From Haloferax marinisediminis (GTDB lineage Archaea > Halobacteriota > Halobacteria > Halobacteriales > Haloferacaceae): a stretch of DNA of 64,000 nt. A model generated the notes under the pieces. It searched no databases. It saw only the letters and a list, made by a program, of their open reading frames with translations, and was not told the DNA's origin. Where the stretch lies: contig NZ_WKJP01000001.1 in the NCBI RefSeq assembly GCF_009674585.1, forward strand, positions 1,426,001-1,490,000. The letters run 5' to 3'. Shown here in pieces: positions 1 to 64,000 of this stretch. The position numbers and the translations under genes were made by a program. Position 1 is the first letter of the stretch. Every line of letters starts with the position of its first letter.

Positions 1-87
1 TACCGCGGAGTCCATTAGGTGTCCATAGTCTACGGGTGGCCAAAAGCCTGACTCATGGGGAACGCTACGCTGTCGTGCGATTAGTGA

Positions 88-753
88 TTATGACCCACGG
101 GGAAGGCGGTCGAAGGCACGAGCGGCGAGAAACACCGCGAGAAACGACAGGCCAACGGTGATGACCGCGAGCAGGAGACCCGCCTCGTACTTCAGCGGAG
201 GATAGTAGCCGAACCCGTAGTCGAACACGTCGTTGACGAGGGCGAGTCCGAGGGCGAACACGAGCGCGCCCTTCGTCGTCGCGCCGTAGCGCGGGATGAG
301 ATACGCCGCGACGAGGAACCCGAGGTGCGTCAGCATGATTCCCCAGTAGTCCCAGAGCGCGGCGCCCGAAAATCCGACGTAGAGGTCGGGCCGGAGGTTC
401 AGTGCGACGGCCGTCCAGATGCCGTACTTGACCAACCAGACGAACGCGAGCGTGTGGAGATACGCGAGTGGCCGGTTGACTGGGGCGTCCACGACCCGCC
501 GACCGAGATTCGGGAGAAGCGTCGCCGCCGACAGCGTCATCAAGGCGAGGGCAGTCGGTGAGTCACCGAACAGCGGGTAGAGAAATGTCGGGATGTCTGC
601 GAGCGAGGGGTCCGAGTGAACGTAGAAACTCACGCCGACGAGGAACGCCGAGGCGTTGAGGAGGATGAAGACGACGAGGCTAGGGCCGTTTCCGAGGTAA
701 TACTCGACCCACTCGTCGACGGCCGCGTCGAGGTCGAAATCACGCAGACGCAT
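88..753 (-). CDS. DUF1405 family integral membrane protein
   Basis: 221 aa. It matches the DUF1405 pattern as I know it: a first helix, a periplasmic-type stretch, a GDSPTAL segment, then a VKYGIWT helix and several further hydrophobic helices (about six or seven in total). No biochemical function is established for the family. The ATG at 753 was chosen because the family homology begins there; the open frame continues upstream through proline/arginine/serine-rich sequence lying antisense to gpmI, which is not coding. It is divergent from gpmI with about 106 bp between the starts, so both promoters lie in that gap. Confidence 0.85.
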   Translation of the reverse strand: MRLRDFDLDAAVDEWVEYYLGNGPSLVVFILLNASAFLVGVSFYVHSDPSLADIPTFLYPLFGDSPTALALMTLSAATLLPNLGRRVVDAPVNRPLAYLHTLAFVWLVKYGIWTAVALNLRPDLYVGFSGAALWDYWGIMLTHLGFLVAAYLIPRYGATTKGALVFALGLALVNDVFDYGFGYYPPLKYEAGLLLAVITVGLSFLAVFLAARAFDRLPRGS

Positions 754-859
754 CGCCGATGTGGACGGTGCGCCGGAAGAAAAGGCCGTCGGGGTCGGCT
801 GAGAGGAAGGCGCTGCCAAGAACAAAGGACAATTACCCCAGGGTGCCGAACCAGCGGCT

Positions 860-2473
860 ATGAACGCAGCCCTCATCATCCTCGATGGATGGGGTCTCGG
901 TGACCACGACCGCCGCGATGCAATCAAAGCGGCGGACACACCGAACTTCGACACGTACCGCGACGCGGGTGCCTCCGGCACGCTCATCGTCGATGGCCGG
1001 CGCGTCGGCCTCCCGGACGGCCAGATGGGTAACAGCGAGGTCGGCCACCTCAACATCGGGGCCGGCCGCGTCGTCAAACAGGCGTACACCCGCATCGGCG
1101 ACAGCATCGAAGACGGGTCGTTCTACGAGAACGAGGCTATCACGGCCGCCTACGACCACGTAGAAGAGACCGGCGGGCGCGTCCACCTGATGGGACTCGT
1201 CTCCGACGGTGGTGTCCACTCCGATCAAGAACACCTCCACGCGCTCATCGAACTCGCCGCAGACCGCGGTGTCGGCGCCGTCACCCACGCATTCATGGAC
1301 GGACGCGACACCTCCCCGACCGGCGGCGAAGGCTACCTCACCAATCTCGAAGCCGTCGTCGACGAACAGGGAACCGGGCAGGTCGCCACCGTCACCGGAC
1401 GCTACTACGCGATGGACCGCGACCAGAACTGGGAGCGGACCAAGCGCGCCTACGACGCAATCGTCGAGCGCGAGGCCGAGTGGACCGCAGACACCGCCGT
1501 CGACGCCGTCACCAAGTCGTACGACCGCGGCGACACCGACGAGTTCGTCGAACCGACGCTCGTCGACGACGCGCCCGCGCTCGAAGACGGTGACTCGGTC
1601 ATCTTCTTCAACTTCCGCGCGGACCGCGCTCGCCAACTCGTCCGGATGCTCTGCGACATCGAACCCGAGTGGGAGTTCGAGACAACGCCCCCGGAGATTC
1701 TCATGACGACGATGACACAGTACGACAAGACGTTCGACGTGTCCGTCGCGTTCCCGCCGGAGCAACCCGAAGACACACTCGGCGAAGTTATCTCTGAGGC
1801 GGGGATGACGCAGTTGCGCCTCGCAGAATCCGAGAAGTACCCGCACGTCACCTACTTCCTCAACGGCGGCCGCGAAATCGAGTTCGAGGGCGAGATTCGA
1901 CGCATCGTCCCGAGTCCGGACGTGCCGACCTACGACCTCCAGCCCGAGATGTCCGCCGAGGAACTCACCGACACGGCCATCGACTACATCGAGTCCGACG
2001 ACCCGAACGTGATGGTGCTCAACTACGCTAATCCCGACATGGTCGGCCACACCGGCGACTACGAGGCCGCGATTGCGGCGGTCGAAGCAGTCGACGAGCA
2101 GCTCGGCCGACTCGTCGAGAGCGTCCGCGCACACGGTGGCCACGTCTGTATCACCGCCGACCACGGCAACGCGGACGATATGGGAACCGAGGAAGAACCC
2201 CACACCGCACACACGTTCAACCCGGTTCCGTTCGTCTATTTGGCAGCGGAGAACGCCGAGAACGCCGAGAATGGCAAAAATGGCAAGAACGGCAAGAACA
2301 GCAAGAATGGCAAAAATGGCAAGAACGACGAGAACGACGAGTCGGACCGCCCGCTCTCGGGTGGACGGTCCATCCGCGACGGAGGGTCGCTCTGCGATAT
2401 CGCACCGACGCTCCTCGAACTGGTCGAAGTCGACCAGCCTGCTGCGATGACTGGCGAGTCGCTCCTCGACTAA
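860..2473 (+). CDS. gpmI: 2,3-bisphosphoglycerate-independent phosphoglycerate mutase
   Basis: 537 aa cytosolic glycolytic/gluconeogenic enzyme interconverting 3- and 2-phosphoglycerate with two Mn ions. The N-terminal LDGWG motif supplies metal ligand Asp9. MGNSEVGH contains the phosphorylated Ser59. The HAFMDGRDT and ADHGNADDMG motifs and the later HTAHT histidines complete the alkaline-phosphatase-fold active site. After residue 463 there is a low-complexity run of about 34 residues built from E-N-A and G-K-N units, which the family normally lacks; it sits in a loop after the last metal histidine and before the conserved C-terminal SLCDIAPTLLEL helix, so the enzyme is probably still active. 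The start is the first ATG, just before the conserved N-terminus. Confidence 0.97.
   Translation: MNAALIILDGWGLGDHDRRDAIKAADTPNFDTYRDAGASGTLIVDGRRVGLPDGQMGNSEVGHLNIGAGRVVKQAYTRIGDSIEDGSFYENEAITAAYDHVEETGGRVHLMGLVSDGGVHSDQEHLHALIELAADRGVGAVTHAFMDGRDTSPTGGEGYLTNLEAVVDEQGTGQVATVTGRYYAMDRDQNWERTKRAYDAIVEREAEWTADTAVDAVTKSYDRGDTDEFVEPTLVDDAPALEDGDSVIFFNFRADRARQLVRMLCDIEPEWEFETTPPEILMTTMTQYDKTFDVSVAFPPEQPEDTLGEVISEAGMTQLRLAESEKYPHVTYFLNGGREIEFEGEIRRIVPSPDVPTYDLQPEMSAEELTDTAIDYIESDDPNVMVLNYANPDMVGHTGDYEAAIAAVEAVDEQLGRLVESVRAHGGHVCITADHGNADDMGTEEEPHTAHTFNPVPFVYLAAENAENAENGKNGKNGKNSKNGKNGKNDENDESDRPLSGGRSIRDGGSLCDIAPTLLELVEVDQPAAMTGESLLD
2249..2341 (+). repeat. Intragenic 6/9-nt low-complexity repeat in gpmI
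   Basis: Degenerate repeats of GAGAACGCC followed by GGCAAGAAC/GGCAAAAAT units encode alternating E-N-A and then G-K-N residues. The stretch is noticeably richer in A and lower in GC than the surrounding gene. It stays in frame, so it reads as an expanded microsatellite tolerated within the protein. Confidence 0.85.
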
Positions 2474-2508
2474 CTGACCACTGTTCGTTTTCGTTCGGCT
2501 TTCGACGC

Positions 2509-3141
2509 CTACGCCTCTGTCCCTGCTCGGTACCGGCGGTACGCAGGCGGAACGAGAAGTGCACACCCCGCGAGCGCCGCGAGTGCGACGAACTCGGGGC
2601 GGACGATTGCCTGCAGGGAGTCGGTCGTGAGCGTCTCGACAGACGTGCCGGCGACGACGCCGGCAATCGCCCACGGGAGTTCGCCGAGCGCTGTCCCGAG
2701 TGCAAACGCGCCGAGTCTGACGTTCGCGACGCCTGCTGCAACCGACACGACGTCAGAAGGAACCGGCAACAGTCTGCTCGCAGTCACGCCTCTGACAGAC
2801 CCGGTGATGGCGACGGTCTGCTCGCCGACTTCGGCCAGTCTACTCGTCCCGCGGAACCGGCGTGCGAAGATAAACGGCGGGATACTCGTGAGGACGATGA
2901 GCGCGAGGGCGAACGGAATCCCGATTGGGCCGAGTCCATACCCGACGATGAGCGCGAGGAGCGTCGTCGGCCACGCGAGGAGCGGACGAACGAGGGCGAG
3001 GAGGCTCACGGCGACGACGAGACGAACCGGGTCGGCGGCGACCCACGTCGCGTGCGAGACGACGGCCGCTGGTGAGACGACGAACGCACCGACCAACAGC
3101 ACGGCCAGTGCGAGGCCAGCGACGAGACGTGGGCGCTTCAC
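2509..3141 (-). CDS. TVP38/TMEM64 (DedA-like) family membrane protein
   Basis: 210 aa with about five hydrophobic segments. The layout is typical of the TVP38/TMEM64/SNARE-associated domain: an N-terminal helix, a central re-entrant region (residues about 55-90) with GYGLGPIG, then RLLPVPSDVVSVAAGVANVR, a version of the family's R-x-x-P motif. Family members are thought to move lipids or act in membrane homeostasis; the substrate here is unknown. It converges on gpmI, whose stop is 35 bp away. The start ATG at 3141 directly precedes the first helix. Confidence 0.85.
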   Translation of the reverse strand: MKRPRLVAGLALAVLLVGAFVVSPAAVVSHATWVAADPVRLVVAVSLLALVRPLLAWPTTLLALIVGYGLGPIGIPFALALIVLTSIPPFIFARRFRGTSRLAEVGEQTVAITGSVRGVTASRLLPVPSDVVSVAAGVANVRLGAFALGTALGELPWAIAGVVAGTSVETLTTDSLQAIVRPEFVALAALAGCALLVPPAYRRYRAGTEA

Positions 3142-3231
3142 GGTAACTCGACAGAGCGTCGTCTCGCAGCGACCAAACGCTTTGTGCTTCGGAGGGCTTT
3201 AGCCCGATGGGACTCGAATAGCATCCGACTC

Positions 3232-3603
3232 GTGACGGACCAACCACGTGAGGAACGCGTCGAACTCGCACTCGAACTCCTCGCACACCTCGAAGTCGAC
3301 GAACTCTCGCTCGCCGAGGTAGTCGACCGTATCGAGACGGTCACGACGGACCCGACACTCACGCGAGACATCCTCGACACGGCGGAACTCCGGGGCATCA
3401 TCGAGCGAGACGGTGGCCGAATTCGTCACCATCGCGGCGGAACGTTCGTCCGCTTCGAGAGTCAGGTCGTCCAGCGTGAGGGCGACTTCGACTGCCGTCG
3501 CTGCGGTGCGTCGATATCGACAGGGCACTTCGTCCGATTCGAATCGGGCGAACTCGGCCCATTCGGGTCGTCGTGTATCAGAAAAGTCCTCGGACGAGAG
3601 TAG
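3232..3603 (+). CDS. Haloarchaeal winged-helix/zinc-site protein (DUF5830-like)
   Basis: 123 aa starting at GTG. Residues 1-65 look like a winged-helix fold (LELLAHLEVDELSLAEVVDRIE ... LRGIIERDGGRIR). The C-terminal half carries CxxC (CRRC), a histidine in STGHFVRF and a final Cys in GSSCIRKV, suggesting one zinc site. I recall this pattern as DUF5830, with moderate confidence. GTG was chosen because an upstream ATG at 3184 would add 16 arginine-rich residues outside the conserved part. Probably a DNA- or RNA-binding regulator, by inference only. Confidence 0.75.
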   Translation: MTDQPREERVELALELLAHLEVDELSLAEVVDRIETVTTDPTLTRDILDTAELRGIIERDGGRIRHHRGGTFVRFESQVVQREGDFDCRRCGASISTGHFVRFESGELGPFGSSCIRKVLGRE

Positions 3604-3696
3604 GCAGGTTCGGACGAGAGTAGACCGGTTCAGACGAGAGTAGACGGGCGCTCTGAGACGGAGCGACAGACGAGAAGTCGAGTGTGGAAAGCCGAC

Positions 3697-4755
3697 CTAC
3701 CGACCGCGTCGGAGTTCTTCGATGAGTTGTTCGATGAGCTGTTGCTGGTAGTCGAGTTGCTCGGTTTGCGCCTCGACGACGGTGCGGAGTGCCTCGACTT
3801 CGGCCGCGAGTTCCGAGATGTCGCCGTCTGAATCTGCTGCCGGTTCGAACCCGGAGCCTTCGAAGCCGAGGTCTGCCGCGTCAGCGACCTTGTTCGCAGA
3901 AGACTGAACCGTCTGCGTCTCGGTCGTCGAACTCCCGGTACTCGTCGCTTCGACGGTCTGTTTCTCAGGCGGTTCGTCGGAGTCGTCGTCTGCACTCCGT
4001 GTCGCGTTCGCCGGTTCGTCGGACAGTTCGCCGGGGTTGGCGCTCAGTGGGTCTGGACCCGCTCCGAAGTCGGTGTTGTCCCGCGCTTCTTCGACGCTCT
4101 CGTCTTCTTCTTGCTGTTCGGCAATCATGAGACGGAACTCTTCGAGGCTTCCTACGTCGTGGTGCGCACAGAGTGCGTTCGCGAGTTTCTCGCGGACGAC
4201 ACGTGCCTCTTCGTTCGGGATTTTGAATCGCTCTTGGCGGCCGTTGACGGTGAGGACGACTGTCGTCGCGACACTGCCCGATTCGAACTCCAGGTCGGTC
4301 ACGTTGTCGTAGTGGTACGACTCGTAGTCTTCGTCCCACACCGCGCTTCCGATGTGGCGGACGACGCGGCGCTCGGCGACGGTGAACGTGAGTTCGCTGA
4401 ACCGGAACGACTGGACGACACGTTCGTCGTCGTCGATGACACCGGCAGCAGAGAGGACACCTTCGACGACGGGCTGGAGTGCCTCGTCGAGGTGTTTCAC
4501 AGAGAGACCGAACGTCTGAGTTCCGTCGAGACCGTAGTCGAGTGATATCTTTCCTTTCCGTCGTCCTTCGCTCACCGAGAGTCGCTCGGCAGCGTGTGAG
4601 AACTCGTCGACAGATTCGTCCGAGAGGAGTCCCTCGGCGCGGTACACGAGTGTCCGCGTTGGAGTCACAAACAGTTCGTCCTCGCCCCCGAGGTGCACGC
4701 GGGACACCACGTCTTCCCCACCGAGGACGGACTGGACGATCTCCGGTTGGCTCAT
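3697..4755 (-). CDS. Haloarchaeal conserved protein with C-terminal coiled coil (DUF7115-like)
   Basis: 352 aa. Residues 1-210 form a conserved domain that may have a PH-like fold (VSRVHLGGEDELFVTPTRTLVYR ... NVTDLEFESGSVATTVVLTVNGRQ). Residues 225-310 are a disordered Asp/Glu/Ser/Thr-rich linker. The last 45 residues, ending LEALRTVVEAQTEQLDYQQQLIEQLIEELRRGR-like heptads, predict a coiled coil and so oligomerisation. The ATG at 4755 (MSQPEI) was preferred over one nine codons upstream because conservation-like sequence starts there. I recall the family as DUF7115; its function is unknown. Confidence 0.75.
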   Translation of the reverse strand: MSQPEIVQSVLGGEDVVSRVHLGGEDELFVTPTRTLVYRAEGLLSDESVDEFSHAAERLSVSEGRRKGKISLDYGLDGTQTFGLSVKHLDEALQPVVEGVLSAAGVIDDDERVVQSFRFSELTFTVAERRVVRHIGSAVWDEDYESYHYDNVTDLEFESGSVATTVVLTVNGRQERFKIPNEEARVVREKLANALCAHHDVGSLEEFRLMIAEQQEEDESVEEARDNTDFGAGPDPLSANPGELSDEPANATRSADDDSDEPPEKQTVEATSTGSSTTETQTVQSSANKVADAADLGFEGSGFEPAADSDGDISELAAEVEALRTVVEAQTEQLDYQQQLIEQLIEELRRGR

Positions 4756-4895
4756 GCGTGTGTGCACCCAGTGTCGGGTCATAAATCCGTGGGTCAGTCA
4801 GTCACGAATGACGGTAGTGAGCTCTGTCATGTCGGCGGTGGCCACCCGGTCCGAGTGCTATGGTGACTCGCACCGGAGCCGGTCAAGATGAGAAG

Positions 4896-4903
4896 CTTAA
4901 ATA
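4896..4903 (+). promoter_or_regulatory. TATA box of tRNA-Met
   Basis: CTTAAATA lies 26-33 nt upstream of the first base of the mature tRNA, the usual spacing for an archaeal box A, so transcription would start essentially at the mature 5' end. Confidence 0.7.
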
Positions 4904-4928
4904 CAATCACCGAACAACGCGAAGATGA

Positions 4929-5077
4929 GCCCGGGTGGCTTAGCTGGACATAGCGCCGCACTCATAGGGTTTCACAATCGGTGCGGAACGCCTTGGAAGC
5001 CTCCGCCCCTCGCGAGGTCATGCCGGCCTCGCACCTGGGACATGCGGAGATCGTGGGTTCGGAGCCCACCCCGGGCA
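4929..5077 (+). tRNA. Elongator tRNA-Met(CAU) with intron
   Basis: Acceptor stem GCCCGGG (4929-4935) pairs with CCCGGGC (5070-5076), followed by discriminator A. The T arm is GTGGG-TTCGGAG-CCCAC. The anticodon stem CCGCA/TGCGG closes a 7-nt loop with CAU at 4963-4965. The loop is interrupted after position 37 by a 75-nt intron (4967-5041), so the mature tRNA is 74 nt without an encoded CCA. An intron of this length at this place is known for Haloferax elongator tRNA-Met. Archaeal splicing endonuclease would cut it at a bulge-helix-bulge. Confidence 0.95.
4967..5041 (+). other. tRNA-Met intron
   Basis: 75-nt GC-rich intron at the canonical 37/38 site; the exons rejoin as CTCATA|A followed by TGCGG. 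I saw no convincing C/D-box pair inside it, unlike the guide-RNA intron known from haloarchaeal tRNA-Trp. Confidence 0.9.
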
Positions 5078-5568
5078 CTACTCAATTTCACGACGTCACG
5101 ACCCAAACAGAGCGACGCCACCGTGGTCGTCTTCCGTCCTTCTCACAGCTCTGTACAGGCCGACCACAAAGCCCTCTCTGCTCTGACTATTCATTTTGAG
5201 AAATTCTTAAAAACGTCTTTCCCGGCGGCGAAATCTATGTTTCTCACACGTCTACAGCCAACACACTTTACTACTCAGGTATCCATTTGGTATACGCTGT
5301 TGTCAGAGGGACCCTCCAGTTTGGCCGGCGAACTCGTTGGCTAGACTCCCCCACATCTCTCCACCAGAGCAGTTTACAAGTCCCTGGCAGCAGGTAGAGT
5401 CAGTTGCAAACGTGGCGGGACGTAGTTCCCCTCGTCACGCTATTCTCTATACGACTCGTCGCCGACAGACGCATCCTCGCCCGACGACGTCGCCGACAGG
5501 TGAAACAGACTGCACTGCAGCACAACAGCCATCGACGTCGAACGGCCCGCGATAGTTCGAACCGCTGT
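5078..5568. other. 491-bp gap without a recognisable gene
   Basis: This stretch lies between tRNA-Met and the 3' end of trpB. It has an AT-rich part near 5180-5245 with T runs that could end the tRNA transcript. No open frame with haloarchaeal codon use, no RNA fold I recognise and no clear repeat is visible. Only frames shorter than about 30 codons, or frames antisense to trpB, occur. Confidence 0.6.
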
Positions 5569-6720
5569 TTACAGGTCGAACTTCTCGGACGCAGTCTCCA
5601 TGTCCTTGTCGCCACGACCGGAGAGGTTGACGAGGATAGTCTCGTGTTCTCCCTCTTCGGCCAGTTGAATCGCGCGGGCGACGGCGTGACTGGATTCGAG
5701 CGCGGGAATGATGCCTTCGGTCTCACTGAGTTCGCGGAACGCGGCGAGTGCTTCGTCGTCCGTGACGCCAGTGTACTCTGCTCGGCCGAGAGCGCGGAAC
5801 ATCGCGTGTTCGGGGCCGACACCGGGGTAGTCGAGGCCGGCAGAAACCGAGTGGACTTCCACGTCGTCGTCGATGACGCGGGTTCGCATGCCGTGAATCA
5901 CGTCGTCTTTCCCCTTCGCCAGTGGGGCGGCGTGCCGCTTCGACGACGACCCTTCACCGCCGCCTTCGGCACCGTAGAACGCCACGTCGTCGTCGCGGAA
6001 GGCGTGGAAGAGGCCGATTGCGTTCGACCCGCCGCCGACACAGGCAACGGCGGCGTCCGGGAGTTCGCCCGTGCGTTCGAGGAACTGTTCACGCGCTTCC
6101 TGTCCGATGACGCTCTGGAAGTCACGAACCATACGCGGGAAGGGGTCGGGGCCGACGACGCTCCCGACGAGGTAGTGGGTGTCGTCGATGTTCTGTGCGA
6201 AGTCCTCTAACGCCGCGTCGACTGCGTCGGCGAGTCCGGAGTTGCCGCGAGTCACTTCGTTGACTTCGGCGCCCATCAGGCGCATCCGGAAGACGTTCAT
6301 CCGCTGCCGGTCGGCGTCTTTCTTCCCCATGTAAATCTCCGTGTCGAGGCCGAAGAGCGCGCCGACCATCGCCGTCGCCGTCCCGTGTTGACCGGCACCC
6401 GTCTCGGCGATGAGGCGCTTCTTTCCTGCTTTCGACGCGAGCAGTGCCTGTCCGAGCGCGTTGTTTATCTTGTGGGCACCGCCGTGGAGCAGGTCCTCAC
6501 GCTTCAGATAGATGTCGGCACCGTACCGGTCGCTGAGGTTCTGCGCGTGGTACAGCGGAGTCGACCGCCCAGCAAACTCTTCGAGCAGTCGTCGGAACTC
6601 GGCTTGGAACTCCTCGGTGTTCGAAATCTCGTCGTACGCGCCTGCGAGTTGTTCGAGTGACTCCTCGAGCATATCGGGCACGTATCGTCCGCCGTACCCG
6701 TCGAAATCGCCTTGTGACAT
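5569..6720 (-). CDS. trpB: Tryptophan synthase beta chain (stand-alone)
   Basis: 383 aa PLP enzyme joining indole and serine into tryptophan. GGRYVPDML at the N-terminus, LKREDLLHGGAHKIN with PLP-lysine Lys84, the E-TGAGQHGTA loop and the phosphate-binding glycine loop CVGGGSNAIG are all present. It is of the TrpB1 type that works with TrpA, not the longer TrpB2 type. The ATG at 6720 begins the conserved N-terminus; upstream in-frame sequence is not TrpB-like. Oddly, neither trpA nor trpC is adjacent: the next gene on this strand upstream is a spondin-domain lipoprotein 226 bp away. It could be a second copy or an unlinked sole copy. Confidence 0.95.
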   Translation of the reverse strand: MSQGDFDGYGGRYVPDMLEESLEQLAGAYDEISNTEEFQAEFRRLLEEFAGRSTPLYHAQNLSDRYGADIYLKREDLLHGGAHKINNALGQALLASKAGKKRLIAETGAGQHGTATAMVGALFGLDTEIYMGKKDADRQRMNVFRMRLMGAEVNEVTRGNSGLADAVDAALEDFAQNIDDTHYLVGSVVGPDPFPRMVRDFQSVIGQEAREQFLERTGELPDAAVACVGGGSNAIGLFHAFRDDDVAFYGAEGGGEGSSSKRHAAPLAKGKDDVIHGMRTRVIDDDVEVHSVSAGLDYPGVGPEHAMFRALGRAEYTGVTDDEALAAFRELSETEGIIPALESSHAVARAIQLAEEGEHETILVNLSGRGDKDMETASEKFDL

Positions 6721-6946
6721 GTCTATCCATGCCAAATTCGTCCACCCACAAAAAGCGTTCTTAGATGACCAATTTCGCACATCAGTGCCTGCGAGAGAAC
6801 TGCAGATATCGGGCGAAGGTTGAAAAGGGAACGAGGGACGAAGTGGGACCGAAGGAAACAGTGGAGAGAACCGAGGGGTGAGAAGACGAGGGGTGACGGT
6901 ACGCGACAGAGCGAGTGTCGCGGGTGGCGTGTTCGTGTGTTCCGAC

Positions 6947-7729
6947 TCACGCCATGCGTTCGACTTGGACGAGTGCGACGGGGTCATCCCAGCCGTAGAC
7001 CTCCACGTCGAGGTCGCCGTCGCCGACGATACCACCGTGCGGGGTGATGACGCCGTCTTCGGCGAGGTCTGGGTTACTCGTTCCAGTCCCTTCGGTTCCG
7101 GAGTCGATACCGTAGAGGCCCTGCGCAGGCGGGACCATGTCGGCGTACATCTCGGTGTTCGTCTCAGTGCCGGCGTCGAAACTCGCTGCGAAGTACGACC
7201 GTGACTCGTTCACCTGGTCCGGGAGTGGGACGGTGTCGAGCCCGGTGAACCCGTCGTTCGTCCCGATGAGCATGCTCACGAACGAGAGGTATGCACCGCT
7301 CGCATCGGTCTCCAGTTCGAGTGTCGTCCACGACGGGAACATGTCACTCCCTGGCAGTTCGGTCGGAACGAGCGGTGTCTCGGCGATGGCGGCACCGCGA
7401 ACCTCGTTCAGGCTCTCGGCGAGTTCACCGAGGGGAGCGAGGTTCCCGTTCTCGGCGAGCTCCTTGATGGCGTCGTTCGCGGGGTCACCAACCGAGAAGA
7501 GTTCCACGCTGGGCTGGTGGGCCACCACGACAGGCGGCGTGAACGGTTGACTCGAGGTGAGGTTCGCCACGGTCACGCGGTAGGTGCGCGCAGACTGGTT
7601 ACCGTTGCCGTTGCCGTCCGCCTGTAGTGCGGTCACTCCACCGAGGCACCCGGCGAGTGCGGTCAGCGCACCAGCGCCGGTTAGTCCGAGGACGGTTCGT
7701 CGTGTCGTCGAAAATGATTTGTCGGTCAT
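6947..7729 (-). CDS. Tat-exported spondin-domain lipoprotein
   Basis: 260 aa. The N-terminus has a twin-arginine signal (TTRRTVLGLTG) followed by a lipobox-like TALAGC, as in haloarchaeal Tat lipoproteins anchored outside the cell. The rest (about 45-260) fits a spondin N-terminal domain: RVTVANLTSSQPFTPPVVVAHQ, then EVRGAAIAETPLVPTELPGS, YLSFVSMLIGTNDGFTGLD, and the closing DPVALVQVER strand. In animals this domain belongs to matrix proteins; in microbes the role is unknown. Its promoter region shares an 11-bp sequence with that of the nearby winged-helix gene. Confidence 0.85.
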   Translation of the reverse strand: MTDKSFSTTRRTVLGLTGAGALTALAGCLGGVTALQADGNGNGNQSARTYRVTVANLTSSQPFTPPVVVAHQPSVELFSVGDPANDAIKELAENGNLAPLGELAESLNEVRGAAIAETPLVPTELPGSDMFPSWTTLELETDASGAYLSFVSMLIGTNDGFTGLDTVPLPDQVNESRSYFAASFDAGTETNTEMYADMVPPAQGLYGIDSGTEGTGTSNPDLAEDGVITPHGGIVGDGDLDVEVYGWDDPVALVQVERMA

Positions 7730-7799
7730 CGTCTCTCACGTGTGGTTGAATCCACAGAGAGACAGACGTGAGATGACCTCATGTTGATTTTTCCAAATT

Positions 7800-7810
7800 A
7801 GTACCAAATT
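7800..7810. promoter_or_regulatory. Copy 1 of a shared 11-bp element (AGTACCAAATT)
   Basis: Exact 11-bp sequence found again at 8560-8570. This copy lies about 70 bp upstream of the spondin-lipoprotein start, the other about 110 bp upstream of the winged-helix regulator, in the same orientation relative to both genes. It may be an operator for the regulator; that is inference. Confidence 0.35.
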
Positions 7811-7828
7811 CTGCAACGAGGGCGCGAC

Positions 7829-7888
7829 TGTCTGCCGATTTGGCGAATCGTGACAGACGGTTTGTCTGCCGATTCAGCGCATCGTGAC
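7829..7888. repeat. Near-tandem 26-bp repeat at a gene 3' end
   Basis: 7829-7854 and 7863-7888 match at 23 of 26 positions with a 34-bp offset. The second copy contains the last codons and stop of the small membrane gene ending at 7874; the first lies just beyond it. CAGAC/GTCTG between the copies could also form a short hairpin that ends transcription. Confidence 0.6.
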
Positions 7889-8170
7889 GTACGTCAGGAA
7901 CGTGAGCGCGAGGAGTTGGAGTGCGCGGAGGACGAGTACCGCCTGTTGGACGTGCGGGTCGCCCGAGTAGAGACTCTGCATGGTGAACAGGAAGTACAGC
8001 GCGAACGCGTTCTCGACGAGCATCACCACTGCGAACGCGAGGAGGCCGAGGACGAGCGACGTCCGGAACGTCCGGTAGTTGCGAACCCACACGGCGGCTA
8101 ACGCCGCGAGGAAGACGATGTTCACGCCCGAAAGGACGCTCGCTGCCATAATTTGGGTGCCCATTGCCAT
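7874..8170 (-). CDS. Small haloarchaeal membrane protein paired with a wHTH regulator (DUF7521-like)
   Basis: 98 aa with three hydrophobic helices (about 8-27, 37-62 and 74-95). It starts 3 nt after the stop of the winged-helix gene, so the two are co-transcribed. A small three-helix membrane protein beside a winged-helix regulator is a recurring haloarchaeal pair; I recall the family as DUF7521, with moderate confidence. It may act as a membrane sensor or anchor for the regulator (inference). An alternative start at 8164 removes two residues. Confidence 0.75.
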   Translation of the reverse strand: MAMGTQIMAASVLSGVNIVFLAALAAVWVRNYRTFRTSLVLGLLAFAVVMLVENAFALYFLFTMQSLYSGDPHVQQAVLVLRALQLLALTFLTYVTMR

Positions 8171-8173
8171 GGT

Positions 8174-8449
8174 TTATTCGAGGTGTTTTGTGATTTGTTC
8201 GAACGTGTCGCGGGAGTGTTCGAACTGGTCTGTCAGGAAGTACAGTTGCCCGTACTTTTCGCCACCTGCTTCGACGACGCCGTGCGACTCGAGGACGTCG
8301 AGGTGGTGTCGGATGGTCTTGTAGCCGACGTCGAGTTCGTCGGCGAGGCGGTTTGCATTCAACGGCTGGTCAGAGAGTGTCCGAATGATTCGGACCCGAT
8401 TCTCTCCGCCCCGTGTCGCCGTGAGTAGATACCAAAGCGCCTTCTCCAT
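8174..8449 (-). CDS. ArsR-type winged helix-turn-helix regulator
   Basis: 91 aa, little more than a DNA-binding domain. Helix NRVRIIRTLSDQPLNANRLADELDV leads into recognition helix GYKTIRHHLDVLESHGVVEAGG and a wing (GEKYGQLYFLTDQFE). There are no cysteine or histidine clusters for metal sensing. It is first in a two-gene unit with the small membrane protein. The wHTH signature is clear; the regulated genes are not known, but the shared element upstream of this gene and of the spondin lipoprotein makes both candidates. Confidence 0.9.
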   Translation of the reverse strand: MEKALWYLLTATRGGENRVRIIRTLSDQPLNANRLADELDVGYKTIRHHLDVLESHGVVEAGGEKYGQLYFLTDQFEHSRDTFEQITKHLE

Positions 8450-8559
8450 CGACTGCTCTTTCTACTGATTCGTCAGGAGTCGTAATATTCACACTGGTTT
8501 GATACGACACGTCGACAGTGATTCTCAGTGACCACGGTACATGAGGGTTGTTCCACTTC

Positions 8560-8570
8560 AGTACCAAATT
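8560..8570. promoter_or_regulatory. Copy 2 of the shared 11-bp element
   Basis: AGTACCAAATT, identical to 7800-7810, upstream of the winged-helix gene; the 3' extension TGG gives CCAAATTTGG, a 10-bp palindrome at 8563-8572 in this copy only. Confidence 0.35.
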
Positions 8571-8634
8571 TGGGGTGAGTTCCGCCGCGACGACCACTGA
8601 GTGAGGACACGACACCAGACGGACGCAAAGATGC

Positions 8635-8642
8635 GTTTAATC
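8635..8642 (+). promoter_or_regulatory. TATA-like box before the 53-aa ORF and MFS gene
   Basis: GTTTAATC, centred 22 nt before the ATG at 8660 and 28 nt before the in-frame ATG at 8666. This fits a leaderless start at one of them. Confidence 0.45.
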
Positions 8643-8659
8643 TCAGAGACGACCTCTAG

Positions 8660-8821
8660 ATGTACATGGATGAGCAACGTTGCACGTTCGTCACGAGCGG
8701 TGAAACCGTGTCGGGGGCACTGCGGCCCCGTTTCCGTGGCGGCGGCTCGCCAGTCACGACGTGGGAACTCGTGACCGCTGGGGGGAGTGGTGAATCCAAC
8801 CTCACGGGCAGGACGGTGTAA
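8660..8821 (+). CDS. Possible 53-aa leader or small protein upstream of an MFS gene
   Basis: The frame begins ATG TAC ATG (starts at 8660 or 8666) and ends in TAA only 2 nt before the MFS start codon. A TATA-like box is correctly spaced for a leaderless transcript. The product (MYMDEQRCTF ... GESNLTGRTV) has one Cys and a Gly/Ser/Thr-rich second half, no signal or membrane helix, and resembles nothing I know. Placement favours a real small gene coupled to the transporter; codon use is unremarkable, so chance remains possible. Confidence 0.4.
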   Translation: MYMDEQRCTFVTSGETVSGALRPRFRGGGSPVTTWELVTAGGSGESNLTGRTV

Positions 8822-8823
8822 GG

Positions 8824-10092
8824 ATGAACATACCGGCATTCCGTCGGTCCGAAGACGGTTCTGTGCCGTGGCAGAACCCAACTGTACAGGTCGTCCTCGC
8901 GAGCACGCTCCTCGCACCCCTGGGCGTGCCGCTGGTTGCTCCAGCGCTCCCCGTCATTCGCGACGTATTCGTGCTCACCGACGCCGAAGCGAGTCTCCTC
9001 GTGAGCGCGTACTTCCTCGTGGGCATCGTCGTCTCTCCGTTCGTCGGCCTCCTCGCCGACCGAATCGGCCGAAAGCGCGTCCTCATTCCCGCCCTGCTGG
9101 TCTTTAGTGTCGCCGGCCTCGCGTGCTACTTCGCACCCAACTACCTCGTGTTGCTCGGGTTGCGGGCGATTCAAGGAACCGCTGCAGCGGCACTGTTCGT
9201 CACGACGGTCACGGTCATCGGCGACGTGTTCGAAGGCGTTCAGCGAAACGCCGTCCTCGGAGCGAACATCGCCATTCTCTCCTTGGGTGCCGCTATCTTT
9301 CCCGTCCTCGGTGGGGCACTCGCCACGGTTGCGTGGAACACCCCATTCATCGCATACGCGTTCGGGTTCCCAGTGGCGCTGTTCGCGTACGTCGCGCTCG
9401 ACGAAACGGTGAAGAAGCCCAGTGAAGCGAGCGACGATGCACCAGTGAGCGACGATTCACCCGGCGAGGGCGAGCAATCCAGTGGGTACCTCAAGGGTGC
9501 GATTTCGGCGCTCACGATCGGAATGGGGGCACTGCTCACGACGGCGTTCCTCACGGAGTTCTTCCTGTTCGGTGCCCTCGTGACTGCACTCCCATTCTTG
9601 CTGACAGCAGTCTACGGTGTCGGTCCGCTCTACATTGGACTGGTGCTGATGGTCGCAGAGGCGGGAGCCATCGGCGCTGCGAGTGCGAACGGCCGGTTGG
9701 CACGGATATTCTCGAACGGGCGGATAATCACCCTCGGCTTCGTCTGTTATGCGCTCGCGCTGGCGGGTGTGTTCGTCGCTCCGTCGCCGACTCTCGTCAT
9801 CGCCTCGGTGCTGTTGTTCGGTGCTGGACTCGGACTCAGCATGCCCGCAGTCGATGCTGCGGTCAGCAACCGGGTCACCCAAGAGTACCGTGCAGGGCTC
9901 TTGGGCCTGCGCAATAGCACGACGTTCCTCGGTCGAGCGACTGGTCCCATCGTCTTCGCCGCGGCGGCGACTGCCGTGGGGTACCGCCCGCTGATGGGCA
10001 TCGCAGCAGTCGCCTTGGCCGGAGTCGCGCTGGTCGCCGCGATGACGACGCGAGGAACGGTCCCGCTTCAAGAGGCACAGACCGGGGTCTGA
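8824..10092 (+). CDS. Major facilitator superfamily transporter (DHA1-like exporter)
   Basis: 422 aa with about 12 membrane helices and a central cytoplasmic loop (residues about 195-220, rich in Ser/Asp/Glu). Motif A appears as GLLADRIGRKRVL between helices 2 and 3, and RAIQGTAAAALF in helix 4 is typical of drug/H+ antiporters. The substrate cannot be told from sequence. It follows the small ORF by 2 nt, so it may be translated by reinitiation or coupling. Confidence 0.88.
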   Translation: MNIPAFRRSEDGSVPWQNPTVQVVLASTLLAPLGVPLVAPALPVIRDVFVLTDAEASLLVSAYFLVGIVVSPFVGLLADRIGRKRVLIPALLVFSVAGLACYFAPNYLVLLGLRAIQGTAAAALFVTTVTVIGDVFEGVQRNAVLGANIAILSLGAAIFPVLGGALATVAWNTPFIAYAFGFPVALFAYVALDETVKKPSEASDDAPVSDDSPGEGEQSSGYLKGAISALTIGMGALLTTAFLTEFFLFGALVTALPFLLTAVYGVGPLYIGLVLMVAEAGAIGAASANGRLARIFSNGRIITLGFVCYALALAGVFVAPSPTLVIASVLLFGAGLGLSMPAVDAAVSNRVTQEYRAGLLGLRNSTTFLGRATGPIVFAAAATAVGYRPLMGIAAVALAGVALVAAMTTRGTVPLQEAQTGV

Positions 10093-10230
10093 TTCTCCCA
10101 CTGTCCGTCACCAACGAGTCCGATTCGTCACGGCGTGGTGTGTCTGGAACCGAGCGCGGAACTGCAAACCGGCAGGAGATGCCGACAGTGGCAGTAAGTG
10201 ATATGTAAGTGGAGTCCTTGCAAAATTCGT

Positions 10231-10380
10231 ATGGACGCCCCCGACGGAGACGCGTGTCGCATCGAGGCCCCGAAAGGCCGCCCGTGTCCCTACTGTGGGG
10301 CATCGATGAATCATCGCCATTGCAAATACATCTGCCCGGAACACGGCGTCGTCTACGACTGTAGCGACACGTTCTGGTAG
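10231..10380 (+). CDS. Small CPxCG-type zinc finger protein
   Basis: 49 aa. CPYCGAS at residues 19-22 and a second cluster (HRHCKYICPEHG) offer Cys/His ligands for one or two zinc ions. Such mini-proteins are common in haloarchaea and several are known to be expressed and functional, mostly with unknown partners. The ATG at 10231 follows an AT-rich stretch (GATATGTAAG) about 25 nt upstream. It stands alone between the MFS gene and crtB, on the same strand. Confidence 0.8.
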   Translation: MDAPDGDACRIEAPKGRPCPYCGASMNHRHCKYICPEHGVVYDCSDTFW

Positions 10381-10560
10381 TGATGGCTGACACATCCCTC
10401 TCACCGAGTCACCACTGCTATGTCGGTGGGTTTTCTGGGGGATTCCGCCGTGGCGGCAAGTGTTATGTCGACACAGACCCATTGATTGGTTGAGACCACT
10501 TGCGGCCTCCCGGCCTTTTCTCGCTCACGAGACACAAGACGGTCACGCGAACATGAAACG

Positions 10561-11580
10561 ATGCTAAACGAATCACAGGTTGAAGCCGGAAAAGAGATAC
10601 AACAGCGAACGGGGAAGACGTTCTACTTCGCCACGCGACTCCTCCCGGAGCGCGTCAGGCACGCGACGTACGTCCTCTATGCGTTCTTCCGTGTTGCCGA
10701 CGAGGTCGTCGATGCCGAAGAGACGGCCCCACCAGAGCAACAGCGTCAGCGACTCGAACGACTTCGAGCCGAAGCACTCGGAGAAGTCGACACGGACGAC
10801 CCCGTCTTATCCGCGTTCGCAGAGCTCCGGGAACGATACGGCATCGACCCCGAGGACGTGAACGTCTTCATCGACGCGATGGAGTCCGACATCGACAAGG
10901 ACCATTACGCCACCTACGAGGAGTTAGAGACCTACATGGACGGGTCGGCATCGGCAGTCGGGCGGATGATGACGTCCGTGATGCGGCCGAACGACCCCGA
11001 GGCAGCGCTTCCACACGCGACGGCACTCGGTCAGGCGTTCCAGATGTCGAACTTCCTTCGTGACGTCGGCGAAGACGTCGTCGAGCGTGACCGCGTCTAC
11101 CTCCCACAGACGTCGCTGGAGCGCCACGGCGTCGACGTCGACCAGATTCTCGCCCTCGACTTCGACGAGTGTGTCGCGGCCGTGATGCAAGACGAACTCC
11201 GGCGGACGGAGTCGCTCTACCGCGATGGTGTCGCAGGAATCGAACACCTTCCCGCAGACTGTCAGTTCCCGGTGTTGCTCTCGGCGGTGCTCTACGCCGA
11301 CCATCACCGGTCGATTCGAAACCTTGGATACGACACCATCTCCGAGACTCCCGAGTTGAGCTTCGCACGGAAGGTCGCCCTCCTCGCTAAGACAGCGGCG
11401 TACTGGGCCGTCTGGCGCGACCCTGTCGCGGTGTTCAAGGCCGTCAGCGTCGTTCCGTACCCAGACGACGAGGAGTTCGACGCCGACTTCGGGCCCGGTT
11501 CGACCCCCACCCGCAACCCACAAAACCGTGGTCGTGTCTCCGGGTGGCTTCGCTCGCTGAACCGCTGGGGTTCAGATTAG
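10561..11580 (+). CDS. crtB: Phytoene synthase
   Basis: 339 aa. Condenses two geranylgeranyl diphosphates into phytoene, the first carotenoid-specific step. The trans-isoprenyl diphosphate synthase fold is plain: FYFATRLLPERVRHATYVLYAFFRVADEVVD with the first Asp-rich motif, YMDGSASAVGRMM, and NFLRDVGEDVVERDRVYLP with the second Asp-rich motif. ATG 10561 starts the conserved region; an upstream in-frame extension of 25 residues is arginine/serine-rich and not family-like. It is separated from the cruF-lyeJ-crtD operon by a histidine kinase gene on the other strand. Confidence 0.96.
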   Translation: MLNESQVEAGKEIQQRTGKTFYFATRLLPERVRHATYVLYAFFRVADEVVDAEETAPPEQQRQRLERLRAEALGEVDTDDPVLSAFAELRERYGIDPEDVNVFIDAMESDIDKDHYATYEELETYMDGSASAVGRMMTSVMRPNDPEAALPHATALGQAFQMSNFLRDVGEDVVERDRVYLPQTSLERHGVDVDQILALDFDECVAAVMQDELRRTESLYRDGVAGIEHLPADCQFPVLLSAVLYADHHRSIRNLGYDTISETPELSFARKVALLAKTAAYWAVWRDPVAVFKAVSVVPYPDDEEFDADFGPGSTPTRNPQNRGRVSGWLRSLNRWGSD

Positions 11581-11624
11581 TCGTCGTTTCGTGTGCTGTC
11601 TTGATTCTATCCGGTGAGGCTCAA

Positions 11625-13199
11625 TTACGCCCCGATTTTGGGTGGCGCAGGAAGAAGAACCGCTACCGTCGAACCACCCGTGTCTCTGCTCGTAATCGAG
11701 ACGTCTCCCCCCAACTGTGTAACGACCCAGTGAACAGTCCAGAGACCCATCCCACTCCCATGTGTTAGTGCGGTCTCTTTACCCTGTTTTAGAATCTCTT
11801 GTTCAGTCTCCGGGATTCCCGGCCCGTCATCTTTGACAGTAATCACGACCCGTTCGGTGGAGACTCGTCTCGTCGCTAATTCGACTGTCGGCGATTCTCG
11901 GTCGTTGTGTACAATCGCATTGTGGACGAGTTCGTCGAGTGCGAGGCGTAGTGACCCCTGGTCTCCGAAAATCTGCGCTTCTCCACCGACGACGTTAATC
12001 TCCGAGTGAGGGTGTTTTCGCTGGTAGGTCGTCTGTAGCTGCGACAAGGTATCGTGCACTGGAATCGCACGCTGTTCGACCTCGTTTTCCATCACCTGCT
12101 CGAACGCTCGTGCCTTCTCACCAGTCGACATGAGGTCCTCGGCGTTCTCGATGATACGCTCTGTCATCCGTACCGCAGACTGCGTCTCAAATTCGTCCAC
12201 TGCAGAGACTGTCTGGGTGAGCGCCGCCAGTTCCGAGCGGATTCCAGCGGTCGTCTCGGAGAGGTCATCGAACACATCGAGAAGATGTGTTAGGTCACCG
12301 TCTGCCATCGACGCGTGTTCGAGTTCCTCGAGGTCGTTTTGCAGTTTGTTTGCGTACCCTGTGACGACGTTGAGGTTGTTCCGCAGGTTGTGGCGTAACA
12401 CCCTGTTGAGGACCATCAGTCGTTCTTCGTGCTCTTTTCGAGCCGAAATATCACGAACTGCGCCGCGAACAGTGTCGGTGCCCTCGACGGCCTCTCCCCG
12501 TAATTGAACCCACCGCTTTCGCCCCTTCGCGGTGATGATTCGAAGTTCCACGTTGAACGATTCACCACTCTGTCGAGCCCTCTCGACTGCGTCTTCTAGC
12601 AGTTCACGGTCGTCGTCGTGAACGAACGCCACGACGTCACGAATCGTGAGTTCCTCCTCGTTGGGAACGTCGAGAAGTTGTCTCGCTCCGTCAGTCACGC
12701 TGATTGCACGCGGCTCAAAATTGAGTTCCCACCCGCCAACGTCGGCTAACTGCTCGGTCCGTTCGAGTCGGTCTCGACTTCGCTCCAGTTGTTCTTGGTA
12801 GTCGCGGGTCTCCGTGATATCTCGGACAATCTCCGCGAACCCATTGAGAGTCCCGCTTTCGTCGTACAGTGCGCGAATCGTGACTTGTGCCCATATCTGT
12901 GACCCGTCTTTTCGAACACGCCACCCCTTCTCCTCGTAGCTTCCGTCGCGCTCTGCAAGTGAGAGCGCTCTCTCGGGAGCGTCACTGTCAGAGTCGTCCA
13001 GATAGAAGACCGAAAAATGGGTGCCTAAAATCTCGTCACGCTCGTATCCCTTTATTCGCTCTGCACCCTCGTTCCAACTCGCCACGTTCCCATTGGAATC
13101 GAGGAGGAATATCGCGTACTCCGTCACTTCTTGGAAGAACTCTTGAACGATAGTGCCCGCGTACACCGGGTCGCTGGAATTCTCCCGAGGCCCGGCCAT
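11625..13199 (-). CDS. PAS-PAS sensor histidine kinase
   Basis: 524 aa without membrane helices, so cytosolic. Two PAS domains (about 20-135 and 150-255) precede the phosphoacceptor helix with His270 in RVLRHNLRNNLNVVTGYA, a spelling typical of haloarchaeal kinases. The ATPase domain has the N box around Asn427 (LVHNAIVHN), DDGPGIP at 457-463 and GSGMGL at 481-486. No receiver domain and no adjacent response regulator. It is convergent with crtB and upstream of cruF on the same strand side, so a link with pigment control is only positional. ATG 13199 was chosen over a GTG two codons upstream. A perfect 14-bp palindrome lies in its promoter. Confidence 0.92.
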   Translation of the reverse strand: MAGPRENSSDPVYAGTIVQEFFQEVTEYAIFLLDSNGNVASWNEGAERIKGYERDEILGTHFSVFYLDDSDSDAPERALSLAERDGSYEEKGWRVRKDGSQIWAQVTIRALYDESGTLNGFAEIVRDITETRDYQEQLERSRDRLERTEQLADVGGWELNFEPRAISVTDGARQLLDVPNEEELTIRDVVAFVHDDDRELLEDAVERARQSGESFNVELRIITAKGRKRWVQLRGEAVEGTDTVRGAVRDISARKEHEERLMVLNRVLRHNLRNNLNVVTGYANKLQNDLEELEHASMADGDLTHLLDVFDDLSETTAGIRSELAALTQTVSAVDEFETQSAVRMTERIIENAEDLMSTGEKARAFEQVMENEVEQRAIPVHDTLSQLQTTYQRKHPHSEINVVGGEAQIFGDQGSLRLALDELVHNAIVHNDRESPTVELATRRVSTERVVITVKDDGPGIPETEQEILKQGKETALTHGSGMGLWTVHWVVTQLGGDVSITSRDTGGSTVAVLLPAPPKIGA

Positions 13200-13210
13200 T
13201 ATCACAAATA

Positions 13211-13224
13211 TACCAGTACTGGTA
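13211..13224. promoter_or_regulatory. Perfect 14-bp palindrome before the histidine kinase
   Basis: TACCAGTACTGGTA equals its own reverse complement. It ends 12 bp upstream of the kinase ATG and overlaps or abuts a TATA-like CTTATCTA (minus strand, 13221-13228). Position and symmetry suggest an operator for a dimeric repressor. Confidence 0.5.
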
Positions 13225-13311
13225 GATAAGTTCGACCGTTCTCCACAGAGGCCGTGAACCCGTGCAGTCTACAGACGAGAGTTAGAAGTGAGTGCCGCTA
13301 TTTGGCGACGG

Positions 13312-14187
13312 TCACGACTGCCACGGGAGCCGCCGTGGAATCCGGAGCAAGCTGGAGTCGAAGCGCTCGGTTCGAAGCAGACCGACACCGAAGAGACCGG
13401 CGACCACGACGGGTGCCCAGTTGCCGAACCACGCGTTGATGCCACCCCAGAGGATGACGAAACTCACCAGGTCGTCGAGCATGAACTCGGTCTCAGCCAG
13501 CCGAGTGAGAAGCGCCTCGCGGTCGAATCCCCAGTCGAGGAGCACGACGGCGATGGTCGCGCTGATGACCCAGCCGGCGTAGTTCGACAGTGGGACGCCG
13601 TAGAAGAGGAGCGTGCCCTCGCCGAGTCGGTAGTACTCCCAGAACCCAAGTGAGACGGCGCCGGGGTCGAGCACGACGTCCATGGCGAGAACCATCACGA
13701 TGACCGTGATGAGCCGAACTGCGGTGTTTCGGGCACGGTCGCCCAACAACAGGAGACACAGCAAGTAGGCGTTCATCACGAGCGGGATGAAGAACACCGG
13801 GAGGCCGATTGGGACGCCAGCCACGGTCGGGCCGAGGTCGACACCGTAGAAGAACCACCCGTAGGGCCATCCGGTCGTGATACCGGTGTACTCGATGACG
13901 TACGCATACGCCGTGAGTGCGCCGACGGCGACTGCCGCGCGACGGGTCACCAGTGGCAAGACGCCGACGATAAGCGGCGAACGCATCACCAGCGTCCCGA
14001 AGAGTATCAAGAACGCGTTGAACGCGATCGGTTCGGGCATCCACGCCATCGCACTCGCGATGAGCAACACAGCGCCGTTCAGGGGGAAGAACACCGAGAT
14101 AGTAAACCGGTTGTCGCGCACGAGTTCGTCGAACGCGAGTTCGACCTCTTGGCGCGTCCGAGGAAGGGTCGTTCGCAGGTCAGCCAT
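13312..14187 (-). CDS. cruF: Bisanhydrobacterioruberin hydratase
   Basis: 291 aa polytopic membrane protein with about seven to eight helices. It belongs to the CruF carotenoid hydratase family: YVIEYTGITTGWPYGWFFYG, then VLDPGAVSLGFWEYY and PLSNYAGWVISA are typical. It adds water to the terminal double bonds of bisanhydrobacterioruberin to give bacterioruberin, the C50 red pigment of haloarchaeal membranes. It overlaps the 3' end of lyeJ by 8 nt and is last in the crtD-lyeJ-cruF operon. Confidence 0.93.
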   Translation of the reverse strand: MADLRTTLPRTRQEVELAFDELVRDNRFTISVFFPLNGAVLLIASAMAWMPEPIAFNAFLILFGTLVMRSPLIVGVLPLVTRRAAVAVGALTAYAYVIEYTGITTGWPYGWFFYGVDLGPTVAGVPIGLPVFFIPLVMNAYLLCLLLLGDRARNTAVRLITVIVMVLAMDVVLDPGAVSLGFWEYYRLGEGTLLFYGVPLSNYAGWVISATIAVVLLDWGFDREALLTRLAETEFMLDDLVSFVILWGGINAWFGNWAPVVVAGLFGVGLLRTERFDSSLLRIPRRLPWQS

Positions 14188-15058
14188 TCACGATACCCCA
14201 GAGTGCTCCGAAGGTGATGAGCATGCCGACGATTGTATTCAAGACGGGATACCACCAGTAGGCTTCGTCTACGTCGACACCAGAGAAGGCGATACCGAGG
14301 ACGACCACTGGATAGGCACCCAAGAGCGCACCGAGACGCACGTCCACGAGGGCGAACGCGACGGCCGCGAGACCCCACGTCACGGCGCAGTACGCGTACG
14401 TCCATCGCGCGCCGAGGAACGTCGCTGTCGTCTGAATTCCGGCCGCTCGGTCAGGGTCGATATCGGGAATCGCAGAGAACGTGTGCATCCCCATCGTCCA
14501 GAGCCACGCTCCTGCAATCGCGAGGAGCGGTGGGTTCACACCTGCAATCGTCGCGTAGGCGGCCACGCCGGGGAGGATGTAGAGGCCGTTCGAGATGGAG
14601 TCGAGAAACGGGGTCGTCTTGAACCGGAACGGTGGCGCGCTGTACTCGACGGCGAGGAAGAAGTGTGCGACCAGCCACGGCCACGCGACTGACGGTGTGA
14701 ACGCGAATAGACCGAGTCCGAGGACGCCGCTCCCGACGACGACAGCCCGATTCACTGGGTCGCCGCGCCAGCGTGCCTCTCGGTCGTCTTTCTTCGGATT
14801 GGCCTCGTCGACGTCCACGTCGAACACGTCGTTGACGCCGTAGAGAAACACGTTCGCCGGGACGAGGAAGTACGCGACCAAGACGAGCGCCTCGGGTGAG
14901 AACAGGTCCGAGAGATTCGTCGCGGCGGCCGCGATACCGACGAGGACCGGCCCGGCGAGGTAGAGCCAAAAGCGTGGCCGCGAGAGGACGAACAGGTAGC
15001 TGAGTCGGTCTCGCAGTCCGCCGTCCATCGCGGAACCCGCCGCCATATCGGTCGTCAT
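14180..15058 (-). CDS. lyeJ: Lycopene elongase / 1,2-hydratase
   Basis: 292 aa UbiA-superfamily prenyltransferase. The first Asp-rich motif is NDVFDVDVDEANPKK, and the second is SAIPDIDPDRAAGIQTTA; about nine membrane helices surround them. The enzyme adds C5 units and water to lycopene ends on the way to C50 bacterioruberin. It starts inside the stop codon of crtD (ATGA overlap, 15055-15058), which argues for translational coupling. ATG 15058 is preferred over a start 17 codons upstream within crtD. Confidence 0.93.
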   Translation of the reverse strand: MTTDMAAGSAMDGGLRDRLSYLFVLSRPRFWLYLAGPVLVGIAAAATNLSDLFSPEALVLVAYFLVPANVFLYGVNDVFDVDVDEANPKKDDREARWRGDPVNRAVVVGSGVLGLGLFAFTPSVAWPWLVAHFFLAVEYSAPPFRFKTTPFLDSISNGLYILPGVAAYATIAGVNPPLLAIAGAWLWTMGMHTFSAIPDIDPDRAAGIQTTATFLGARWTYAYCAVTWGLAAVAFALVDVRLGALLGAYPVVVLGIAFSGVDVDEAYWWYPVLNTIVGMLITFGALWGIVNG

Positions 15059-16557
15059 CGTGCGTCTTCGGCCATCTCCTCTGCGGTGAGTTGTCCGCTG
15101 ATGAGACACATGGGGACGCCGATGCCGGGTGTCGTGAACGACCCCGTGAAGTAGAGGCCGTCGACCTTCTTCGAGGCGTGTGGCGGTCGAAGGAGCGCAG
15201 TCTGTCTGAGCGTGTGTGCGAGACCGAGTGCAGTGCCTTTCGTGCTGTTGTAACGCTCGGCGAAGTCGTTCACACAGAACGACTCTTCGACGACGATTCG
15301 GTCTCGGAGGTCGACACCCGTGTTCTCGGCGATGTCGTCGAGGACGAGGTCACGGTACGACTGGCGAATCTCCGGTGTGTCTTCGAGGCCCGCAGCGATG
15401 GGGACGAGTGCGAAGAGGTTACTGTGGCCGTCGGGTGCGACGGTGTCGTCCGTCTTCGAAGGGACACAGAGGTAGTACGCTGGGTCTTCGGGCCACGCCG
15501 GCCTGTCGAAGATGTGCTCGAAGTGGTCGTCCCACTGGGTCGGCAAGACGAGCGTGTGGTGGGCGAGTTCTTCGACGTCGCCTTCGACACCGAGGTAGAG
15601 GAGAAACGCCGAGGGCGCGTACGTTCGGGATTCCCAGTAGTCGGCGTCGTACTGTCGCTTCTCAGGTGGGAGGAGTTCCTGTTCCGTGTGGGCGTAATCG
15701 GCGTCGCTCACGACCTGGTCACAGAGGAACTCGCGTCCGTCTTCGGTTCGGACGGCGAATCCACCGCGTCGACCAGCGATTTCGGCCACCGGCGAGTCCG
15801 TGTGGAACTCGACGCCGAGTTCCTCTGCGAGTGAGACCATCGCGTCGACGACGCCCGCGAGGCCGCCGTCGGGGTAGTACACGCCCATGTTGAAGTCGAC
15901 GTGACTCATGAGGTTGTAGAGCGCCGGCGTGTTGTCTGGCGCGCCACCGAGGAACACCAGCGTGTACTGCATTATCTGCTGGAGTTTAGGGTGGTTGAAG
16001 TACCGTTCGACGTGGTCTTGCATCGACCCGACGAGCGAGAGGCCCCACGCGTTTTTGGCCACGTCGAGGTCGATGTAGTCTCGGAGGTTGGGGCGGTCCT
16101 CGTAGACGAAGTGTTCCATCCCGATGCGGTAGTTCCGCTCGGACTTCCGGAGGTACTCGTCGAACTTCTCGCCCGCGCCGGGTTCGTACGACTCGAAGAC
16201 GTCCTTGTTCGCCTCGATGTCGGGGAGCATGTCCACCTGGTCGCCGTCTTTGAAGAAGATGCGATAGTGCGGGTCGAGACGAGTGAGGCCGTAGTAGTCC
16301 GAGGGGCGTTTCCCGAAGTGTGCGAAGAATCGCTCGAACACGTCGGGCATCAGGTACCACGACGGACCCATGTCGAATCGGAACCCATCGCGTTCGAGCG
16401 TACTGGCTCGGCCACCGAGTTGTTCGTTCTTTTCCAACAGCGTCACGTCAGCGCCGGCGTCGGCGAGATAGCACGCTGTCGAGAGACCGCCGAACCCACC
16501 GCCAACGACGACGACCGACTCGCCAGCGAGAGAATCGAGGTCCGAGACAGAATTCAT
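15055..16557 (-). CDS. crtD: Carotenoid 3,4-desaturase (CrtI family)
   Basis: 500 aa FAD-dependent carotenoid desaturase. The dinucleotide fold starts at residue 15 (VVVVGGGFGGL, then LLEKNEQLGGRAST), and the C-terminal FAD-binding segment reads LYFTGSFTTPGIGVPM. As first gene of an operon with lyeJ and cruF it is best read as the desaturase acting on the hydrated C45/C50 intermediates, rather than the phytoene desaturase, which must lie elsewhere. ATG 16557 starts the conserved N-terminus. It is divergent from an SDR gene 93 bp away. Confidence 0.9.
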   Translation of the reverse strand: MNSVSDLDSLAGESVVVVGGGFGGLSTACYLADAGADVTLLEKNEQLGGRASTLERDGFRFDMGPSWYLMPDVFERFFAHFGKRPSDYYGLTRLDPHYRIFFKDGDQVDMLPDIEANKDVFESYEPGAGEKFDEYLRKSERNYRIGMEHFVYEDRPNLRDYIDLDVAKNAWGLSLVGSMQDHVERYFNHPKLQQIMQYTLVFLGGAPDNTPALYNLMSHVDFNMGVYYPDGGLAGVVDAMVSLAEELGVEFHTDSPVAEIAGRRGGFAVRTEDGREFLCDQVVSDADYAHTEQELLPPEKRQYDADYWESRTYAPSAFLLYLGVEGDVEELAHHTLVLPTQWDDHFEHIFDRPAWPEDPAYYLCVPSKTDDTVAPDGHSNLFALVPIAAGLEDTPEIRQSYRDLVLDDIAENTGVDLRDRIVVEESFCVNDFAERYNSTKGTALGLAHTLRQTALLRPPHASKKVDGLYFTGSFTTPGIGVPMCLISGQLTAEEMAEDAR

Positions 16558-16622
16558 ACAGTCTTGTAAGAACGTCAAGGACATAAATCGACTGACCAAA
16601 TCGGTATCCGACGCAGGTATCT

Positions 16623-16642
16623 TTAGGACCAGTCCGTCCTAA
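16623..16642. promoter_or_regulatory. 7-bp inverted repeat between crtD and an SDR gene
   Basis: TTAGGAC and GTCCTAA are exact reverse complements separated by 6 bp (CAGTCC). The element ends 8 bp before the SDR start codon and about 66 bp upstream of the crtD start. A dimeric regulator bound here could block the SDR gene and might affect the divergent carotenoid operon. Confidence 0.5.
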
Positions 16643-16650
16643 CGAGGCAC

Positions 16651-17343
16651 ATGAACGACACCACTGTCGTGGTTACTGGCGCGAGTTCCGGAATCGGTGC
16701 GGCCATCGCGCGAGCGTTCGGTCGGAACGGGGCGACAGTCGTCGCCTGCGCCCGCGACCACGACGCCCTCCAAACCGTCCTCGACGACGTCGAAGACGCC
16801 GGGGGTGCTGCAGAAGGCCTCCGTGCCGACGTCCGCGACGAGTTCGACATGGAGCGACTGATGGAGATTGCCGCTCGCGCCGGCGGTTCCATCGATGTTC
16901 TCGTCGCCAACGCGGGAGTCAACCACGGCACGCCCGGTGAGATGCCGATGGCCGACGAGTCGTACGCCGCGTTCGACGACACGCTCAGAACGAACGTTCG
17001 CGGCGTCTTTGCGGCGGTCAAAGAAGCACTGCCGCACATGACCGACGACGCCCGTATCCTCATCCCCTCCGGGTCGATCGCCCGCGAGGCGAAACCCGGG
17101 ATGGGAGCGTACGCCGTCTCGAAGGCGGCGGCCGAAGCACTCGCTCGGCAGTTCGCCGCCGATTGTGCCCAACCTGTCGGCGTCCTCGACCCCGGTCTGG
17201 TCGCCACCGACCTCTCTGGCGGGCATGGACGCGACCCGGACGACGTTGGCGACATGTTCGTCTGGGCGGCGACCGAGGCCGACCCGGCCGACCTCGATGG
17301 CACCATCGTCGACCTCAAGGCGTGGAAGAAGGCGACTCGCTGA
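16651..17343 (+). CDS. Short-chain dehydrogenase/reductase
   Basis: 230 aa classical SDR. TGASSGIG at residues 9-16 binds the nucleotide, NAG (ANAGVNHG) follows, and the catalytic Ser-Tyr-Lys triad is seen in PSGSIAR and YAVSKAAAE. The C-terminus is short (WAATEADPADLDGTIVDLKAWKKATR). The substrate is unknown; being divergent from the carotenoid operon does not prove a pigment role. Start ATG is directly downstream of an inverted repeat. Confidence 0.9.
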   Translation: MNDTTVVVTGASSGIGAAIARAFGRNGATVVACARDHDALQTVLDDVEDAGGAAEGLRADVRDEFDMERLMEIAARAGGSIDVLVANAGVNHGTPGEMPMADESYAAFDDTLRTNVRGVFAAVKEALPHMTDDARILIPSGSIAREAKPGMGAYAVSKAAAEALARQFAADCAQPVGVLDPGLVATDLSGGHGRDPDDVGDMFVWAATEADPADLDGTIVDLKAWKKATR

Positions 17344-17389
17344 CCGTCCAACTGGGACGCTGCGCCGACCGCCTCACGAAACCGGGCGC

Positions 17390-17397
17390 CTTATTAA
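17390..17397 (+). promoter_or_regulatory. TATA box of the ZIP transporter gene
   Basis: CTTATTAA centred 26 nt upstream of the ATG at 17420, consistent with a leaderless transcript. Confidence 0.65.
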
Positions 17398-17419
17398 TCC
17401 GAGCCAATTCGTTCACAAC

Positions 17420-18241
17420 ATGAATCGTTCGACAGCCATCGGCGTCGGCAGCGTCGTGGTTCTCGTCGCCCTCTCGGCGTATGCAGTGTCCACGCAGGCG
17501 TGGAAACTTCTCATCGTCTCGTGGGCTGCCTTCGCTGCGATGGCGTTCGCTGCGCCGTTCGGTGCGCGCTCTCGCACCGAACACGCGGAAGGACTCGTCT
17601 GGGGTTACGGCCTCGCTAGCGGTGCGATGGTGACGAGTGCAGCAGTGTTTCTCGTCCCACAGGCACTCGGTCACCACCCACAGTTCGGTGGGTTCGGCAT
17701 CGCGTTCGGTATCCTCGCCGGATTCGGTGCGCACACCGTCGGCCACCGATTCGCACACATGGACTTCCCGATGGACCGCACCGTGACGGAACTCTCTGCG
17801 CACGCCCTCTCCGCCGGTGCAATCATCGGAATCGTCTACGGAAACATCGACGTGGGTGTCGGCCTCGGCCTCGCAATCGTCTCGCACAAAGGTCCGGCGG
17901 GCTACGCTGCCGCCCGTCGCCTCGCTGGTAACGACAAATCGGTCTACCCGCTTCTCCTCCCAGCGGCGGGTCTCGGTGTCGCGGCCATCATTTCGAGTGC
18001 CGTCTCGCTCCCGGCGACAGACGCGTTCCGTGGTATCGTCTTCGGGTTCGCTTCCGGAGTCTTCCTCCACGTCGCCATGGACTTCCTTCCGCGGTGCGAA
18101 ATCGGCAGTGAGATTCACGACCTGCTGTCGGTCGAAGACGAACACGCACACTCGGTGCTCGACAGACTCCGCGTCCACGCTGCCGTCAGTACCGTCATCG
18201 GCGGCGTCGCCGTCTTCGGTGCGTGGTTGGTACTCGCATAA
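17420..18241 (+). CDS. ZIP family divalent metal transporter
   Basis: 273 aa with about eight membrane helices. The binuclear metal site of ZIP proteins is recognisable as HALSAGAIIG in helix 4 and SHKGPAGYA in helix 5, plus a variable histidine-containing loop (HRFAHMDFPMD). Predicted to take up zinc or a similar divalent ion. A much longer open frame begins inside the SDR gene, but the TATA box 26 nt before 17420 and the hydrophobic N-terminus fix the start here. Confidence 0.87.
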   Translation: MNRSTAIGVGSVVVLVALSAYAVSTQAWKLLIVSWAAFAAMAFAAPFGARSRTEHAEGLVWGYGLASGAMVTSAAVFLVPQALGHHPQFGGFGIAFGILAGFGAHTVGHRFAHMDFPMDRTVTELSAHALSAGAIIGIVYGNIDVGVGLGLAIVSHKGPAGYAAARRLAGNDKSVYPLLLPAAGLGVAAIISSAVSLPATDAFRGIVFGFASGVFLHVAMDFLPRCEIGSEIHDLLSVEDEHAHSVLDRLRVHAAVSTVIGGVAVFGAWLVLA

Positions 18242-18333
18242 GTTCTCACAGAGACCCTCCGACGTGAGTCGAAGGTCACATCTCGTCGGTGACGGAACGG
18301 CCAGTCACGTCTCGTCGGCGACCGAGACGTCGG

Positions 18334-18660
18334 TCACTTCTTCGTCAGCCGCCGAAGTTGGATGGAGATGCCGAAGGCCGCACCGAGGAGTAACACGAGG
18401 TTGAACGCGGCTTGGAACGGCGCGCGGAACTCGGGGTTCACCCACGTCGAGATGGTCTGTGAGGCGTTGAGGTAGAACTGCAAGGCCGCGATGAGTGCCA
18501 GCAGCAGCAACCCGACGAGGACAGCGTAGTCGAGATAGCGGCGCAGGCGTGCGGCGAACTCACGGTTCTCCCGTTCGGTTGGGTCGTCGTCCGGGTCGGG
18601 GACCGTCTGGGTCCGTTGGGCCTTCTTGGTCCCCGATTTCGTTGGCGTCTCGTCGCTCAT
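18334..18660 (-). CDS. Small haloarchaeal membrane protein
   Basis: 108 aa: a charged 45-residue cytosolic N-terminus, then two hydrophobic helices (about 48-68 and 84-103) ending in basic RRLTKK. Its ATG overlaps the stop of the upstream PGF-CTERM-like protein gene (4 nt, ATGA), so the two form an operon. No function is known to me; co-transcription suggests a role with that surface protein. Confidence 0.75.
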   Translation of the reverse strand: MSDETPTKSGTKKAQRTQTVPDPDDDPTERENREFAARLRRYLDYAVLVGLLLLALIAALQFYLNASQTISTWVNPEFRAPFQAAFNLVLLLGAAFGISIQLRRLTKK

Positions 18661-19664
18661 TGGCTCCACCTCCGGGCGACGAACGCAGTGGCACAGAGCG
18701 CCACGAGTGCGACGACGGCGCCGAATCCGGGCGCCGAAGACTCGGTCCGGGTCGGTTCGTAGTCGCTTGCTTCAGGGGTCCGTTCTCTGTCGTCTTCGAA
18801 GTCTTCGACACGCAGTTCGACTTCTTCTGTGGTCTCGTTCACGCTAATCGTCCTCGTTGGGTTCAGGTTCGCCGCGCCACGAGCGGAGTCGATGACGACT
18901 CCATCTCGGAGCAACACGACGTCGATGTAGTAGTTGTACTCGTTCGGTACGGTCGCCGTCGCGTCCACGGACTCGGTCCGGCCGGCCTGGATGGTGCCGG
19001 CGTCGACTGTCGTCCGAGAGGCGACGATGTTAGACTCGGCCTGCCGGAGGACGAACGTGACCGAGAGGTCTTCGGCCGGTTGGTCACCGGTGTTGACGAG
19101 CGTCGCAGTCAGGTCGAGTGTGGTTCGGTTCTCGCCAGCGTCGGCGATGGAAAACGAGACTGGCGGGAGCGATTCGGACTCGGTGAACGACGTGGTCGAT
19201 TGGAGGTACGGCGGCTTGATAGCCGAGACACCTCGGATGCTCTTTCGCGCCTCGTCGACGCGCTCGGCGTCGCGGTAGAGGACGACTTCGATGTCGTAAC
19301 CTCCCTCTCGTGGGACGGTGAGGTTGGCAGTTGCGGTCGCTTCACCGTCACGGGTGAGCGTGCCGACGTCGACTCGTTCCGTCGTCGTCACCAGTCCCGA
19401 CTCGGCGTCGATTGCTCGAACGAGCACGCTCACGTTCTGGGTCGGGTTTCGTCTGTGGTCGATTCGTGTCTCGATACCGAGTGTAACCGTCTCTCCCGTG
19501 GCAGGGCCCGCCGCGATGGAGACGTCCGCGACGTCGACCGGGCCGGGTCGAACCGGACCGTCGTCCGTCGGGTCCGCGAGGACACCGGGGACGAGGACAG
19601 CGGAGACGGCGGCGACGATGAGGACACCGACGGCCCCGCCCGCGAGGAGGGCGTTTCTATCCAT
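18657..19664 (-). CDS. Secreted protein with PGF-CTERM-like C-terminal sorting signal (DUF7490-like)
   Basis: 335 aa. An N-terminal signal or anchor helix (ALLAGGAVGVLIVAAVSAVLV), two immunoglobulin-like beta domains (about 40-160 and 170-285, each with NTGDQPAEDLSV-type strands) and a C-terminal tripartite signal: APGFGAVVAL, a hydrophobic helix and RRW. Proteins with such tails are cut by archaeosortase A and attached to lipid at the cell surface. The repeats of beta-strand domains suggest a structural or binding role on the envelope. The DUF7490 label is from memory. Confidence 0.82.
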   Translation of the reverse strand: MDRNALLAGGAVGVLIVAAVSAVLVPGVLADPTDDGPVRPGPVDVADVSIAAGPATGETVTLGIETRIDHRRNPTQNVSVLVRAIDAESGLVTTTERVDVGTLTRDGEATATANLTVPREGGYDIEVVLYRDAERVDEARKSIRGVSAIKPPYLQSTTSFTESESLPPVSFSIADAGENRTTLDLTATLVNTGDQPAEDLSVTFVLRQAESNIVASRTTVDAGTIQAGRTESVDATATVPNEYNYYIDVVLLRDGVVIDSARGAANLNPTRTISVNETTEEVELRVEDFEDDRERTPEASDYEPTRTESSAPGFGAVVALVALCATAFVARRWSQ

Positions 19665-19779
19665 AGTCGAGTGACATTTTCCGGTCGGTAAATGTTTTGT
19701 CCCTGATTAGTCTCGGACTGAGAACGTCTTCGGGACCGTACATGCGACTTTTGACGACAGCAATCGTAGGTTATGTGGC

Positions 19780-19935
19780 ATGTCCGAGATGCAACAAGCA
19801 ACCTGTTCGTGTGGGTTCAGCGTAACGTCCGAGAACGAAGACGAACTCGTGATGATTATCCAGAACCACGCACACGACACACACGGAAAAGAGATGACAG
19901 TCGCAGACGTAAAGGCGATGGCGAAGCAGGTCTAG
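19780..19935 (+). CDS. DUF1059 small protein
   Basis: 51 aa. Starts MSEMQQATCSCGFSV, then DELVMIIQNHAHDTHGKEMT, the characteristic CxCG followed by a helix with HxxxxHG found in DUF1059. The two cysteines and two histidines could hold one metal ion. The family's function is unknown. It precedes the stress-protein gene on the same strand by 51 bp, but a TATA box between them indicates a separate promoter for the latter. Confidence 0.85.
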   Translation: MSEMQQATCSCGFSVTSENEDELVMIIQNHAHDTHGKEMTVADVKAMAKQV

Positions 19936-19956
19936 CCGTCACTGTTGGGGTGTGGA

Positions 19957-19964
19957 TTTTTATA
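19957..19964 (+). promoter_or_regulatory. TATA box of the UspA gene
   Basis: TTTTTATA centred 27 nt before the ATG at 19987, the spacing of a leaderless archaeal promoter. Confidence 0.65.
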
Positions 19965-19986
19965 GAACGGCGTCAGGATATGTTGC

Positions 19987-20391
19987 ATGGCAACGTACGT
20001 TATCGGCACGAACTCTGTCCACACGAGTGCCGAACTCTGTGACTACCTCTCGCGACGAATAGAGACCGGCGACGTCGTTCACGTCGTCAACTCGCACAAA
20101 GGCGGCGACAGCACCGACAGCGACGACGTTCGCGACGGCGACGACGCGTTGAACGTCGTCTCCTCTCGCCTCGGCGACTTCGTCACCGTCGAGACACACC
20201 AGTTCATCCGCGGCAACGACCCGGCCGAAGACATCCTCGAGTGTGCCCAAGACCAGAACGCCGACGAAATCGTCATCGGCGTCAGAAAACGGAACCCGAC
20301 CTCGAAAATCGTCTTCGGGAGCACCGCACAGGACGTCCTCCTCTCTTCGAACGTTCCGATGGCAGTCGTTCCGTTAGAAACAGTCTACTGA
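19987..20391 (+). CDS. Universal stress protein, UspA family
   Basis: 134 aa. The Rossmann-like fold starts YVIGTNSVHTSAELCDYL (first strand and helix) and ends with IVIGVRKRNPTSKIVFGSTAQDVLLSSNVPMAVVP; the GxRxR...GS pattern resembles the ATP-binding motif G-2x-G-9x-G(S/T) in a variant form, so nucleotide binding is likely but not certain. Single-domain, cytosolic. Its own TATA box is well placed. Confidence 0.9.
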   Translation: MATYVIGTNSVHTSAELCDYLSRRIETGDVVHVVNSHKGGDSTDSDDVRDGDDALNVVSSRLGDFVTVETHQFIRGNDPAEDILECAQDQNADEIVIGVRKRNPTSKIVFGSTAQDVLLSSNVPMAVVPLETVY

Positions 20392-20399
20392 GGCGCGTC

Positions 20400-21137
20400 T
20401 CAGTTTCCGGGCCGGTATTCGACGAGCGTCATCTCGAAGACCGGTTCGTCGTCACCTTCCTCTTCGTAGAACGCCATGTATCCCGGGAGTGGACTCTCGG
20501 GGGAGACACAGCTCTCCCAGAACACACTGCCGTTCATCTGAACCACGAAGTACGCACAGTCGAGGCCGGCGTACGACGAGGTGCGCTCGACTGTGAAACT
20601 CACGTTCCCGTTGGTTCCAGAGGCTTCCCATCCATCGCCAACTTCGAGGGTTTCACCGTCGACACCGCTGTAGTACGGAGAGTTGAATCCGACCGTCGCA
20701 ATCGACCCGGAGGGACTCCCGGAGAGTTCGCTGTAGAGTTGGTCCCGCGAGGCGGTCACGGTCTGCTCACTCGTCGTCTCCTCGGCGTCGACCTTCGTTC
20801 GGATGGTCACTTCGTCTTCGGTCGCAGAGAGGACTTCCCACTCGTACGTCGCCGTGTCGTTCAGGTTCGGCGACGTAATCTCGTAGCGGTAGTACTGGCC
20901 TTCTCGGAACTGTTCGTCCCACGACTGATTGAAGTCGAACGCCATCGACGACGAACTGTCTTCACTGCTGCTGCTGTCACCAGACTCGCCAGTGTCACCG
21001 TTCGTCGTGTCGCCGTCGGCAGTGTCCGCGACGGTCGTCGTCTGTGTTGCCGTTGCGCCGTCACCACCAACGCCACCTGAACACCCGGCCACGAGGACCA
21101 GGAGGGCGACGAGGAGGGTCTTCCACATTGAGTGCAT
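20400..21137 (-). CDS. Putative secreted lipoprotein
   Basis: 245 aa. The signal peptide WKTLLVALLVLVAGC ends in a lipobox. A disordered Thr/Asp/Ser-rich linker (about 25-65) leads to a beta-rich domain (YYRYEITSPNLNDTATYEWEVLSATEDEVTIRTKV ... SFTVERTSSYAGLDCAYFVVQ) with two cysteines that could form a disulphide. No family recognised. ATG 21137 is set by a TATA box 28 nt upstream; an ATG at 21128 is the alternative. It converges with UspA (8 bp between the stops). Confidence 0.75.
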   Translation of the reverse strand: MHSMWKTLLVALLVLVAGCSGGVGGDGATATQTTTVADTADGDTTNGDTGESGDSSSSEDSSSSMAFDFNQSWDEQFREGQYYRYEITSPNLNDTATYEWEVLSATEDEVTIRTKVDAEETTSEQTVTASRDQLYSELSGSPSGSIATVGFNSPYYSGVDGETLEVGDGWEASGTNGNVSFTVERTSSYAGLDCAYFVVQMNGSVFWESCVSPESPLPGYMAFYEEEGDDEPVFEMTLVEYRPGN

Positions 21138-21161
21138 ACCCCTACCGACGCCGGTCGGCAC

Positions 21162-21169
21162 TATAATAG
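21162..21169 (-). promoter_or_regulatory. TATA box of the lipoprotein gene
   Basis: Minus-strand TATTATAG centred about 28 nt upstream of the ATG at 21137; supports a leaderless start. Confidence 0.6.
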
Positions 21170-21236
21170 TCTCGTGTGCCAGAGTGTCTCGGATTCGAGA
21201 CGATTTAGACGAGATTCGTTTCGACGAGAAGAGGCG

Positions 21237-22478
21237 TTACTCGGCCGGTTCGTCGAGGACTTTCTCGGCGAGCGTCGGGACGAACGTGCCGATGTCGGTC
21301 ACCATCCCAATCGCCTGCGACGACCCGCGGTCGAGCAGTTGCGTGACGGTTGCGGGGTTGATGTCGACACAGACGGTCTTCGCAGACGACGGCAGGCAGT
21401 TGCCGACGGCGACAGAGTGGAGGAGCGTCGAGAGCATGAGCACCATGTCGGCCTTGTGGGCCTGTTCTCGGATGGCGTTCTGTGCCTCGATGGTGTCGGT
21501 GATGGTGTCTGGAAGCGGCCCGTCGTCGCGGATAGACCCAGCGAGAACGTACGGAACGTCGTTCTTCACACACTCGTACATCACACCTTCTTTGATGAGG
21601 CCCTCTTCGACGGCCTCGGCGATGCCGCCTGCTCGGATGACTTCACTGATGGTGTAGATGTGGTGTTTGTGCCCCTTTCGTGGGTGCTCCATCGTCTCCA
21701 TATCCATCCCGAGGGAGGTGCCGTAGAGTCCGCGTTCGATGTCGTGGGTGGCAAAGCCGTTGCCAGCAGAAATCATGTCGATGTAGCCCTCGCGGATGAG
21801 ACGCGCGAGTGCGTCACCGCCGCCGGAGTGGATGAGCGCCGGCCCGGCGACGACGAGGACCTTCCCACCTGCTTCTTTCGTCTCGCGGAGTGCGTCGGCG
21901 ATTTCGCCGATGAGTGAATCCGACGGACGCTCCGAGGAGACACCGCCTTGCATGAACCCGAACGGACCTGACGAGTCACGGGGGCGCTCTGGAGGCTTGA
22001 CACGGATGCCTGCCTCGTCGGTGACGATGAGGTCGCCTTCTTCGACGCTGTTGAGAACTTTCGTGTAGGCGCGTGGCCCCTCGGGTCCGTCGGGGTCGAC
22101 GACGATTGCACAGTCCATCTCGATGTTTTCGACCGAGAGCCAGTCGCCCTCGTACCGAACGTCGGTCGGATGGTTGGTCGTGGAGTAGAACCCGACTGGG
22201 ACGACCTGGTCTGCAGGCGACGGCTCGACACGAGCGTCGACCGGTTCGGTGAGGTTGGCCCCGATTTGGTGGAGTTCGTGGAGAATCTCCTGGAGTAGCT
22301 TCTCGTCGTCCGCCGAGACGGCCATCCGGCAGTACGACGTCTTGTCCTTCTGTTTCCCGACGTCGAACTGCTCGACGTCGAACTCGCCTCCGAGGTCCAT
22401 CACGAGACCGAAGGCCTGTTGCATCATCCCGGAGTCGATGATGTGGCCTTCGAGTTCGACCGTACGTGTGTGGGTCAT
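21237..22478 (-). CDS. Ornithine cyclodeaminase of the TIGR00300 (LOR/SDH-like) type
   Basis: 413 aa. It has the two-part layout of the archaeal TIGR00300 family. The N-terminal domain begins with VELEGHIIDSGMMQQAFGLVMDLGGEFDVEQF. The C-terminal deoxyhypusine-synthase-like NAD-binding part has VLVVAGPALIHSGGGDAL, ISAGNGFATHDIERGLYGTSLGM and CVDINPATVTQL. A methanogen member is reported as an ornithine cyclodeaminase (ornithine to proline plus ammonia) using a nickel-pincer nucleotide; I transfer that by homology. ATG 22478 begins the conserved region. Monocistronic, as far as spacing shows. Confidence 0.82.
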   Translation of the reverse strand: MTHTRTVELEGHIIDSGMMQQAFGLVMDLGGEFDVEQFDVGKQKDKTSYCRMAVSADDEKLLQEILHELHQIGANLTEPVDARVEPSPADQVVPVGFYSTTNHPTDVRYEGDWLSVENIEMDCAIVVDPDGPEGPRAYTKVLNSVEEGDLIVTDEAGIRVKPPERPRDSSGPFGFMQGGVSSERPSDSLIGEIADALRETKEAGGKVLVVAGPALIHSGGGDALARLIREGYIDMISAGNGFATHDIERGLYGTSLGMDMETMEHPRKGHKHHIYTISEVIRAGGIAEAVEEGLIKEGVMYECVKNDVPYVLAGSIRDDGPLPDTITDTIEAQNAIREQAHKADMVLMLSTLLHSVAVGNCLPSSAKTVCVDINPATVTQLLDRGSSQAIGMVTDIGTFVPTLAEKVLDEPAE

Positions 22479-22586
22479 TGGCGGAGAATTGACTGTGGGG
22501 GCAAAATGGGTTACGGACACGACAGTCCAACCGTCGGTTTGCGACCATCGAAACGGAGCGTCAGAAAAAACAGTGAGTGGACGCGC

Positions 22587-23090
22587 TCAGAAGAGCAGGC
22601 CTTTGAACAGGTTGGCGATGGTCCAGACAGCCTTGTCGACGAAGTGGCCGTCCTCACCGGTGACACGGATTCGGTCGTCGCGGACCGCCTGTTCGACTTC
22701 GGCCAGTGGGTTAGACGACGACGCAATCGCTTCGAGTGTCGCGCGGTCGGTGCTGATACGCATCGATGCGTCCGGATTTGGCTCCGCCGCGACGTCGACG
22801 ATACGCATGTCGTCGTCGACGCTCGCGGAGTACACGTGTGTCTCGTCGCCGTCTTCGATGTAGACGTTCACCGTCTTGCCGGCGATGAGGCCACGGGCGA
22901 ACGAGACGTCGAACTGGTCGGCGTTCTGGTTGTACAGCGCGACACCCTCTTCGAGAAGTTGGAGCATCTCTTCGTCACTCGGACTCTCGGACTCCTGTGC
23001 GACGACGGGAGCCGAAGCGGTGACGAGCGCGATGGCGAGGAACACAGAGACGAGACGGCGAGAACGAACGAGGCGGCGGATAGGTGACAT
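22587..23090 (-). CDS. Secreted protein of unknown function
   Basis: 167 aa. A basic N-terminus and hydrophobic stretch (LVSVFLAIALVTASAPVVA) form a Sec signal peptide with a likely AQES cleavage. The mature domain has alternating strands (VNVYIEDGDETHVYSASVDDDMRIVDVA) and an ISTDRATLEAIASSSNPLAEVEQAVRDDRIRV segment reminiscent of SCP2-like lipid-binding proteins, too weak to call. ATG 23090 is the last Met before the basic region; upstream Mets are possible. Confidence 0.7.
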   Translation of the reverse strand: MSPIRRLVRSRRLVSVFLAIALVTASAPVVAQESESPSDEEMLQLLEEGVALYNQNADQFDVSFARGLIAGKTVNVYIEDGDETHVYSASVDDDMRIVDVAAEPNPDASMRISTDRATLEAIASSSNPLAEVEQAVRDDRIRVTGEDGHFVDKAVWTIANLFKGLLF

Positions 23091-23162
23091 AGTCGAGACT
23101 CCTTTGGCGGCTGACGACATAATGATTCTCACGACTATTCAGAAAATTGTCCAGAGTGGCTG

Positions 23163-24101
23163 TTAGATCGTGTTAAGGAACGACCGCAGATGACCGAACG
23201 TCTGTTCGAAGGTTCGGTCGTAGTGGTCGAAGTGGTCTGCAGGGAGTTCGACGAACGTTGCATCGATGAGTTCGTCGGCGAGCGCGGCGACGTCGTCGGC
23301 AGGGGCGAGTTCGTCGCGTGTTCCGGCGACGAGGAGGACTGGGCAGGTAATCTCTTCTGGGTCCGAGAGCGCTCGGTAGCGGAACATCGAGAGGAACACG
23401 CGGGCCGGCGTCTCGTCGCGCCAGGCACTCCCCGGCGGGACGAGTTCTCGGTACGCTCCGCGTGTCCCGGGGTCTTCGAAGACGGCCATCGACGCGCCAT
23501 CACCGACGACCGGAACGCGGTACGGTCCGAGGAGTCGTGACTGAAGTTTGTCGCGGACGCCAGCGACGAGTGCAGCGAGCGTTCCTCGAACGCCACGGCC
23601 ACCCATCACTCCCGTGCCGTCGAGCATCGGGTTCTGTGCGACGACGGCCGCGACACGGCCATCTTCGGCGGCCGCACGGAGTGCGTAGCCACCGGAGAGC
23701 CCCGCCCCCCAGAGGATGAGACGCTTCGAATCGATTTCGGGGCGTTCACGCAGTCCGTCGAGTGCTGCGTGCCAGTCTGCAACCTGCGAGCCGGGAGCGA
23801 CGAGATTTCGCGGTTCGCCGTCCGAATCACCAGTGTTCCGGTAGTCGAAGAGGAAGGCGGCGAACCCCGCTTCGGCTAACCGCTCGGCGTAGGTTCGGAG
23901 GCCAAAGCGACGTTCTGCGGCGAGTTCTCCGGCCATGACGACGACGGGCGGTGTCTCGACACCGTCAGGGCGGTACAGCCAGCCTGCGCAGTCCGTCCCG
24001 TCACTCTCGAAGCTGAGGCTGACTCGTGAGTAGTCGAAGTGTGAGGGCCGGCGTGGCCCCCGCGCGGCCGGTGGTTTCCCGCGATGACGCCACGCGCTCA
24101 C
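23163..24101 (-). CDS. Alpha/beta hydrolase
   Basis: 312 aa. The N-terminal beta region (VSLSFESDGTDCAGWLYRPDG) and PVVVMAGELAAERR give the oxyanion area, FLFDYRNTGDSDGEPR the typical strand-turn, and GAGLSGGYAL the nucleophile elbow with Ser. A late GTRDELAP supplies an acid and ADHFDHYD the histidine. The layout resembles peptidase-S15/acetyl-xylan-esterase-like hydrolases; substrate unknown. GTG 24101 overlaps the upstream gene's TGA (GTGA), so the pair is probably coupled. Confidence 0.82.
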   Translation of the reverse strand: MSAWRHRGKPPAARGPRRPSHFDYSRVSLSFESDGTDCAGWLYRPDGVETPPVVVMAGELAAERRFGLRTYAERLAEAGFAAFLFDYRNTGDSDGEPRNLVAPGSQVADWHAALDGLRERPEIDSKRLILWGAGLSGGYALRAAAEDGRVAAVVAQNPMLDGTGVMGGRGVRGTLAALVAGVRDKLQSRLLGPYRVPVVGDGASMAVFEDPGTRGAYRELVPPGSAWRDETPARVFLSMFRYRALSDPEEITCPVLLVAGTRDELAPADDVAALADELIDATFVELPADHFDHYDRTFEQTFGHLRSFLNTI

Positions 24102-24454
24102 GCTGTCCCCTCCTCGTAGATACTGTCGAGGACACGTTCGGACAGTTCCACGTCGTCTATCTCGTAGCGGTTGTACGCGCGAATCCAGTCGGCTTCGAGA
24201 CGCCACGTCGCCTGTACGTCGCCCTCACTCCGCAGAATCGTCGCGTCGACGGTCGTCGGTTCCAGCGCCTCGTCGTTCGCGAGTTCGAGGAACGCCGTGA
24301 CTGCTCGCCCGACTTCACCGTGGTCGGGTTCGACGTCTGGAAACGCCGTGAGATAGGTCATAGACACGTGGTCGTCGATGGAGAGAGACTCGACACTGAT
24401 ACCGTTCCCACGAAGTGCTTCCTCGACGGTGGCCGTCGGTTCGAGGTCGTTCAT
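24098..24454 (-). CDS. Haloarchaeal conserved protein (DUF8159-like)
   Basis: 118 aa soluble alpha/beta protein: PTATVEEALRGNGISVESLSIDDHVSMTYLTAFP, then two helices and VDATILRSEGDVQATWRLEADWIRAYNRYEIDDVELSERVL. I recall it as DUF8159, with low confidence; no function known. First of a two-gene unit with the hydrolase, the start of which it overlaps. Confidence 0.7.
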   Translation of the reverse strand: MNDLEPTATVEEALRGNGISVESLSIDDHVSMTYLTAFPDVEPDHGEVGRAVTAFLELANDEALEPTTVDATILRSEGDVQATWRLEADWIRAYNRYEIDDVELSERVLDSIYEEGTA

Positions 24455-24533
24455 GGAACGTGGTACGGTACCCGTCGGCTAAACGTTTGCCGCGCGACAG
24501 GACAACTGAGCGGGCGACGCCTCTCTCCGCTGA

Positions 24534-25247
24534 CTACGCCTCTGTATCGAGACGACGCAGCGCGTCGTGGAGTGAAAACAGTGGTTCGATGTCGCCAGCG
24601 GCGTAGTCGACGAGAAGGCGGGTGAGTTCGGCGTGTGTGTGGGTGTGGTCGAGGCCGGCGACGACGCCGTCGACGAACTGCTCGCCGAGGGCCTCACCGA
24701 CGTGCGCACCTTTCACGTGTCTGTCGTCGATGCCAAGGCGGTCGAGATAGTTCGGTGGCAGGTCGTAGTCGTCGTACCAGACGGTCGGTTGGGCGATACC
24801 TGCCTCGTCGCATGCCTTCCAGAGCGCGGGAATCTCTCTGTTGGGGCGGACCGCGTTCGGGTACGCTGTCGCGGCGAGCGTCCCGAGGTCGACGTGGTTC
24901 GAAAACAGTGCGTCCACGCGGGACGGTGCGTCGGGCCACACGCCCTCGTCTGCGACTGTCGTGGCCCACGCCCGGAGGTGGTGCTCGTCGAAGAACTCGC
25001 CGTTGTACGTGACGACTGGGCCACCGTGTGCCTCACACCACTCGACGACCCTCCGGAGGAGGTCTGCTGTGTGTTCTGCCTCCCAGCCACCGTCGCGAAG
25101 GAGCACTTCGACCTTGGCGTCTCCGTCACCGTCGTGGTAGCCAAGCCCGACCGCGACCAGCTCGAAGTCGGCAGTGTTCTGGAAGTCGGTCGGTTCTCCA
25201 CGCGGGCTAGCCGTCTCGATGTCGAGTGCGAGTCGCCCCTCGTTCAT
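24534..25247 (-). CDS. DnaQ-like 3'-5' exonuclease family protein
   Basis: 237 aa RNase H-like fold. ExoI motif LALDIETAS (residues 6-14) carries the DxE pair; ExoII corresponds to VVTYNGEFFDEHHLR; ExoIII to LLVDYAAGDIEPLFSLHD, where an Asp is kept. The spacing fits the uncharacterised 3'-5' exonuclease (RNase_H_2/YprB-like) group rather than a polymerase proofreading subunit. Monocistronic, with its start 228 bp from the divergent LURP-one gene. Confidence 0.8.
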   Translation of the reverse strand: MNEGRLALDIETASPRGEPTDFQNTADFELVAVGLGYHDGDGDAKVEVLLRDGGWEAEHTADLLRRVVEWCEAHGGPVVTYNGEFFDEHHLRAWATTVADEGVWPDAPSRVDALFSNHVDLGTLAATAYPNAVRPNREIPALWKACDEAGIAQPTVWYDDYDLPPNYLDRLGIDDRHVKGAHVGEALGEQFVDGVVAGLDHTHTHAELTRLLVDYAAGDIEPLFSLHDALRRLDTEA

Positions 25248-25431
25248 ACACTGTGAGTCTCAAATCGAGTACAAAAATCGGCCGGCTCGACTCCGAAACG
25301 AGTCACTCCTGTCTCGGCGATAGTGCTGAACGAAGTGTCATAATTCGATAGACACGACCGGGATTGGTCGCGTCTCGCTTCCCGAAACCCTCCCCCGAGA
25401 TAGAACGTCGACACCACCAGAAATACCAGTC

Positions 25432-25446
25432 AGATGTCCAACATCT
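25432..25446. promoter_or_regulatory. Inverted repeat touching the TATA box of the first LURP-one gene
   Basis: AGATGT-CCA-ACATCT, a perfect 6-bp inverted repeat with a 3-bp spacer, directly upstream of and overlapping the TATA box CTAAATAC (25445-25452), where TFB would bind. The second LURP-one gene has no such element. Confidence 0.45.
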
Positions 25447-25452
25447 AAATAC
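25445..25452 (+). promoter_or_regulatory. TATA box of the first LURP-one gene
   Basis: CTAAATAC centred 27 nt upstream of the ATG at 25476. Confidence 0.65.
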
Positions 25453-25475
25453 TTTCTGCCAGCGTCTACCTGCCT

Positions 25476-26042
25476 ATGGCCCGAAGACCAAGAGCAGCAG
25501 CCCGACGGGAGCGGCGTGAACAACGCGGTATCGGACGGCGAGGTGGGCCGAGCGACTGGGAACGGTACAGAATGACGCAGCGACTCGTCGCTATCGGTGA
25601 CGACTACTACGTCGAAAATCAGGCCGGCATGCGGGCGTTCAAAATCGACGGGAAGGTGCTCCGTGTCCGCGAGACGCTCAAGATGGACGACCTCCAATCT
25701 GGCGACGAGTACAAGATTCAAGAGCGAATCGCTCGCGTCAGAGAGACCATGACCATCCAGAAGAACGGTCGAAAGGCGGCAGTGGTACACAAGGCGGTCG
25801 TTACCCCGCTCCGAGACCGCTTTACCGTCTCTCTCGTCGGCGGGCCTGACCTGCGGGTCCAGGGGAACATCGTCAACCACGAGTACAGGTTCATGCGAAA
25901 CGGACAGCGAGTCGCAGAAGTGTCGAAGAAGTGGTTCCGCGTTCGCGATTCGTACGGTATCGAAGTCTCTCCCGAGATGGATGCTGGTCTCGTGGTTGCT
26001 TGTACTGCCGCCCTCGACATGATGGTCCACCCAACTCGGTAA
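25476..26042 (+). CDS. LURP-one-related (scramblase-like fold) protein, copy 1
   Basis: 188 aa. A basic N-terminus (MARRPRAAARRERREQRG) precedes a 12-strand-type LURP-one/Tubby-like domain: YRMTQRLVAIGDDYYVENQAGMRAFKIDGK, VRETLKM, RDRFTVSLVGGPDLRVQGN, and WFRVRDSYGIEV. Such domains in bacteria, plants and animals are linked to membrane or lipid association, but no archaeal role is established. The downstream neighbour is a same-length paralogue. Confidence 0.87.
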   Translation: MARRPRAAARRERREQRGIGRRGGPSDWERYRMTQRLVAIGDDYYVENQAGMRAFKIDGKVLRVRETLKMDDLQSGDEYKIQERIARVRETMTIQKNGRKAAVVHKAVVTPLRDRFTVSLVGGPDLRVQGNIVNHEYRFMRNGQRVAEVSKKWFRVRDSYGIEVSPEMDAGLVVACTAALDMMVHPTR

Positions 26043-26213
26043 GCAAAGACACGGAGATGTGCTCTCCACGACTCGTTTTTCGAACTCGCTCGAACGAACC
26101 AGTTCTACCCTCGTCTGTTCACAGGACGCTCTCACGACGGTGAACGTCGGGTCTCACCGACATTCAAATCAAATATCGTACAGTTTCATTCACTGTCCAC
26201 GCGATATGTCGGT

Positions 26214-26780
26214 ATGGCTCGAAGACCACGGGCGGAGACGCGGCAATCACGACGAGAAGGACGTGGGAGGGGACGACGTGGAGGAAAACGCGAGTGGGAC
26301 CGCTACAAGATGACCCAGAAACTCGTCTCCATCGGGGACGACTACTACGTCGAAAATCACGCCGGGGCGAAGGTGTTCAAAGTCGACGGGAAGGTGCTTC
26401 GTGTCCGCGAGACGCTCAAGATGGACAACCTCCAGAACGGCGATTCGTACACCATCAAAGAGCGAATCGTCCGCATCAAGGATACGATGACGATTCACAA
26501 GAACGGTCGTCCGGCGGCGACGGTGAAGAAAGCGCTCGTCACCCCACTTAGAGACCGGTTTACCGTCTCCATCCACGGCGGGCCGGACCTCCACGTGAAA
26601 GGCAACATCCTCGACCACGAGTACAAACTGATGCGCGACGGTGAGCGAGTCGCAGAAGTGTCGAAGAAGTGGTTCCGCGTCCGCGACACCTACGGCATCG
26701 AAGTCGCACCCGAGATGGACGACGGACTCGTCGTCGCCTGTACTGTCGGCCTCGATATGATGGTCCATCCGACTCGGTGA
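26214..26780 (+). CDS. LURP-one-related protein, copy 2
   Basis: 188 aa, collinear with copy 1 without gaps; I counted 47 differences, i.e. about 75 percent identity. The last 60 residues and the YYVEN, VRETLKM and TPLRDRFTVS blocks are almost unchanged, while the basic N-terminus and surface loops differ, so both copies are under selection. It is separated from copy 1 by 171 bp with its own AT-rich promoter-like region (near 26166-26176), and its stop overlaps the pcm start (GTGA). Confidence 0.87.
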   Translation: MARRPRAETRQSRREGRGRGRRGGKREWDRYKMTQKLVSIGDDYYVENHAGAKVFKVDGKVLRVRETLKMDNLQNGDSYTIKERIVRIKDTMTIHKNGRPAATVKKALVTPLRDRFTVSIHGGPDLHVKGNILDHEYKLMRDGERVAEVSKKWFRVRDTYGIEVAPEMDDGLVVACTVGLDMMVHPTR

Positions 26781-27442
26781 GCGACGACGGAATCGAGCAG
26801 GCACGCAAGAACCTCGTCACATCCCTCCGCGAGCGAGGTTACATCTATACGAGGAGAGTCGAGCGGGCGATGGGAGCAGTCCCCCGACACGAGTTCGTCC
26901 CCGACGCCGTTCGTGGCCGTGCCTACGCGGACGAACCACTCGATATCGGTCATGGGCAGGTCGTGACTGCGCCACACCTCGTCGCCCAGATGACCGAACT
27001 GCTCGAACTGCGGCCGGGACAGACGGTCCTCGAAATCGGAACCGGAAGCGGGTACCATGCGGCCGTTCTCGCAGAGATGGTCGGCCCCGAGAACGTCTTC
27101 ACCATCGAGCGGGTTCCCGCCCTTGCCGAGTCTGCTCGCGATGCACTCAGCCGAACTGGCTACGGTTCCGTGACGGTCATCGTCGCTGACGGGTCCGGTG
27201 GACTCCCCGACGAGGCACCCTTCGACCGTATCAACGTCACGTCTGTCGCCCCGGAGATTCCCGACCCGCTCGTCTACCAACTCGCCGACGGTGGGCGGAT
27301 GGTGATTCCACTCGGCCCTCGTGGCGGGTCACAGGAGTTGGTGCTCGTCACAAACGTGGATGGACGAGTCGAGCAGACGAACTACGGTGGTGTTCGGTTC
27401 GTTCCGCTCATCGGTGAACACGGGTTTGCTGACGAAGAGTGA
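26777..27442 (+). CDS. pcm: Protein-L-isoaspartate O-methyltransferase
   Basis: 221 aa. SAM-dependent repair enzyme for isoaspartyl residues in aged proteins. Conserved blocks: VPRHEFVPD, YADEPLDIGHGQVVTAPHLVAQM (PCMT-specific), VLEIGTGSGYHAAVLA (SAM motif I), and FDRINVTSVAPEIPDPL. GTG 26777 overlaps the stop of the second LURP-one gene (GTGA) and begins just before the family's N-terminal helix, whereas the upstream frame is an arginine-rich shadow. Confidence 0.93.
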   Translation: MSDDGIEQARKNLVTSLRERGYIYTRRVERAMGAVPRHEFVPDAVRGRAYADEPLDIGHGQVVTAPHLVAQMTELLELRPGQTVLEIGTGSGYHAAVLAEMVGPENVFTIERVPALAESARDALSRTGYGSVTVIVADGSGGLPDEAPFDRINVTSVAPEIPDPLVYQLADGGRMVIPLGPRGGSQELVLVTNVDGRVEQTNYGGVRFVPLIGEHGFADEE

Positions 27443-27490
27443 GTGATGCCTCTCACCGATTGGCTAAAATGAAAATGTGACCGCGGTTCC

Positions 27491-28960
27491 TTACTCGCTG
27501 CCGAACATCTGGCGCATCATCGGGTGCATCTCCATGAGCTGCTCCTCGGCGATCTCCTCGTACAGCTTGTACGTGATGGAGACCGTAAGCAGCAGCCCCG
27601 TCCCGGAGACGGCACCGATGGTTCCCAGCATGTTCGCCATGACGGCGAGCAGGCCGACCAACGCGCCACCGATGACGGTCACTTGCGGGATGTACCGCTC
27701 CATGACCTTCTCGATGACCTGCGGGTTACGTCGGAAGCCGGGAATCTGCATCCCGGAGTTCTGAATCTGTCGTGCAGTCGCCTCGGGGCCCATGCCGGTC
27801 GTCTCGACCCAGAAGATTGCGAACACCGCACCACCGACGATCATGAAGACCAGGTCGATGAGCACGCGGATTGCAATGTCGAGTGGGTCAGCCGACGTGA
27901 GGCCCAGGAACCACATCCAGTCGGAGCGCGACTGGATGGGCGCGAGGTAGTAGAACAGGCCACCGGTGACCTGTCCACTCGCGTACTCGCCAAGCCACGC
28001 GGGCATCCCCGCCCACTGGCTGTCGAGAATGCGCCCGAGGAACTGGATGTTCGCCTGCAGGGCGCGGACGAGGATCATCGGCAGGACGCTCGCGTAGATG
28101 AGCTTCACCGGGAAGCGACCGCGGGCACCCTTCACACGAGCGTGCGACAGGGGAATCTCCACGCGGACACTCTCGGCGTACACGACGATAGCGAAGATGA
28201 GTACCGTCGTTGCAAGCGCGAGCAGTTGACCCTGACCGAGGAAGATGGTCGACAGCAAGTCAGTCGGCGAACTCGGCAGCTGAACGGAACCGGTGAAGAT
28301 TCCGATCCACGTCGGGAAGAAACCCGACGCACCACCGAGGCCTTGCCAACTGAACAGCCCACCGACGAGCTGCTGGCTGACACCGGCGATGATGAACAGC
28401 CCAACACCGGAGCCGACGCCCCACTTGCTGACAATCTCGTCCATGAACAGGATGAGGACACCACCGACGGCGATCTGCGCGAAGATGAGTACCTCCACGC
28501 CGAACGTGCCGATACCGAGCGCAGATGCGACGGCAGGGTCGGCTGGCAGGAATCCGCCAGCGAACACCATCGGAACGCCCGTCAGGACAATCATGACCCC
28601 GACGAGCAGCTTTTGAAGTCCCTGATAGAGGACCTGATCGCGCGGGTTGTTGTTGGTGTCCAGCCCGAGCAGGTCAGCACCGCCAAGCAGTTGTAAGACG
28701 ATGCTCGCCGTGACGATTGGACCGATACCCAGTTGGAGCACCGAGCCCTGCTGTCCGGCCAAGATGGAGCGGAACTGACCGAAGAGGTCGTTCGCAGCCC
28801 CAGCGTCGACACCGAACAGCGTCACGTTCGTCAGGAAGAAGTACAGGACGAGGATACCACCAGTCCACCCGAGTTTCCGGCGGAACGGTACGTGTCCCTC
28901 CGGTCGGGCGACTGAAGGCATCCGCGCCAGCACTGGTTCGGCGGCGTCCTTCCATCCCAT
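27491..28960 (-). CDS. secY: Protein translocase subunit SecY
   Basis: 489 aa, ten predicted membrane helices. The N-terminal RPEGHVPFRRKLGWTGGILVLYFFLTNV, the plug region after helix 1, the cytosolic loop VRVEIPLSHARVKGARGRFPVKLIYASVLPMIL, and the C-terminal ETTGMGPEATARQIQNSGMQIPGFRR are all SecY. It forms the protein-conducting channel with SecE and Sec61beta encoded elsewhere. It is last in the ribosomal superoperon, 3 nt after uL15, its usual archaeal location. Confidence 0.98.
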   Translation of the reverse strand: MGWKDAAEPVLARMPSVARPEGHVPFRRKLGWTGGILVLYFFLTNVTLFGVDAGAANDLFGQFRSILAGQQGSVLQLGIGPIVTASIVLQLLGGADLLGLDTNNNPRDQVLYQGLQKLLVGVMIVLTGVPMVFAGGFLPADPAVASALGIGTFGVEVLIFAQIAVGGVLILFMDEIVSKWGVGSGVGLFIIAGVSQQLVGGLFSWQGLGGASGFFPTWIGIFTGSVQLPSSPTDLLSTIFLGQGQLLALATTVLIFAIVVYAESVRVEIPLSHARVKGARGRFPVKLIYASVLPMILVRALQANIQFLGRILDSQWAGMPAWLGEYASGQVTGGLFYYLAPIQSRSDWMWFLGLTSADPLDIAIRVLIDLVFMIVGGAVFAIFWVETTGMGPEATARQIQNSGMQIPGFRRNPQVIEKVMERYIPQVTVIGGALVGLLAVMANMLGTIGAVSGTGLLLTVSITYKLYEEIAEEQLMEMHPMMRQMFGSE

Positions 28961-28963
28961 GAT

Positions 28964-29467
28964 TTATTCCTCGTTATCGTCGTCGGCGTCAGCCTCGGCT
29001 TCCGCTTCGGCTTCAGCCGCTTCTTCTGCGCGTTCGGAGAGTTCGGCGCTGCCGCCAGCCTCTTCGATGAGTTCGACGGCACCGGCGGTGAATGCGTCAG
29101 CGACGACGTTCAGTTCGTTGCGAACTTGGCCGCCACCGAGCACCTTCACGACGTCCGCGTCCCAGCCGTCCTCGGCCACGTCGCGAGCGTCGATGGTGTA
29201 GGCGTCACCGTCTTTCTCGGCGAGTCCGTCTGCGGCGAGGAGTGCAGCGTCCTCGTCGAGCTTCTGGACCTTGACTTCGGCGACGGTGTCCTGCAGGGTG
29301 TCCGGTCGCTTGAAGCCGTGCTTGCCGAGCGGTTCGTAGTTGTGGAATTCGTGCTTGTCGCGCCCGGCACGGCCACGGCCACCACGGTGTCCGGCACCAC
29401 GCCGGTTCTTGTGGGTACCGCCGCTGTGGGTCCGGGAGCCACGCTGGCGTCGTTTCTTGGACGTCAT
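28964..29467 (-). CDS. rpl15: 50S ribosomal protein uL15
   Basis: 167 aa. The N-terminus has the RNA-binding KKRRQRGSRTHSGGTHKNRRGAGHRGGRGRAGRDKHEF stretch, the core has RNELNVVADAFTAGAVELIEEAGG, and the tail from about residue 141 is almost pure Glu/Ala/Asp, an acidic extension longer than in non-halophiles. Overlaps uL30 by 4 nt. Confidence 0.97.
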   Translation of the reverse strand: MTSKKRRQRGSRTHSGGTHKNRRGAGHRGGRGRAGRDKHEFHNYEPLGKHGFKRPDTLQDTVAEVKVQKLDEDAALLAADGLAEKDGDAYTIDARDVAEDGWDADVVKVLGGGQVRNELNVVADAFTAGAVELIEEAGGSAELSERAEEAAEAEAEAEADADDDNEE

Positions 29468-29928
29468 CGCATTGCCTCCAGGAGTTCGTCGATCTGCTCG
29501 GTCTCGTGCTTACCGAGCTGACCGCCTTCCTTCGTGACGTGCTTCTGGCCGCGGTGGCCACCACGTGCAGGGTGGAGTCGGAGCACCGGGGAGACACCCT
29601 GCTTTCGCAGCGTCGTCTCCTCGTCGTAGACCGCCTGCGCGAGCGAGGCGATGTCGTCGTAGTCGGTGTTCTCGGAGACCCACTCGTCGGTGATGTCGGC
29701 GTCGCCCTCTTCGGGCTCGGCGCGCGTGCGGATGAGGGTCTCGACGACGTCGACACTCGGCGTGCCGTGTGCGACGTAGTCGTTGACCTTCGTGATCATG
29801 CCACGGTAGGTGTCCGACTCGGGGACGAACGTTGCGTGGTTCACGCGGGTGATGTTGAGCATCTTCAGCGTGTCACGAACGTCCTGTGCCATGTTGACTT
29901 CACCGCGAAGTTGAACGATAGCCTGCAT
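29464..29928 (-). CDS. rpl30: 50S ribosomal protein uL30
   Basis: 154 aa long archaeal/eukaryotic type (L7e-like) rather than the 60-aa bacterial form. [36 protein letters not shown] is the conserved fold; the C-terminal LRLHPARGGHRGQKH is the archaeal extension. The start overlaps the uS5 stop by 1 nt. Confidence 0.97.
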   Translation of the reverse strand: MQAIVQLRGEVNMAQDVRDTLKMLNITRVNHATFVPESDTYRGMITKVNDYVAHGTPSVDVVETLIRTRAEPEEGDADITDEWVSENTDYDDIASLAQAVYDEETTLRKQGVSPVLRLHPARGGHRGQKHVTKEGGQLGKHETEQIDELLEAMR

Positions 29929-30572
29929 TAGTCGCGCACCTCCTGACGGACTTCACGAGCGCGTCGCGGCGTACGGGACTGCGACGCGTTCTTGAGTGCG
30001 TTGTACGTTGCCTTTGCGAGGTTGACGGTCGTCCGCGTGTTCCCGTCGCTCTTGGTCCAGGCGTCCTGGACGCCGGCGAGTTCGAGGATGTTGCGGACCG
30101 TCTCTGCGGCCGCGAGGCCGAGACCCTGCGGTGCTGGGATGATTCGAACCGTCACAGAGCCTGCTTTCCCTTCTGCCTTGCGGGAGAGGGAGTTGAGGCC
30201 GCCTGCGCGGTCTTCCCAGGAACCGGAGCCGCGGTCAACCTTGATAATGTTCAGTTTCGCCACCTCGATCGCTTTCTGGATAGCGCCGCCGACCTGATCG
30301 TCGCGGGCTTCAGCGTAGCCGAGGTAACCGTCACGGTTGCCGACTGCAACGACACACCGGAACTTCACCCGGCGGCCAGAGTCGGTCATGCGCTGAACCA
30401 TGTTGATGTCGAGAACTTCGTCTTCCAGTCCGGGGAGGAGCTGGTCGACAATCTGGGGCTCCTTGAGCGGAAGCCCGGTCTCGAGCGCCTGGTCCATCGA
30501 CGTGACGTCGCCGTTCTGCACCATGCGGCCGAGCCGCGTTCGCGGCTCCCAGCCGTTGTTATTTCTGCTCAT
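29928..30572 (-). CDS. rps5: 30S ribosomal protein uS5
   Basis: 214 aa. The double-stranded RNA-binding part has [28 protein letters not shown], followed by the C-terminal [31 protein letters not shown]. Sits at the decoding side of the small subunit and affects fidelity. Overlaps uL18 by 4 nt. Confidence 0.97.
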
Positions 30573-31123
30573 TCGTCCTCCTGAAGGTTCCCGAGCACTT
30601 CGTCGAAGTGGTCGGGGAGGTTCGTGGCGTCGAAGTCTCCACTGTAGAGCGGCTCGTCGAGCTGCTCTGCGTACTCAGCGATGTGGACACCGCGGTTGCG
30701 GTCCCAGTCTGCGAGCACTGCGTCGTTGTGGGGGATTTCGAGGCCAGCGTCGATAGCACCCTCTTGCACTGCGAAGACCTTGTTTCCGGGCGTGGCCGTG
30801 TTGAGGCCGATGTCGAGGACTGCTTCCTCGACGCCGGCGGCCAGTGCCCGCTTACCTGCCAGGTACCCCGTGAGGTACGCGCTCGGGAGGTTGCCCGTTG
30901 GGGCTTCCCAGCCGTACTCGGCGAGGTCGGCAGAGGTCGCTGCAGCGTGGGTCTCGTCGCCCTGCGGGCCCGGCGTGACCAGCTGCGCCCTGACGTGCTT
31001 GTTGCTCACGCGAGCAACGAGGCGGGGTTTACCCGATTTCAGCAGGCGCAACCTTTGATGGTAGTCCGTCCGGACTTCGCGGCGGCGACGCATCGGAACC
31101 TTGTATCGTGGTCCTGTCGCCAT
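30569..31123 (-). CDS. rpl18: 50S ribosomal protein uL18
   Basis: 184 aa, archaeal/eukaryotic L5e-like form that binds 5S r[46 protein letters not shown] is the conserved beginning and [22 protein letters not shown] the middle. The acidic C-terminus NLQEDE is typical of halophiles. Overlaps eL19 by 1 nt. Confidence 0.97.
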
Positions 31124-31578
31124 TATTGAATCTCCACCTGGTAGTTGTTCTGGATGTATGCTTCGAGCCGGTCCACGCTGTCGAATTCGCCACCGGACGC
31201 CTTGTTGTAGAGCGAGCGGTACTGGGTACGGTCGAGCGTACCGTCGTCACGCAGCTCTTTCAGGCGACGGCGCTGGGCGCGGATTCGGCTGACCCATGCG
31301 TCTTTCTTGTTCTTCCGAGCGCCGGAACGGCCCTTGCGGGAGCCGGCACCCTTGCGGTGACCGTAGGAACGCTTGGCGGCGCGCTCGCGTGCGCGACCTT
31401 TCGAGTTGCCCTTGGCGTCCTTGGCGCGAATCGTGCCCTCGTCGACGAGTTCACGGATGTCTTCGCGCGTGATGGCCTCCGCGATGTCGGACTGTGCCTC
31501 AGGGTCGAACCAAACACGACCCTTGCCAACGTCGAGGACGTCAGCGGCCATGCGCTTCTGTGCTTTCAGGTCCGTCAT
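31123..31578 (-). CDS. rpl19e: 50S ribosomal protein eL19
   Basis: 151 aa. No bacterial counterpart. LKAQKRMAADVLDVGKGRVWFDPEAQSDIAEAITREDIR leads to the basic RNA-threading segment KRSYGHRKGAGSRKGRSGARKNKKDAW and a long C-terminal helix. Overlaps eL32 by 1 nt. Confidence 0.97.
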   Translation of the reverse strand: MTDLKAQKRMAADVLDVGKGRVWFDPEAQSDIAEAITREDIRELVDEGTIRAKDAKGNSKGRARERAAKRSYGHRKGAGSRKGRSGARKNKKDAWVSRIRAQRRRLKELRDDGTLDRTQYRSLYNKASGGEFDSVDRLEAYIQNNYQVEIQ

Positions 31579-32291
31579 CAGTTATCCACCTCGACTTCGA
31601 CGTAGGTGGGGTTGAGAACGCGAATCTCGCGCTCTTCAGCCACTTCCTCGATGCGCTCGCGCTTGCGCGCGCCGACCGAGGACGCGATACGAACAGCCTG
31701 CGTGTCACCGTCGACGCCTTCGAGGTCGTCCGTGTTGAACACACGAACTTCCTCGAAGCCGGACGGGTGCAGACCACGGGCGGCCTTCGGCGTGCGGTAA
31801 CCCGCCTGAACCTTGGGGCCTTTGCCCTTGATGCCGCGTCGCTGCTTGGAGAGACCACCACGGGGGCGCCGCCACGACGTGGGCGTGCGCTTCTTCTTGT
31901 GGTAGTCCTGCCGGTTGAACTGCGGCTTGCCTTCGCGGCGCTTCTGTGCGAGTGCCGCTGCCTTCTCGGCGTCGAGTTCGGGCTTCTTGTCCGCGTAGCC
32001 GCGGGGGCGAAGTTCCGTCTCGACGTCTTCGGCAGGCTCTTCTTCGGCTTCTTCGGCTTCGGCGGACTCGTCTTCGACCTCAGCCTCCGACTCTTCGGAG
32101 ACTTCCAGGCCACCGACGTCGGCTTTGATACGCGCGGCGAGCGCGTTACCAATGCCATCGGCTTCGGCCAGTTCGGACTGGCTCGCAGCCTTCACGTCGT
32201 CGACAGTCTCGAAGCCTGCTTCGCGAAGCGCGTCAGCTTTCGACGGGCCGACACCGCTGATGTCTTCGAGTTCGGTGATTTCTTCCGACAT
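31578..32291 (-). CDS. rpl32e: 50S ribosomal protein eL32 with helix-hairpin-helix N-terminal extension
   Basis: 237 aa, about 100 longer than ordinary eL32. Residues 1-60 ([28 protein letters not shown] ... [15 protein letters not shown]) form a pair of helix-hairpin-helix motifs; residues 62-95 are an acidic linker. The eL32 core starts near 100 ([29 protein letters not shown]) and ends [13 protein letters not shown]. Haloarchaeal eL32 proteins are known to carry such an extension; its role is unclear. Overlaps uL6 by 1 nt. Confidence 0.96.
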
Positions 32292-32827
32292 TAGGCACCA
32301 CCAGTCTTGGGTTTCTGGGTGATGTACACGCCGTCGGTGAACACGCGAGTGTCCTTGTCCGTGACGCGAGTGAGTTGTTCGATGTCGGCGGCAGTCTGCC
32401 CGACGTCCTCCTTGCTGGGGCCGCTCAGGGTGACTTCTTCGCCGTCGACCTGTACCTGGGTGTCACCGCGAACTGCTGCTCGTCGCGGGGACTTCTCGCC
32501 GAGGAAGTTCTTGATGACGACTTCGTCGCCTTCGACGTTCACTTGCATCGGGAAGTGAGCGTAGTGGACTTCCATCTGGTACTCCCATCCCTCGGTGACG
32601 CCGTGAAGCATGTTGTTCACGTGGCTCTCGAAGGTGCCGATCGTCGCGTTCGTTTTCGCGTTCTCGACGTCGGTTTCGATGACCACGGAACCGTCTTCGA
32701 CGGTGACCGAGACGTTCGGGTACCACAGGCGCTTGGTGACGCTACCGTTGGAACCCTCGACGGTGAGTTCGAGGTTGTCGACCTCGGCGGTTACCTCGTC
32801 CGGGATTTCGATTTCTATTCGGCTCAT
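32291..32827 (-). CDS. rpl6: 50S ribosomal protein uL6
   Basis: 178 aa with the two repeated alpha/beta domains of L6: [29 protein letters not shown] at the N-terminus and [38 protein letters not shown] in the second. It lies near the sarcin-ricin loop. ATG 32827 (MSRIEIEI) was chosen over one 11 codons upstream that lies inside uS8. Confidence 0.97.
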
Positions 32828-32831
32828 TGTT

Positions 32832-33224
32832 CTAGTAGACGTAGGCGATAATCTGGCCACCGATGCCCTGTTCGCGGGCCTCGTAGTGGCTCATGACGCC
32901 GTGGCTCGTCGTGACGATGAGCGCCCCGTAGTCACGGGCGGGGAGGAACTGCTTCTCCCATCGCTCGAAGTCGTCAGCACCCGCGGAGTACCGCGGCTTG
33001 ACGGCGCCACACTTGTTGATTGCGCCTTTCAGTTCGACCTCGAACTTACCGGCCTTGCCGTCGTCGACGAATTCGAAGCCGTCGACGTACCCGCGGTCGT
33101 AGAAGACCTCGAGGACGGAGCCGATGATGTTCGAGGCGGGCTGGATCTCGTGGGACAGGTGTCCGACGCTCTCGGCGTTGTTCACACCGGAAAGCGCGCT
33201 ACTGAGTGGATCGTTGTCAGCCAT
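32832..33224 (-). CDS. rps8: 30S ribosomal protein uS8
   Basis: 130 aa. [19 protein letters not shown] and the C-terminal [37 protein letters not shown] are diagnostic. Binds the central domain of 16S rRNA; in other organisms it can repress its own operon. Begins 3 nt after uS14 ends. Confidence 0.97.
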
Positions 33225-33227
33225 ATA

Positions 33228-33404
33228 TTATCGGTACTTCTTGAATCCCATCTCGCGGGCAATCTCTCGGAAGCACTGGCGGCACAGGTTGATGTCGTAC
33301 TTGCCGACAAGTCCCTGCTTTCGCCCGCAGCGCCGGCACTCGTTCTCCTGGCCGGTGCGGCGGGTCGCGTGCTCGCCCGTCTGTTCTGTTTCGCTATCGC
33401 TCAT
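33228..33404 (-). CDS. rps14: 30S ribosomal protein uS14 (zinc form)
   Basis: 58 aa. Four cysteines (Cys23, Cys26, Cys41, Cys44: CRRC and CRQC) hold a zinc ion, as in the C+ type. [39 protein letters not shown] is the family's C-terminal half. Overlaps uL5 by 4 nt. Confidence 0.97.
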
Positions 33405-33919
33405 TCTTCAACCTCCACGTCGAACGTGGATTCGATGAACGCGACGGCGTCCTCGACGGTCATCCGGTGGGATGACGGAATCTGTCGAGAGCGCTTGTCG
33501 CGCTTTTTCACACGGTATCCGGGGCGGACGAGGTTGACCGTCACGTCCAGGCCGTAGATACCGATCTGCGGGTCGTACTCCTGACTCGGGAACTCGGTGT
33601 GCTCTGCGACACCGAAACCGAAGTTACCCGTCTCGTCGAACGACGAGAACGAGAGGTCCGCGATTGGGAGTGCGGTCTCGAGGAACTCGACGGCGGCGTC
33701 GCCGCGGAGCGTAACCTTCGCGCCGACGGGTTCGCCCCGACGGACACCGAAGTCCTGCGAAGCACGGCCGGAGACCGTACGAACGGACTCCTGTCCCGTG
33801 ATCTCTTCGAGGATGTCTTCGGCTTTCGCGAGTTCGCGACCACCTTCGCCGACGCCCATGTGGACGACGACTTTCTCGATACGCGGGTCGCGCATCGCGT
33901 GGAATTCAGCTTCGCTCAT
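33401..33919 (-). CDS. rpl5: 50S ribosomal protein uL5
   Basis: 172 aa. Binds 5S rRNA and contacts the P-site t[35 protein letters not shown] and [25 protein letters not shown] are conserved, and the late [33 protein letters not shown] is the archaeal ending. Overlaps eS4 by 4 nt. Confidence 0.97.
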
Positions 33920-34617
33920 TCGTCATCACCCGTGAAGTTCTCGTCGATGACGACGACGTACTGTTCGATGGTCTCGAACGCGCCGTCTTCGGTCTCGACG
34001 ACAACGGAGTTGTTTCCGCTGCCCTTCGTCGTGATAATCTCGGTGACTTCACCGATTTCGCCGGCGTGGGAGCCAGCGACGGCAGTGACGAGTGCGCCTT
34101 CCTCGTACGGGAAGTGCACGACGACGTCCTTCGTCTCGTTGTCGACGACGATGGAGTCCTTGTTGCTGTACTCCGAGGCGTCGTCGACGACGAGGTTCGA
34201 GCCGTCGTGAAGCGTCAGCTGGAACTTGCCGCCAGTGACCTGCGTCTTGCGGACGATCTTTCCGAGTCGGCTGGATGCCGAGTCGGCGTCGATGGGCGTC
34301 AGTGCGAGACGGCCACCCTCGTCGGGGAAGACACGGTAGTATTCGTCACGCTCGGTGAACGCCAGGATGTCGAACATCCCGATGGGACGGCGAACGTCGG
34401 ATGCCGCGTCGCCGTTGACCAGAACACTCTGGTTGTTGAGGGCGTACTTGGCTTCCTTCTTCGAGTCCACGTAGCCGAGCACGTCGCGCAGGACGATGAG
34501 CAGGGGAACCCCTGCCTTGCCGTGCGGACCGGCACCGGCTTTGACCGTGAACGTGCCTGTCTTGCGCTCGACCGGCCAGGACTTCGGTACGGACAGTCGC
34601 TTCTGGTGTCGAGTCAT
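33916..34617 (-). CDS. rps4e: 30S ribosomal protein eS4
   Basis: 233 aa. [32 protein letters not shown] begins the protein. An S4 domain follows ([27 protein letters not shown]), then a central domain and a KOW-like C-terminal segment ([23 protein letters not shown]). No bacterial counterpart. Overlaps uL24 by 4 nt. Confidence 0.97.
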
Positions 34618-34970
34618 TCGTTATCCTCCTTGAGTCGGGCCTCGCGCACGTCGTCTTCGAGGTCCAGTTCCGTCACGCGGACGTTACTGGCCTGAAGGGG
34701 TCGTGGGACCTCCTCACCGTCGGCTTTTGCCACAGTGACGCCTTCGACGTAGATGACGGCGTCCTTGAGGTCGACCTCGGTGACTTCGCCATCTTCGCCG
34801 GCGAAGTCGCCACGGAGTACCTCCACGGTGTCGCCCACGTTGACGCGGACGTTCCGGGTGTCGTACTCCTCGCGGAGGTCGGCCGACAGCGGTGCGCGGA
34901 CCTGCTTTTGCCGCTCGTGGAGCGGCGCATTGCGAACTTCGTTTCGCTGTTTGCGCGGTTGTCGGGTCAT
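34614..34970 (-). CDS. rpl24: 50S ribosomal protein uL24
   Basis: 118 aa. [58 protein letters not shown] holds the KOW motif. An early assembly protein. ATG 34970 (MTRQPR) was preferred over an in-frame ATG three codons upstream that would run into the end of uL14. Confidence 0.96.
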
Positions 34971-34971
34971 A

Positions 34972-35370
34972 CTATACAATCATCGTAGCCGTCGATGCGA
35001 TACTCCCGAAGCGCTCGGCCACTTCGCGTGCGACGGGTCCTTTAATCTCGGTCCCGCGAGGCTCTTCCATCTCGTCGATGATGACGGCGGCGTTGTCCTC
35101 GAACTTCACACGCGTCCCGTCCGGCCGGCGGAAGGATTTCCGCTGGCGGACGATGACGGCTTCGAGCACCTGGCGGCGCATCTCTGGGGTACCTTTGGTA
35201 ACCGAGACGGTCACCTTGTTCCCGATGCCTGCCTTGGGGTGTCGGTTCTTCGTGCCGGAGTAACCCGCGACGCTGATAACCTTGAGTTCGCGTGCGCCGG
35301 TGTTGTCGGCACACGTGATCAGCGAGCCACGAGCGACGCCTTTGGTGATGTCTGCTTTGAGCGCTTCCAT
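34972..35370 (-). CDS. rpl14: 50S ribosomal protein uL14
   Basis: 132 aa. [51 protein letters not shown] is unmistakable. It sits at the subunit interface. The start codon shares one base with the uS17 stop (TGATG); a GTG one codon upstream is possible. Confidence 0.97.
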
Positions 35371-35714
35371 CACTCGTCACCCCCGATGATTTCAACCACA
35401 ACGTGTGATTTGGTCTTCGAGAGCGGGCGTGTCTCCGCAATCTTTACTTCGTCACCGACAGCGACGTGGTCGAGCACGCCCGGCACGTGTGCCGGAATGC
35501 GCGAACGTCGCTTCATGTAGCGGTCGTACTTCGGAACGAATACGTCGTACTCCCGCTCGACGATGACGGTCTTTGCCATGTCCGTCGAGACGACTTTGCC
35601 CTCCAGGGTCTGACCCCGGACGGAGAGCGAGCCGTAGAACGGACATTTTTCGTAGTCGTAAGCCTCGGATTCGTCGGGTTCCGGAGGCATTGGAACGTCT
35701 AGTCCTATCGCCAT
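35370..35714 (-). CDS. rps17: 30S ribosomal protein uS17
   Basis: 114 aa. The archaeal N-terminal extension ([29 protein letters not shown]) precedes the OB fold [37 protein letters not shown]. Starts 10 nt inside the end of the RNase P component gene. Confidence 0.97.
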
Positions 35715-36136
35715 TTCGAGTCACCTGTAGTTTCGGTGCGTAGGGCGGGTCGTGAGAGCAGTTGTGAGCCATCCACCGTAACGTAGGCCATGCCCTCGCA
35801 ATTCCCAATGTGGGAAGCGGCCGATGATGAGTCGGCGCGCCGGCCAGACTGACTGGCATCTAATCCGCCAGTAGTATCCGACCGAAGTTTGGACGTGGTC
35901 CCCGACACCTTCGCAGCGCCGGCGGCTTCATCTGTGCACGGAATCTCAAATTCGAAGGTCGCCCCTCGTTTCGGCACCTGCCGCACCCGAGTCCCATCGT
36001 CGACCATCAGCGTACGCATCGTCTCGACGACGATACGCCCGGCTATCCCGACAAGGTCGGGGTTCGCCGCGTCGACGACCTCTACAGAGAGGCCGTTGAG
36101 TTCGTGTCGCGCGAGGGTCTCGGGTGTCAGTGGCAT
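35705..36136 (-). CDS. rnp1: Ribonuclease P protein component 1 (Rpp29/POP4) with long insertion
   Basis: 143 aa subunit of RNase P, which trims the 5' ends of tRNAs. The Sm-like fold is visible in LARHELNGLSVEVVDAANPDLVGIAGRIVVETMRTLMVDDGTRVRQVPKRGATFEFEIP and resumes at AYVTVDGSQLLSRPALRTE. Between them, about residues 71-115, lies a Ser/Gly/Ala-rich insertion (KVSGTTSKLRSDTTGG and on) that the usual protein of about 95 aa lacks. Its place between uL29 and uS17 is standard in archaea. Confidence 0.93.
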   Translation of the reverse strand: MPLTPETLARHELNGLSVEVVDAANPDLVGIAGRIVVETMRTLMVDDGTRVRQVPKRGATFEFEIPCTDEAAGAAKVSGTTSKLRSDTTGGLDASQSGRRADSSSAASHIGNCEGMAYVTVDGSQLLSRPALRTETTGDSKWR

Positions 36137-36349
36137 TTATTCTTCGTCGAGGTCGCCTTCTTCGCCCTGAATCGTCTTGATTCGGGCGATAGTCTTCTTC
36201 AGTTCAGAGACGCGCCCCGGGTTGTCCGGTGCGCCACCCGCGGCCTGAACGGCCTTGGCGTTGAGCAGTTCGGTCTCGAGCTCTTCGAGCTCGGCGACGC
36301 GCTCTGCGGGCGTCATGTCGCGAATCTCTTCGGTGTAGAGGATTGCCAT
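36137..36349 (-). CDS. rpl29: 50S ribosomal protein uL29
   Basis: 70 aa, two helices: [55 protein letters not shown]. Located near the peptide exit. Directly abuts both uS3 and the RNase P gene, with no intervening bases. Confidence 0.97.
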
Positions 36350-37243
36350 TTATTCTTCCTCCTCTTCGTCGTCGTCTTCCATCTCGGCAACGAGGTCGGC
36401 CGCCTCTTCGGCGACATCTTCGTCGAGGTCTTCCTCGACGGCTTCCTCGTCGGCGTCGGCCTCGTCCTCGACGACTTCTTCGTCGAGGTCTTCCTCGACG
36501 GCTTCCTCGACGACTTCCTCGTCGACGGCTTCCGTCTCGGGTTCGGCTTCGACGTCCTCGGAGACGTCCGGAACTTCTTCCGGTTCCTCTTCGAGGAGGT
36601 CTTCGACGCTCTCGGTCTCTTCGATCTGTTCGACCGCTTCAGGCTGGGCGTCTTCCTCGACTTCGAAGTCGTCGGGGAGGCGCGCACCCGGCGGGATGAT
36701 CTTGACCGTGACGCCGATGGTACCGAGCTTCATGACTGCGACGCCCTGGCCCTCGTCGACGATTTCCTGTGCGGGTTCACCGTTGTGCTTGATGTAGCCA
36801 CGGTTGAACTTCTCCACGCGCGAGCGAGCGCCCGTGACCTTGCCGGAGAGGACGATTTCGGCACCGAGGGCGCCGGCGTCCATGATACGGTCGATGGTCG
36901 TGTGGCCCGCTTTGCGGAAGTACCAGCCACGCTCGAGTGCGTTGGCGAGGCGGTCGGCGACGATCCGGGCGTTGAGGTCCGGCTCGTCGACTTCCTGCAC
37001 GTCGATCTGGGGGTCGTCGAGGTTGAATCGCTCTTCGAGTTCCCGAGTCACCTTACGGATGTTTTTCCCACCCTTTCCGATGACCATACCGGGCTTCTCG
37101 GCCTTGAGCACGATCTGCGTGCCCATGGGCGTCTTCGCGACGTCCATGCCGCCGTAGCCGGCGCGGCCGAGCTCTTCGGCGAAGAACTCGTCGATCTGGG
37201 ACCGCTGCAGTCCGTTCTCGATGAATTGGTGTTCGTCAGCCAT
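36350..37243 (-). CDS. rps3: 30S ribosomal protein uS3 with very long acidic tail
   Basis: 297 aa. Residues 1-194 are normal uS3: [29 protein letters not shown], the KH domain [23 protein letters not shown], and [26 protein letters not shown]. Residues 195-297 are almost entirely Glu, Asp, Val and Ala. Within this tail a 60-bp unit is tandemly repeated. The tail should be disordered on the solvent side near the mRNA entry. Shares one base with the uL22 stop (TAATG). Confidence 0.96.
36419..36509 (-). repeat. 60-bp-period repeat encoding the uS3 acidic tail
   Basis: 31 bases at 36419-36449 are identical to 36479-36509. The offset of 60 bp is 20 codons, so the [12 protein letters not shown]-type segment is duplicated in frame. 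Confidence 0.85.
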
Positions 37244-37704
37244 TATTCCTCGACCTCCTCGATGATGAGTTCGACGTCACAGATTGGGGTGTTCCACGGG
37301 TCTGCCCGGCCGAAGGCGCGGGGCTTGCGACCCGGACGTTCGCCGACCTTGTGGGCGGCGACGTGTTTGATTTCCATGGCTGGGCCGTCGAATCCCTGTT
37401 CGGTCGCGTTGTTGCGGACGTTCTCGAGGAGCTCGAGGAACGCCTTGGACGCTTTCTCAGGGTATCGTCCTGCGTCCCAGCCCTCGATGTCGCTTCGGTG
37501 ACCGACACCGGAGTTGTGCTGCTTGAACGGAACCGAGCGCTCGCCGTCGATGACGGCTGCGAGGTAGTCCTCGGCGTCGGCGACGGTCATCCCCTTGATG
37601 GCGCGGGAGATGGCCTTGCTGTGCTTGAGGCTGATGGGCCGGTCCCGGAGCATACCCTTGGCCGTGGAGTCCGGGTCGGCCTCGACGCTGTAATTGATTC
37701 CCAT
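37243..37704 (-). CDS. rpl22: 50S ribosomal protein uL22
   Basis: 153 aa. The beginning [38 protein letters not shown] and the hairpin region [40 protein letters not shown] identify it. Its loop lines the exit tunnel. Confidence 0.97.
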
Positions 37705-37708
37705 GGTT

Positions 37709-38131
37709 TTACTTGAGCGGCACGAACTTCGAGGACCGGGTCGCGCCGATACCGGCCTGACCGTGGGTCACTGACGAACGGGTCAGCTGGAACTCGCCAA
37801 GGTAGTGCCCGATCATTTCGGGCTGAATCTTGACGCGTTCGAACTCCTGACCGTTGTAAACGGCGAAGGTGAGACCGACGAACTCGGGGAGAATCGGCAT
37901 GTCACGCAGGTGCGTGCGGACTGGCGCGTTTGCCGTCTCCTCTTCCGTCTTGTCTTCGACCTTCGCGAGCAGTTTTTCGTGCTCAGTGGACAGGCCACGG
38001 GTGATGGTTCGCCGCTGACGAGCGGGGAGCAGTTCCGCGACTTCGTCGAGGTCCATATCCTGGAGCTCTTCGAGCGTGTAGCCACGGTAGGTGAACTCAC
38101 CTTCGCGGCCGGTACGGTATTGCGTGCTCAT
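37709..38131 (-). CDS. rps19: 30S ribosomal protein uS19
   Basis: 140 aa. [35 protein letters not shown] is the archaeal N-terminal part; [34 protein letters not shown] the universally conserved end. 2 nt after uL2. Confidence 0.97.
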
Positions 38132-38133
38132 GA

Positions 38134-38859
38134 TTACTTACCTCCCTTGCCACCGCGACCGGTGCGTTTGGAGGCGATGTCACCGACCTTCCGTCCCGGC
38201 GGGGCGTCCCGCGAGACGGACTTCGGCTGACCGGGGTGCTGGCGGCCACCGCCACCGAACGGGTGGTCGACGGCGTTCATTGCAACACCACGAACGCGCG
38301 GCCACTTGATACCGCGCGCTTTCATCTTGTGGTACTTCTTCCCTGCCTTGACGAACGGCTTCTCCGTGCGGCCGCCACCGGCGACGACGCCGATGGTGGC
38401 ACGGCACTCGGGGTTGAGGCGCTTGACCTCACCCGACGGCAGCTTCACGACAGCGACCTTGCGGTCGTGCGAGAGGAGCTGCGCGCTGACACCGGAGGCA
38501 CGGGCGAACTTCCCGCCGTCGCCGGGCTGGCGCTCGACGTTACAGACGGGGACACCCTCAGGAATCTCGGCGAGGGGCAGCGTGTTGCCGGGCTTGATCT
38601 CGGCGGAGACGCCGATCTGAAGCTCTTCACCGACAGTGATGCCCTCGGGAGCGAGGATCATGCGCTGTTCGTCCTCGAATTCGACGAGGGCGATAGGCGC
38701 ACTGCGGGCGGGGTCGTGCTCGATGCCGACGACCGTACCCGAGATGGTGTCTTTCTTCTCAGACTTCTTGTGCGACAGTTCGGCCTTGTAGCGGTGCGAC
38801 GGCGCCCGGAAGGTGGACGAACCGCGACCACGACGCTGGCCCTGAATTCGGCGTCCCAT
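38134..38859 (-). CDS. rpl2: 50S ribosomal protein uL2
   Basis: 241 aa. [25 protein letters not shown] starts the protein; the peptidyl-transferase-proximal [20 protein letters not shown], with the conserved histidine, lies near the C-terminus. 2 nt after uL23. Confidence 0.98.
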
Positions 38860-38861
38860 GG

Positions 38862-39113
38862 TTAGAACACCCCAATTCGCGACGCGACTTCCTGCGCGTC
38901 GTCGTCTTCAGAGAGACGAACGGTTGCTTTCTTTTTCCCTTTCATCGTGACCTGTGTGTTGATCTTCTCGACGGTCACGTCGTAGCGCGACTCGATTTCG
39001 TCCGAAATCTCGGACTTGGTCGCGTCGACGTGGACGATGAACTGGAGCTTGTTCTGGAAGTCCATCTGGTTCATCGCTTTCTCGGTGACCAGTGGGTGCT
39101 CGATGATGCTCAT
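38862..39113 (-). CDS. rpl23: 50S ribosomal protein uL23
   Basis: 83 aa. IIEHPLVTEKAMNQMDFQNKLQFIVHVDATKSEISDEIESRYDVTVEKINTQVTMKGKKKATVRL is the whole fold. It docks SRP and SecY at the exit tunnel. Overlaps uL4 by 4 nt. Confidence 0.97.
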   Translation of the reverse strand: MSIIEHPLVTEKAMNQMDFQNKLQFIVHVDATKSEISDEIESRYDVTVEKINTQVTMKGKKKATVRLSEDDDAQEVASRIGVF

Positions 39114-39856
39114 CGTTCTGCGACCTCCTCGAGTGCGCTTTCGGTGAAGAGCGTGAGGCGGCCGGCGTGCGTACCGGGCGCGAGGTCCTCGGCGGAGACG
39201 TTCGCCGCGGTGGCGACGTCGACACCGGCGAGGTTACGAGCAGCCTTCGAAGGCTCCTCGGACGTCACGAAGAGGATGGACTTCGGACGGGTGTACTTGC
39301 GGCCACGGAGCTTACCCTGACCGGCTTTCACCTTCTTGTTCTCTTCGGAGCGCTCGATGTCGGCGTAGACGCCGAGCGACTGCAGGAGGTCGACGACCTC
39401 CTTCGTCTTGACGAGGTCGTCGAAGTCGTCGGAGACGACGAGCGGAAGCTCGAGGTCATCGTCGAACTGGTGACCGCGCTCGCGGACGAGTTCGGGGTTC
39501 GCCGTTGCGGCGAGTGCCGAGCGGACTGCGAGTTTGCGCTCTTTCGTGTTGATTTCCTTCCCCTGGTCCTTCTCGGCCTTCGGCGGGTGTGCGCGACGAC
39601 CGGAGACGGCGTGCGGGACACGTCGTGCGACGCCATTCTGGCGTGGGTCGTGCGACATGCCGCGACCGCTTCCCATGGACTCTGCCGGCGTTCGCATGCC
39701 AGCGTAGGGGTCGGCACCGTACGGCTGTTTTCGGTTTGCCTGAGCTGCGATGACTGCGCGCTTGATGAGGTCCGGACGGTAAGCCGTCTCGAAAACCTCA
39801 GGCAGGTCGATGCTGCCTGCGTCGTCACCGTTCAGGTCTCGGATAGTTGCCTGCAT
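39110..39856 (-). CDS. rpl4: 50S ribosomal protein uL4
   Basis: 248 aa archaeal L4. ATIRDLNGDDAGSIDLPEVFETAYRPDLIKRAVIAAQANRKQPYGADPYAGMRTPAESMGSGRG is conserved and includes the tunnel loop. The C-terminus LAGVDVATAANVSAEDLAPGTHAGRLTLFTESAL is also typical. Confidence 0.97.
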   Translation of the reverse strand: MQATIRDLNGDDAGSIDLPEVFETAYRPDLIKRAVIAAQANRKQPYGADPYAGMRTPAESMGSGRGMSHDPRQNGVARRVPHAVSGRRAHPPKAEKDQGKEINTKERKLAVRSALAATANPELVRERGHQFDDDLELPLVVSDDFDDLVKTKEVVDLLQSLGVYADIERSEENKKVKAGQGKLRGRKYTRPKSILFVTSEEPSKAARNLAGVDVATAANVSAEDLAPGTHAGRLTLFTESALEEVAER

Positions 39857-39859
39857 GGT

Positions 39860-40876
39860 TTAACCCTGGTTCGATGCGGTAGAGACGAAGCGCACCTCGG
39901 GGTCGAGGCGCGGCTGGTCGTTCGGCCGGACGGCCGGGCGGAACCGCAGAAGACGCTTGTTGGGACCCGGGAGCGAGCCCTTGATGAGCGCGTAGTTGCC
40001 GTCGACCTCGCCGTAGTTGACGAAGCCACCGTCGACGGAGGCGTCGTCGCCGTCGCCGAGGTCGATGAGGCGCTTGTTGAGCTCGGTGCGCTGGTGGTAA
40101 CCAGTCTGACCGAGCTGCGGAACCGTCGAGCGGACACGCGACGGGTTCCATGGGCCGAGGTTGCCAATACGGCGTCTCCAACCCTGGCGGGCGTGCTTGC
40201 CCTTCCGCTTCTGGACGCCCCATCGCTTGACGGGACCTTGCGTACCCTTACCCTTCGTGACACCGGCGACGTCGAGATACTCGCCAGCACGGAACACGTC
40301 GGACATCTCGTGTACGCCACCCTCGCCAACGAGTTCGAGGGCGAAGTCGGCGCGCTCCACGAGGGAGCCGCCGCCGACGCGAGTCTCCATCACGTCGGGC
40401 TTCTTCTTAGGCACGTTCTTGAGTTCGGACGGGACCGTGTGCGTGATGACGCGGAGGTCATCGACTTCACCGGCCTCGACGGCCTCGCGAAGCGCTTCGG
40501 CGTCCTCTTCGAACGTGTCTTCTGCCGGAAGGTTGAGGACGCGGTCGAGTTCGTCGTGGAACTCGTTCGTCCAGACCTCAGTCTTCGGCTTCATACCGTA
40601 CGACGTCTGCTCGTAGGCGCGAAGAGCAACAGCACGCATCGGTGGCGTCTCGACGACGGTCACCGGCACTGCTTCCTCCATACCCTCTCGGGGGGAGTCC
40701 GCTTCGTCGTTGACCATCATGACGTGGGTCATGCCGGCTTTGTAGCCAGCGAATCCCTGCAGTGCAGGAGAGCCATCGTCACTTGGCCACGACTTGATGC
40801 GCGGGACCTCTTTGGTCACACGCTTGCGTGGGCTGAAGCCCATCGAGCCTTTTCGTGGTCTGCTTGGTTGTGGCAT
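39860..40876 (-). CDS. rpl3: 50S ribosomal protein uL3
   Basis: 338 aa. PQPSRPRKGSMGFSPRKRVTKEVPRIKSWP at the N-terminus, GVTKGKGTQGPVKRWGVQKRKGKHARQGWRRRIGNLGPWNPSRVRSTVPQLGQTGYHQRTELNKR in the core. An early 23S rRNA assembly protein near the peptidyl-transferase centre. Confidence 0.98.
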   Translation of the reverse strand: MPQPSRPRKGSMGFSPRKRVTKEVPRIKSWPSDDGSPALQGFAGYKAGMTHVMMVNDEADSPREGMEEAVPVTVVETPPMRAVALRAYEQTSYGMKPKTEVWTNEFHDELDRVLNLPAEDTFEEDAEALREAVEAGEVDDLRVITHTVPSELKNVPKKKPDVMETRVGGGSLVERADFALELVGEGGVHEMSDVFRAGEYLDVAGVTKGKGTQGPVKRWGVQKRKGKHARQGWRRRIGNLGPWNPSRVRSTVPQLGQTGYHQRTELNKRLIDLGDGDDASVDGGFVNYGEVDGNYALIKGSLPGPNKRLLRFRPAVRPNDQPRLDPEVRFVSTASNQG

Positions 40877-40880
40877 GTAT

Positions 40881-41723
40881 TCACTCCGTGAGTGTCAGGG
40901 AGGCGAGTGACGCGAACATCGCTTCTTCCGTTCGCACCACGTCGCTTCCCTGTCGCGGAATCGTATTGAGCCAGAGGTCGAACCCCGGACCACCGGAAGG
41001 TTCGACGTCTGCAACATCCTCGGGAGACATCCCGAGCATGTCCGGAAGCCCACGGCCCGGTGAACCGAAGACGACGGTCATACCGCCGGCATCGGCGATG
41101 CGGGCAGTCAGTTCTCCCAAACGGGGGACTGACAGCGGCTCGCCATAGCGAGACGTGGCGATTCGCACGCCCGCATCTGGCCTGCCGAGTGCTTCCGTGA
41201 GGTCCATGCGGGATACGTCGAACCCCGGAAGGGGGTCGTCGACGATCCTCGCACGGACCGGTTCTCGCGAAGAGATCCTGACAGCGACGCGCTCTCCCTC
41301 TGTGAGGTTCATCCCGGGAGGGACGAACAGGGAGATCGGGTGTTGCATTCCGCAATTGACCCGAACGCGGTCGTCAGGTCCGACCTCGGTCACGATTCCT
41401 TCTCGCAACGCAGGCAACTCGTCGGAGTCGCCCGCGGTCGTAGACGAGACGAGGACAGGGGGCAGAATCCCGGCGTACCGGAGTTCGTCACGCTTGCCCC
41501 ACACTTCCTTCCGGAGGTATGGGGGCGTCGCAGCGTACCGAAGTACGGTTTCGACGAACTCGCCGCCCCACCTGGTCTCGCCATCTTCGTCGGGGAAGAT
41601 GACGAGTTCGTCCGCCCGGAACACCGCCGCCGCACGGGCGACGTAGCCGAGTTTGCGAGTTGCCTCGCGTTGGTCTTCGGCTTCCCGGACGAGTGAGGTC
41701 GGCACGAGTACGCTAAGTTTCAT
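40881..41723 (-). CDS. SPOUT-fold putative RNA methyltransferase (DUF171)
   Basis: 280 aa. KLSVLVPTSLVREAEDQREATRKLGYVARAAAVFRADELVIFPDE is the SPOUT N-terminus, an OB-like insert occupies about residues 100-175, and the knot appears as GMTVVFGSPGRGLPDMLG...LNTIPRQGSDVVRTEEAMFASLASL. Family members are annotated as RNA (uridine-N3) methyltransferases; whether the substrate is rRNA here is inferred from its place, first in the ribosomal superoperon, 4 nt before uL3. Confidence 0.9.
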   Translation of the reverse strand: MKLSVLVPTSLVREAEDQREATRKLGYVARAAAVFRADELVIFPDEDGETRWGGEFVETVLRYAATPPYLRKEVWGKRDELRYAGILPPVLVSSTTAGDSDELPALREGIVTEVGPDDRVRVNCGMQHPISLFVPPGMNLTEGERVAVRISSREPVRARIVDDPLPGFDVSRMDLTEALGRPDAGVRIATSRYGEPLSVPRLGELTARIADAGGMTVVFGSPGRGLPDMLGMSPEDVADVEPSGGPGFDLWLNTIPRQGSDVVRTEEAMFASLASLTLTE

Positions 41724-41777
41724 GCCGAATTCATCCTCGTGTCGTCTAGACTGTGGCGTTTCTACCGTAGGGTCACC

Positions 41778-41785
41778 TAAAAGAG
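41778..41785 (-). promoter_or_regulatory. Possible TATA box of the ribosomal superoperon
   Basis: Minus-strand CTTTTAGG-like sequence about 58 bp upstream of the methyltransferase ATG at 41723; would leave a leader of about 30 nt. Only a moderate match. Confidence 0.35.
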
Positions 41786-41952
41786 TAGCGAATCAAATCT
41801 GGGGTGATAGAGCCTCCCACGCACCAGTTTGTGGGGGATTGGCGAATGACGTGTGTGCGTGAATACCACGATTTTCGACCAGTCGGACGAACCGAATCCC
41901 ACGTGGTAGCAGGTGCCGCGCTGTCATCCGATTTCTTCCCCGTTTCGCAAGT

Positions 41953-41960
41953 CTTATTTA
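41953..41960 (+). promoter_or_regulatory. TATA box of the tRNA-Gly pair
   Basis: CTTATTTA, 52 nt upstream of the first tRNA-Gly; transcription would start near 41983, leaving a short 5' leader for RNase P. Confidence 0.55.
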
Positions 41961-42011
41961 TCAACCCAGCATTATCCTGAAACGCAGCAAGCGCCACGAT
42001 ACACGCGGAAT

Positions 42012-42082
42012 GCGCTGGTAGTGTAGTGGTATCACGTGACCTTGCCATGGTCACAACCTGGGTTCAAATCCCAGCCAGCGCA
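42012..42082 (+). tRNA. tRNA-Gly(GCC), copy 1
   Basis: 71 nt. Acceptor GCGCTGG pairs with CCAGCGC followed by discriminator A. The anticodon stem-loop GTGAC-CTTGCCA-TGGTCAC region shows GCC, and the T arm is CTGGG-TTCAAAT-CCCAG. CCA is not encoded. Confidence 0.95.
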
Positions 42083-42094
42083 CTTCCACCTCAT

Positions 42095-42165
42095 GCGTCG
42101 GTAGTGTAGTGGTATCACGTGACCTTGCCATGGTCACAACCTGGGTTCAAATCCCAGCCGACGCA
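42095..42165 (+). tRNA. tRNA-Gly(GCC), copy 2
   Basis: 71 nt, 12 nt after copy 1. Identical to copy 1 from position 8 to the end of the T arm; only the acceptor stem differs (GCGTCGG/CCGACGC), with both sides changed so pairing is kept. Confidence 0.95.
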
Positions 42166-42186
42166 CTTCTACAACGAACCTACCTT

Positions 42187-42214
42187 CCGAGCGACCGCTG
42201 TGCGTGTCGCTCGG
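42187..42214 (+). terminator. 9-bp hairpin after the tRNA-Gly pair
   Basis: CCGAGCGAC and GTCGCTCGG are perfect complements around a 10-nt loop, starting 22 nt after the second tRNA. No T run follows, so it may act in RNA processing instead of termination. Confidence 0.45.
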
Positions 42215-42239
42215 ACTGTGAGGAGTGAATGCGAGAACT

Positions 42240-42299
42240 GGGATTTGAATCAGGGAGCGTCGCGAGCGAAGCGAGCAGAGCGACCGAGGTTCAAATCCC
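42240..42299. repeat. Inverted repeat made of tRNA T-arm sequence
   Basis: GGGATTTGAA (42240-42249) and TTCAAATCCC (42290-42299) are exact reverse complements 40 bp apart. Each half matches the T loop and 3' T stem of the neighbouring tRNA-Gly genes (TTCAAATCCC), and the left half extends to 12 matching bases (42238-42249). The middle is a purine-rich GAGCGAAGCGAGC-type repeat. Such tRNA-derived remnants are often seen beside haloarchaeal tRNA genes. Confidence 0.6.
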
Positions 42300-42353
42300 T
42301 CGGGTTCGTTCTTCGCCCTCAAAGGTGAGTCTTCACCAACCGCTACATTCCGT

Positions 42354-42744
42354 TTACATCGGATACGCCACCTCCCACAGGTGGCCATCTGGGTCGGAGA
42401 AGTACCCGGATTACCCGCCCCAAAAGGCGTCCTGTGCCGGTTTCACGATTCGTCCGCCACCGGCTTCCACCTCGTCCAGAATCGCGTCCACCTCGGCTTT
42501 CGTGGACACGTTGTGTGCGAGGGTGACGCCCGAGAATCCGTTTCCTTCCGCGGCGACAGTCGCGTCTTCGGCGAGTGACTCCCACGGGTAGAGCGCCAGC
42601 CACGTCCCATCGAGTGTGAAGAACGCGATGTCGCTGTCCGGGTCGCGGTCGCGTAACGGAAAAACCGAGTCCGTCTCGATAGAAGCGAATAGAGTCAGCG
42701 AGGTCCGAGACGCCGAGTGTAACGATTGTGATTCGCGGGTCCAT
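42354..42744 (-). pseudogene. Broken VOC (glyoxalase/bleomycin-resistance) family gene
   Basis: The first part reads MDPRITIVTLGVSDLADSIRFYRDGLGF, a typical VOC N-terminus. The frame then shifts by one base at an A5 run (42660-42664, T5 on the coding strand). The next frame continues RDRDPDSDIAFFTLDGTWLALYPWESLAEDA ... GGRIVKPAQDAFWGG, then meets an in-frame TAA (42411-42413) where tyrosine is expected (GGYSGYF). It then finishes SGYFSDPDGHLWEVAYPM before the real stop at 42354. One frameshift and one nonsense change make a full product impossible unless they are sequencing errors. Confidence 0.85.
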
Positions 42745-42825
42745 GCGCGAGGGACGACGACGCAGTGCAGAAGCATTGGTAGGCAGTCGGCCTCGACTCT
42801 GCGCTCGCGTGTGGGCGAAGAAGAA

Positions 42826-42890
42826 ATTAGTACCCGAGCGTGTCGACCGTCTCGATTAATTAGTACCCGAGCGTGTCGACCGTCTCGATT
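42826..42890. repeat. 33-bp tandem duplication at a gene 3' end
   Basis: 32 bases at 42826-42857 recur exactly at 42859-42890. On the minus strand the unit encodes I-E-T-V-D-T-L-G-Y-stop, so the end of the 75-aa gene, including its stop, is repeated just downstream. Confidence 0.95.
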
Positions 42891-43087
42891 CGTTCGATAC
42901 CGTCGAGTTCGCAGAGCGCCGCCACGTCGGATTCGGAGAGGACGACCACCACACCACCGAACTGGAGTTCTTTCTCGACAGACCCACCGAGTGACTCCAC
43001 GTGGTCGTCGAGAGCGAGCCGGGCGTCGTCGTCGACAGGTTCGACACGGAGTTCGGCCGTCTCGTCGTCGAATGGGTCGTCACGCAT
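42860..43087 (-). CDS. Haloarchaeal hypothetical protein
   Basis: 75 aa acidic soluble protein: MRDDPFDDETAELRVEPVDDDARLALDDHVESLGGSVEKEL then FGGVVVVLSESDVAALCELDGIERIETVDTLGY. The alternating beta-alpha pattern suggests a small compact fold, but I recognise no family. Start 43087 is the only ATG that avoids the basic upstream stretch. The end of the gene is tandemly duplicated downstream. Confidence 0.65.
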   Translation of the reverse strand: MRDDPFDDETAELRVEPVDDDARLALDDHVESLGGSVEKELQFGGVVVVLSESDVAALCELDGIERIETVDTLGY

Positions 43088-43222
43088 CCGTCGGACAGGA
43101 TGAGAGAGGTACATACTCGTCGGTCGATGGCTGGCGGGAAAACGGTCGCGGTCGGTGCTGAGCACCCCCACGTGGCCACTTCGGAACTCGACGCTCGAAC
43201 CCGACGCTCGTGTTCGTGACCC

Positions 43223-43498
43223 TCAGTCTTCGGTGTAGTAAAACAGCGATTCACGTGCGGCCCCACAGTCCGGACAGGAGGTGGGGAACGCCGTCAGTGA
43301 CCCAGTTTCACCACAGCGGTCACACTGCCAGACGAGGTACGCTTCGCCCATGTGGTGGGTGCTCATCGTGCGGTTCTCGACGACGACGGGCGGGAGAACG
43401 GCCCGCGAGGCGGTGGTCGAACTCGTCTCGACGGTCTCCCACGTCGAGTGGTCGCCGTCGAGTGGCCGGGTCGGGTAGGACGGTGTCTTGATTGCCAT
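43223..43498 (-). CDS. Rubredoxin-like zinc-ribbon protein (DUF7130-like)
   Basis: 91 aa. C-terminal zinc ribbon WQCDRCGETGSLTAFPTSCPDCGAARESLFYY with CxxC ... CxxC spaced as in rubredoxin-like knuckles; the N-terminal half is Ser/Thr/Pro-rich with VVVENRTMSTHHMGEAYLVW. Metal binding is likely; an electron-transfer role is not shown. ATG 43498 (MAIKTPS) chosen over one 11 codons upstream. DUF7130 label from memory. Confidence 0.75.
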   Translation of the reverse strand: MAIKTPSYPTRPLDGDHSTWETVETSSTTASRAVLPPVVVENRTMSTHHMGEAYLVWQCDRCGETGSLTAFPTSCPDCGAARESLFYYTED

Positions 43499-43535
43499 GC
43501 GAGAGGTACGGTCGCTGGAGGGATAATGCACGTTG

Positions 43536-44594
43536 TCAGTCGTCCTGAGTGTCAGGCCACGACGACCATCTGAGTTCTAACCGGACCGGGCCCTCGGGGA
43601 GGAACGTGCTCGTGTCGGTGTCGACGACCACCTTTTCGGGGCGTGGAATCCACACCATCTGGTCGCCAACCGTGACCATGATGTCGTCGGTCGGGTTCGC
43701 GGCGACGAGTCTATCCAGTTTCTCGATGGCGGTGGTCACGTCGTGTCGGGTCGACCCACCGGCCTGCGAGTCGAGTGGGACGCCACCGAAGAGTGGGCGG
43801 ACGTTCACGTCGCGAGAGCGATTCGAGAGAACTGCGTTCACCGCGGCACCCAGAAGGATGACGAGTCCACTGAAATACAGCCACGTCAGGAGGACGAGGA
43901 TGCCAGCGACGACACTCGACTCGGGTGCTTGGCTACTGAACTGGACGTAGAGTCGAAAGAGCGACGCGAAGACCGTCAAGCCGACGGCAGCGACGAGTGT
44001 CCCGGGGACGACTTCGAGAAAGCCCACGTCTTCGTCTGGGAAGATGTAGTACATCGGGTAGAACGCCACGAAGAGGAAACTGATGAGAACGACCCGAGAA
44101 ATGGCCCATCCGAGGGCCCCGTCGAGTGTGGGGAGGATCGTTTCGACGACGCCGCCCACGATTACGGCGAGTGAGACGGTGATCAAGACGATGAGGCCGT
44201 CGGTGACCTGGTCAGTGAACGTGTTCGCGGCCTCTGATTCGTAGATATCCGAGAACGCAGTGTCGAGTCCTCGGAAGATACGCAGCGTCCCCCACACGAG
44301 GACGAGGACACCGACGAGCGAGAGGCTGGAGAGTTGCCCGGACGTCTCGATTTCGGTGATGATGACGTCACCAGCGCCGGGGGTCAACACAGATTGGAGG
44401 ACCGTAATGACGCTCTGCCGAAGGTCGAGACTCCCAATCGCCGAGACCGCAGCGAGAACGAGAAGGAACAGTGGCAGGAGAGAGACGAACGCGCCGTAGG
44501 CGATGCTCCCCGCCATGAACGTAAGCCGTTCAGTGCGCACTTCGTGGAGGATTGCTCGACCAAGAGTGAGCGCACGCGCGACACGTGGATTCAT
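43536..44594 (-). CDS. YihY/BrkB family membrane protein
   Basis: 352 aa. The first 270 residues match the YihY/virulence factor BrkB family: LTFMAGSIAYGAFVSLLPLFLLVLAAVSAIG, then GTLRIFRGLDTAFSDIYE, and WLYFSGLVILLGAAVNAV, with six helices. The family was once called ribonuclease BN, wrongly; its function is unknown. A cytosolic C-terminal domain of about 80 residues follows. ATG 44594 starts directly before the conserved region. Confidence 0.87.
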   Translation of the reverse strand: MNPRVARALTLGRAILHEVRTERLTFMAGSIAYGAFVSLLPLFLLVLAAVSAIGSLDLRQSVITVLQSVLTPGAGDVIITEIETSGQLSSLSLVGVLVLVWGTLRIFRGLDTAFSDIYESEAANTFTDQVTDGLIVLITVSLAVIVGGVVETILPTLDGALGWAISRVVLISFLFVAFYPMYYIFPDEDVGFLEVVPGTLVAAVGLTVFASLFRLYVQFSSQAPESSVVAGILVLLTWLYFSGLVILLGAAVNAVLSNRSRDVNVRPLFGGVPLDSQAGGSTRHDVTTAIEKLDRLVAANPTDDIMVTVGDQMVWIPRPEKVVVDTDTSTFLPEGPVRLELRWSSWPDTQDD

Positions 44595-44638
44595 GGAATC
44601 AGATACGTTGGCGAAGAAGAAAAAGGACGACCAGCGCG

Positions 44639-44806
44639 TTATCGTTGCGTGGTGAAGAGTCCGACTGCGAGACCGAAGGCAGCACCCGTCGCCGTCCACT
44701 CTGTCGAGTAGCCAACGGCACCTCCAATCATCGAACCGAGGAGAACCCCGACGATAATCGTCGCCGCGAAGACGAGTGTCAGTTGAGTGATTCTACGTCG
44801 AGACAT
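44639..44806 (-). CDS. Small two-helix membrane protein
   Basis: 55 aa: basic MSRRRITQLTL, a glycine-zipper-like helix VFAATIIVGVLLGSMIGGAVGY, a short turn and a second helix ATGAAFGLAVGLF. Same strand as the BrkB-like gene, 44 bp upstream of it. No family recognised; a real gene is likely, given the clean hydrophobic pattern. Confidence 0.6.
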   Translation of the reverse strand: MSRRRITQLTLVFAATIIVGVLLGSMIGGAVGYSTEWTATGAAFGLAVGLFTTQR

Positions 44807-44909
44807 ACAGGATTCTATGACTGTCAAGATGATAGCCTCATCGGTTCGATAGCAAATTGTCCATCAATCGACACTTCGTTTTACTATCTTGCGCGACGGC
44901 GTGTTCGGT

Positions 44910-45224
44910 ATGACAGTCATCGCGATGTTGAGTGTCGCACCAGTTACCGAAGGGAGCATGTCCGGCGAAGTCGCCAAGGCGGTCGCCGCACTCGACGACT
45001 TCGACGTCTCCTACGAGACGAACCCGATGGGAACTATCGTCGAGGCGGCCGATATCGACGAACTGCTCGCGGCGGTGGCGGCGGCTCACAAGGCGGTCGA
45101 CGGTGACCGAGTGAGCACGTTCCTGAAGATAGACGACAAACGAACGGTCGACCAGCGGGCCGCGGACAAGGTCTCGGCCGTCGAAGAACACCTCGGACGC
45201 CCGGCCAAACGCGACCACGAGTAA
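44910..45224 (+). CDS. Thiamine-binding protein (MTH1187/YqgV family)
   Basis: 104 aa. MTVIAMLSVAPVTEGSMSGEVAKAVAALDDFDVSYETNPMGTIVEAADIDELLAAVAAAHKAV follows the ferredoxin-like YkoF/MTH1187 pattern (beta-alpha-beta with P-x-G-T before the second helix). Members bind thiamine or a derivative; the cellular role is not settled. ATG 44910 begins the conserved strand. Confidence 0.85.
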   Translation: MTVIAMLSVAPVTEGSMSGEVAKAVAALDDFDVSYETNPMGTIVEAADIDELLAAVAAAHKAVDGDRVSTFLKIDDKRTVDQRAADKVSAVEEHLGRPAKRDHE

Positions 45225-45328
45225 GCTGCCGACGCGTGCCTCAGGCGACGCACGCTGAGACACGTCCACGCACGCCGGAGAGCGGGCGACTGACAAACCC
45301 TTTAGCCGAAGGCGCGTAATCGGCGCCC

Positions 45329-46261
45329 ATGGAAAGCATCAATCGAATGGCCATCGAACTGGTCGACGAGGCGCTCGATTTCGCCGACGAACTCGGCATC
45401 GAGGGCTACGAACTCGACTCCGGTGCGACGGTCATCGACTTCGGCGTCGACGCCGACGGCGGTGTCGAAGCGGGGATGCTCCTCGCTGAGATTCAGACCG
45501 CCGGCCTCGCGACGGTGCAGACACGAATGGGCGACGTTGCGGGCACGCCACGCCCAACCGTCGAACTCTCGACGGACCGCCCCGCACTCGCACTCCTCTG
45601 TTCACAGAAAGCAGGGTGGGAACTCGTCTTCGACGACTTCGACGGACTCGGGTCGGGTCCCGCCCGCGCGCTCGTCGGTGAGGAAGAAGAGTTCCACCAC
45701 CTCGGCTACTACGACGAGTTCGACCTGACGGCGCTCACCGTCGAGAGCATCAACCTGCCGACCGACGAGGTTGCAGAACACGTCGCTGACATGTGCGGTG
45801 TCGAACCCAGTGCCGTCTTCTTGCCGACGTACGCGACCGGTTCGCTCGCAGGGAGCGTCACGGGCGCGGCCCGGACGGCGGAACTCGCGATGTTCAACCT
45901 GTTCGAAGCAGGGTACGAACCGTCGAGTGTCATCTCGGCCAGCGGGTCGGCCCCGCTGGCACCGGTCAGTTTCGACGAAGGTGTCGCCATGAGTCGAACG
46001 AACGACGCCGTCGCCTACGGTGGGAAGGTTCACTTGACCGTCGCCGAGGACTTCGACGACTTCGACCGCGCCATCTCGACGGCCGGCGAAGAGTACGGCG
46101 TCCCGTTCGAGCAACTGTTCGAAGACGCCGAGTGGGACTTCGGCGAGGTCGACCCCGGCGTGTTCGGTCCGGCACAGGCGACCATCGACGTGGTGGACGG
46201 CCCCACCTACACCTTCGGTGAGACGGACGAGGACGTCCTCGCCGAATCGTTCGGACTGTGA
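45329..46261 (+). CDS. mch: Methenyltetrahydromethanopterin cyclohydrolase
   Basis: 310 aa. Converts methenyl- to formyl-tetrahydrofolate or -methanopterin; haloarchaea, which make no methane, use it in one-carbon metabolism. NRMAIELVDEALDFADELGI, LLAEIQTAGLATVQTR, PRPTVELSTDRPALALLCSQKAGWEL, and NLFEAGYEPSSVISASGSAPLAPV are conserved. A downstream gene starts inside its stop codon. Confidence 0.94.
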   Translation: MESINRMAIELVDEALDFADELGIEGYELDSGATVIDFGVDADGGVEAGMLLAEIQTAGLATVQTRMGDVAGTPRPTVELSTDRPALALLCSQKAGWELVFDDFDGLGSGPARALVGEEEEFHHLGYYDEFDLTALTVESINLPTDEVAEHVADMCGVEPSAVFLPTYATGSLAGSVTGAARTAELAMFNLFEAGYEPSSVISASGSAPLAPVSFDEGVAMSRTNDAVAYGGKVHLTVAEDFDDFDRAISTAGEEYGVPFEQLFEDAEWDFGEVDPGVFGPAQATIDVVDGPTYTFGETDEDVLAESFGL

Positions 46262-46743
46262 GGCGAAAGCCGGTCCCGCCCGCCCCGGATGCACTCGACC
46301 GACTCTGGGAGGCACACCGCGCGGTCCCGCTGATTCCGGGGTCCGAAGACGACTGCTGTGGCCGCCTCGCCACACGGTTAGACGTGACGCCGGACGAGGG
46401 TCGTGACTGGCTCGTCTTCTGTCAATCACTCGGCCTCGCTCGGGAGACGAGTCGCGGATTCGAGCGCCTCCGCGACGAGAAGACCGTCGAAGACCTCGGG
46501 CACGCGTTCGTCGAGCACGTCTTTGGCGCTCGGGAGGTGCTGGATGCACTCGGCGACGACCCACGTTCGGCCGACGCCGTGTTCGACGCGTTCGAACCGA
46601 CAGTCCCGAACTGGGAACGGCACCGCGACCCAACTGGGTGGGAGACGCGCTGGCGTGACCGTGTACTCGACCTCCTCGACTGGGCAGTGCTGTTCAGACT
46701 CGCACGGCACGAAACAGCCGGATACGCCGCAGTCGACGCCTGA
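46258..46743 (+). CDS. Haloarchaeal hypothetical protein coupled to mch
   Basis: 161 aa starting at GTG 46258, overlapping the mch stop (GTGA). Mainly helical: PDALDRLWEAHRAVPLIPGSEDDCCGRLATRLDVTPDEGRDWLVFCQSLGLA resembles a helix-turn-helix-like bundle, then WETRWRDRVLDLLDWAVLFRLARHETAGYAAVD. A Cys-Cys pair is present. Not recognised; coupling hints at a link with one-carbon metabolism, nothing more. It converges on the GTPase gene with 6 bp between stops. Confidence 0.75.
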   Translation: MRRKPVPPAPDALDRLWEAHRAVPLIPGSEDDCCGRLATRLDVTPDEGRDWLVFCQSLGLARETSRGFERLRDEKTVEDLGHAFVEHVFGAREVLDALGDDPRSADAVFDAFEPTVPNWERHRDPTGWETRWRDRVLDLLDWAVLFRLARHETAGYAAVDA

Positions 46744-46749
46744 GTCTGC

Positions 46750-48354
46750 TTACTCGACGCTGGTCACGGTCCCGACGCCTTTCGACCGGCCTTCGCGGAA
46801 GACGAATCGCTGGCCTTCTTCGACGAAGTACGGCCGGAATTTGAACTCGACGCGAGTCTTCCCCGTATCGCCCGGGAGGAGTTGTCCACCCTCTGGGTAG
46901 AAGACAGCCGCTTCAGAGGCGGTTTCGAGGTGGACGACCGGTTCGTACCCCTCACGGATGCGCGTCGGGTGGTTGAGCACCATCACTTCGGCTTCGAACT
47001 CGCGGACTGCAGTGGGTTCGGCGTCGATTGGGAGCAACACCATTCCACGTTCGATTTCTGACTCACTGACGCCTTTGAGGGCGATTCCGACGATGCGTCC
47101 GGCGTTCGCCCGGTCGACACGGTGGTAGTGCATCTCGATGGACCGAACTTCGACTTCTTTGAACGACCCGTCTGCCATCGGACCCAAGAGGAGTGCGTCT
47201 CCCGCTTCGACCGCGCCAGAGTTGACCGTTCCGGACGCGACGGCGCCGACGCCAGTGACCGAGTACGTCCGGTCGATGTACATCTTGAAGTCACCCTCTG
47301 CGGCGCTTCGCTTCGGGAGCGACTCGAACATGTGGTCGAGTTCGTCGATACCGTCCATCTCGACGGCGCTCGTCAGGACGATTGGGACCACCGACTCGCT
47401 AATCTCGTCGACCGCGGCCTCGACGCCGTGGCGTTCGACGCTGAGTGGGGTTCGGCCCACACCGCGAAGGAGTCGTTCGACCTCGCGTTCGACCTCGTCG
47501 AGTCGCTCTGCTGAGACGGCGTCTGTCTTCGTGATGGCGACGATTGTCGGCAGTTCCATCGCGAGGAGGATGCCGAGGTGTTCGCGGGTCGTCCGGGTCG
47601 GTCCGTCGTCGGCGGCGACGACGAGGAGGCCGTAGTCGAGTCGTTGCCCGACGAGGCCGCGAATCGTCGTCCGAAGCCACGGTTCGTGGCCGACGGTATC
47701 GACGAACGAGACCAGTCGGTCGGCATCCTGGACGATCTGTGCGCGGTCAGATTTGCGGTGCGGATTTCGCATGTGGACCGGGCCATCGTCGGAGAATCCG
47801 TACACTGCGTACGAGAGGTCTGCCGACAGGCCGCGCTCGATTTCGTGCGGTTGCACGTCGAGGAACGCCCGCGTCCAGCCGTTCCCGTTGTCTGCTTGAC
47901 CGGTTACGAGTGAGCCAACGAGCGTGGACTTCCCGTGGTCGACGTGACCAGCGGTCCCGACGACGATGTGGTCGTCGTCGACGTCCAGCATCGCCCCTTC
48001 GCGGATGGTTGCGACACCGACGAGCCCGCGTTCTGCCGTTTCGCCGACGCCCCACGTCTCGACGTCTTCGATGTGTGCGCCCGCCTCTTCGGCGAGTAAC
48101 GAGAGGACGTCCATGGTCTCGGAGAAGTCGGCCGGCGAGATACCGGCGATACCGCCGTCATCGGTGACACCGACGACGTAGGTCGCCACTCCATCACCAG
48201 AGAGCACTCTGTGTCGGAGTTGGGCCGCAAGCGACTCCATCCGACCGTCGGACAGGTGAACGGCGCGAGTGAGGCGTTCTTTGAACTCGACGTTCCCGCC
48301 TTCTTCCTCACCGCGCTCGAGGGCCTCGTTGAGGAGAGCCCGGTCAGCGCTCAT
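46750..48354 (-). CDS. GTPBP1-like translational GTPase
   Basis: 534 aa. N-terminal domain of about 125 residues, then the GTPase core: G1 GTAGHVDHGKST, switch region QPHEIERGLSADLSYAVYGF, G3 DTVGHEP, G4 TKTD. Domains II and III follow, as in EF-Tu (TYSVTGVGAVASGTVNSGAVEAGDALLLGP; GRSKGVGTVTSV at the end). This is the archaeal GTPBP1/2-like family; its role in translation or RNA decay is unsettled. ATG 48354 is 23 codons inside a longer frame whose extra part is not conserved-like. Confidence 0.9.
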   Translation of the reverse strand: MSADRALLNEALERGEEEGGNVEFKERLTRAVHLSDGRMESLAAQLRHRVLSGDGVATYVVGVTDDGGIAGISPADFSETMDVLSLLAEEAGAHIEDVETWGVGETAERGLVGVATIREGAMLDVDDDHIVVGTAGHVDHGKSTLVGSLVTGQADNGNGWTRAFLDVQPHEIERGLSADLSYAVYGFSDDGPVHMRNPHRKSDRAQIVQDADRLVSFVDTVGHEPWLRTTIRGLVGQRLDYGLLVVAADDGPTRTTREHLGILLAMELPTIVAITKTDAVSAERLDEVEREVERLLRGVGRTPLSVERHGVEAAVDEISESVVPIVLTSAVEMDGIDELDHMFESLPKRSAAEGDFKMYIDRTYSVTGVGAVASGTVNSGAVEAGDALLLGPMADGSFKEVEVRSIEMHYHRVDRANAGRIVGIALKGVSESEIERGMVLLPIDAEPTAVREFEAEVMVLNHPTRIREGYEPVVHLETASEAAVFYPEGGQLLPGDTGKTRVEFKFRPYFVEEGQRFVFREGRSKGVGTVTSVE

Positions 48355-48490
48355 GGCCGGCCGTAGGAAACCAACCGTGAAAACGCTTTCCGCGGTAGTG
48401 GTTACCATGTTAATATCAACCACGGTTCACGACTAACTCGTCAACGGGCTATCTTGACACCGAACGGTGTCGACGAACGAGTAGTCGAAA

Positions 48491-49090
48491 TTACTCAGAC
48501 AGGCGTTCGTACGCCCGAGAGACTCGTTTGAACGCCTCTTGGTCCCCGTTCTTCGAATCGGGATGCGTCTCTTTGACGCGCTCTCGGTACGCCTGTTTCA
48601 CTTCCTCGGGAGAGGCACCGTCGTCGAGTCCGAGGGTTCGGAGCGCCTCCTGTCTGCTCACGGGGTTTCGGGGTGGGCGAACGCGTTGAGAACGGTTTTG
48701 GTAGCCAGTTCGGCCTCCGACATCCCTGAACCGTCCAGCGCCCGGTCCCTGACGCGGGTCGCCGCGCGGGCCAGCGCCGAATCCGCCAGTCGTTTGTCGA
48801 CTCGCGCGTCGGCGTTCCGACTGAAACCCGACGCCGCCGGCACCTGCTCGGACGCGGGTTCGGCGGAAGCGCTCTTCGAGGCGGCCGCTGACGTGCGAAT
48901 ACATGAAGTACGTCGTCGCACCGAACGGGATGGCCATGACCAGCAAAAACGGCTGGTAGACGAACGCCAACACCACGATGAGCATGGTGATTCCCGCGAA
49001 CACGGCCGCGAGACCCATGACGAGTCGGTCCCGGTCCACAGTCGCAGTTGGTGGCGCACGGTGGTAAACGTCTCGCCGGTACTGAGACAC
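48491..49090 (-). CDS. Membrane-anchored DnaJ-domain protein
   Basis: 199 aa. Two N-terminal membrane helices (about 23-44 and 46-65), an Arg/Gly-rich linker (70-140) and a C-terminal J domain (about 145-199) with the essential HPD in ETHPDSKNGDQEAFKRVSRAYERL. The J domain at the C-terminus and the membrane anchor suggest it recruits DnaK (encoded elsewhere) to the membrane. Confidence 0.9.
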   Translation of the reverse strand: MSQYRRDVYHRAPPTATVDRDRLVMGLAAVFAGITMLIVVLAFVYQPFLLVMAIPFGATTYFMYSHVSGRLEERFRRTRVRAGAGGVGFQSERRRASRQTTGGFGAGPRGDPRQGPGAGRFRDVGGRTGYQNRSQRVRPPRNPVSRQEALRTLGLDDGASPEEVKQAYRERVKETHPDSKNGDQEAFKRVSRAYERLSE

Positions 49091-49132
49091 CGTTCCGATG
49101 GCGGCGTGGTCGTCGTCGGTGAACGCGCCGGT

Positions 49133-49930
49133 TCAGCGGAACTGATTCAGGCGGTTCTTGAGACGCTTCGCCGCTTGACCGGCAGCCTTGTCGAAGTGTT
49201 CGCCCTGGTCCTCTCCAGCGAAGATAATCCCCCGAGAAGAGTTCACGAGGCCGACACCGTCGGCGAGTCCGAACTCGACTGCTGCTTCGGCGTCACCGCC
49301 CTGTGCACCGACACCGGGGACGAGAAACGGCAGGTCCGGAACCTGTTCGCGGATGTGTTCTAACTCGTCGGGACCCGTTGCGCCGACGACGAGGCCGACG
49401 TTTCCGTGTTCGTTCCAGAGGTCGCAAAGCGCCGCAACCCGTTCGTAGAGCGGTTCGCCCGAGGCGAGTTCGAGTGACTGGAGGTCGGACCCACCGGGGT
49501 TCGAGGTTCGGCAGAGCACGAACACGCCCTTGTCCGCTCGGTCGAGGAACGGTTGAATCGAGTCACGTCCCATGTAGGGATTGACGGTGATGGCGTCCGC
49601 CTCGTCCAGCAGATTCGCGTACTTTCGGGTCGTGTTGCCGATGTCGGCGCGCTTGGCGTCGAGGAGGACTGGCACGCCCTTTCCGTGGGCGTAGGCGATG
49701 GTCTCTCGGAGCGACCGCCACCCGTCGGCGTCCTCGTAGAACGCCGCGTTCGGCTTGTAGGCCGCCGCGTGTTCGTGCGTCGCGTCGATGATACGGCGGT
49801 TGAACGCCCAGCGTGGGAGGTCCTTGTCGAGGAGGTGTTCGGGGATGCGGTCGATGTCGGCGTCGAGGCCGACGGAGACGACGCTGTTCACCTTCTCGAT
49901 GCGGTCGTGGAGGTCGTCGAAGAAGCCCAT
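49133..49930 (-). CDS. pyrF: Orotidine 5'-phosphate decarboxylase (type 2)
   Basis: 265 aa. Last step of UMP synthesis. SVGLDADIDRIPEHL, the catalytic VPVLLDAKRADIGNTTRKYA, NPYMGRDSIQPF and the phosphate-binding FLVPGVGAQGGDAEAAV, LVNSSRGIIFAG blocks are all seen; the order and spacing match subfamily 2. Confidence 0.95.
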   Translation of the reverse strand: MGFFDDLHDRIEKVNSVVSVGLDADIDRIPEHLLDKDLPRWAFNRRIIDATHEHAAAYKPNAAFYEDADGWRSLRETIAYAHGKGVPVLLDAKRADIGNTTRKYANLLDEADAITVNPYMGRDSIQPFLDRADKGVFVLCRTSNPGGSDLQSLELASGEPLYERVAALCDLWNEHGNVGLVVGATGPDELEHIREQVPDLPFLVPGVGAQGGDAEAAVEFGLADGVGLVNSSRGIIFAGEDQGEHFDKAAGQAAKRLKNRLNQFR

Positions 49931-50012
49931 TGCCCGCGAGTGCGACGACCGGGAGTAAGGGGTTTTCCCTTCGGGTTGGATTCTCCGCTGTCTGGGGTGG
50001 TTCTATGCAGCG

Positions 50013-51194
50013 CTACACTGGCCGTTCGACTGCCCACAGCGCCCCCGACCCGAGCAGCAAAATCACACCGAACGCAGCGAGCGCGCCGGCCGGTGAGACC
50101 ACGTCGGCGACGACGCCGCCGGCGAGTTCGAACGGAACGACGGCGAGCGACAAGACCATGCCAGCGGCCGAGAGCACCGTCGCTCGGCCGACCGAATCCA
50201 CCCGGTCGTTGACGTACTGATTCCCGAGGACGACAGAGGCGTTGGTGATGGCACGGGTGACAATGAACGCGGGGAAGGCCAGTGGGCCGAACAGGGGGAG
50301 TGACCCGAACGCGAGCGCGACGAGGACGGGTGCGAAGAGAAACCACCGTCGAATCCCGATTCGGTCGCGAATCCAGCCAGCTCGGTAACTCGCTGCCGCC
50401 GCAGCGAGTGAGAAGACGGCGTAGGAGGCGCTGACTGCAGTGTTCGACGCCGAGGGTGGAACCCCGAGGCCGAGCGCCACGTCGCGGACGATTGGCTGGT
50501 CGAAGATGTACGCCATGTTGACGACGCCGAACAGGAGTGCGAAGTAGACGACGAACCCCCGAAGTGGCGGCCGAGTCAACTTCTCTCGAATGACGCGAAT
50601 CGCCTTCTGCGGGGTGAAGTCGCTTCCGGTCGTCCCGGTCTCGGGAACCGAGAGGAGAATCGGAATGCCGAGTGCCGTCACGACTGCGGTGGCGAAGAAC
50701 GGCACCGAGTAGTTCGTGGCGTCGGCGATGACGCCGCCTGCGAGTGTCGTCACCGCGCCGATTGCGAGGCCGACGCCAGTCGCCCGGCCACGAACGCTCG
50801 CGAACTCCTGTGTCTCGTCGGTCTCGCCCAGCAGGTCGTAGAGCCACGCGTCGTCGCTTCCGGAGCGGAACGTCTGTCCAACTGCCCACGTCGCGTAGAC
50901 GACGGCGAACTGGAGAAACGTAGACGAGAGGCCCATGGCGACGGTCGAAACGGCGATGATGGCCGTCCCGACTACCATCGCAGTGCGTCGTCCGAGTCGG
51001 TCGCCGACGTACCCCGTCGGAATCTCGCTGGCGACGAGTGCAAGCCACCAGATGCTGTTGAGTGCGCCGACCGCCGCGAACGAGAGACCCTGCGACCGGA
51101 CGAACAGAATCCAGATGGCTGCCGTAAACGAGACGAACTCGGTCGCCTTGTAGGCGTAATACTTCGCAACCGGCGAGCGGAGACCCGTCTCCAT
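50013..51194 (-). CDS. Major facilitator superfamily transporter
   Basis: 393 aa, 12 predicted helices. Motif A is GYVGDRLGRRTAMV after helix 2; a partial repeat of it appears as AGWIRDRIGIRRWF between helices 8 and 9. DDAWLYDLLGE in the first half resembles the tetracycline/sugar-efflux branch common in haloarchaea. Starts 1 base after the amidohydrolase stop region on the same strand, so the two are probably co-transcribed and the transporter may move that enzyme's substrate or product (inference). Confidence 0.87.
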   Translation of the reverse strand: METGLRSPVAKYYAYKATEFVSFTAAIWILFVRSQGLSFAAVGALNSIWWLALVASEIPTGYVGDRLGRRTAMVVGTAIIAVSTVAMGLSSTFLQFAVVYATWAVGQTFRSGSDDAWLYDLLGETDETQEFASVRGRATGVGLAIGAVTTLAGGVIADATNYSVPFFATAVVTALGIPILLSVPETGTTGSDFTPQKAIRVIREKLTRPPLRGFVVYFALLFGVVNMAYIFDQPIVRDVALGLGVPPSASNTAVSASYAVFSLAAAAASYRAGWIRDRIGIRRWFLFAPVLVALAFGSLPLFGPLAFPAFIVTRAITNASVVLGNQYVNDRVDSVGRATVLSAAGMVLSLAVVPFELAGGVVADVVSPAGALAAFGVILLLGSGALWAVERPV

Positions 51195-52742
51195 TCAGTC
51201 TCGTGCCTCGAAGACGATGCGGCCGTCGACGACGGTCATCGCCACGTCGATGTCACGAATGGAGTCGGACTCCCACGGCGACTCGTCGAGGACGACGAGG
51301 TCGGCGGCGTTGCCCGGGACGACGGTCCCCAGTCGGTCTTCGTCGAATCCGGCGTAGGCACCGCCCGAGGTGTACGCGCGGATTGCTTCGGTGACGGTGA
51401 GTGACTGGTCTGGGTTCGGATGGTCGGTGGCGAGGTCGATACCGAGCAACGGTCCGAGTGGCATGCAGTCGCTCCCGAACGCGAGGTGGACACCGGCGTC
51501 GAGGAGGTCACGGTACCGGTTCGTCTGGAGGCGACGGTCACCGAGACGAGCGTCGTAGAGGCCGTCTTCACCGGCCCACTTCAGGAAGTTCGGCTGGACC
51601 GAGGCGACCACTCCCGTGTCTGCGAATCGGTCCACTGCGTCGTCGGAGGCGAGTTCGACGTGTTCGACTCGGTGCCGGGCGGAGTCTGCGTCTCCGGTTT
51701 CTTCGTAGGCATCCAGGACGGTGTCGATAGCTTCGTCGCCGATGGCGTGCGCAGTGAGTTGGTAGCCGGCGTCGTCGGCCGCTGCGACGAGTTCGTGGAG
51801 TTCGTCGGGAGAGACGACCCACTGTCCAGTCTCGTCGGGGGCGTCTGCGTATGGTTCGGACACTTTTGCGGTGCGGCCGCCGAAACTCCCGTCGGTGAAC
51901 GTCTTGATGGCACCCACGCTGACGAGTCCGTCGCCGTGGTTCGTCCGCAGACCGACTTCGTGGAGTGCGTCGAAGTGGTCCGACCAGTAGTTGATGCGAA
52001 CGCGGAGGTCCAAATCGTCGGCAGCAGCGAGGTCGTGGTAGACTTCTGGGGCACGGGAGCCACGAACCATGTCGTGGACGCCGGTGACGCCGCGAGCAGT
52101 GGCGTACTCCTGTGCGGCGCGGACGAGTTTCGTCATCTCTTCGCGGTCCGGCTCCGTCGCCTCCCAGAGCACGTCGATTGCTTCCTCGACGATGACGCCC
52201 GTCGGCTCGCCGTCCGGGCCTCCACCCTCTGTTTGGACGCCTTCTGCGACCATCTCGTCGCGGTAGCGGTCGAGAACGACAGAGTTCACGCCGGCGGTGT
52301 GGAGGTCTTCTCGGAAGGCGACGACGGGGGCGGTGTCGGAGACGCTGTCGAGGTCGTCACAGGTGAGATAGCGCGATTCGTCCCACGTACTCTCGTCGTA
52401 GCCGAACCCAAGAATCCAGTCTCCTTCGTCGAGTTCCGACGCTCTCGCGCGGAGCAGTTCGAGGGCGTCGTCCACCGAGTCTGCCGCAGAGAGGTCAGCG
52501 TGAACGAGTGACCGTCCGACGTTCGGGAGGTGGGTGTGGGCGTCGATGAATCCGGGCAGGACGATTCGGCCGTCACAATCTACCACTCGCGTCTCGACGC
52601 CAGCGAGGAGTTCAACGTCGAACGCGCGGCCGACACGGACGATTTCGCCGTCGCGAATAGCGACTGCTTCGTGCGTCTCGTCCGGTGATTCGAGCGTGTG
52701 TACCTCCGCGTTCGTCAGTACGAGGTCCGCTGCCGCAGTCAT
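51195..52742 (-). CDS. Amidohydrolase of the YtcJ-like family
   Basis: 515 aa metal-dependent hydrolase. The composite beta-sandwich start ADLVLTNAEVHTLESPDE is followed by FIDAHTHLPNVGRSL with the HxH ligands, YQLTAHAIGDEAID and RVEHVELAS with further histidines, and FGSDCMPLGPL with the catalytic Asp. Substrate unknown. ATG 52742 starts the family; a much longer open frame runs on through the region antisense to hmgA and is not coding. Upstream member of a probable operon with the MFS gene. Confidence 0.9.
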   Translation of the reverse strand: MTAAADLVLTNAEVHTLESPDETHEAVAIRDGEIVRVGRAFDVELLAGVETRVVDCDGRIVLPGFIDAHTHLPNVGRSLVHADLSAADSVDDALELLRARASELDEGDWILGFGYDESTWDESRYLTCDDLDSVSDTAPVVAFREDLHTAGVNSVVLDRYRDEMVAEGVQTEGGGPDGEPTGVIVEEAIDVLWEATEPDREEMTKLVRAAQEYATARGVTGVHDMVRGSRAPEVYHDLAAADDLDLRVRINYWSDHFDALHEVGLRTNHGDGLVSVGAIKTFTDGSFGGRTAKVSEPYADAPDETGQWVVSPDELHELVAAADDAGYQLTAHAIGDEAIDTVLDAYEETGDADSARHRVEHVELASDDAVDRFADTGVVASVQPNFLKWAGEDGLYDARLGDRRLQTNRYRDLLDAGVHLAFGSDCMPLGPLLGIDLATDHPNPDQSLTVTEAIRAYTSGGAYAGFDEDRLGTVVPGNAADLVVLDESPWESDSIRDIDVAMTVVDGRIVFEARD

Positions 52743-52859
52743 ACGTTCGACCCCGACGCGGGAGGGCAAAATCGTTCGGGATTGGGAGGAACTGACTGGG
52801 TAACTCGGCTTGCTCGAAGAACCGGAAACCGTTAGGGCCGGCGCGGGAAACGTCGGAGC

Positions 52860-54071
52860 ATGACAGACGCCGCGTCCCTCGCCGACCGCGTTCGGGAGGG
52901 CGAACTCCGCCTCCACGAACTCGAAGCACACGCCGACGCCGACGTCGCCGCCGAAGCACGCCGCCTCCTCGTCGAAGAGCAGTCGGGTGCGTCGCTCGAC
53001 TCGGTTGGTAACTACGGCTTCCCCGCCGAGAAGGCCGAGTCGGCCATCGAGAACATGGTCGGTGCCATTCAGGTGCCGATGGGTGTCGCTGGCCCCGTCA
53101 CCGTGAACGGTGCCGCCGTCTCCAGCGAAAAGTACCTGCCGCTGGCGACCACCGAAGGTGCACTCCTCGCGTCGGTCAACCGAGGGTGCTCGGTTATCAA
53201 CAGCGCTGGCGGCGCGACCGCCCGCGTCCTCAAGTCCGGAATGACCCGCGCCCCGGTGTTCCGCGTCGCCGACGTGGCCGAGGCCGAAGCACTCGTCTCG
53301 TGGACTCGTGACAACTTCGAGAAGCTGAAAGACGCCGCAGAGGAGACGACGAGTCACGGCGAACTCCTCGACGTGACGCCGTACGTCGTCGGCAACTCCG
53401 TCTATCTGCGCTTCCGCTACGACACGAAAGACGCGATGGGGATGAACATGGCCACCATCGCCACCGGGGCGGCCTGTGACGTCGTCGAGGCAGAGACCAC
53501 CGGGTCGCTCGTCGCCCTCTCGGGCAACCTCTGTACCGACAAGAAACCTGCCGCCATCAACGCCGTCGAAGGACGCGGTCGGAGCGTCACTGCCGACGTT
53601 CGTATCCCCCGCGAAGTCGTCGAACAGCGACTCCACACCACGCCGGAGGCCATTGCGGAACTCAACACGCGAAAGAACCTCATCGGGTCGGCGAAGGCCG
53701 CGAGTCTCGGCTTCAACGCCCACGTCGCCAACGTCGTCGCCGCGATGTTCCTCGCGACGGGACAGGACGAAGCACAGGTCGTCGAAGGCGCGAACGCCAT
53801 CACGACCGCCGACGTTCAAGACGGCGACCTCTACGTCTCGGTCTCGCTCGCATCGCTCGAAGTCGGGACGGTCGGTGGCGGCACCAAACTGCCGACGCAG
53901 TCCGAGGGACTCGACATCCTCGGTATCCGCGGCGGTGGCGACCCCGCCGGGTCGAACGCCGACGCCCTCGCCGAGTGCATCGCCGTCGGGTCGCTCGCCG
54001 GTGAACTCTCGCTTCTCTCTGCACTCGCCTCGCGGCATCTTTCGAGCGCTCACGCGGAGCTGGGACGGTAA
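52860..54071 (+). CDS. hmgA: Hydroxymethylglutaryl-CoA reductase (NADPH), class I
   Basis: 403 aa. Makes mevalonate, the precursor of archaeal lipids and carotenoids. ENMVGAIQVPMGVAGPVTVNG, TTEGALLASVNRGC with the catalytic Glu, DAMGMNMAT for nucleotide binding, NLCTDKKPAAINAVEGRG with the catalytic Lys, and GTVGGGTKLPTQ are all present. The haloarchaeal enzyme is the statin target. An AAACCGTTAG stretch 28 nt upstream of the ATG is the probable TATA region. Confidence 0.97.
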   Translation: MTDAASLADRVREGELRLHELEAHADADVAAEARRLLVEEQSGASLDSVGNYGFPAEKAESAIENMVGAIQVPMGVAGPVTVNGAAVSSEKYLPLATTEGALLASVNRGCSVINSAGGATARVLKSGMTRAPVFRVADVAEAEALVSWTRDNFEKLKDAAEETTSHGELLDVTPYVVGNSVYLRFRYDTKDAMGMNMATIATGAACDVVEAETTGSLVALSGNLCTDKKPAAINAVEGRGRSVTADVRIPREVVEQRLHTTPEAIAELNTRKNLIGSAKAASLGFNAHVANVVAAMFLATGQDEAQVVEGANAITTADVQDGDLYVSVSLASLEVGTVGGGTKLPTQSEGLDILGIRGGGDPAGSNADALAECIAVGSLAGELSLLSALASRHLSSAHAELGR

Positions 54072-54218
54072 CTGACCTCGGCCGGGAGAGACTCGGCCCA
54101 TCGAACGTTCACTCTATAACTGACCCGTCTGTTTTGGCCCGTTCGAGACCTGAAACTCAGAGGCCGAGAACTGAGTACTGCGTTCAATAGCTAAGAGAGC
54201 GATTGTCTATCAGACATT

Positions 54219-55115
54219 ATGGTCGAGACAGCCAAAGTCCAACCGGGAGTAACGACTTCGTTCGTGACGAGCCCACTGGCGTTTTTCGGCGTCACGTACC
54301 TGATTACGTGGTCCTTCTGGGTGGCGGCTATCGCACTTGGAATCTCGTTCGAGAGTGCAGAAGGCCTCGTACTGCTGTTGGCCGGACTCGCCGGCCCGGG
54401 TATCGCCGGCATCGGGTTCACCTATCTCGTCTACGACGAACGTGGACGGAAAGACTACTGGAGACGTCTTACTGACGTGAGCCGAATCGGTCTCAAATGG
54501 TTCGCCGTCATCTTGTTTCTCCCCCTCGTGATGAGTCTCGTCGGAGCGGCAGTTGACCTCTTCCTCGGTGGGACTGGTGCAACGTGGAGCGAGGGTGTTC
54601 TTGGCTTTGCTGTGAGTCCGCTCGCGATACTTCCGGCGGTGTTCTTCGCGACGCTCCCACCGTTCATCGAAGAGTTAGGATGGCGTGGCTACGTGCTCGA
54701 CCGCCTCCAGATGCAGTGGTCTGCTCTCACTGCGAGCCTCATTCTGGGTGTCGTCTGGGCCGTCTGGCACCTTCCGTTGTTCTTCGTCGAAGGGACGTAT
54801 CAAGCAGGACTCGGGGTCGGGACGCTCGAATTCTGGTCGTTCATGATTGGAGTCGTCGGCCTCACGGGAGTGTTCACGTGGGTGTTCAACAACACCACCC
54901 GTAGCATCCTCGCGATTATCATCTTGCACGGGATGGTCAACTTCACGGGCGAGATAATCGCGCTCACACCACGTGCCGATGCAATCGCGACTGTCTCGTG
55001 GGTCGTCTTAGTCGGCGTCCTCGCAGTTGTCTGGGGGTCGCAGACGCTGACCAGTTCGGACGAGGTGCCACAACCGCCACCGGTCGTCGAACGATACCAC
55101 GACAGCAACCGGTAG
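54219..55115 (+). CDS. CPBP family intramembrane metalloprotease
   Basis: 298 aa with about eight helices. The CPBP (CAAX protease/bacteriocin-processing, Abi) motifs are ordered: PPFIEELGWRGYVLDRL (EExxxR), VWAVWHLPLFF (FxxxH type) and ILHGMVNFTGEI (HxxxN type). Members cleave prenylated or peptide substrates in the membrane; substrate unknown here. The final 20 residues are proline-rich and cytosolic. Confidence 0.88.
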   Translation: MVETAKVQPGVTTSFVTSPLAFFGVTYLITWSFWVAAIALGISFESAEGLVLLLAGLAGPGIAGIGFTYLVYDERGRKDYWRRLTDVSRIGLKWFAVILFLPLVMSLVGAAVDLFLGGTGATWSEGVLGFAVSPLAILPAVFFATLPPFIEELGWRGYVLDRLQMQWSALTASLILGVVWAVWHLPLFFVEGTYQAGLGVGTLEFWSFMIGVVGLTGVFTWVFNNTTRSILAIIILHGMVNFTGEIIALTPRADAIATVSWVVLVGVLAVVWGSQTLTSSDEVPQPPPVVERYHDSNR

Positions 55116-55145
55116 TCGGACAGTAGACACACCACGAATGAGCAG

Positions 55146-55170
55146 TGCTAACGTGAGTAATGCTAACGTG
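55146..55170. promoter_or_regulatory. Direct repeat upstream of an alpha/beta hydrolase
   Basis: TGCTAACGTG occurs at 55146-55155 and again at 55161-55170, a 15-bp period, ending 32 bp before the ATG at 55202. May bind a regulator. Confidence 0.35.
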
Positions 55171-55201
55171 GTTTGACGACCTAGTTCTAGTCTTGAAGAG
55201 T

Positions 55202-55993
55202 ATGGAGACCATCTCTTCAGTGGACGGCACACAGATTGCCTACGAACGAACCGGAAGCGGCCCGCCACTGGTCCTCGTACACGGGACGTCCGCCGACCAC
55301 ACGCGTTGGGAAATCGTCCGGTCTCCCCTCGAAGAACACGCCACAGTCTACGCAATCGACCGCCGAGGGCGCGGTGAAAGCGGCGATAGCCCCGACTACG
55401 CGCTGGAACGAGAGTTCGAGGACGTCGCCGCAGTCGTCGACTCGATTGGTGAACCGGTGATTCTCCTCGGCCACTCGTACGGGGCGCTCTGCTCGCTGGA
55501 GGCGGCCCTCCGCACCGACAACCTCAGTAAACTCATCCTGTACGAACCCCCATTTCCCGTCGGCGATAGCTTCCCCGACACTGCAGACGTCGTCTCCGAG
55601 ATGAAGGCGTTGTACGAAGACGACGCAGCTGAAGATGCGCTCGTGTTGTTCTTCACCGAGGTTGCGAGAGTTCCACCGATGGAACTCGACGCACTCCGTG
55701 CGGCACCGAACTGGCCCAACCGTGTGGCCGCGGTCAACACCGTCATTCGAGAAGTCCTCGCACCCACTCAGTACGAGTTCGATGCGAGTCGGTTCGAAGA
55801 CCTGACCGTCCCGACGTTGCTGTTGTCCGGGAGCGAGAGCGCACCGTTCCTCAAAGACGCGGTTGAGACGCTTCGAGTTGTGTTTCCAAACAACCGGGTC
55901 GTCGTCTTCGACGGACATGCCCACGCCGTGATGAACACTGCACCGGACCGCTTCGTCGACGAGGTGCTCGTGTTCATCCAAGAACCGAGCTAA
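55202..55993 (+). CDS. Alpha/beta hydrolase (fold-1)
   Basis: 263 aa. SGPPLVLVHGTSADHTRWEI gives the HG oxyanion motif, LLGHSYGALCSLEAAL the nucleophile elbow with Ser, and VVVFDGHAHAVMNTAPDRF the catalytic His; the acid is probably the Glu or Asp in LLSGSESAPFL. Similar to esterase/haloalkane-dehalogenase-like enzymes; the substrate is unknown. ATG 55202 preferred over one 14 codons upstream. Confidence 0.88.
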   Translation: METISSVDGTQIAYERTGSGPPLVLVHGTSADHTRWEIVRSPLEEHATVYAIDRRGRGESGDSPDYALEREFEDVAAVVDSIGEPVILLGHSYGALCSLEAALRTDNLSKLILYEPPFPVGDSFPDTADVVSEMKALYEDDAAEDALVLFFTEVARVPPMELDALRAAPNWPNRVAAVNTVIREVLAPTQYEFDASRFEDLTVPTLLLSGSESAPFLKDAVETLRVVFPNNRVVVFDGHAHAVMNTAPDRFVDEVLVFIQEPS

Positions 55994-56215
55994 CGACTGC
56001 CGACTGAGAACCGGCGTTCACTTTCGCTGTGTGTTCTCAATCGAATCACGCGTTTCGGAACTTCACTCGAACGAAATCAGCTCGAACCACTGTGAACACA
56101 CCACGTTCACTTTCACTCTACACCCGTGGCTCGATTTTAATCCAGTCTCACTGGTATATTCAGAGGCGTCCGTCAGGAGAGCACCTGCGGGCGTGTCCAC
56201 ACTCCCGTCCCGACC

Positions 56216-56365
56216 ATGTACGCACCCACCTCCAGTACCGACCCCGAATCGAACGATAACCACGACGAGGTCCAGCGCCTCACACTCGCGTTGCGTCTGT
56301 TGAAGTTAGCACTCGGCGTCGTCGCGTCCGCGCTCACCATCGCGAAGTTGCTCGGATTCCTCTGA
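56216..56365 (+). CDS. Possible 49-aa single-helix membrane protein
   Basis: ATG at 56216: MYAPTSSTDPESNDNHDEVQ, then an amphipathic-hydrophobic helix LTLALRLLKLALGVVASALTIAKLLGFL to a TGA stop. An acidic soluble half and one membrane helix is a plausible small protein. The DNA reads with normal haloarchaeal third-position GC. No family is known to me. Confidence 0.5.
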   Translation: MYAPTSSTDPESNDNHDEVQRLTLALRLLKLALGVVASALTIAKLLGFL

Positions 56366-56391
56366 GCGTCGGTCTGGCGCTATACCTGCTC

Positions 56392-56931
56392 TCAGAGCAG
56401 GCGATACCGACCGCCGGACTCTGAGACTTCGCCGCGACGCCGGAGCTTCTCCAGCAGGTCGCGGGCGCGCTCTTCGGGAACACCACGCTCGCTGGCGACG
56501 GCCACGATTTCGTCTTCCGACGGTCTGTCACCGTCCCGAATCGACTCGCGGACGATAGTCAATCGGTCTTTCGACCCCGACGAGGCGGCCCGACCACGTT
56601 TCGCCTGTTCGCCGGCGTCGAACACCTCGTCGGCGTCGAGTCCCGACCCTTCGAGATACTCCCGGTCGTCGATACCCGACTCCTCGACCTGCCGGTCGAG
56701 TTCCGAAACGTGTTCCAACTGCGCGAACGCCTCGCTGTCGCCGTGTTTCTTCGCCAGGAGCGCCGCCCGTGCCTGTCTCGCGGCGTCGCGGTCTTCCGAC
56801 TCGAAGAATCGGCGAAGTTTCTTGGTCTGGTGTCGCTTCCCGCATCGCGGACACGTCGCCGTCTTCGACTCCCGCGGGTTCGAGAGCAACCACATGTTCG
56901 CACAGTCCGTACAGCCCACGACCGCGTACAT
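56392..56931 (-). CDS. DUF5817 protein: zinc ribbon plus C-terminal winged helix
   Basis: 179 aa. N-terminal ribbon CTDCANMWLLSNPRESKTATCPRCGKRHQTKKLRRFFE has CxxC ... CxxC. A helical charged middle leads to RLTIVRESIRDGDRPSEDEIVAVASERGVPEERARDLLEKLRRRGEVSESGGRYRLL, a winged-helix domain like those in archaeal Mcm/replication factor tails. I recall the N-terminal family as DUF5817. Possibly nucleic-acid binding. Confidence 0.85.
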   Translation of the reverse strand: MYAVVGCTDCANMWLLSNPRESKTATCPRCGKRHQTKKLRRFFESEDRDAARQARAALLAKKHGDSEAFAQLEHVSELDRQVEESGIDDREYLEGSGLDADEVFDAGEQAKRGRAASSGSKDRLTIVRESIRDGDRPSEDEIVAVASERGVPEERARDLLEKLRRRGEVSESGGRYRLL

Positions 56932-57017
56932 GGTCGTGAGTTGCTCGCCATCCGATTTGAACGTTCGGGGGTCGTCGAGCCCACCGGTTTTATCTCGGCA
57001 GCGAGTGCCCTGTCACC

Positions 57018-57362
57018 ATGGACCGAATCTCCATCGACGACGTAGAACCGACCGAGGCAGTCGACGACGTGTATCTCGCAGTCCTCGCCGGCGGCGACAA
57101 GATGAACGTCCAGCACTTCCGCATCGAACCCGGCGCGTCGGTGCCGGTTCACAACCACCCCCACGAACAGGTCGGATACATCGTCTCCGGCGAGTTGACG
57201 TTCGTCGTGGGCGACGATGGCGAAGAAATCGTCGTTGGCCCCGGTGACTCCTACTCGCTCGCAGGCGACGAACTCCACGGCGCAGACAACCGTGGTGACG
57301 AACCGGTCGTCGGCATCGACGTGTTCTCACCGCCTCGTGACAGCGCCCCGTGGATGGACTGA
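57018..57362 (+). CDS. Single-domain cupin protein
   Basis: 114 aa beta barrel. Cupin motif 1 is PVHNHPHEQVGYIVSGELTF (His-x-His, Glu) and motif 2 is PGDSYSLAGDELHGADN with the last His. The four ligands for one metal are kept. Catalytic or binding role unknown. Divergent from the DUF5817 gene by 86 bp. Confidence 0.9.
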   Translation: MDRISIDDVEPTEAVDDVYLAVLAGGDKMNVQHFRIEPGASVPVHNHPHEQVGYIVSGELTFVVGDDGEEIVVGPGDSYSLAGDELHGADNRGDEPVVGIDVFSPPRDSAPWMD

Positions 57363-57445
57363 CCGCGAAGACGAACAGATTCGAGGTCGGGAATGGCATC
57401 ACGCCGGACGTGTGCGCAGCTCTATCCTGACTGTGAGGGAGAAGA

Positions 57446-57453
57446 CATTTATC
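57446..57453 (+). promoter_or_regulatory. TATA-like box before the first YjdF-like gene
   Basis: CATTTATC; would start transcription near 57477 and leave a leader of about 40 nt before the ATG at 57519. Confidence 0.45.
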
Positions 57454-57518
57454 AATAGGTTGTAATTATTTTGCCGACGGAACTCCCTAACTATGCCCTC
57501 CCACCGCGTATCTCTCCC

Positions 57519-58118
57519 ATGGATAGCGTCCAGCCCGCCGAACGCCCTCGTGGCAACTCCACGTCGCAGACGGCGATGAGCCGTACGTCACTCTCGCGTG
57601 AGCCGTGGCTCTGGGTGTTCGTCGGCGTGTGGGCGGTCTTCGTGAGTGTGCTGCACTTCGGTGGACTGGCCTACGGTATCTACACGAAGATTTGGTGGTG
57701 GGACCTACTGACCCACTCGCTGTCGGGATTCGGGGTCGCCGGTGTGTTGTTCCTCGTCTTCCCGCAGACGTTCAACGGGAGTCGGGCGCCGGTCGTCGTT
57801 GCCGGCGTCATCCTCGCAATCGGCGCCGGGTTCGAAGTGTACGAGTACCTGTTCAAGGACTTCTGGTACGGATGGTCGGCAGCGTACTACTTCGAAGACA
57901 CCGTCACCGACCTCGTGGTCGACGTCCTCGGTGCGCTCGCGTTCGTCGTCCTCGTCGACGGCGTCGTTCGGTTCACGACCGACCCGTCGCGGTTGACCGA
58001 GTCACAACCGTCGGGTAACCCCGCAAACCTCCGGTCTGACGGTGGTGATGCGTCGACGTCTCCCGACGCCGCAACTCCGTCGGACGACGACACACTGTCC
58101 ACACAGTCACAGCGTTGA
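57519..58118 (+). CDS. YjdF/DUF2238-like membrane protein, copy 1
   Basis: 199 aa, four membrane helices (about 30-50, 60-85, 92-108, 130-155) and a disordered Ser/Thr/Asp tail of about 45 residues. Helix 2 and loops hold YTKIWWWDLLTHSLSGFGVAG, GAGFEVYEYLFKDFWYGW and AYYFEDTVTDLVVDVLGA: an Asp-His-Gly-Glu-Glu-Asp-Thr-Asp pattern as in DUF2238 (YjdF). The polar residues in membrane positions suggest a metal or substrate site; function unknown. The next gene is a diverged paralogue. Confidence 0.8.
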   Translation: MDSVQPAERPRGNSTSQTAMSRTSLSREPWLWVFVGVWAVFVSVLHFGGLAYGIYTKIWWWDLLTHSLSGFGVAGVLFLVFPQTFNGSRAPVVVAGVILAIGAGFEVYEYLFKDFWYGWSAAYYFEDTVTDLVVDVLGALAFVVLVDGVVRFTTDPSRLTESQPSGNPANLRSDGGDASTSPDAATPSDDDTLSTQSQR

Positions 58119-58182
58119 GTTTCCGTCCCTCGTGACGGTCGGGTTAATTTAATCAATAACCTGCTTCTCGGTGGGAATAACG

Positions 58183-58193
58183 TACATATTTTA
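58183..58193 (+). promoter_or_regulatory. TATA box before the second YjdF-like gene
   Basis: AT-rich TACATATTTTA, centred about 23-24 nt upstream of an ATG at 58212, which is not the start of the membrane protein but of a short upstream ORF. Confidence 0.55.
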
Positions 58194-58211
58194 GATTCCC
58201 TTTCACCCGGT

Positions 58212-58295
58212 ATGGACTCGCATCGAACTGGCCTGCAGCAGCAGGCATCACACACGGCACCCGGCGCACAGCGCCCCCCAGCTCTCGGATGCTGA
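58212..58295 (+). CDS. 27-codon upstream ORF overlapping the next start codon
   Basis: ATG GAC TCG ... TGC TGA, product MDSHRTGLQQQASHTAPGAQ plus seven residues. It begins where a leaderless transcript from the TATA box at 58183-58193 would start, and ends 4 nt past the ATG (58289) of the YjdF-like gene, in another frame. It may regulate that gene's translation by coupling. Confidence 0.4.
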   Translation: MDSHRTGLQQQASHTAPGAQRPPALGC

Positions 58296-58723
58296 AACAG
58301 ACGTGGGACCAGATGGTCGTACCGCGGTGGGAAGAACGCCCACGAGAGATGGCAGTCGTCGCCACGTGGGGCGGTGCGGTCACCATCACTCACTTCGTGA
58401 GCATGGCGTTGTTCCTCTACACGAAGATTTGGTGGTGGGATATCTTCGTCCACGCAGCCTCTGGGTTCGGTGTCGCGGCGTTGCTGTACGTGTTCAAGCC
58501 GCGACTGTTTCGCTCGCCGGTCGCACTGCTCGTCGTCCTCCCGGTTGCCGTCGCCGCGATTGGAACGTGGTTCGAAGTGTACGAACGACTCTTCACGGAT
58601 TTCTGGGTCGAGTGGACTACCGCGTACTATCTCGAAGACACGGGAGTCGACATCGTCGCCGACACGGCCGGTGCTGTCGTCTTCGGTCTGGTCCGCCCCC
58701 TGTTCGACCGCCTTCGACGGTGA
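58289..58723 (+). CDS. YjdF/DUF2238-like membrane protein, copy 2
   Basis: 144 aa, four helices. It repeats the key motif of copy 1: LYTKIWWWDIFVHAASGFGVAALLY, GTWFEVYERLFTDFWVEWTTAYYLEDTGVDIVADTAGAVVF. It lacks the disordered C-terminal tail of copy 1. Outside the motifs the two differ strongly, so the duplication is old. A short ORF overlaps the start. Confidence 0.8.
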   Translation: MLKQTWDQMVVPRWEERPREMAVVATWGGAVTITHFVSMALFLYTKIWWWDIFVHAASGFGVAALLYVFKPRLFRSPVALLVVLPVAVAAIGTWFEVYERLFTDFWVEWTTAYYLEDTGVDIVADTAGAVVFGLVRPLFDRLRR

Positions 58724-58791
58724 GCGACCGCTCAGGAGCGAGTCGAAAGAGAAGATAATCGAGGCCAGATGGCCTCAGTGTGGTGTCTGGC

Positions 58792-60045
58792 TTACGCCAG
58801 TTCCTGAATATTCTCGACGACCTTGTCGGCGTACTCGCTCGTGGCGAGCTTGTTGCCGCCTTCGATCTGACGCTCGAGGTCGTACGTGACGTTGCCCTCG
58901 GAGATGGTCTTCTCGACGGCGTCGCGGATGAGCTGTCCGGCGTCCTTCCAGCCCATGTACTCGAACATGATGCGGCCGGAGAGAATCATCGCGGTCGGGT
59001 TGACCTTGTCCTGACCGGCGTATTTGGGTGCGGAGCCGTGGACGGGCTCTGCGAGACAGAGACCTTCACCGAAGTTGCCACCGGGGGCGATGCCGAGGCC
59101 ACCGATCTGGGCGCCTGCGGCGTCGGACATGTAGTCGCCGTTGAGGTTCATCGTGGCGATGACGTCGTAGTCGGCGGTGCGGGTGAGGAGCTGCTGGAGC
59201 ATGTTGTCGGCGATGCGGTCCTTGACGACAACCTTGTCCTCTGGCTTCTCGCCGTCGTACTCTTCCCAGAGTTCGTCCTCGGTGATGGTGACGTCGCCGA
59301 ACTCCTCTGCTGCGAGTTCGTAGCCCCAGTCACGGAAGGCACCCTCGGTGAACTTCATGATGTTACCCTTGTGGACGAGGGTGACGGAGTCACGGTCGTT
59401 TTCGAGGGCGTACTCGATTGCTTCGCGGACGAGACGCTTCGTCCCGAACTCGGTGATCGGCTTGATGCCGATGCCGACTGGGCCGTCGTGGATGACGTTG
59501 TCGAAGCCCATCTCGTCTTCGACGAACTCCTTGACCTGCTGGACTTCGTCGGTACCGGCTTCCCACTCGATGCCGGCGTAGACGTCTTCGGTGTTCTCAC
59601 GGAACGTGACCATGTCCATCGCCGAGGGGTTCTTGACGGGCGACGGGACACCGTCGAGGTGGTACGTCGGGCGGACGTTCGCGTAGAGGTCGAGCTTCTT
59701 ACGGAGTGCGACGTTCAGCGAGCGGAAGCCTGCGCCGACGGGCGTCGTGAGCGGGCCCTTGATGGCGACGCGGTGGTCGCGGATGGCGCTGACGGTGTCC
59801 TCGGGGAGGTTCTCGTCGTACTTGTCACGGGCCGAGGCGCCGGCGTAGACGCGCATCCAGGATACAGAGCGTCCAGTTGCCTCTGCGGCGGCGTCGAGGA
59901 CCTTCTGTGCGGCCGGGCCGACGTCCGTTCCGATACCGTCACCGTGGATGATTGGGATGATCGGGTTGTCGGGAACGGAGAGTTCGCCGTCCTCGAACGT
60001 AATTTTCTCGCCGTCTTCAGGTACCTCAATCTGGTCGTAGCTCAT
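58792..60045 (-). CDS. icd: Isocitrate dehydrogenase (NADP-dependent)
   Basis: 417 aa citric-acid-cycle enzyme giving 2-oxoglutarate. PIIPIIHGDGIGTDV at the start, FRSLNVALRKKLDLYANVRP with the substrate-binding Ser and Arg residues, RENTEDVYAGIEW, DVIATMNLNGDYMSDAAGAQIGGLGIAPG with metal Asp residues, and EPVHGSAPKYAGQDKVNPTAMILS for the nucleotide. The ATG at 60045 (MSYDQ) starts the conserved N-terminus; an ATG two codons upstream is possible. Confidence 0.97.
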   Translation of the reverse strand: MSYDQIEVPEDGEKITFEDGELSVPDNPIIPIIHGDGIGTDVGPAAQKVLDAAAEATGRSVSWMRVYAGASARDKYDENLPEDTVSAIRDHRVAIKGPLTTPVGAGFRSLNVALRKKLDLYANVRPTYHLDGVPSPVKNPSAMDMVTFRENTEDVYAGIEWEAGTDEVQQVKEFVEDEMGFDNVIHDGPVGIGIKPITEFGTKRLVREAIEYALENDRDSVTLVHKGNIMKFTEGAFRDWGYELAAEEFGDVTITEDELWEEYDGEKPEDKVVVKDRIADNMLQQLLTRTADYDVIATMNLNGDYMSDAAGAQIGGLGIAPGGNFGEGLCLAEPVHGSAPKYAGQDKVNPTAMILSGRIMFEYMGWKDAGQLIRDAVEKTISEGNVTYDLERQIEGGNKLATSEYADKVVENIQELA

Positions 60046-60193
60046 GAACAATGAGGGATTTTGAGTACGGTGTAAAAGTCCTGCCGTTCTCCCGCTCGTT
60101 CCGCAAATATCACGTCATCCACTGGCGTTCGGTTGCTGTTCGGTTCGATTGGTGTTCGATACGTTTACCCGCAATCTCCGAGTGCGCGTACGT

Positions 60194-61105
60194 ATGCGGA
60201 TTATCCTGCACGGTGGGGCCGGTGGCGTCCCCGACGAACCCGAACCACGACAGGCCGTTCTGGACGATGCTGCGACCAAAGGGGTCGCCGAGCCCGACCC
60301 GCTCTCGGCGGTCGAAACCGCAGTTCGCGTCCTCGAATCGGACTCACGGTTCAATGCAGGCGTCGGCGGTGCAGTTCAGTCCGACGGCGTCGTCCGAACT
60401 GACGCCGGTGTGATGCTGAGCGACCGACGCGCAGGCGCTGCCGCCGGAATGGAGGGCGTCGAGCACGCAGTCTCGGTCGCCCGGAGCGTCCTCGAAGAGA
60501 CACCACACGTCCTGTTGGCGGGCGACCCGGCGGTCGACTTCGCGGCCGACATCGGCGTCGAGACTGGCGTCGACCTGTTCACCGAGGAGACGCGCGAGCG
60601 CTGGGAGGCCGCCGAGGCACCCGAGGGGTCGCCACGAGAACATCTCGACTGGTTGGCCGACCGGTTCGGAGGGAGTACGAGCGACCCGACGGCAGAGGCG
60701 GCTGATGGAGCCGTCACCGCCGCGAATCTCCCCGGCCACGATACGGTGGGCGCCGTGGCGACGGATGGTGAGACGTTCGCGTCCGCGACCTCGACTGGCG
60801 GCCGCTGGTTCGCGCTCGCCGGACGTGTCGGCGACGTGCCGCAGATTGGCTCTGGGTTCTATGCCTCCCCGGCCGGCGCTGCTTCCACGACGGGTGCCGG
60901 CGAAGACATCGCTCGCGTGACGCTCGCCCGGCGCGCAGTTCGGCACCTCGAACAGGGTCGTGACGCCCAGACCGCTGCAGACCTCGCTATCGAGGAGTTC
61001 GGCGAACTCACCGGGTCGTCAGCGGGTGTCATCCTCCTCGACGACGAGGGGTTCGGGTCGGCGTTCAACTCAGACGGCATGCAGACGAGCACGGCGTCTC
61101 GGTAA
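60194..61105 (+). CDS. Isoaspartyl peptidase / L-asparaginase (Ntn hydrolase)
   Basis: 303 aa. The proenzyme cleaves itself before Thr184 in LPGHDTVGAVATDG, which becomes the catalytic nucleophile; MRIILHGGAGG and FNAGVGGAVQSDGVVRTDAGVML are the N-terminal family blocks, and STGGRWFALAGRVGDVPQIGSGFYA binds the substrate. Possibly works alongside pcm in dealing with isoaspartate damage, though the genes are far apart. ATG 60194 starts the family sequence. Confidence 0.93.
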   Translation: MRIILHGGAGGVPDEPEPRQAVLDDAATKGVAEPDPLSAVETAVRVLESDSRFNAGVGGAVQSDGVVRTDAGVMLSDRRAGAAAGMEGVEHAVSVARSVLEETPHVLLAGDPAVDFAADIGVETGVDLFTEETRERWEAAEAPEGSPREHLDWLADRFGGSTSDPTAEAADGAVTAANLPGHDTVGAVATDGETFASATSTGGRWFALAGRVGDVPQIGSGFYASPAGAASTTGAGEDIARVTLARRAVRHLEQGRDAQTAADLAIEEFGELTGSSAGVILLDDEGFGSAFNSDGMQTSTASR

Positions 61106-61168
61106 CTCGTCTGTCGGGAACTACCACTCGCCAGCACGGTTTTTTCGCTTCGGTCCTACTATCGATAC

Positions 61169-62104
61169 ATGAGCGACTGGACTGCCGAAGACGTCCCCGA
61201 CCTCTCGGGGAAGACCGCTGTCGTCACCGGCGCGAACAGCGGGATTGGCTTCGAGGCGACGAAGGTGTTCGCCGAGAAGGGCGCACACGTCGTCATGGCC
61301 TGCCGAAGTGTCGACCGAGGCGAGGCAGCGATGGCGGAGATTCGACGCGACGTCCCGGCGGCCTCACTGACCGTTGCAGCACTCGACCTCGCAGACCTCG
61401 ACTCAGTCGACCGATTCGCCGACTAGTTCACAGCCGAACACGGGTCACTCAACGTCCTCTGCAACAACGCCGGAGTGATGGCGATTCCGCGACAGGAGAC
61501 CGCACAGGGGTTCGAGATGCAGTTCGGCGTGAACCACCTCGGTCACTTCGCGCTCACCGCGCGACTGTTCGCACACCTCCGTGACACGCCCGGTGAATCA
61601 CGCATCGTCACGGTGTCCAGTGGGCTCCACGAGCGCGGGCGGATGAACTTCGACGACCTCAACGGCGAACGTGGATACGACGAGTGGGACGCGTACGCCC
61701 AGAGCAAACTTGCGAACCTCTTGTTCGCGTTCGAGTTGGACCGCAGGCTGACCGCTTCAGGTATCGACGACGTGTCGAGCGTCGGCGCACATCCGGGGTA
61801 CGCCGCGACGAACCTCCAGTTCCGAGGGCCGTCAGAGTCAGGGTCGACTGCCCGTCTCTGGATGAGTAAACTCGGGAACGCGATTTTCGCCCAATCAGCG
61901 GAGATGGGTGCCCTCCCCACCCTCTACGCCGCCACTGAACCAACCGTCGAAAGCGGAGCGTACGTCGGCCCACAGGGACTGTTCGGCATGCGCGGCCATC
62001 CGGGAGTCGTGGAACCGAGCGAACGGGCACGAGACCCCGAGACAGCAGCGCGACTCTGGGAGGTTTCAGAGACGTTGACTGATACCCGGTTCCGACTCGC
62101 TTGA
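61169..62104 (+). pseudogene. Short-chain dehydrogenase/reductase with an internal TAG
   Basis: The reading frame encodes a retinol-dehydrogenase/WWOX-like SDR: TGANSGIGFEATKVFAEKGAHVVMACR, then after the stop [39 protein letters not shown], and the [15 protein letters not shown] active-site Tyr/Lys. An in-frame TAG at 61424-61426 (GAC TAG TTC) cuts it at residue 86; everything else is intact and in frame for 311 codons. Probably a recent nonsense mutation (GAG to TAG fits) or a sequence error. Readthrough is unlikely, as no pyrrolysine machinery is seen here. Confidence 0.8.
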
Positions 62105-62210
62105 GTGCGAACTGATTGCGTGTTGATTGCCGTCGGCTGATTTCTACTCACACGTCTGAAAGCCTGAACGTGGCGAGATAGCCAAGTACTGGCGAGTGCT
62201 ATGAGTGTCT

Positions 62211-62651
62211 ATGACACGTTCCTCCATTGACGTTTCACAGGCCTTCACAGACGCCATCGTCTCCACCTGCCGCACGACGCTCGGCGACTCTCTCCGGAGC
62301 GTCGTCTACTTCACGCGTGACGACTTCGAGACGCTCTACATCCGACAGGACCTCTACGGCGGCGACGAAGAGATGGCACGCGCGGCCAAGGAGAGACTCG
62401 TGGAAAACGAGCGTGCGGCGTTCGGTCCACACGAGACGTACAGCAAGACCAGAGACGACAGCAGTGACCTCACCAGAACCGAGTTCGGCGAGTACGAGTT
62501 TACGCTCCGTATCTTCTCTGAGGGCTTCGTCGGTCGCGCCGTCATCGGTGACCACGGCGTCATCGTCACCACAGACGAACTCGAACTCTCCGAATTCGAA
62601 GAGATGGAAGTCGCAATCTGCCAGATTCTCGAAGAAGAGTCCGCTGCGTGA
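62211..62651 (+). CDS. Haloarchaeal conserved protein (DUF7522-like)
   Basis: 146 aa soluble protein: SVVYFTRDDFETLYIRQDLYGGDEEMARAAKERLVENERAAFGPHETY, then EFGEYEFTLRIFSEGFVGRAVIGDHGVIVTTDELELSEFEEMEVAI. The later strands look like a sensor or roadblock-like sheet. I recall a family DUF7522 with this pattern, at low confidence. ATG 62211 chosen over GTG 62205. Confidence 0.72.
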   Translation: MTRSSIDVSQAFTDAIVSTCRTTLGDSLRSVVYFTRDDFETLYIRQDLYGGDEEMARAAKERLVENERAAFGPHETYSKTRDDSSDLTRTEFGEYEFTLRIFSEGFVGRAVIGDHGVIVTTDELELSEFEEMEVAICQILEEESAA

Positions 62652-62746
62652 ACATGCCACCGGCCGGACAGAGACTCTACCGCTCTGTCGACTCGGGCGC
62701 ACAGCCAAGCAATTCGTTTTTGTAACCGTGCTCAATACGAGTGTGT

Positions 62747-63379
62747 ATGACCGACGCTGACGCGGAGAGCATCACTGTCTACTCGGATTACGTGTGTCCG
62801 TTCTGTTATCTCGGACGCGAATCACTGAAGCGCTACCAGGAGACGCGCGAGGACGAACTCGACATCGACTGGCATCCGTTCGACCTTCGAAGCCAGAAGC
62901 GCCGGCCCGACGGAACCATCGATTTCTCCGTCGACGACGGCAAGGACGAAGACTACTACGAACAGGCGAAACAGGGTGTCCGTCGCCTCCAAGACCGCTA
63001 CAACGTCGAGATGAAACAAGAGATTGCGACGGACGTCGACTCGCTTCCCGCGCAGGTCGCGTCGTACTACGTGAAACAACACTACGACAACGAGACGTGG
63101 CTCGCGTTCGACGTGTCCATCTTCGAGGCGCTCTGGCAGGAGGGTTCCGACATCGGCGACGAAGCACTCCTCGTCGAACTCGCCGAAGACGCCGGTATCG
63201 ACGGCGACGAGATTCGGTCTGCACTGGACGACGACACGTTCTTCGAAGAAGTTCGTGAGCAGTTCGCCGAAGCACAGCGCCACGGCGTCACCGGCGTTCC
63301 GACGTTCGCCTACGAGGGTTACGCCGCGCGCGGTGCTGTCCCACCGGAACAACTGGAACGACTCGTCGAAGGCGTCTAA
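62747..63379 (+). CDS. DsbA-family (FrnE-like) thiol oxidoreductase
   Basis: 210 aa thioredoxin fold with a helical insertion. Active site CPFC is at residues 17-20 after ITVYSDYV; the cis-Pro loop is GVTGVPTFAYEGYAARGAVPPEQLERLV near the end. No signal peptide, so it acts in the cytosol, like FrnE-type proteins. ATG 62747 is preferred to one two codons earlier. Confidence 0.9.
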   Translation: MTDADAESITVYSDYVCPFCYLGRESLKRYQETREDELDIDWHPFDLRSQKRRPDGTIDFSVDDGKDEDYYEQAKQGVRRLQDRYNVEMKQEIATDVDSLPAQVASYYVKQHYDNETWLAFDVSIFEALWQEGSDIGDEALLVELAEDAGIDGDEIRSALDDDTFFEEVREQFAEAQRHGVTGVPTFAYEGYAARGAVPPEQLERLVEGV

Positions 63380-63435
63380 GCGGGTTCAGGGCCCAGTTTT
63401 GGGGACTATTCATCTCGAACCGTTCCCCCAGCCTA

Positions 63436-63443
63436 GGTTAATC
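63436..63443 (+). promoter_or_regulatory. TATA box of the C2H2 zinc-finger gene
   Basis: GGTTAATC centred 27 nt before the ATG at 63467. Confidence 0.55.
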
Positions 63444-63466
63444 TTGTTAGCTGTCGTAGGTTTACC

Positions 63467-63622
63467 ATGACCAAGCGACATCACCGCTGTAACCTCTGTG
63501 GACGCGACTTCGACGCTGGCGACAAACTGAAAGAACACGTCGAGCGACGCCACCCCAAAGAAGACGTTCGCTGGTGGGTCGTCGCCGAGAACCCCGAGAA
63601 GGACCTCAAGTTCTCCCGGTGA
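63467..63622 (+). CDS. Small C2H2 zinc finger protein
   Basis: 51 aa. CNLCGRDFDAGDKLKEHVERRH is a classical C2H2 finger (Cys8, Cys11, His24, His29), followed by a conserved tail VRWWVVAENPEKDLKFSR. Such one-finger proteins are known in haloarchaea and sometimes affect biofilm or metabolism. Convergent with the hydrolase gene (29 bp between stops). Confidence 0.85.
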   Translation: MTKRHHRCNLCGRDFDAGDKLKEHVERRHPKEDVRWWVVAENPEKDLKFSR

Positions 63623-63651
63623 GACGGGGTCCGTCTCGTAGCGCGGGTCGG

Positions 63652-64000
63652 TCAGAGATGCGTCTCGAACCACTCGGCCGCCACGTCGGCGACGGCCTCC
63701 AGTTGACCTGCCCCCTCGAACAGGTGACCAGCGCTCGGAACGACCTCCAACGACTTTTCACAGTCGAGTTTTTCGTACGCCTCACGGTTGAGACTGAGGA
63801 CGGGTTCGTCTGCACCACCGACGACGAACAGCGTCGGCGCAGTCACCTCCGAGAGACGTTCGTCTGCGAGGTCGACGCGGCCGCCACGTGAGACGACGGC
63901 ACCGGTCTCGTCACCGAGTTCGGCCGCTGCGAGCAGTGCTGCTGCAGCACCCGTACTCGACCCAAAGTAGCCAATCTTCAGGTCGCGCGTCTCGTCTCGA
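63652..64000 (-). CDS. Dienelactone-hydrolase-like alpha/beta hydrolase (5' end outside window)
   Basis: The last 115 or so residues are present: IGYFGSSTGAAAALLAAAE with the nucleophile Ser, PTLFVVGGADEPVLSLNREAYEKL with the acid, SAGHLFEGAGQLEAVADVAAEWFETHL with the His. The layout fits small dienelactone-hydrolase or phosphoribosyltransferase-fused hydrolases of haloarchaea; the start and any N-terminal domain lie beyond 64000. Confidence 0.85.
   Translation of the reverse strand, partial: RDETRDLKIGYFGSSTGAAAALLAAAELGDETGAVVSRGGRVDLADERLSEVTAPTLFVVGGADEPVLSLNREAYEKLDCEKSLEVVPSAGHLFEGAGQLEAVADVAAEWFETHL

Follow-up and report, generated by a model that had tools for sequence, protein, structure and literature searches.

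Two tandem membrane proteins of Haloferax as probable minimal four-helix members of the Lipocone superfamily

Analysis of a 64,000-nucleotide window of the Haloferax marinisediminis genome (the whole stretch of DNA studied) points to two adjacent, anciently duplicated genes, A and B, whose products are probably minimal four-helix members of the Lipocone superfamily situated near its Wok/DUF2238 family, each likely to act by itself as an enzyme on lipid head groups of the outer leaflet; we put the probability of this reading at roughly 0.6. It is founded on the homology of the two proteins, their predicted four-helix fold, the invariance of a set of residues and their position on one face of the membrane, the conservation of the genes and the purifying selection on them. 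The Lipocone superfamily unites the Wnt proteins, the phosphatidylserine synthases and VanZ, and it groups DUF2238 ('Wok') with VanZ among its predicted lipid head-group enzymes (PMC12419801, eLife 2025). Since the superfamily has thus been published together with the chemistry predicted for it, the "undescribed activity" that the initial annotation had proposed for the pair is not supported. A and B represent a divergent variant within a superfamily that is known but for the most part unproven.

The tandem pair, its history and its surroundings

The two diverged membrane-protein ORFs that had been noted in tandem were both recovered (Table 1); they are separated by 170 nucleotides, and their 47% identity across B residues 19-134 (E 2e-29) indicates that the likeness is not due to chance. 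All three sequence blocks first listed for them recur in A and in B, but the spacings of two were off by one, so that the blocks read WWWD-x3-H-x2-SGFGVA, FEVYE-x-LF-x-DFW and YY-x-EDT-x2-D (x2 in place of x3 after the histidine and after EDT). The in-frame second ATG of A may be its functional start; the stretch before it looks nearly unselected (dN/dS 0.76). B is 91% identical to its counterpart in H. profundi, and the closest named relatives are from Haloferax species.

Table 1. Features of the A/B region in window coordinates
Feature	Position	Strand	Remarks
HMG-CoA reductase	52860-54071	+	Pfam; a like gene (by eye) upstream of the pair in Salinigranum L051
DUF5817 protein	56392-56931	-	Pfam; a like gene (by eye) upstream of the pair in Salinigranum L051
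Short upstream ORF of A	57493-57579	+	28 codons; TGA overlaps ATG 57576 (ATGA)
Protein A ORF	57519-58118	+	199 aa; 180 aa with start at ATG 57576
A, D-x3-H (predicted site)	57702-57716	+	
A, E-x2-E (predicted site)	57834-57845	+	
A, DT-x2-D (predicted site)	57897-57911	+	
AT-rich element aataacgtacatat and variants	58176-58189	+	conserved upstream of B in aligned Haloferax loci
Short upstream ORF of B	58212-58295	+	27 codons; TGA overlaps B start (ATGCTGA)
Protein B ORF	58289-58723	+	144 aa
B, D51/H55 (predicted site)	58439-58453	+	
B, E96/E99 (predicted site)	58574-58585	+	
B, D117/T118/D121 (predicted site)	58637-58651	+	
Isocitrate dehydrogenase	58792-60051	-	Pfam; like genes (by eye) downstream of the pair in Haloferax and Salinigranum

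A search with B of 148 genomes of the family yielded a match at E <= 0.001 in 88, including all 15 of the Haloferax genomes. Among the matches listed, A and B lie close together in 15/15 Haloferax and 4/4 Salinigranum genomes, and in none of the remaining genomes do two matches adjoin. Likewise, in the 54 named loci a second copy is confined to L039-L051, comprising 12 loci of Haloferax and one of Salinigranum, the other genera having single copies. As far as these searches reach, the pairing is constant in these two genera alone. More distant paralogues in the same genome are represented by L003, L004, L005 and L037. Genes like the neighbouring HMG-CoA reductase, DUF5817 and isocitrate dehydrogenase genes are recognised by eye in Salinigranum L051, and the pair accordingly holds the same chromosomal position in both genera; the distance from A to B varies from 46 to 1876 nucleotides across the loci, with a gene of the TnpB/OrfB IS605 type sitting between the two in H. 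larsenii (L041, 3171-4454). The pair is an old tandem duplication. Two tandem DUF2238-type frames (1456-1800 and 2813-3157) are also seen in a locus of the same phylum lying outside the haloarchaeal order (L117).

Across 13 Haloferax sequences the median dN/dS is 0.24 for the core of A (77 of 78 pairs usable) and 0.17 for that of B (78 of 78), and both copies are under purifying selection. At 17 positions the two are fixed differently (eight Haloferax rows each), one of these being a one-residue gap in A; the differences include V54/T, W94/G, R100/Y and T103/K, and several lie beside predicted catalytic residues. Such a pattern is consistent with two proteins that are each kept for a task of its own. 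In a phylogenetic tree of 71 rows, comprising subfamily matches of at least 100 bits from locus L039 onwards together with L001, L006, L020, L021 and L023 (identical sequences being entered once and nine outgroup rows added), the B proteins of both genera are joined (100/99). The Salinigranum A proteins fall beside this B group (99/94), apart from Haloferax A; constraining all 18 A rows to monophyly was not rejected (p-AU 0.16). Along the alignment Salinigranum A is A-like in columns 20-60 (0.53-0.77 versus 0.34-0.53) and about equally or more B-like in most windows past column 60, an apparent mosaic seen in L051 (4397-4864), L020, L021 and L023. Gene conversion between the tandem copies may plausibly have shaped Salinigranum A.

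A short upstream ORF precedes A at the same place in all 13 Haloferax sequences, overlapping the start as ATGA in 11 and as TAATG in two, and one of 26-37 codons precedes B in all 13, its frame being kept and its length changing in multiples of three. Among the 28 genes of the window with free upstream space four carry such an overlapping ORF, two of them being A and B, and shuffled sequences give 2.4 +/- 1.4; the arrangement itself is therefore unremarkable and only its conservation in 13/13 is notable. From this conservation alone, control of A and B by termination and reinitiation is suggested. The peptide of the A upstream ORF looks unselected (median dN/dS 0.92). The conserved AT-rich element is probably B's own promoter.

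Seven neighbours in the window were scanned, namely HMG-CoA reductase, an Rce1-like protease, a hydrolase, the DUF5817 protein, a cupin, isocitrate dehydrogenase and an asparaginase family protein. An operon or a functional partner among them was rejected; the context changes in other genera (e.g. RuBisCO large chain in Halobellus L055). In that locus and in L067 (Halogeometricum) the single copy lies between a gene resembling ribose-1,5-bisphosphate isomerase (by eye) and a RuBisCO large chain, for which the Pfam assignment is limited to L055. PMC9051519 lists HVO_2588 as isocitrate dehydrogenase, and by gene order A and B would adjoin it in H. volcanii.

Affinities of the A/B subfamily

Compared with Pfam and NCBIfam, A and B reached no family, returning only sub-threshold unrelated names; neither matched PF09997 at E <= 10, and neither had a detectable match to any chain among PDB sequences. 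The paralogues L004 and L005 match the DUF2238 model at 19.7 and 20.1 bits, below its cut-off of 26.4, and E. coli YjdF matches it at 2e-58. A profile of the subfamily (68 sequences) aligns with 30 archaeal DUF2238 proteins at a probability of 99.0 (E 6e-18, 113 columns), the set comprising all 30 loci found by PF09997 in genomes of the same phylum, several of which score below the Pfam cut-off; the D-x3-H, E-x2-E and DT-x2-D motifs fall in register in this alignment. With haloarchaeal VanZ proteins the probability is 93.8 (E 1.7e-7, 114 columns), a value obtained with 19 of 30 loci, after 11 without an in-frame [DN]K-x2-H at the match were dropped, a choice that favours the shared motif. Reversed-profile controls gave 0.2 for DUF2238 and 1.1 for VanZ. 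The subfamily profile does not match E. coli YjdF alone (probability 4.3), and the 30-protein DUF2238 set reaches it at 91.1. The label "YjdF-like" is therefore sound as a distant relationship through the archaeal DUF2238 proteins, and lacks both a Pfam match to DUF2238 and a direct link to the E. coli protein.

We found in A and B a predicted four-helix core, conserved polar positions and profile similarity to member families, all features of Lipocone membership; of the Wok features, neither a score above the PF09997 cut-off nor the two-helix N-terminal extension was present. These profile comparisons suggest that the subfamily adjoins DUF2238/YjdF ('Wok'), and more distantly VanZ, within the Lipocone superfamily. 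The main text of PMC12419801 does not contain the word "haloarchaea"; DUF2238 has been reported beside heliorhodopsin genes in Trichococcus (PMC9769723). Among the open-licence papers searched, none was found that deals with A or B or tests a member of their subfamily. Work on the Bacillus "yjdF riboswitch" was set aside, as it concerns a different protein that shares the name.

Wok proteins (DUF2238, PF09997; E. coli YjdF) resemble A and B in being integral to the membrane and in carrying D-x3-H, E-x2-E and DT-x2-D in helices 2-4. They are described as having a two-helix N-terminal extension and a "handle" in the linker between helices 3 and 4 (PMC12419801). Whereas a single helix precedes D-x3-H in A (a hydrophobic one) and in the B model (18-40), three do so in YjdF, L004 and L005; the aspartate of the motif is residue 51 in B as against 101-103 in those proteins. 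From the glutamate to the aspartate the spacing is 18 in A and B, 23 in YjdF, L004 and L005, and 17 in L093 and L096. Lacking the N-terminal extension, A and B are not typical Wok members, yet they may work like Wok enzymes. In VanZ (PF04892) the D-x3-H, Glu and Asp positions can be aligned with theirs over 114 columns, but the match is weaker than that to DUF2238, and the VanZ rows shown have E-x2-Q in place of E-x2-E and a shorter stretch from Glu to Asp. The characterised Lipocone enzymes PTDSS1/2 and TelC would share with A and B the predicted common site and a chemistry on lipid head groups; they differ from A and B in that PTDSS1/2 fall within the circularly permuted cpCone clade, whereas TelC is classed as a toxin domain (PMC12419801).

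Predicted active site and its orientation

The four-helix frame first proposed is reproduced by AlphaFold2 in both proteins, with helices at 18-40, 50-69, 77-106 and 111-143 in B (pLDDT 91.3) and at 29-51, 59-80, 90-116 and 121-153 in A (pLDDT 81.1, tails poor). In an alignment of 44 sequences, nine of which come from outside the haloarchaea and mostly from bacteria, twelve positions are invariant throughout, namely Y44, W50, D51, H55, G61, G92, E96, E99, D117, T118, D121 and G128 (B numbering); both A and B keep every predicted catalytic position, so that each alone has the complete set. The Lipocone site is described as a His in helix 2, a Glu in helix 3 and an Asp in helix 4, with further positions in a fourth polar residue near the end of helix 3 and a Gly late in helix 4 (PMC12419801). 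To these correspond H55, E96, D117/D121, E99 and G128, every one of them invariant in 44/44. Hence, as judged by alignment, the noted Asp, His and Glu residues coincide with the predicted active site of the superfamily.

In the B model helix 2 begins with D51/H55, the last third of helix 3 contains E96/E99, and D117/D121 fall within the first third of helix 4; as successive helices run in opposite directions, all of these would be placed near the same membrane face. The initial interpretation is in this way supported in part, for the residue set but neither for an undescribed activity nor for a heterodimer. Over 35 haloarchaeal rows the net charge is +1.94 for the loop between helices 2 and 3, +1.09 for the C-terminal stretch and -1.49 for the loop between helices 3 and 4, from which, by the positive-inside rule, the site probably faces outwards; the charges of the loop between helices 1 and 2 (+0.43) and of the N-terminus (+0.40) in the same rows do not discriminate between the sides. 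An outward-facing site agrees with the outer-leaflet head groups expected as Lipocone substrates (PMC12419801). Searched with Foldseek, the PDB yielded 76 matches at E <= 10, of which none reached E <= 0.001. The best VIA-align score, from a list that re-examines Foldseek's own rows only, was a Z of 9.3 to photosystem I subunit L over 93 residues; this is in the range of common helical arrangements and no reading is drawn from it.

The mechanism that follows is inferred, as are the chemistry, the membrane side and the difference between the copies. The tail of a lipid would be seated in the cone of the four helices, with the His of helix 2, the Glu pair of helix 3 and the Asp of helix 4 at its outward-facing mouth; these residues would act on an archaeal lipid, replacing or removing its phosphate-linked head group, and A and B would differ in their substrates or in the conditions under which they act. 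Some Wok proteins have been proposed as cardiolipin synthases (PMC12419801). About 3 kb past the end of the window and about 8.5 kb downstream of the A/B pair, the same genome has an open frame of 774 residues (G000:C1:1493027-1493839) that carries two PLDc_2 (HKD-type) stretches and is a candidate HKD-type cardiolipin synthase. Given this frame and the published halophile cluster of HKD cardiolipin synthase homologues (PMC8141893), cardiolipin synthesis does not need A and B.

Alternative readings and significance

An obligate heterodimer, or a higher complex, in which A and B together make up a single composite active site would account for the constant order of the two genes and their corresponding chromosomal position in the 15 Haloferax and four Salinigranum genomes searched. 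We nevertheless consider it quite improbable: relatives in other genera are single copies, each protein has the full residue set, the intergenic distance is 170 nucleotides here and 46-1876 elsewhere, in one species with the TnpB-type gene in between, and B has a conserved upstream element of its own. Short overlaps are reported to occur preferentially among genes encoding heteromeric subunits, and a spacing of about 20 nucleotides to remove translational coupling almost entirely in the pairs studied there (PMC10666635), whereas A and B do not overlap. On evidence that is thin, nothing here favours the heterodimer over two independent enzymes.

Asp, His and Glu residues borne on helices are also typical of metal sites. 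The invariant residues could thus belong to a metal-binding or transport site, as in a metal or proton carrier, and the single-copy relative in L053 does lie among genes resembling those of Trk/TrkA potassium transport (by eye). However, their pattern aligns with a superfamily containing the characterised lipid enzymes PTDSS1/2 and TelC, the proteins have only four helices, and the seven neighbours scanned in the window include no transporter, which makes this reading similarly improbable. It is also conceivable, if unlikely, that A and B are non-catalytic, i.e. sensors or structural membrane factors merely binding a lipid head group, given that some Lipocone families are inferred to be inactive and others are tied to signalling (PMC12419801). 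Against this, all predicted catalytic positions are invariant in the 44 sequences, whereas in the inactive metazoan Wnt family the pattern is described as degraded (PMC12419801).

The preferred reading, of two lone outer-leaflet head-group enzymes, leaves room for a bolder and rather unlikely extension, according to which the pair would remodel the head groups of isoprenoid-ether lipids, for instance between pools of glycolipid and phospholipid, or onto surface glycans that carry a lipid anchor, with one copy having gained a new substrate after the duplication and both possibly acting in one complex. If true, the Wok-like branch would thereby gain its first activity in archaea. In the published account the archaeal cpCone branch is called uncharacterised and the proposal for Wok rests on gene neighbourhoods (PMC12419801). 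A minimal version of 144 residues with an adjacent paralogue in a genetically tractable genus is a convenient test case for the predicted His/Glu/Asp site and its supposed exchange of lipid head groups.
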